DNA of 8,638 nt. Origin: Nitrospinae bacterium RIFCSPLOWO2_12_FULL_45_22 (GTDB taxonomy: Bacteria; 2-12-FULL-45-22). The notes under the pieces are model-generated. The model saw only the letters and a program-made list of their open reading frames with translations, made no database searches and was not told the origin of the DNA. Below, in pieces: positions 1 to 8,638 of the stretch (positions are counted from its first letter, which is position 1; each line of letters starts with the position of its first letter). The translations under genes were made by a program, and so were the position numbers. The stretch covers positions 1 to 8,638 of the forward strand of contig MHDQ01000196.1 of the NCBI GenBank assembly GCA_001803565.1, given 5' to 3'.

Positions 1-777
1 GGTTGCGTATTTCAAGTAAAAATTAGTATTGTCTAAATAGCTTAGGTGCGGATTATTGTCATTATCTAACTCTAAGGAAGTGTACCACCCTACATCCCCC
101 TGGGTATCCACTGTATCCTTTTGCCACGCTGACCCATCAAAGTATATATATTTGAGGTTTTGACCAGTAGGCTCATAGTAGCTTATGTGGGGACGGTCAT
201 TAGTATCTAACTCCAGAGAGGGGAACCAAGCAGACTCACCACTCTTGTCAGTCTCGATGTTCCATTTGCTGCCATCGAATTTGGCATATTTAAGGACATC
301 ATTTGTATCATCATAATAGGCGATAGCCGGGCGGTTGCTGGAATCTAAATCAATAGAGGTAAAATCACCTATACTAGCACTGCTGTCCACGGTTTCTTTG
401 ATCCAGCTTGTACCATTATAATAAGCATGTTTCAGATATGCACTCTTGTGCTCCTGGTAGCTTATATGTGGCCTATCGTTACTATCCAAGGTAAGGGAAG
501 CCCCCCCACTGGCCCCGCCACTATCTACACTTTCTATGGTCCATGAGTTACCGTCAAAAGAGGCATATTTAAGAGTACTATTGGTAGAATCCAAGTAGGC
601 AATGTGGGGTCGGTCATGACTGTCTAACTCCAGGGAGGAGTACCACCCGACAGACCCTGCACTATCTACAACTTGTCTAACCCATTCACCTTTATCAAGA
701 TAGGCGTATCTCAAATCATAATTAGTATATTCTAGATAACTTATGTGGGGCCGGTTCTTACTGTCTACTTCTATTGA
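1..777 (-). repeat. In-frame tandem repeat array, about 138-141 bp per unit, coding for 46-47 aa units
   Basis: Units begin at 777, 636, 498, 357, 219 and 78 (minus strand), giving five complete units and one cut by the window edge. Unit lengths run 141, 138, 141, 138, 141 bp. Each unit carries an Asp-Arg-Pro-His-Ile-(Ser/Ala)-Tyr core, a Leu-Lys-Tyr-Ala core and a Ser-Trp near the end. The DNA has diverged more than the protein motif, so these are old coding repeats rather than a recent microsatellite. The segment coded by about 840-778 (AAWQ...NIGWYT) matches the closing half of a unit. Confidence 0.9.
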
Positions 778-990
778 TGTATACCAACCGATGTTGGGAG
801 GATCGGTGGGATTGTCAGCGGTCATCACTTGCCACGCTGCCATAAGCGGTGATGGCGTGAAGAAAAGTGAGATTAATAAGATCAGCCCTGATATGGAACA
901 TCGAAGATCGGGCGCTCTAATATCTAGGTAATAGCAAAAGTTAGTTTGCAGTGCCTTTGATATGTATCTTAATAATCTTTTTATATTCAA
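1..990 (-). CDS. Secreted tandem-repeat (beta-propeller-like) protein, 3' end missing
   Basis: An open frame runs on the minus strand from a TTG at 988-990 to the window edge with no stop (330 codons visible), so the C-terminus is missing. The TTG is chosen because GGAGAA lies at 997-1002, 6 nt upstream, and the only in-frame ATG (841-843) falls after the hydrophobic segment. Residues 1-30 are basic; residues 31-47 (CSISGLILLISLFFTPS) are hydrophobic; cleavage is likely near Ala51/52. This would be an unusually long signal peptide. After residue 52 come 46-47-residue repeats built on a pattern like SLELDS-DRPHISY-D-TN--LKYA-FDG-SW--ETVDS. Such repeats occur in many uncharacterised secreted proteins and suggest four-stranded propeller blades. 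It starts 21 nt after the FecR-gene stop and is the third gene of the same transcription unit. The role is unknown; a surface-displayed or secreted substrate of the neighbouring barrel protein is an inference. Confidence 0.85.
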   Translation of the reverse strand, partial: MNIKRLLRYISKALQTNFCYYLDIRAPDLRCSISGLILLISLFFTPSPLMAAWQVMTADNPTDPPNIGWYTSIEVDSKNRPHISYLEYTNYDLRYAYLDKGEWVRQVVDSAGSVGWYSSLELDSHDRPHIAYLDSTNSTLKYASFDGNSWTIESVDSGGASGGASLTLDSNDRPHISYQEHKSAYLKHAYYNGTSWIKETVDSSASIGDFTSIDLDSSNRPAIAYYDDTNDVLKYAKFDGSKWNIETDKSGESAWFPSLELDTNDRPHISYYEPTGQNLKYIYFDGSAWQKDTVDTQGDVGWYTSLELDNDNNPHLSYLDNTNFYLKYAT

Positions 991-1002
991 GACGACTTCT
1001 CC
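988..1002 (-). promoter_or_regulatory. Ribosome binding site deciding a TTG start
   Basis: On the minus strand GGAGAA (1002-997) sits 6 nt before TTG (990-988), in the short gap after the FecR-gene stop. It is the only good start signal for the repeat protein that keeps the hydrophobic export segment. Confidence 0.55.
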
Positions 1003-1011
1003 TATTTCTGC

Positions 1012-1920
1012 TTATGGTGGTGGTGGAGGTGGCGGTGGAGGTAGTACTGGTTTTAATGACCCTGCTTTTGGGTTATCCGTAGGTTGTTGTGGTATGGGGG
1101 GCAAGTCTGCTGGTTTATCCCTCGCCCCCAAGCTAGAAGCAATGTCCCGGATTGCAGTTGCGGCCTGCCCTGCTTCTCCTTCCGCTGGTGAAGTAACAAG
1201 TTCTTCCCCTTTGGCAGTAACTTCTTCGCTTAGGGCTTTTTCTGCAGGTGGTGTTTCGGCCAACTGTTTGCTTATCTGGGTATCCTGAAGCAAAGGGGCC
1301 TTCTGATCAGGTGGTGCGAGGATAGGAGGGGCAGGATGTTTACCAAGACTAATTTCTGTCATATAGTTCTCTCTGAGGATTTGTTCTCCTCCTACCTCGG
1401 CCAGGATATTCTTTACCAGGACTTCACCGGATAACACTATGACTATGGTCAGTTGAGGATTTACTACCCAGGTCAGAAAGTCGGTGCCCCGCGTAGATAT
1501 GACGGCCGTTGGGGTTTCTATCTGGAAGCGGGAGCCTTCACCGGTAAAGGTCTTACCTACTATGGCCCTTACTTTGCCTGAAACCAGGCTGAAGACCGAG
1601 CTGCGGCGATCCTTCTCTGGTAGATAGACATGCTCATTGATCAGTAACTGGGTATTCTCCCCCAGGCTCAGGAGGCTATCATCGTCCATTAGGAACTCTA
1701 CCTTGCTGGCCTCTTTGGTCTGGACCGTATCGTTAAGGATTAAAGGATCGGTGAGTTTCATGGCCAGCCATTCTGTAGCCTTTTGATGGCGGTCTAAGGC
1801 CTGGCCCTTTAGGGCACTGACCGACCCAATAGGCTCCTGGGCCCAGAGCACATCAGGTAATAGGCAACACCAAAAGAAGATAATAAAAATCAATAAACGC
1901 CTTATCATTTCTCTGATCAC
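1012..1920 (-). CDS. FecR-domain secreted protein with proline-rich tail
   Basis: The 302-residue product has an N-terminal signal sequence (hydrophobic about 9-25, likely cleavage after LWA at about residue 27). A FecR-type domain follows at about 65-170, with the family's typical patch TPTAVISTRGTDF at 137-149. The C-terminal third is low-complexity, rich in Ala, Glu and Pro, and ends in nine consecutive prolines (294-302). It therefore acts in the periplasm or is tethered to the envelope. FecR-domain proteins of this soluble type are not classic iron sensors: no sigma factor or TonB receptor gene is adjacent and there is no internal transmembrane anchor. They are often found beside TPR or barrel genes, as here. 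Start choice is unsettled: a GTG at 1920 and an ATG at 1908 (four codons later) are in frame. AGGGTG upstream of the ATG could serve as its ribosome binding site, making the ATG slightly preferable. Confidence 0.85.
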   Translation of the reverse strand: MIREMIRRLLIFIIFFWCCLLPDVLWAQEPIGSVSALKGQALDRHQKATEWLAMKLTDPLILNDTVQTKEASKVEFLMDDDSLLSLGENTQLLINEHVYLPEKDRRSSVFSLVSGKVRAIVGKTFTGEGSRFQIETPTAVISTRGTDFLTWVVNPQLTIVIVLSGEVLVKNILAEVGGEQILRENYMTEISLGKHPAPPILAPPDQKAPLLQDTQISKQLAETPPAEKALSEEVTAKGEELVTSPAEGEAGQAATAIRDIASSLGARDKPADLPPIPQQPTDNPKAGSLKPVLPPPPPPPPP

Positions 1921-1941
1921 CCTATAAAAAATGTAACCAAG

Positions 1942-2013
1942 GGGGATAAAGGGATAGAGGAGATTAATGGTGATAAAAAATATTTATGTTATCTCCTTTT
2001 CCCCATAATCCCC
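1942..2013. repeat. Imperfect long stem-loop between the TPR-barrel and FecR genes
   Basis: Positions 1942-1964 pair with 1991-2013: read as reverse complements, 18 of 23 positions agree, with perfect blocks at both ends (GGGGAT and GGAGAT). The loop is about 26 nt and A/T-rich. There is no T-tract typical of an intrinsic terminator, so it may be an attenuating or stabilising intercistronic structure or a degenerate dispersed repeat. Confidence 0.55.
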
Positions 2014-2104
2014 AAATCTCCTTTCTTACACAAGTATCCACTGAGGACAGCCTTGAGTTACTTAGATAGAGCAAAAGTAAGTTTTAATCTCACTGCTCAC
2101 TTTA

Positions 2105-3682
2105 TTAATATGCCAGGTTTAGGGTGGCAAAGACTAGTTCCCGGTCGTAGTCATATAGGGCCAAGTTAGAGTCATGGGTAATGTTCATATATTTTACCGA
2201 GAGGGTATACCCCTTACCCAAATCAATCCCTACGCTAACCGCTGCACTATATTCCTTATCCCGCCTGGTTTTACGCAATGCTGTATCTGTGTGGAGAAAG
2301 TCCTGTCGGTAATAGTCGAAATCGAGGGTTAGAAAGAGCCTTTTCCAGATAAAACCCAGGGGGGTATAGAAACTAATAGAAGCTTTATTCCCTTGATAGT
2401 CCCAGTTCTCTCCCCGGGCCAGGTCATTATCATAGGCATAGCCCAGCTTTAGGTAGCGGGTATTCTCAGCAAAAAAGATATATTGCTGCAACCCGATCAG
2501 GTGGTTATAGGCATCACGATTAAACGGGGTCGAAATAGTTGTCGAATGGAAGTCCTTGTGCTGTAAGCGGTATTGGAGCTGAGTGACAAGATTAGGCCGG
2601 TACATGAAGGAGAAGATATTATTGAGGCTATTGCTGTCCAGATAGCGGTTGTTCTCCAGGAGATCATTGCTATAGTCGTAGCTCAGAAACCAGTAATAAG
2701 TTTTTTCTTTATATTTGCCCTGGTAGGAAGAATAGAGGCTCAGGACATGATCTTGCAGATCAAAGTCCTCTAGAGAACTATGGATGCTTTGATACAGGGC
2801 ATAGCGGGTATTTAGAGACCAATTGGGCCGCTCCCAGAGCCGATACTCACCACCCAGGGAAAATACCCCTTTAGTATTGCCTTGCTGGGTAACTTCCTGT
2901 ACTACCGAGGTGTCACCGGGCTGCAGGATGACATTGTCATCGTACTGCGGGCTCATGCTGGCAAAGATACGCCAGCGTTTAGCCAATTTTTTACGCTGCT
3001 GGATATCCTCCAGATACTTTTTGGCGCCTAAGCCTAGCTCTGAGCCGGGGTCTATTTTTATACAGCCCTGGAATTCTTTCTCGGCCTCTTCCAGACGGTT
3101 CAATTGCGAATAAGCCAGGCCGGAGAAGAGATAAGCGGTTTGGGCAAGGGCCTTATCCAACTCCCGGGACTTAGTAAAGAGGGGTGGTACCGGCTCATAC
3201 TCTTTTGCTAAATAATGGATATAGCCCTGATAATAATATACCAGGGCACGTTCTGGTTGATATTGCTCTGCGGTGCGGAATTCCTGTAGGGCCTGAGCAT
3301 ACTTACCCATCTTGAAAGAGGTGATGCCCAGATCAAAATGGATAGTGGTTCGTTTAGGATCCAACTGAAGGGAGCGTTGTAAAGAGGCCAGGGCTTCGGG
3401 ATACTGTCCCAGCTCTATCTGAGTAAGGCCGAGATAATAATGGGCCTCGGCATTTTGGGGCTGGGCTTTTATTGCTTCCTGGAGGGCTGTGAGGGCCTGG
3501 TTAAACTCTTTCTTATTATAAGCCAGCACCCCTTTGGAGAGATAAACCTCACCCTCACCATACTCGGCTGACCATGCCGTACTAATTACGGCTAGAATCA
3601 CGCTAATACTAACTACTAGCCCGAGACAACCCTTTGACCAGCCCACCTCTCTCTCCCGGATAAGTTTGGTTTGAGCGATCAC
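2105..3682 (-). CDS. TPR protein with C-terminal outer-membrane beta-barrel (Slam-like architecture)
   Basis: The 525-residue product has an N-terminal export signal (hydrophobic about 19-37, likely cleavage after SA at 39). Tandem TPR helices fill about 45-215 (for example AEAHYYLGLTQIELGQYPEA and the next unit ending in QLDPK). From about 236 the sequence turns into alternating aromatic/polar strands; it opens with ASMSPQYDDNV, a pattern frequent at barrel entries, and ends in an aromatic residue (...LNLAY), as outer-membrane barrels do. A TPR periplasmic domain plus barrel is the layout of Slam/DUF560-type proteins that move lipoproteins or soluble cargo across the outer membrane, but family membership is inferred from layout only. 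The start is uncertain: GTG 3682 is the longest frame, whereas GTG 3646 has the stronger upstream purine run (GGGAGAGAGAG) and still keeps the signal peptide. It is the first gene of the envelope unit, with its own promoter at 3714-3742. Confidence 0.85.
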   Translation of the reverse strand: MIAQTKLIREREVGWSKGCLGLVVSISVILAVISTAWSAEYGEGEVYLSKGVLAYNKKEFNQALTALQEAIKAQPQNAEAHYYLGLTQIELGQYPEALASLQRSLQLDPKRTTIHFDLGITSFKMGKYAQALQEFRTAEQYQPERALVYYYQGYIHYLAKEYEPVPPLFTKSRELDKALAQTAYLFSGLAYSQLNRLEEAEKEFQGCIKIDPGSELGLGAKKYLEDIQQRKKLAKRWRIFASMSPQYDDNVILQPGDTSVVQEVTQQGNTKGVFSLGGEYRLWERPNWSLNTRYALYQSIHSSLEDFDLQDHVLSLYSSYQGKYKEKTYYWFLSYDYSNDLLENNRYLDSNSLNNIFSFMYRPNLVTQLQYRLQHKDFHSTTISTPFNRDAYNHLIGLQQYIFFAENTRYLKLGYAYDNDLARGENWDYQGNKASISFYTPLGFIWKRLFLTLDFDYYRQDFLHTDTALRKTRRDKEYSAAVSVGIDLGKGYTLSVKYMNITHDSNLALYDYDRELVFATLNLAY

Positions 3683-3713
3683 CCTAGAAGGGTGTTGAGG
3701 ACGATATTTTGTG

Positions 3714-3742
3714 TTTATACCTCATTCTGTTAGGCATGTCAA
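3714..3742 (-). promoter_or_regulatory. Near-consensus sigma70 promoter for the envelope operon
   Basis: On the minus strand TTGACA (3742-3737) is followed by a 17-nt spacer and TATAAA (3719-3714). The predicted transcript starts near 3707, giving a leader of about 25 nt to GTG 3682 or about 61 nt to GTG 3646. It lies in the 83-nt gap after the thiolase stop, which shows no terminator hairpin, so readthrough from the thiolase unit may add to this promoter. Confidence 0.7.
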
Positions 3743-3765
3743 TCTTTTTATTTTATGGTATTGTT

Positions 3766-4908
3766 TTACTGATTGCCCAGGATAGTCACTATCCCTACAG
3801 ACCCTGGCCCACCCAGGTTATAGGCCAAGCCCAATTGCGGATTTTTTACCTGGCGTTTTCCCGCCCGGCCTTGCAACTGCAGAGTCAGTTCATAAATCAT
3901 ACGTACACCGGTAGCACCAATAGGGTGGCCGAAGGACTTCAACCCACCGCTGGGGTTAACCGGCAGTTCCCCTTCCAGGGTTGCAGTAGGGATAAATTCT
4001 CCCCCTTCACCTTTCTTGCAGAATTTAAGGTCCTCATAGACTAAAATTTCTGTAATAGTAAAGCAGTCGTGCACTTCGGCAAAGCTGATCTCTTTCCTGG
4101 GATTAGTGATACCCACCTGTTTATAGGCCATTTCTGCTGCTAAAGTGGTAGCTTCAAAACCTAGATAGTCATAGCCAGGTTTAAAATAGGGCTTCCCACT
4201 GGTTACCGCAAGCCCTAACCCCTTTACATACACCGGATTATCCCGGTATTTTTTGGCTAGCTCCTTCTTACAGATAATAGCCGCGGCTGCACCGTCAGTG
4301 GTAGGGCAGCAATCGAAAAGGCCCAGGGGGCTAGAGATCATTGGGGCTTTTACTACTTTGTCTACGGTCACTTCCATTTGGAAATGGGCCTTAGGACTAA
4401 AACAGCCATTCTTATGGTTTTTAACCGCAACCTGGGCCAGGGTTTCCCTGGTTATACCATACTTATGCATGTACCTGGTAGCGGCCATGGCAAACAGGCT
4501 AGGGGCTGTGGTTCCATAAGCCAATACTGGATGATTACCAAAGGTTCCCAGACCACGCTGTCCTGAGTCTTTCAATTTTTCTACCCCTACCACCAGGGCA
4601 TTATCGTACATTCCTGATGCCACAGCAAAACAGGCATTGCGGAAGGCATCCATCCCCGAGGCACAAAAATTCTCCACCCGCGTGATGGGAATATTATAGA
4701 GTTTGAGAGGGTCGGCCAAGGTAGTAGCAGATATTCCGGAGCTTAAGGTAGCTACCCAGGCAGCCTGGATTTCTTTAGGGTCAATCTGGGCATCGGCGAA
4801 TGCCTCAAAGGCCGCTTCTATTATCATGTCATCAGTACTCATCTCGTAGTTCTCTCCAAACTTGCTGCACCCCACACCGATTACGGCTATCTTATCCTTA
4901 ATACTCAT
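3766..4908 (-). CDS. Thiolase family protein (SCP-x/archaeal-type acyl-CoA acetyltransferase)
   Basis: The 380-residue product is a full-length thiolase. It shows the nucleophile motif NFCASGMDAF with Cys82, the EVHDCFT motif with His280 and Cys282, and NPSGGLKSFGHPIGATG with His328. The usual C-terminal CxG cysteine is replaced by GGPG (366-369), as in SCP-x and archaeal thiolases, so Cys282 may play the acid/base part (inference). It likely makes or cleaves a beta-ketoacyl-CoA in the cytoplasm; the substrate cannot be read from sequence. A strong GGGAGG (4917-4922) lies 8 nt before the ATG. The gene follows the HMGCS-like/DUF35 gene by 69 nt in the same direction. In archaea a thiolase, HMG-CoA synthase and DUF35 protein form one complex, and in anaerobic toluene degradation the BbsB thiolase pairs with the DUF35 protein BbsA; a similar partnership is likely here. 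Confidence 0.93.
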   Translation of the reverse strand: MSIKDKIAVIGVGCSKFGENYEMSTDDMIIEAAFEAFADAQIDPKEIQAAWVATLSSGISATTLADPLKLYNIPITRVENFCASGMDAFRNACFAVASGMYDNALVVGVEKLKDSGQRGLGTFGNHPVLAYGTTAPSLFAMAATRYMHKYGITRETLAQVAVKNHKNGCFSPKAHFQMEVTVDKVVKAPMISSPLGLFDCCPTTDGAAAAIICKKELAKKYRDNPVYVKGLGLAVTSGKPYFKPGYDYLGFEATTLAAEMAYKQVGITNPRKEISFAEVHDCFTITEILVYEDLKFCKKGEGGEFIPTATLEGELPVNPSGGLKSFGHPIGATGVRMIYELTLQLQGRAGKRQVKNPQLGLAYNLGGPGSVGIVTILGNQ

Positions 4909-4930
4909 ATCCCTTACCTCCCTCAGGTTT

Positions 4931-4979
4931 GATTACTGGTTATTAGTTATTAGTTATTGGTTATCGGTTATTAGTTATT
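4931..4979. repeat. Tandem heptanucleotide array (RGTTATY) between thiolase-cluster genes
   Basis: Six consecutive 7-bp units, GGTTATT, AGTTATT, AGTTATT, GGTTATC, GGTTATT and AGTTATT, occupy 4938-4979, preceded by a degenerate unit GATTACT (4931-4937). The array reaches into the TAA stop codon of the upstream HMGCS-like gene (4978-4980 on the minus strand) and fills most of the gap before the thiolase ribosome binding site. Confidence 0.85.
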
Positions 4980-6387
4980 AGATAGGTCTTGCCTTCCAGA
5001 AATAATTATGGAAGCCATAGCTATCATGGATCTTTCTAAAGGTTAATTCTACCGGCATATCTATTGCCACGGCATCGGGATTACAGTCGGTCATGGAAAG
5101 GTATATCCGGCAATTACCGCTCAAATCAATAACAGCTTGGGTATAGGGTGGGTCTGGACATATAGCCAGGTAATCGTGCGTAAAAGTAAAGACCTTCCCA
5201 TCCCTGGCCAACTTTATATCAGTAAAATTATCCTTGGAACCGCACTCTACACAGACCCGGTCTCTGGGGTATTGGAGGGTGGAGCATTTATTGCACCTCT
5301 CGCCATAAAGTGGTAGTAATTGTTTTTCATCCCGGAAAAATACTACCGGTGAAGTGACTGATGGCTCAGATGGGGTTTCTTTTATTGCCAGGTTGCGGAA
5401 CCGGGTATATTTGCCATAGCTACTGATGGACAACTTGTTGGTTATCTGTCCATTTATACCCTTTTTGACTTTAAATTTTTCAATCGCCGCTGTAGCCTGG
5501 AGCAGGAAGGCATCGCTCCCATCGCCATAGCTTACCAATAATATTTTATCTCCCGGCTTAGCCCCTTCCAGGGCGGCACTGAGCATGATCAGAGGGGCAG
5601 CGGTGCCGGTATCACCAAGCTGTAACCAAAAACTATCCTGGATTTGGGACTTGGGGTCAAAGCCAGCCTTGCCCGCAATGCCCGCTAACCCTCGCGGGTT
5701 AGGGGAATAGATTACGGCCTTGGCTATATCCTGAGGCTTCAAGCCAAACTTAGCAAAGGCCTTTTTAAGCACTTCCCCCATGACCCGCGTATAGCCATAT
5801 TTCAGCTCAAAGGACCCGGGGAAAGATTGGATAAACTGCCGGTTATCCAGGCGCCAGGTGCCCAGGAATTCATCGGCTAAAGAGTAGCTATCCAATATTT
5901 CGGCAATAACATCTTCGGTATCCAGAAGGACTGCTCCCGCACCATCACCCACCATCTGTTCGGTTGGGGAGTCAGGCTCACCCATGCGGCAATCGGCAGC
6001 TACCACTAAGAGCTTTTTGGCTGTACCAGCTCGTACGGCATCTAAGGCTGCTAGCAAGGCCGAAGTGCCAGCCCGCAAAGAATCACTAAAATCGGCTGTT
6101 CGGATCTCTTTGCTCAAGTCCACCGCGGAAGCTACGGTAGTGGCTACCTGTTTTTCTCGATATGGTGGATTGGTGCTGGCAAAATATAACCCCTCAATCT
6201 TTCTGGGGTCTTTATTAGCAATACAGTTCAGGCTAGCCTCTACCGCCATGGTCAAGCTGTCTTCATCATAATTAGTTACCGCCCTTTCTCCACCCATGGA
6301 AGGGATTCCCCATTCCTTAGCCAGGATATCCCGGCCTATTCTACATCTAGGTATATAAATACCATGAGCACTTATTCCTACTGCCAT
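4978..6387 (-). CDS. HMG-CoA-synthase-like protein fused to C-terminal DUF35 zinc-ribbon/OB domain
   Basis: The 469-residue product has two parts. Residues 1-310 follow the archaeal-type HMG-CoA synthase fold: GIYIPRCRI near the start, YDEDSLTMAVEAS at 40-52, TADFSDSLRAGTSAL at 97-111, GDTGTA at 258-263 and VSYGDGSDAF at 285-294. Residues 350-469 are a DUF35 unit: a zinc ribbon with Cys365, Cys368, Cys379 and Cys382, then an OB-fold. From my recollection of archaeal enzymes (ADFEFACKAGT; HQPN), the catalytic Cys corresponds to Leu104 and the His to Tyr227, so ordinary HMG-CoA synthesis is doubtful. In the archaeal thiolase/HMGCS/DUF35 complex the DUF35 protein is a separate subunit bridging the enzymes; here it is fused. 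The ATG has AAGGAGG (6396-6402) 8 nt upstream. First gene of the minus-strand pair with the thiolase. A role in organising or channelling acyl-CoA for the thiolase is inferred. Confidence 0.88.
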   Translation of the reverse strand: MAVGISAHGIYIPRCRIGRDILAKEWGIPSMGGERAVTNYDEDSLTMAVEASLNCIANKDPRKIEGLYFASTNPPYREKQVATTVASAVDLSKEIRTADFSDSLRAGTSALLAALDAVRAGTAKKLLVVAADCRMGEPDSPTEQMVGDGAGAVLLDTEDVIAEILDSYSLADEFLGTWRLDNRQFIQSFPGSFELKYGYTRVMGEVLKKAFAKFGLKPQDIAKAVIYSPNPRGLAGIAGKAGFDPKSQIQDSFWLQLGDTGTAAPLIMLSAALEGAKPGDKILLVSYGDGSDAFLLQATAAIEKFKVKKGINGQITNKLSISSYGKYTRFRNLAIKETPSEPSVTSPVVFFRDEKQLLPLYGERCNKCSTLQYPRDRVCVECGSKDNFTDIKLARDGKVFTFTHDYLAICPDPPYTQAVIDLSGNCRIYLSMTDCNPDAVAIDMPVELTFRKIHDSYGFHNYFWKARPI

Positions 6388-6524
6388 TGTCGCTCCCTCC
6401 TTATTGTTTGTTCAGATAGAAATCTCCCTTTCTTACACATCCCCTCTCATTGAGGGGAAGGGATAAGTGAGGGTGTCCTCTTTCAGACTCTTCACTACTT
6501 TTGGTCAAATATAAAATATGGCAT

Positions 6525-6550
6525 ATCATAGCACAATTTTTCAGAGTCAA
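6525..6550 (-). promoter_or_regulatory. Candidate extended -10 promoter for the HMGCS-like/thiolase genes
   Basis: On the minus strand TATGAT (6530-6525) is preceded directly by TGC, forming an extended -10 element. TTGACT lies at 6550-6545, but the 14-nt spacer is too short for a normal -35, so recognition would rest on the extended -10. The leader to the start codon would be about 130 nt. Confidence 0.4.
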
Positions 6551-6564
6551 GAAAAAAATTTTAT

Positions 6565-6593
6565 TTGACACAGACAGATATTTTTTCTAGCAT
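6565..6593 (+). promoter_or_regulatory. Candidate sigma70 promoter for the URO-D-like/SnoaL-like operon
   Basis: TTGACA (6565-6570) is followed by a 17-nt spacer and TAGCAT (6588-6593; four of six match TATAAT). The predicted start near 6600 gives a leader of about 210 nt, long enough to contain the palindromic element at 6644-6760. Confidence 0.5.
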
Positions 6594-6643
6594 CTGCATT
6601 GCATTAACCCGCTCCAAACCGATACAGCTTTTGTAACTGTTTA

Positions 6644-6760
6644 GCCACGGATGGACACTGATGCGTGAGGCGTAAAGCGTGAGAGCGTAAGTGGTGAGGG
6701 GTATTTTCCCCTTACCACTTACTCCTTACGTCCATTATTACATCTGGGTATATCCGTGGC
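6644..6760. repeat. Nested palindromic intergenic element
   Basis: The outer arms 6644-6663 and 6741-6760 are inverted repeats agreeing at 16 of 20 positions, with a perfect GCCACGGAT/ATCCGTGGC tip. The centre holds a 14-bp hairpin, 6688-6701 with 6708-6721 (one G-T wobble, loop TATTTT). The left half also has a direct repeat, GCGTGAGGCGTAA (6663-6675) and GCGTGAGAGCGTAA (6677-6690). No clear flanking target duplication is seen. It looks like a dispersed non-coding repeat that now sits in the leader of the plus-strand operon. Confidence 0.7.
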
Positions 6761-6808
6761 AAATATTTATAAGACTTTATTTGGCTGAACTGTTACCTTT
6801 TAAGTTAT

Positions 6809-7981
6809 ATGGACATAGATCAGGAGTCCTTACGAAAGGGGTTTGAGAGGTTTATTCAGGCAGCTAAAGGCATTCCGGACCAGGTACCTATCTCTGCCCA
6901 GATGCCAGAGCATGTCCACTGGCTCTGTGGGCTGAACACGCAGGATTTTTATACCCAGCCGGTACCCTTTGTTAAGGCCATGGTAGCGGTTCACCAGTAT
7001 TATCAATTAGATGTAGTGTATCTTTTTTATGATATATATAATGTAGAGGCAGAAGCCCTCGGTCAACCTATCCTTTATCGGCCCCATAGTATGCCAGATT
7101 TAGACCATAGAAGGCCCCTTATTAAAGAAAAGGGGGATCGAGATAAGCTGGTCCTGCCTATCCCTACTAAATCTGGCCGGATGCCTTTTGTGGTAGAAAT
7201 ATGCCGGCTATTTACGGACTATACTGGTCTGCCGGCCCTGACCGGGATTTGTGCCCCCTTTAGCCTGGCAGTAGGGATAAGGGGTTATGCGGCATGGGTT
7301 AGAGACTTGCGGAAAGATACCCAGTTTGCCCATGACCTTTTGCGGCTGCTTACCGAGGAAGTTTTGATCCCCTGGGCCAAAGGGTTAAAGGTGGCCTGTG
7401 AAGGGAAGCTGATTCTTTTTGCCGCTGATGCCTGGGCTTCCCCACCCAATATTGATATGAGTATCCAGGAAGAGTTTGTAGTCCCTTATTCTAATCGCCT
7501 ATATGAGGCTAGTGGTGTAGCTCCATTAGGCCAATGGGGTCACTCATTTATGCCTGACCCAGAAAAATTTATGGAGAGTCAACTGGCTATGGGCATGCCG
7601 GGTATTATTGCCCTGGACCCAGATACCGAGAGGCTTGGACCGGAAAGATTCAAAGAGTTCGCCCTTAAGAAAGATGTCCCTCTTACCCTGGGCTTTAGCT
7701 CGCAATTATTACGGGATGGGCCACAGGAAAAGATTATAGAACGGGTAAGACACTATCTGACTATTGGCGCTCCAGGGGGAAAACTCCTTTTCTTTCTTAA
7801 CTATGTGCCGGCTGATACTCCACCTGCCCATATTCAAACTGTAGTAAACACAGTCAGGCAACTGGGTCAATATACTGGGGAAGGGTTGGAGGTAGGGATT
7901 GGTCAGCCATGGGTACCGTTTCCGGATTATTTGAGAAATATCGGGATAAACGACCAGAGCTATTTTTATAGGAGGGATTAG
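6809..7981 (+). CDS. URO-D / corrinoid methyltransferase-fold protein lacking the usual zinc thiolates
   Basis: The 390-residue product fits the uroporphyrinogen decarboxylase superfamily, which includes MtaA/MtbA-type methylcobamide:CoM methyltransferases. Diagnostic stretches are the Asp-centred AADAWASPP (205-213) running into the SIQEEFVVPYSNRLYE helix (218-233), and a C-terminal NYVPADTPPAHIQTVV (331-346) with a late GQY (353-355). It is not a HemE: the N-terminal Arg-rich substrate loop of that enzyme is absent. Compared with the His-x-Cys...Cys zinc site of MtaA-type enzymes, only the His seems kept (GHSF, His245); Ser247 and Asn331/Tyr332 stand where cysteines are expected, so zinc-thiolate activation is doubtful. 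The ATG has no clear ribosome binding site nearby, and no better in-frame start follows soon. The substrate is unknown; a methyl-transfer or lyase role on a small metabolite is possible. Confidence 0.82.
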   Translation: MDIDQESLRKGFERFIQAAKGIPDQVPISAQMPEHVHWLCGLNTQDFYTQPVPFVKAMVAVHQYYQLDVVYLFYDIYNVEAEALGQPILYRPHSMPDLDHRRPLIKEKGDRDKLVLPIPTKSGRMPFVVEICRLFTDYTGLPALTGICAPFSLAVGIRGYAAWVRDLRKDTQFAHDLLRLLTEEVLIPWAKGLKVACEGKLILFAADAWASPPNIDMSIQEEFVVPYSNRLYEASGVAPLGQWGHSFMPDPEKFMESQLAMGMPGIIALDPDTERLGPERFKEFALKKDVPLTLGFSSQLLRDGPQEKIIERVRHYLTIGAPGGKLLFFLNYVPADTPPAHIQTVVNTVRQLGQYTGEGLEVGIGQPWVPFPDYLRNIGINDQSYFYRRD

Positions 7982-7983
7982 AT

Positions 7984-8457
7984 ATGAGCAATGGGGAGTT
8001 AGAGAAAAGGATACAACTGTTAGAGGATCGAGAGGCGATAAAGGAATTGAGGGCCAGGTATTGCTGGACAGTAGATGAAGGGAAATATGAAGAGTTCCTG
8101 AACCTCTTTACTGACGACGTGGATTGTGATTTTGGCAGCCTGGGTACTTTTAAGGGCAAAGCCGAGTGGAGAAAATTTGTCTATGAAACGATTCCGGTTT
8201 TCTTTTCCAAGATGCGTCACCTGATCCATAATGAGAGTACTGAACTTGAAGGAGGCCAGGCTAAAGGGAGGGCCTATTTTGAATTTGTCGGTATACGCCA
8301 GGGGGAGAGTTTTGTGGGTGGTGGTCATTATGAGCATAAATATAGCAAGATAGATGGTCAGTGGAGATTCAACGCGATCAAGGCAGTAATTTATTATATG
8401 GCTCCGCTCAAAGAAGGCTGGGCTAAAGGGAGCGACTACTGCGGGCTGATGATCTGA
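7984..8457 (+). CDS. SnoaL-like/NTF2-fold protein, possible BaiE-type dehydratase
   Basis: The 157-residue product is a compact cone-shaped NTF2/SnoaL-like domain of normal length. It opens with a helix EDREAIKELRARYCWTVDEG, followed by FLNLFTDDVDCDFG and a later MRHLIHNESTEL strand region, and ends with a beta sheet including GGGHYEHKY and WRFNAIKAV. Tyr26, Asp31 and His79 have the same spacing (5 and 48) that I recall for Tyr30, Asp35 and His83 of the bile-acid 7-alpha-dehydratase BaiE. This suggests a dehydratase or isomerase acting on a cyclic or activated substrate; BaiE's Arg146 has no obvious counterpart. The gene begins 2 nt after the URO-D-like stop, and its GGAGGG (7971-7976, 7 nt before ATG) lies inside that gene's end, so the two are translationally linked. 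Export is unlikely: no signal peptide is present. Confidence 0.85.
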   Translation: MSNGELEKRIQLLEDREAIKELRARYCWTVDEGKYEEFLNLFTDDVDCDFGSLGTFKGKAEWRKFVYETIPVFFSKMRHLIHNESTELEGGQAKGRAYFEFVGIRQGESFVGGGHYEHKYSKIDGQWRFNAIKAVIYYMAPLKEGWAKGSDYCGLMI

Positions 8458-8461
8458 CCTT

Positions 8462-8600
8462 TTCGGTGTGTCAGGGCCACGTCAAGGTCATCTTAGAAGT
8501 CGATTGGGTAACTCAAGGCTTTAGCCTTGACAGATCAACCCTGAAGGGTTGAGTTACAGGGGCTGCTCAGGATGCTTTGACGTTACCGTGTTCGGTGTGT
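8462..8600. mobile_element. Candidate MITE with 10-bp flanking direct repeats
   Basis: TTCGGTGTGT occurs at 8462-8471 and again at 8591-8600. Immediately inside, 8472-8485 and 8577-8590 are inverted repeats matching at 11 of 14 positions, sharing ACGTCAA/TTGACGT. The roughly 119-bp interior has no reading frame and folds strongly. This layout, target-site duplication plus terminal inverted repeats around a palindromic non-coding core, is what a miniature transposable element looks like. It sits right after the SnoaL-like stop codon. No related transposase is in the window, so the mobilising family is unknown. Confidence 0.5.
8508..8557. repeat. Double hairpin with alternative long-range pairing
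   Basis: Two adjacent perfect 8-bp hairpins, TCAAGGCT/AGCCTTGA (8513-8530) and TCAACCCT/AGGGTTGA (8535-8552), each have a tiny loop. GTAACTCAA (8508-8516) can instead pair with TTGAGTTAC (8549-8557), competing with both outer hairpin arms. There is no T-tract after it, so a standard intrinsic terminator is unlikely, though it may stabilise the 3' end of the upstream mRNA. Confidence 0.7.
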
Positions 8601-8638
8601 GATTAAGGATTGTTCTGAGACAAAAAATATGATATGCT

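Follow-up and report, generated by a model that had tools for sequence, protein, structure and literature searches.

A conserved TPR-barrel and FecR gene pair beside an exported propeller gene: probable split relative of the NsrA signalling receptor

Three neighbouring genes on the minus strand of the window (the whole stretch of DNA analysed, i.e. the first 8638 bases of the 15,172-base contig G000:C196 from a draft genome in 321 contigs) encode a TPR-β-barrel outer-membrane protein, a FecR-domain protein and a BNR-type β-propeller. All three carry an N-terminal export signal. This arrangement, already recognized in the first-pass annotation, is confirmed by ORFs, Pfam matches and sequence, the third gene being cut by the contig end. 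The locus raises the question of whether these proteins form a machine that displays a protein on the cell surface, as initially proposed, or a surface sensor that reports inward. The sensor is considered the more likely of the two.

The TPR-barrel protein (525 aa; 3682-2105, minus strand) is defined by Pfam TPRs, an AlphaFold (AF2) model and 33 strong homologues. Its true start is probably the GTG at 3646, behind GGGAGAGAGAG, since a good ribosome-binding sequence then lies ahead of the gene and a clean, normal signal peptide results. The model, built from five sequences (pLDDT 81.9, pTM 0.53), shows about 11 helices in the TPR part and a barrel of 14 strands, as many strands as in Slam. The periplasmic TPR domain (residues 44-234; 2981..3553, minus strand), which is also detected by Pfam, matches TPR proteins such as MamA in fold searches (Z about 19). 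The outer-membrane barrel (residues 237-524; 2111..2974, minus strand) resembles the 14-stranded porins CymA and OmpG of the PDB (Z 21-23), a likeness of fold only, and no Slam chain was among the PDB matches listed. A 680-aa paralogue of the TPR-barrel protein is encoded elsewhere in the genome (G000:C93:4898-6940, minus strand), followed by a thioredoxin-like protein in place of FecR.

The second gene codes for an exported periplasmic FecR-domain protein of 302 aa (1920-1012, minus strand; PF04773 with 57.5 bits, E 1.9e-15), which was correctly described at first reading. Its FecR domain (Pfam PF04773) is located at 1420..1731 (minus strand), its signal peptide is evident from the sequence, and nine prolines form a C-terminal polyproline tail (1015..1041, minus strand). 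No membrane segment was seen beyond the signal peptide. Much longer FecR proteins of 800 and 803 aa are encoded ahead of the barrel in Nitrospinaceae (L131:1556-3958 and L133:5772-8183), and one of 2033 aa after the barrel in L086 (2736-8837, minus strand); in those scanned, Pfam sees the FecR domain only.

The third gene (990-1, minus strand) is incomplete because the window starts at a contig end, and its 3' part is missing. The available 330 aa nevertheless agree with the repeat protein with export signal and propeller-like character that had been noted: PF15892 matches with E 2e-9, and modelling from the protein's own sequence yields a β-propeller (pTM 0.72). The nearest folds are the Photorhabdus PLL/PHL bacterial lectins, which signifies likeness of fold and not sugar binding. 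Within the 330-aa part, only BNR_4 passes the cut-off, and neither a lipobox nor a TbpB-type domain is present.

The single strong promoter that the first-pass annotation had placed before these genes is not supported. Promoter-like sites are not enriched in the window (18 vs 13.4 +/- 4.3 in shuffles), and just one, scoring 9/12, lies upstream of the TPR-barrel gene. The TPR-barrel gene follows a same-strand thiolase gene after a gap of only 83 bp. FecR and propeller genes are separated by 21 bp, TPR-barrel and FecR genes by 184 bp; the latter gap contains a hairpin-forming inverted repeat (1941..2013, minus strand) of moderate stability (z -2.0; 6 of 200 shuffles fold equally well). An Rfam search of the window returned no match.

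The first two genes of the locus form a conserved pair. An initial protein search revealed TPR-barrel relatives in four distant genomes, each with an adjoining FecR gene. Searching 386 genomes with a TPR-barrel profile yielded 33 strong homologous loci (above 200 bits after profile refinement), and in 26 of these FecR adjoins the barrel, 24 times on the same strand and twice on the opposite one (L087, L093). The binomial probability of this outcome is about 1e-56 at an assumed background of 0.4%; the barrel-FecR pairing is far beyond chance. The loci are partly non-independent (several genomes fall into a common family, and three are represented by two loci each), and no plausible correction for this would remove the pairing signal. 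FecR was likewise found beside the barrel in all four named loci of a separate collection (Nitrospirales, Schekmanbacteria and two from Nitrospinaceae), retrieved with a profile from a 4-row alignment. Distant TPR-less barrels (39-75 bits) were considered as the same system and rejected, none of nine having FecR beside them. The TPR-less barrels L102, L103, L104, L106, L109 and L110 lack FecR and have neighbours that look like polysaccharide export genes.

The suggested unit of TPR-barrel, FecR and an exported multidomain protein does recur, with a third slot that is variable and sometimes empty (L039, L081, L131, L133). By our count, a large exported protein or lipoprotein directly follows FecR in about 19 of the 28 FecR loci whose next gene was readable; in several FecR-barrel loci, a cyclase or CRP stands where the third protein would be. 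The domains encountered range from Ig, carboxypeptidase-regulatory and cadherin-like modules via NHL or PQQ propellers and β-helices to subtilase and clostripain-type domains. About ten of the lipoproteins have in common an undescribed N-terminal domain of roughly 90 aa that Pfam does not recognize (E 1e-4 to 2e-15 in leave-one-out searches, and 3.5e-12 for L091, which was not in the seed) and that is absent from the window propeller. It sits on varied C-terminal modules in L040, L035, L080, L083, L090, L091, L094 and L101. Third-slot proteins may be ligand-binding subunits, cargo or unrelated hitch-hikers.

A second group of neighbours bears on function. CHASE2 proteins are encoded in 13 of the 33 strong-barrel loci, the other 20 having no CHASE2 gene inside the stretch examined; all five scanned carry a nucleotide cyclase domain, and the named locus L133 also holds a CHASE2 cyclase. 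Regulators with a cNMP-binding domain (CRP-like, LuxR-type or hybrid histidine kinase) reside directly beside barrel or cyclase in L075, L131, L133 and L085. At the genome level, 25 of the 28 genomes with a strong barrel encode CHASE2, vs 174 of the remaining 358 (Fisher p 1.5e-5; the genomes are phylogenetically non-independent). As CHASE2 is widespread (199 of 386 genomes), this co-occurrence is modest evidence; in the three barrel genomes that lack CHASE2, FecR is likewise missing beside the barrel. Among 20 high-ranking CHASE2 loci, selected from the head of the match list regardless of barrels, seven have FecR within about 6 kb.

No cyclase gene is present on the 15-kb window contig. The one CHASE2 cyclase found in the genome is encoded on contig C35, its start codon 49 bp from the contig end. 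The ends of C196 and C35 have no shared sequence or overlap, and joining them was rejected. The cyclase lies at the end of contig C35 and the window contig breaks in the propeller gene; in this genome, cassette and cyclase may be linked in the barrel-FecR-propeller-cyclase order that L077 and L084 display. An NsrA-like fusion of 1166 aa with FecR, TPR and a barrel-like C-terminus is encoded at G000:C125:10250-13750 (plus strand). The genome therefore has split and fused forms, and the C125 fusion, rather than the window pair, could be the cyclase's partner.

The characterized counterpart is NsrA-CyaK of Sinorhizobium meliloti, in which signal perception requires both proteins (PMC7529298). The nsrA gene is located directly upstream of cyaK and overlaps it. 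In domain scans, NsrA, one chain of 1200 aa, has its FecR domain at 66-160 and its TPRs at about 230-590; a C-terminal barrel is placed at about 600-1200 (PMC7529298); CyaK was recognized by domain scan as a CHASE2 cyclase. NsrA-CyaK (PMC7529298, PMC13001267) shares with the window FecR, periplasmic TPRs and an outer-membrane barrel, and the CHASE2 cyclase partner with the window's relatives. In contrast to the single polypeptide NsrA, the window spreads these domains over two adjacent genes and adds a gene for an exported propeller, and its contig carries no cyclase. NsrA aligns with the window's TPR and FecR regions (E 6e-8 and 2e-10, respectively), whereas the window barrel has no detectable homology to the NsrA barrel (hhalign probability 0.2%). 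Because NsrA, the receptor that CyaK needs, unites FecR, TPR and barrel in one chain, the window pair looks like a split NsrA, and the CHASE2 cyclases and CRP-type regulators beside its relatives speak for signalling. The window cassette is therefore probably a conserved trans-envelope signalling cassette and a split relative of NsrA.

In such a cassette, the 14-stranded barrel, or an exported third protein bound to it, would sense a ligand or an event at the cell surface. The TPR arm, in the periplasm, and soluble FecR could then relay the signal across this compartment to an inner-membrane CHASE2 adenylate cyclase, and the cAMP formed in response would change transcription via a CRP-type regulator. 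In this path, the direction of signalling, the physical contacts and, for the window organism, the C35 CHASE2 cyclase as partner are inferred.

Although the first-pass annotation knew of no described system with exactly these three parts, FecR, TPR and barrel recur in NsrA-CyaK, there as one chain, and a cAMP cluster of Campylobacterota is similar in make-up (PMC9239204). There, a CHASE2 cyclase and a phosphodiesterase accompany a FecR outer-membrane protein and a TPR protein; FecR, TPR and cyclase recur in the window or its relatives. The cluster differs in its phosphodiesterase and in being known from gene neighbourhood alone, and the passage describing it mentions no third exported protein (PMC9239204). 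The BiofilmReg operon likewise has a FecR protein gene adjoining a CHASE2 receptor gene, but comprises a LysM-FecR protein, a CHASE2 histidine kinase and a response regulator, and an outer-membrane barrel is unmentioned (PMC5192318). In magnetotactic bacteria, the gene of the TPR protein MtxA is followed by one for a CHASE2 cyclase (PMC4439547). FecA-FecR-FecI also combines an outer-membrane barrel with a periplasmic FecR domain; the window FecR differs in carrying a signal peptide only. Neither a TonB-dependent receptor nor an ECF sigma factor was matched among the window proteins, and none was apparent in the other ORFs of the contig.

Signalling and display could also be joined. In an extended form, regarded as unlikely, the cassettes would be display-and-sense receptors, in which a DUF560-like TPR-barrel bears a swappable surface protein, while FecR and the CHASE2 cyclase turn its engagement into cAMP; the choice of ectodomain would then determine the stimuli of CHASE2 receptors in numerous lineages. 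We hold it rather improbable that the third-slot protein is a barrel-displayed outer ligand-binding subunit whose occupancy FecR reports to the CHASE2 cyclase. The slot does hold variable binding-type modules (propeller, Ig, cadherin-like, β-helix), its lipoprotein versions are built on a common N-terminal domain, and the window propeller has a fold similar to that of sugar-binding lectins. However, the slot is absent from the four loci named above, and the window propeller is not built on the common domain.

Export without signalling would mean that the TPR-barrel moves the third product to the surface as Slam does, with FecR as escort or adaptor. The locus resembles Slam (type XI) systems in its N-terminal TPRs, 14-stranded barrel and nearby gene for an exported protein (PMC8406197), and the frequent large exported or lipoprotein neighbours, about ten with a common N-terminal domain, fit a cargo role. 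Two barrel relatives, L086 (59.5 bits) and L093 (41.2 bits), pass the SlipAM/DUF560 cut-off, and the profile of the barrel family matches that of DUF560 with an hhalign probability of 95.6%. DUF560 (PF04575), however, has no match at E<=1 in the window protein and none at E<=0.01 in its barrel; membership of the window protein in Slam was rejected on this ground. Of the Slam-like character originally assigned, the architecture and the two relatives remain, whereas the match of the window barrel itself does not. Weak affinities of the family to BBP2_2 and DUF2860 are at least as strong as that to DUF560, and the family can safely be called a remote relative of several families of outer-membrane barrels, including DUF560. 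Unlike in Slam systems, no TbpB-type cargo domain was seen in the available part of the third protein, and the partners are FecR and, in relatives, CHASE2. Moreover, propeller paralogues occur on contigs C277, C186 and C237 of the window genome, where no barrel homologue was found, and several FecR-barrel loci hold a cyclase or CRP instead of the third protein. The idea of the repeat protein as Slam-type cargo is weak, given the window barrel without DUF560, the available part of the third gene without lipobox or TbpB-type domain, and the CHASE2 and CRP neighbours of relatives, which point to signalling; export or display is considered improbable. That FecR and TPR proteins form a mere structural scaffold from outer membrane to peptidoglycan, as the polyproline tail of the window FecR and the FecR domains in LysM proteins (PMC5192318) might suggest, is highly improbable in view of the CHASE2 cyclases and cNMP-binding regulators linked to the pair in relatives.

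The proposed trans-envelope signalling cassette has implications beyond the window. What CHASE2 domains sense is stated to be unknown (PMC5192318); a widely conserved FecR/TPR-barrel pair next to CHASE2 cyclases suggests that a large number of these domains, rather than sensing directly, obtain their signals by relay from the outer membrane, as in NsrA-CyaK. The pair connects this single characterized case, from one symbiont, with numerous unrelated bacteria, and the question could be tested in relatives that can be cultured.

Apart from the cassette, a conserved domain of about 135 aa, without Pfam match, was observed at G000:C277:1088-1495 and at about 20-25 other places in the window genome. 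The window propeller sequence stops short of the region where this domain would be. All six copies checked end at the stop codon and the domain has the motif AFAALAEPGSVQAGSPKIIGDIS..SFSYTP; it resembles a C-terminal domain for sorting or anchoring.
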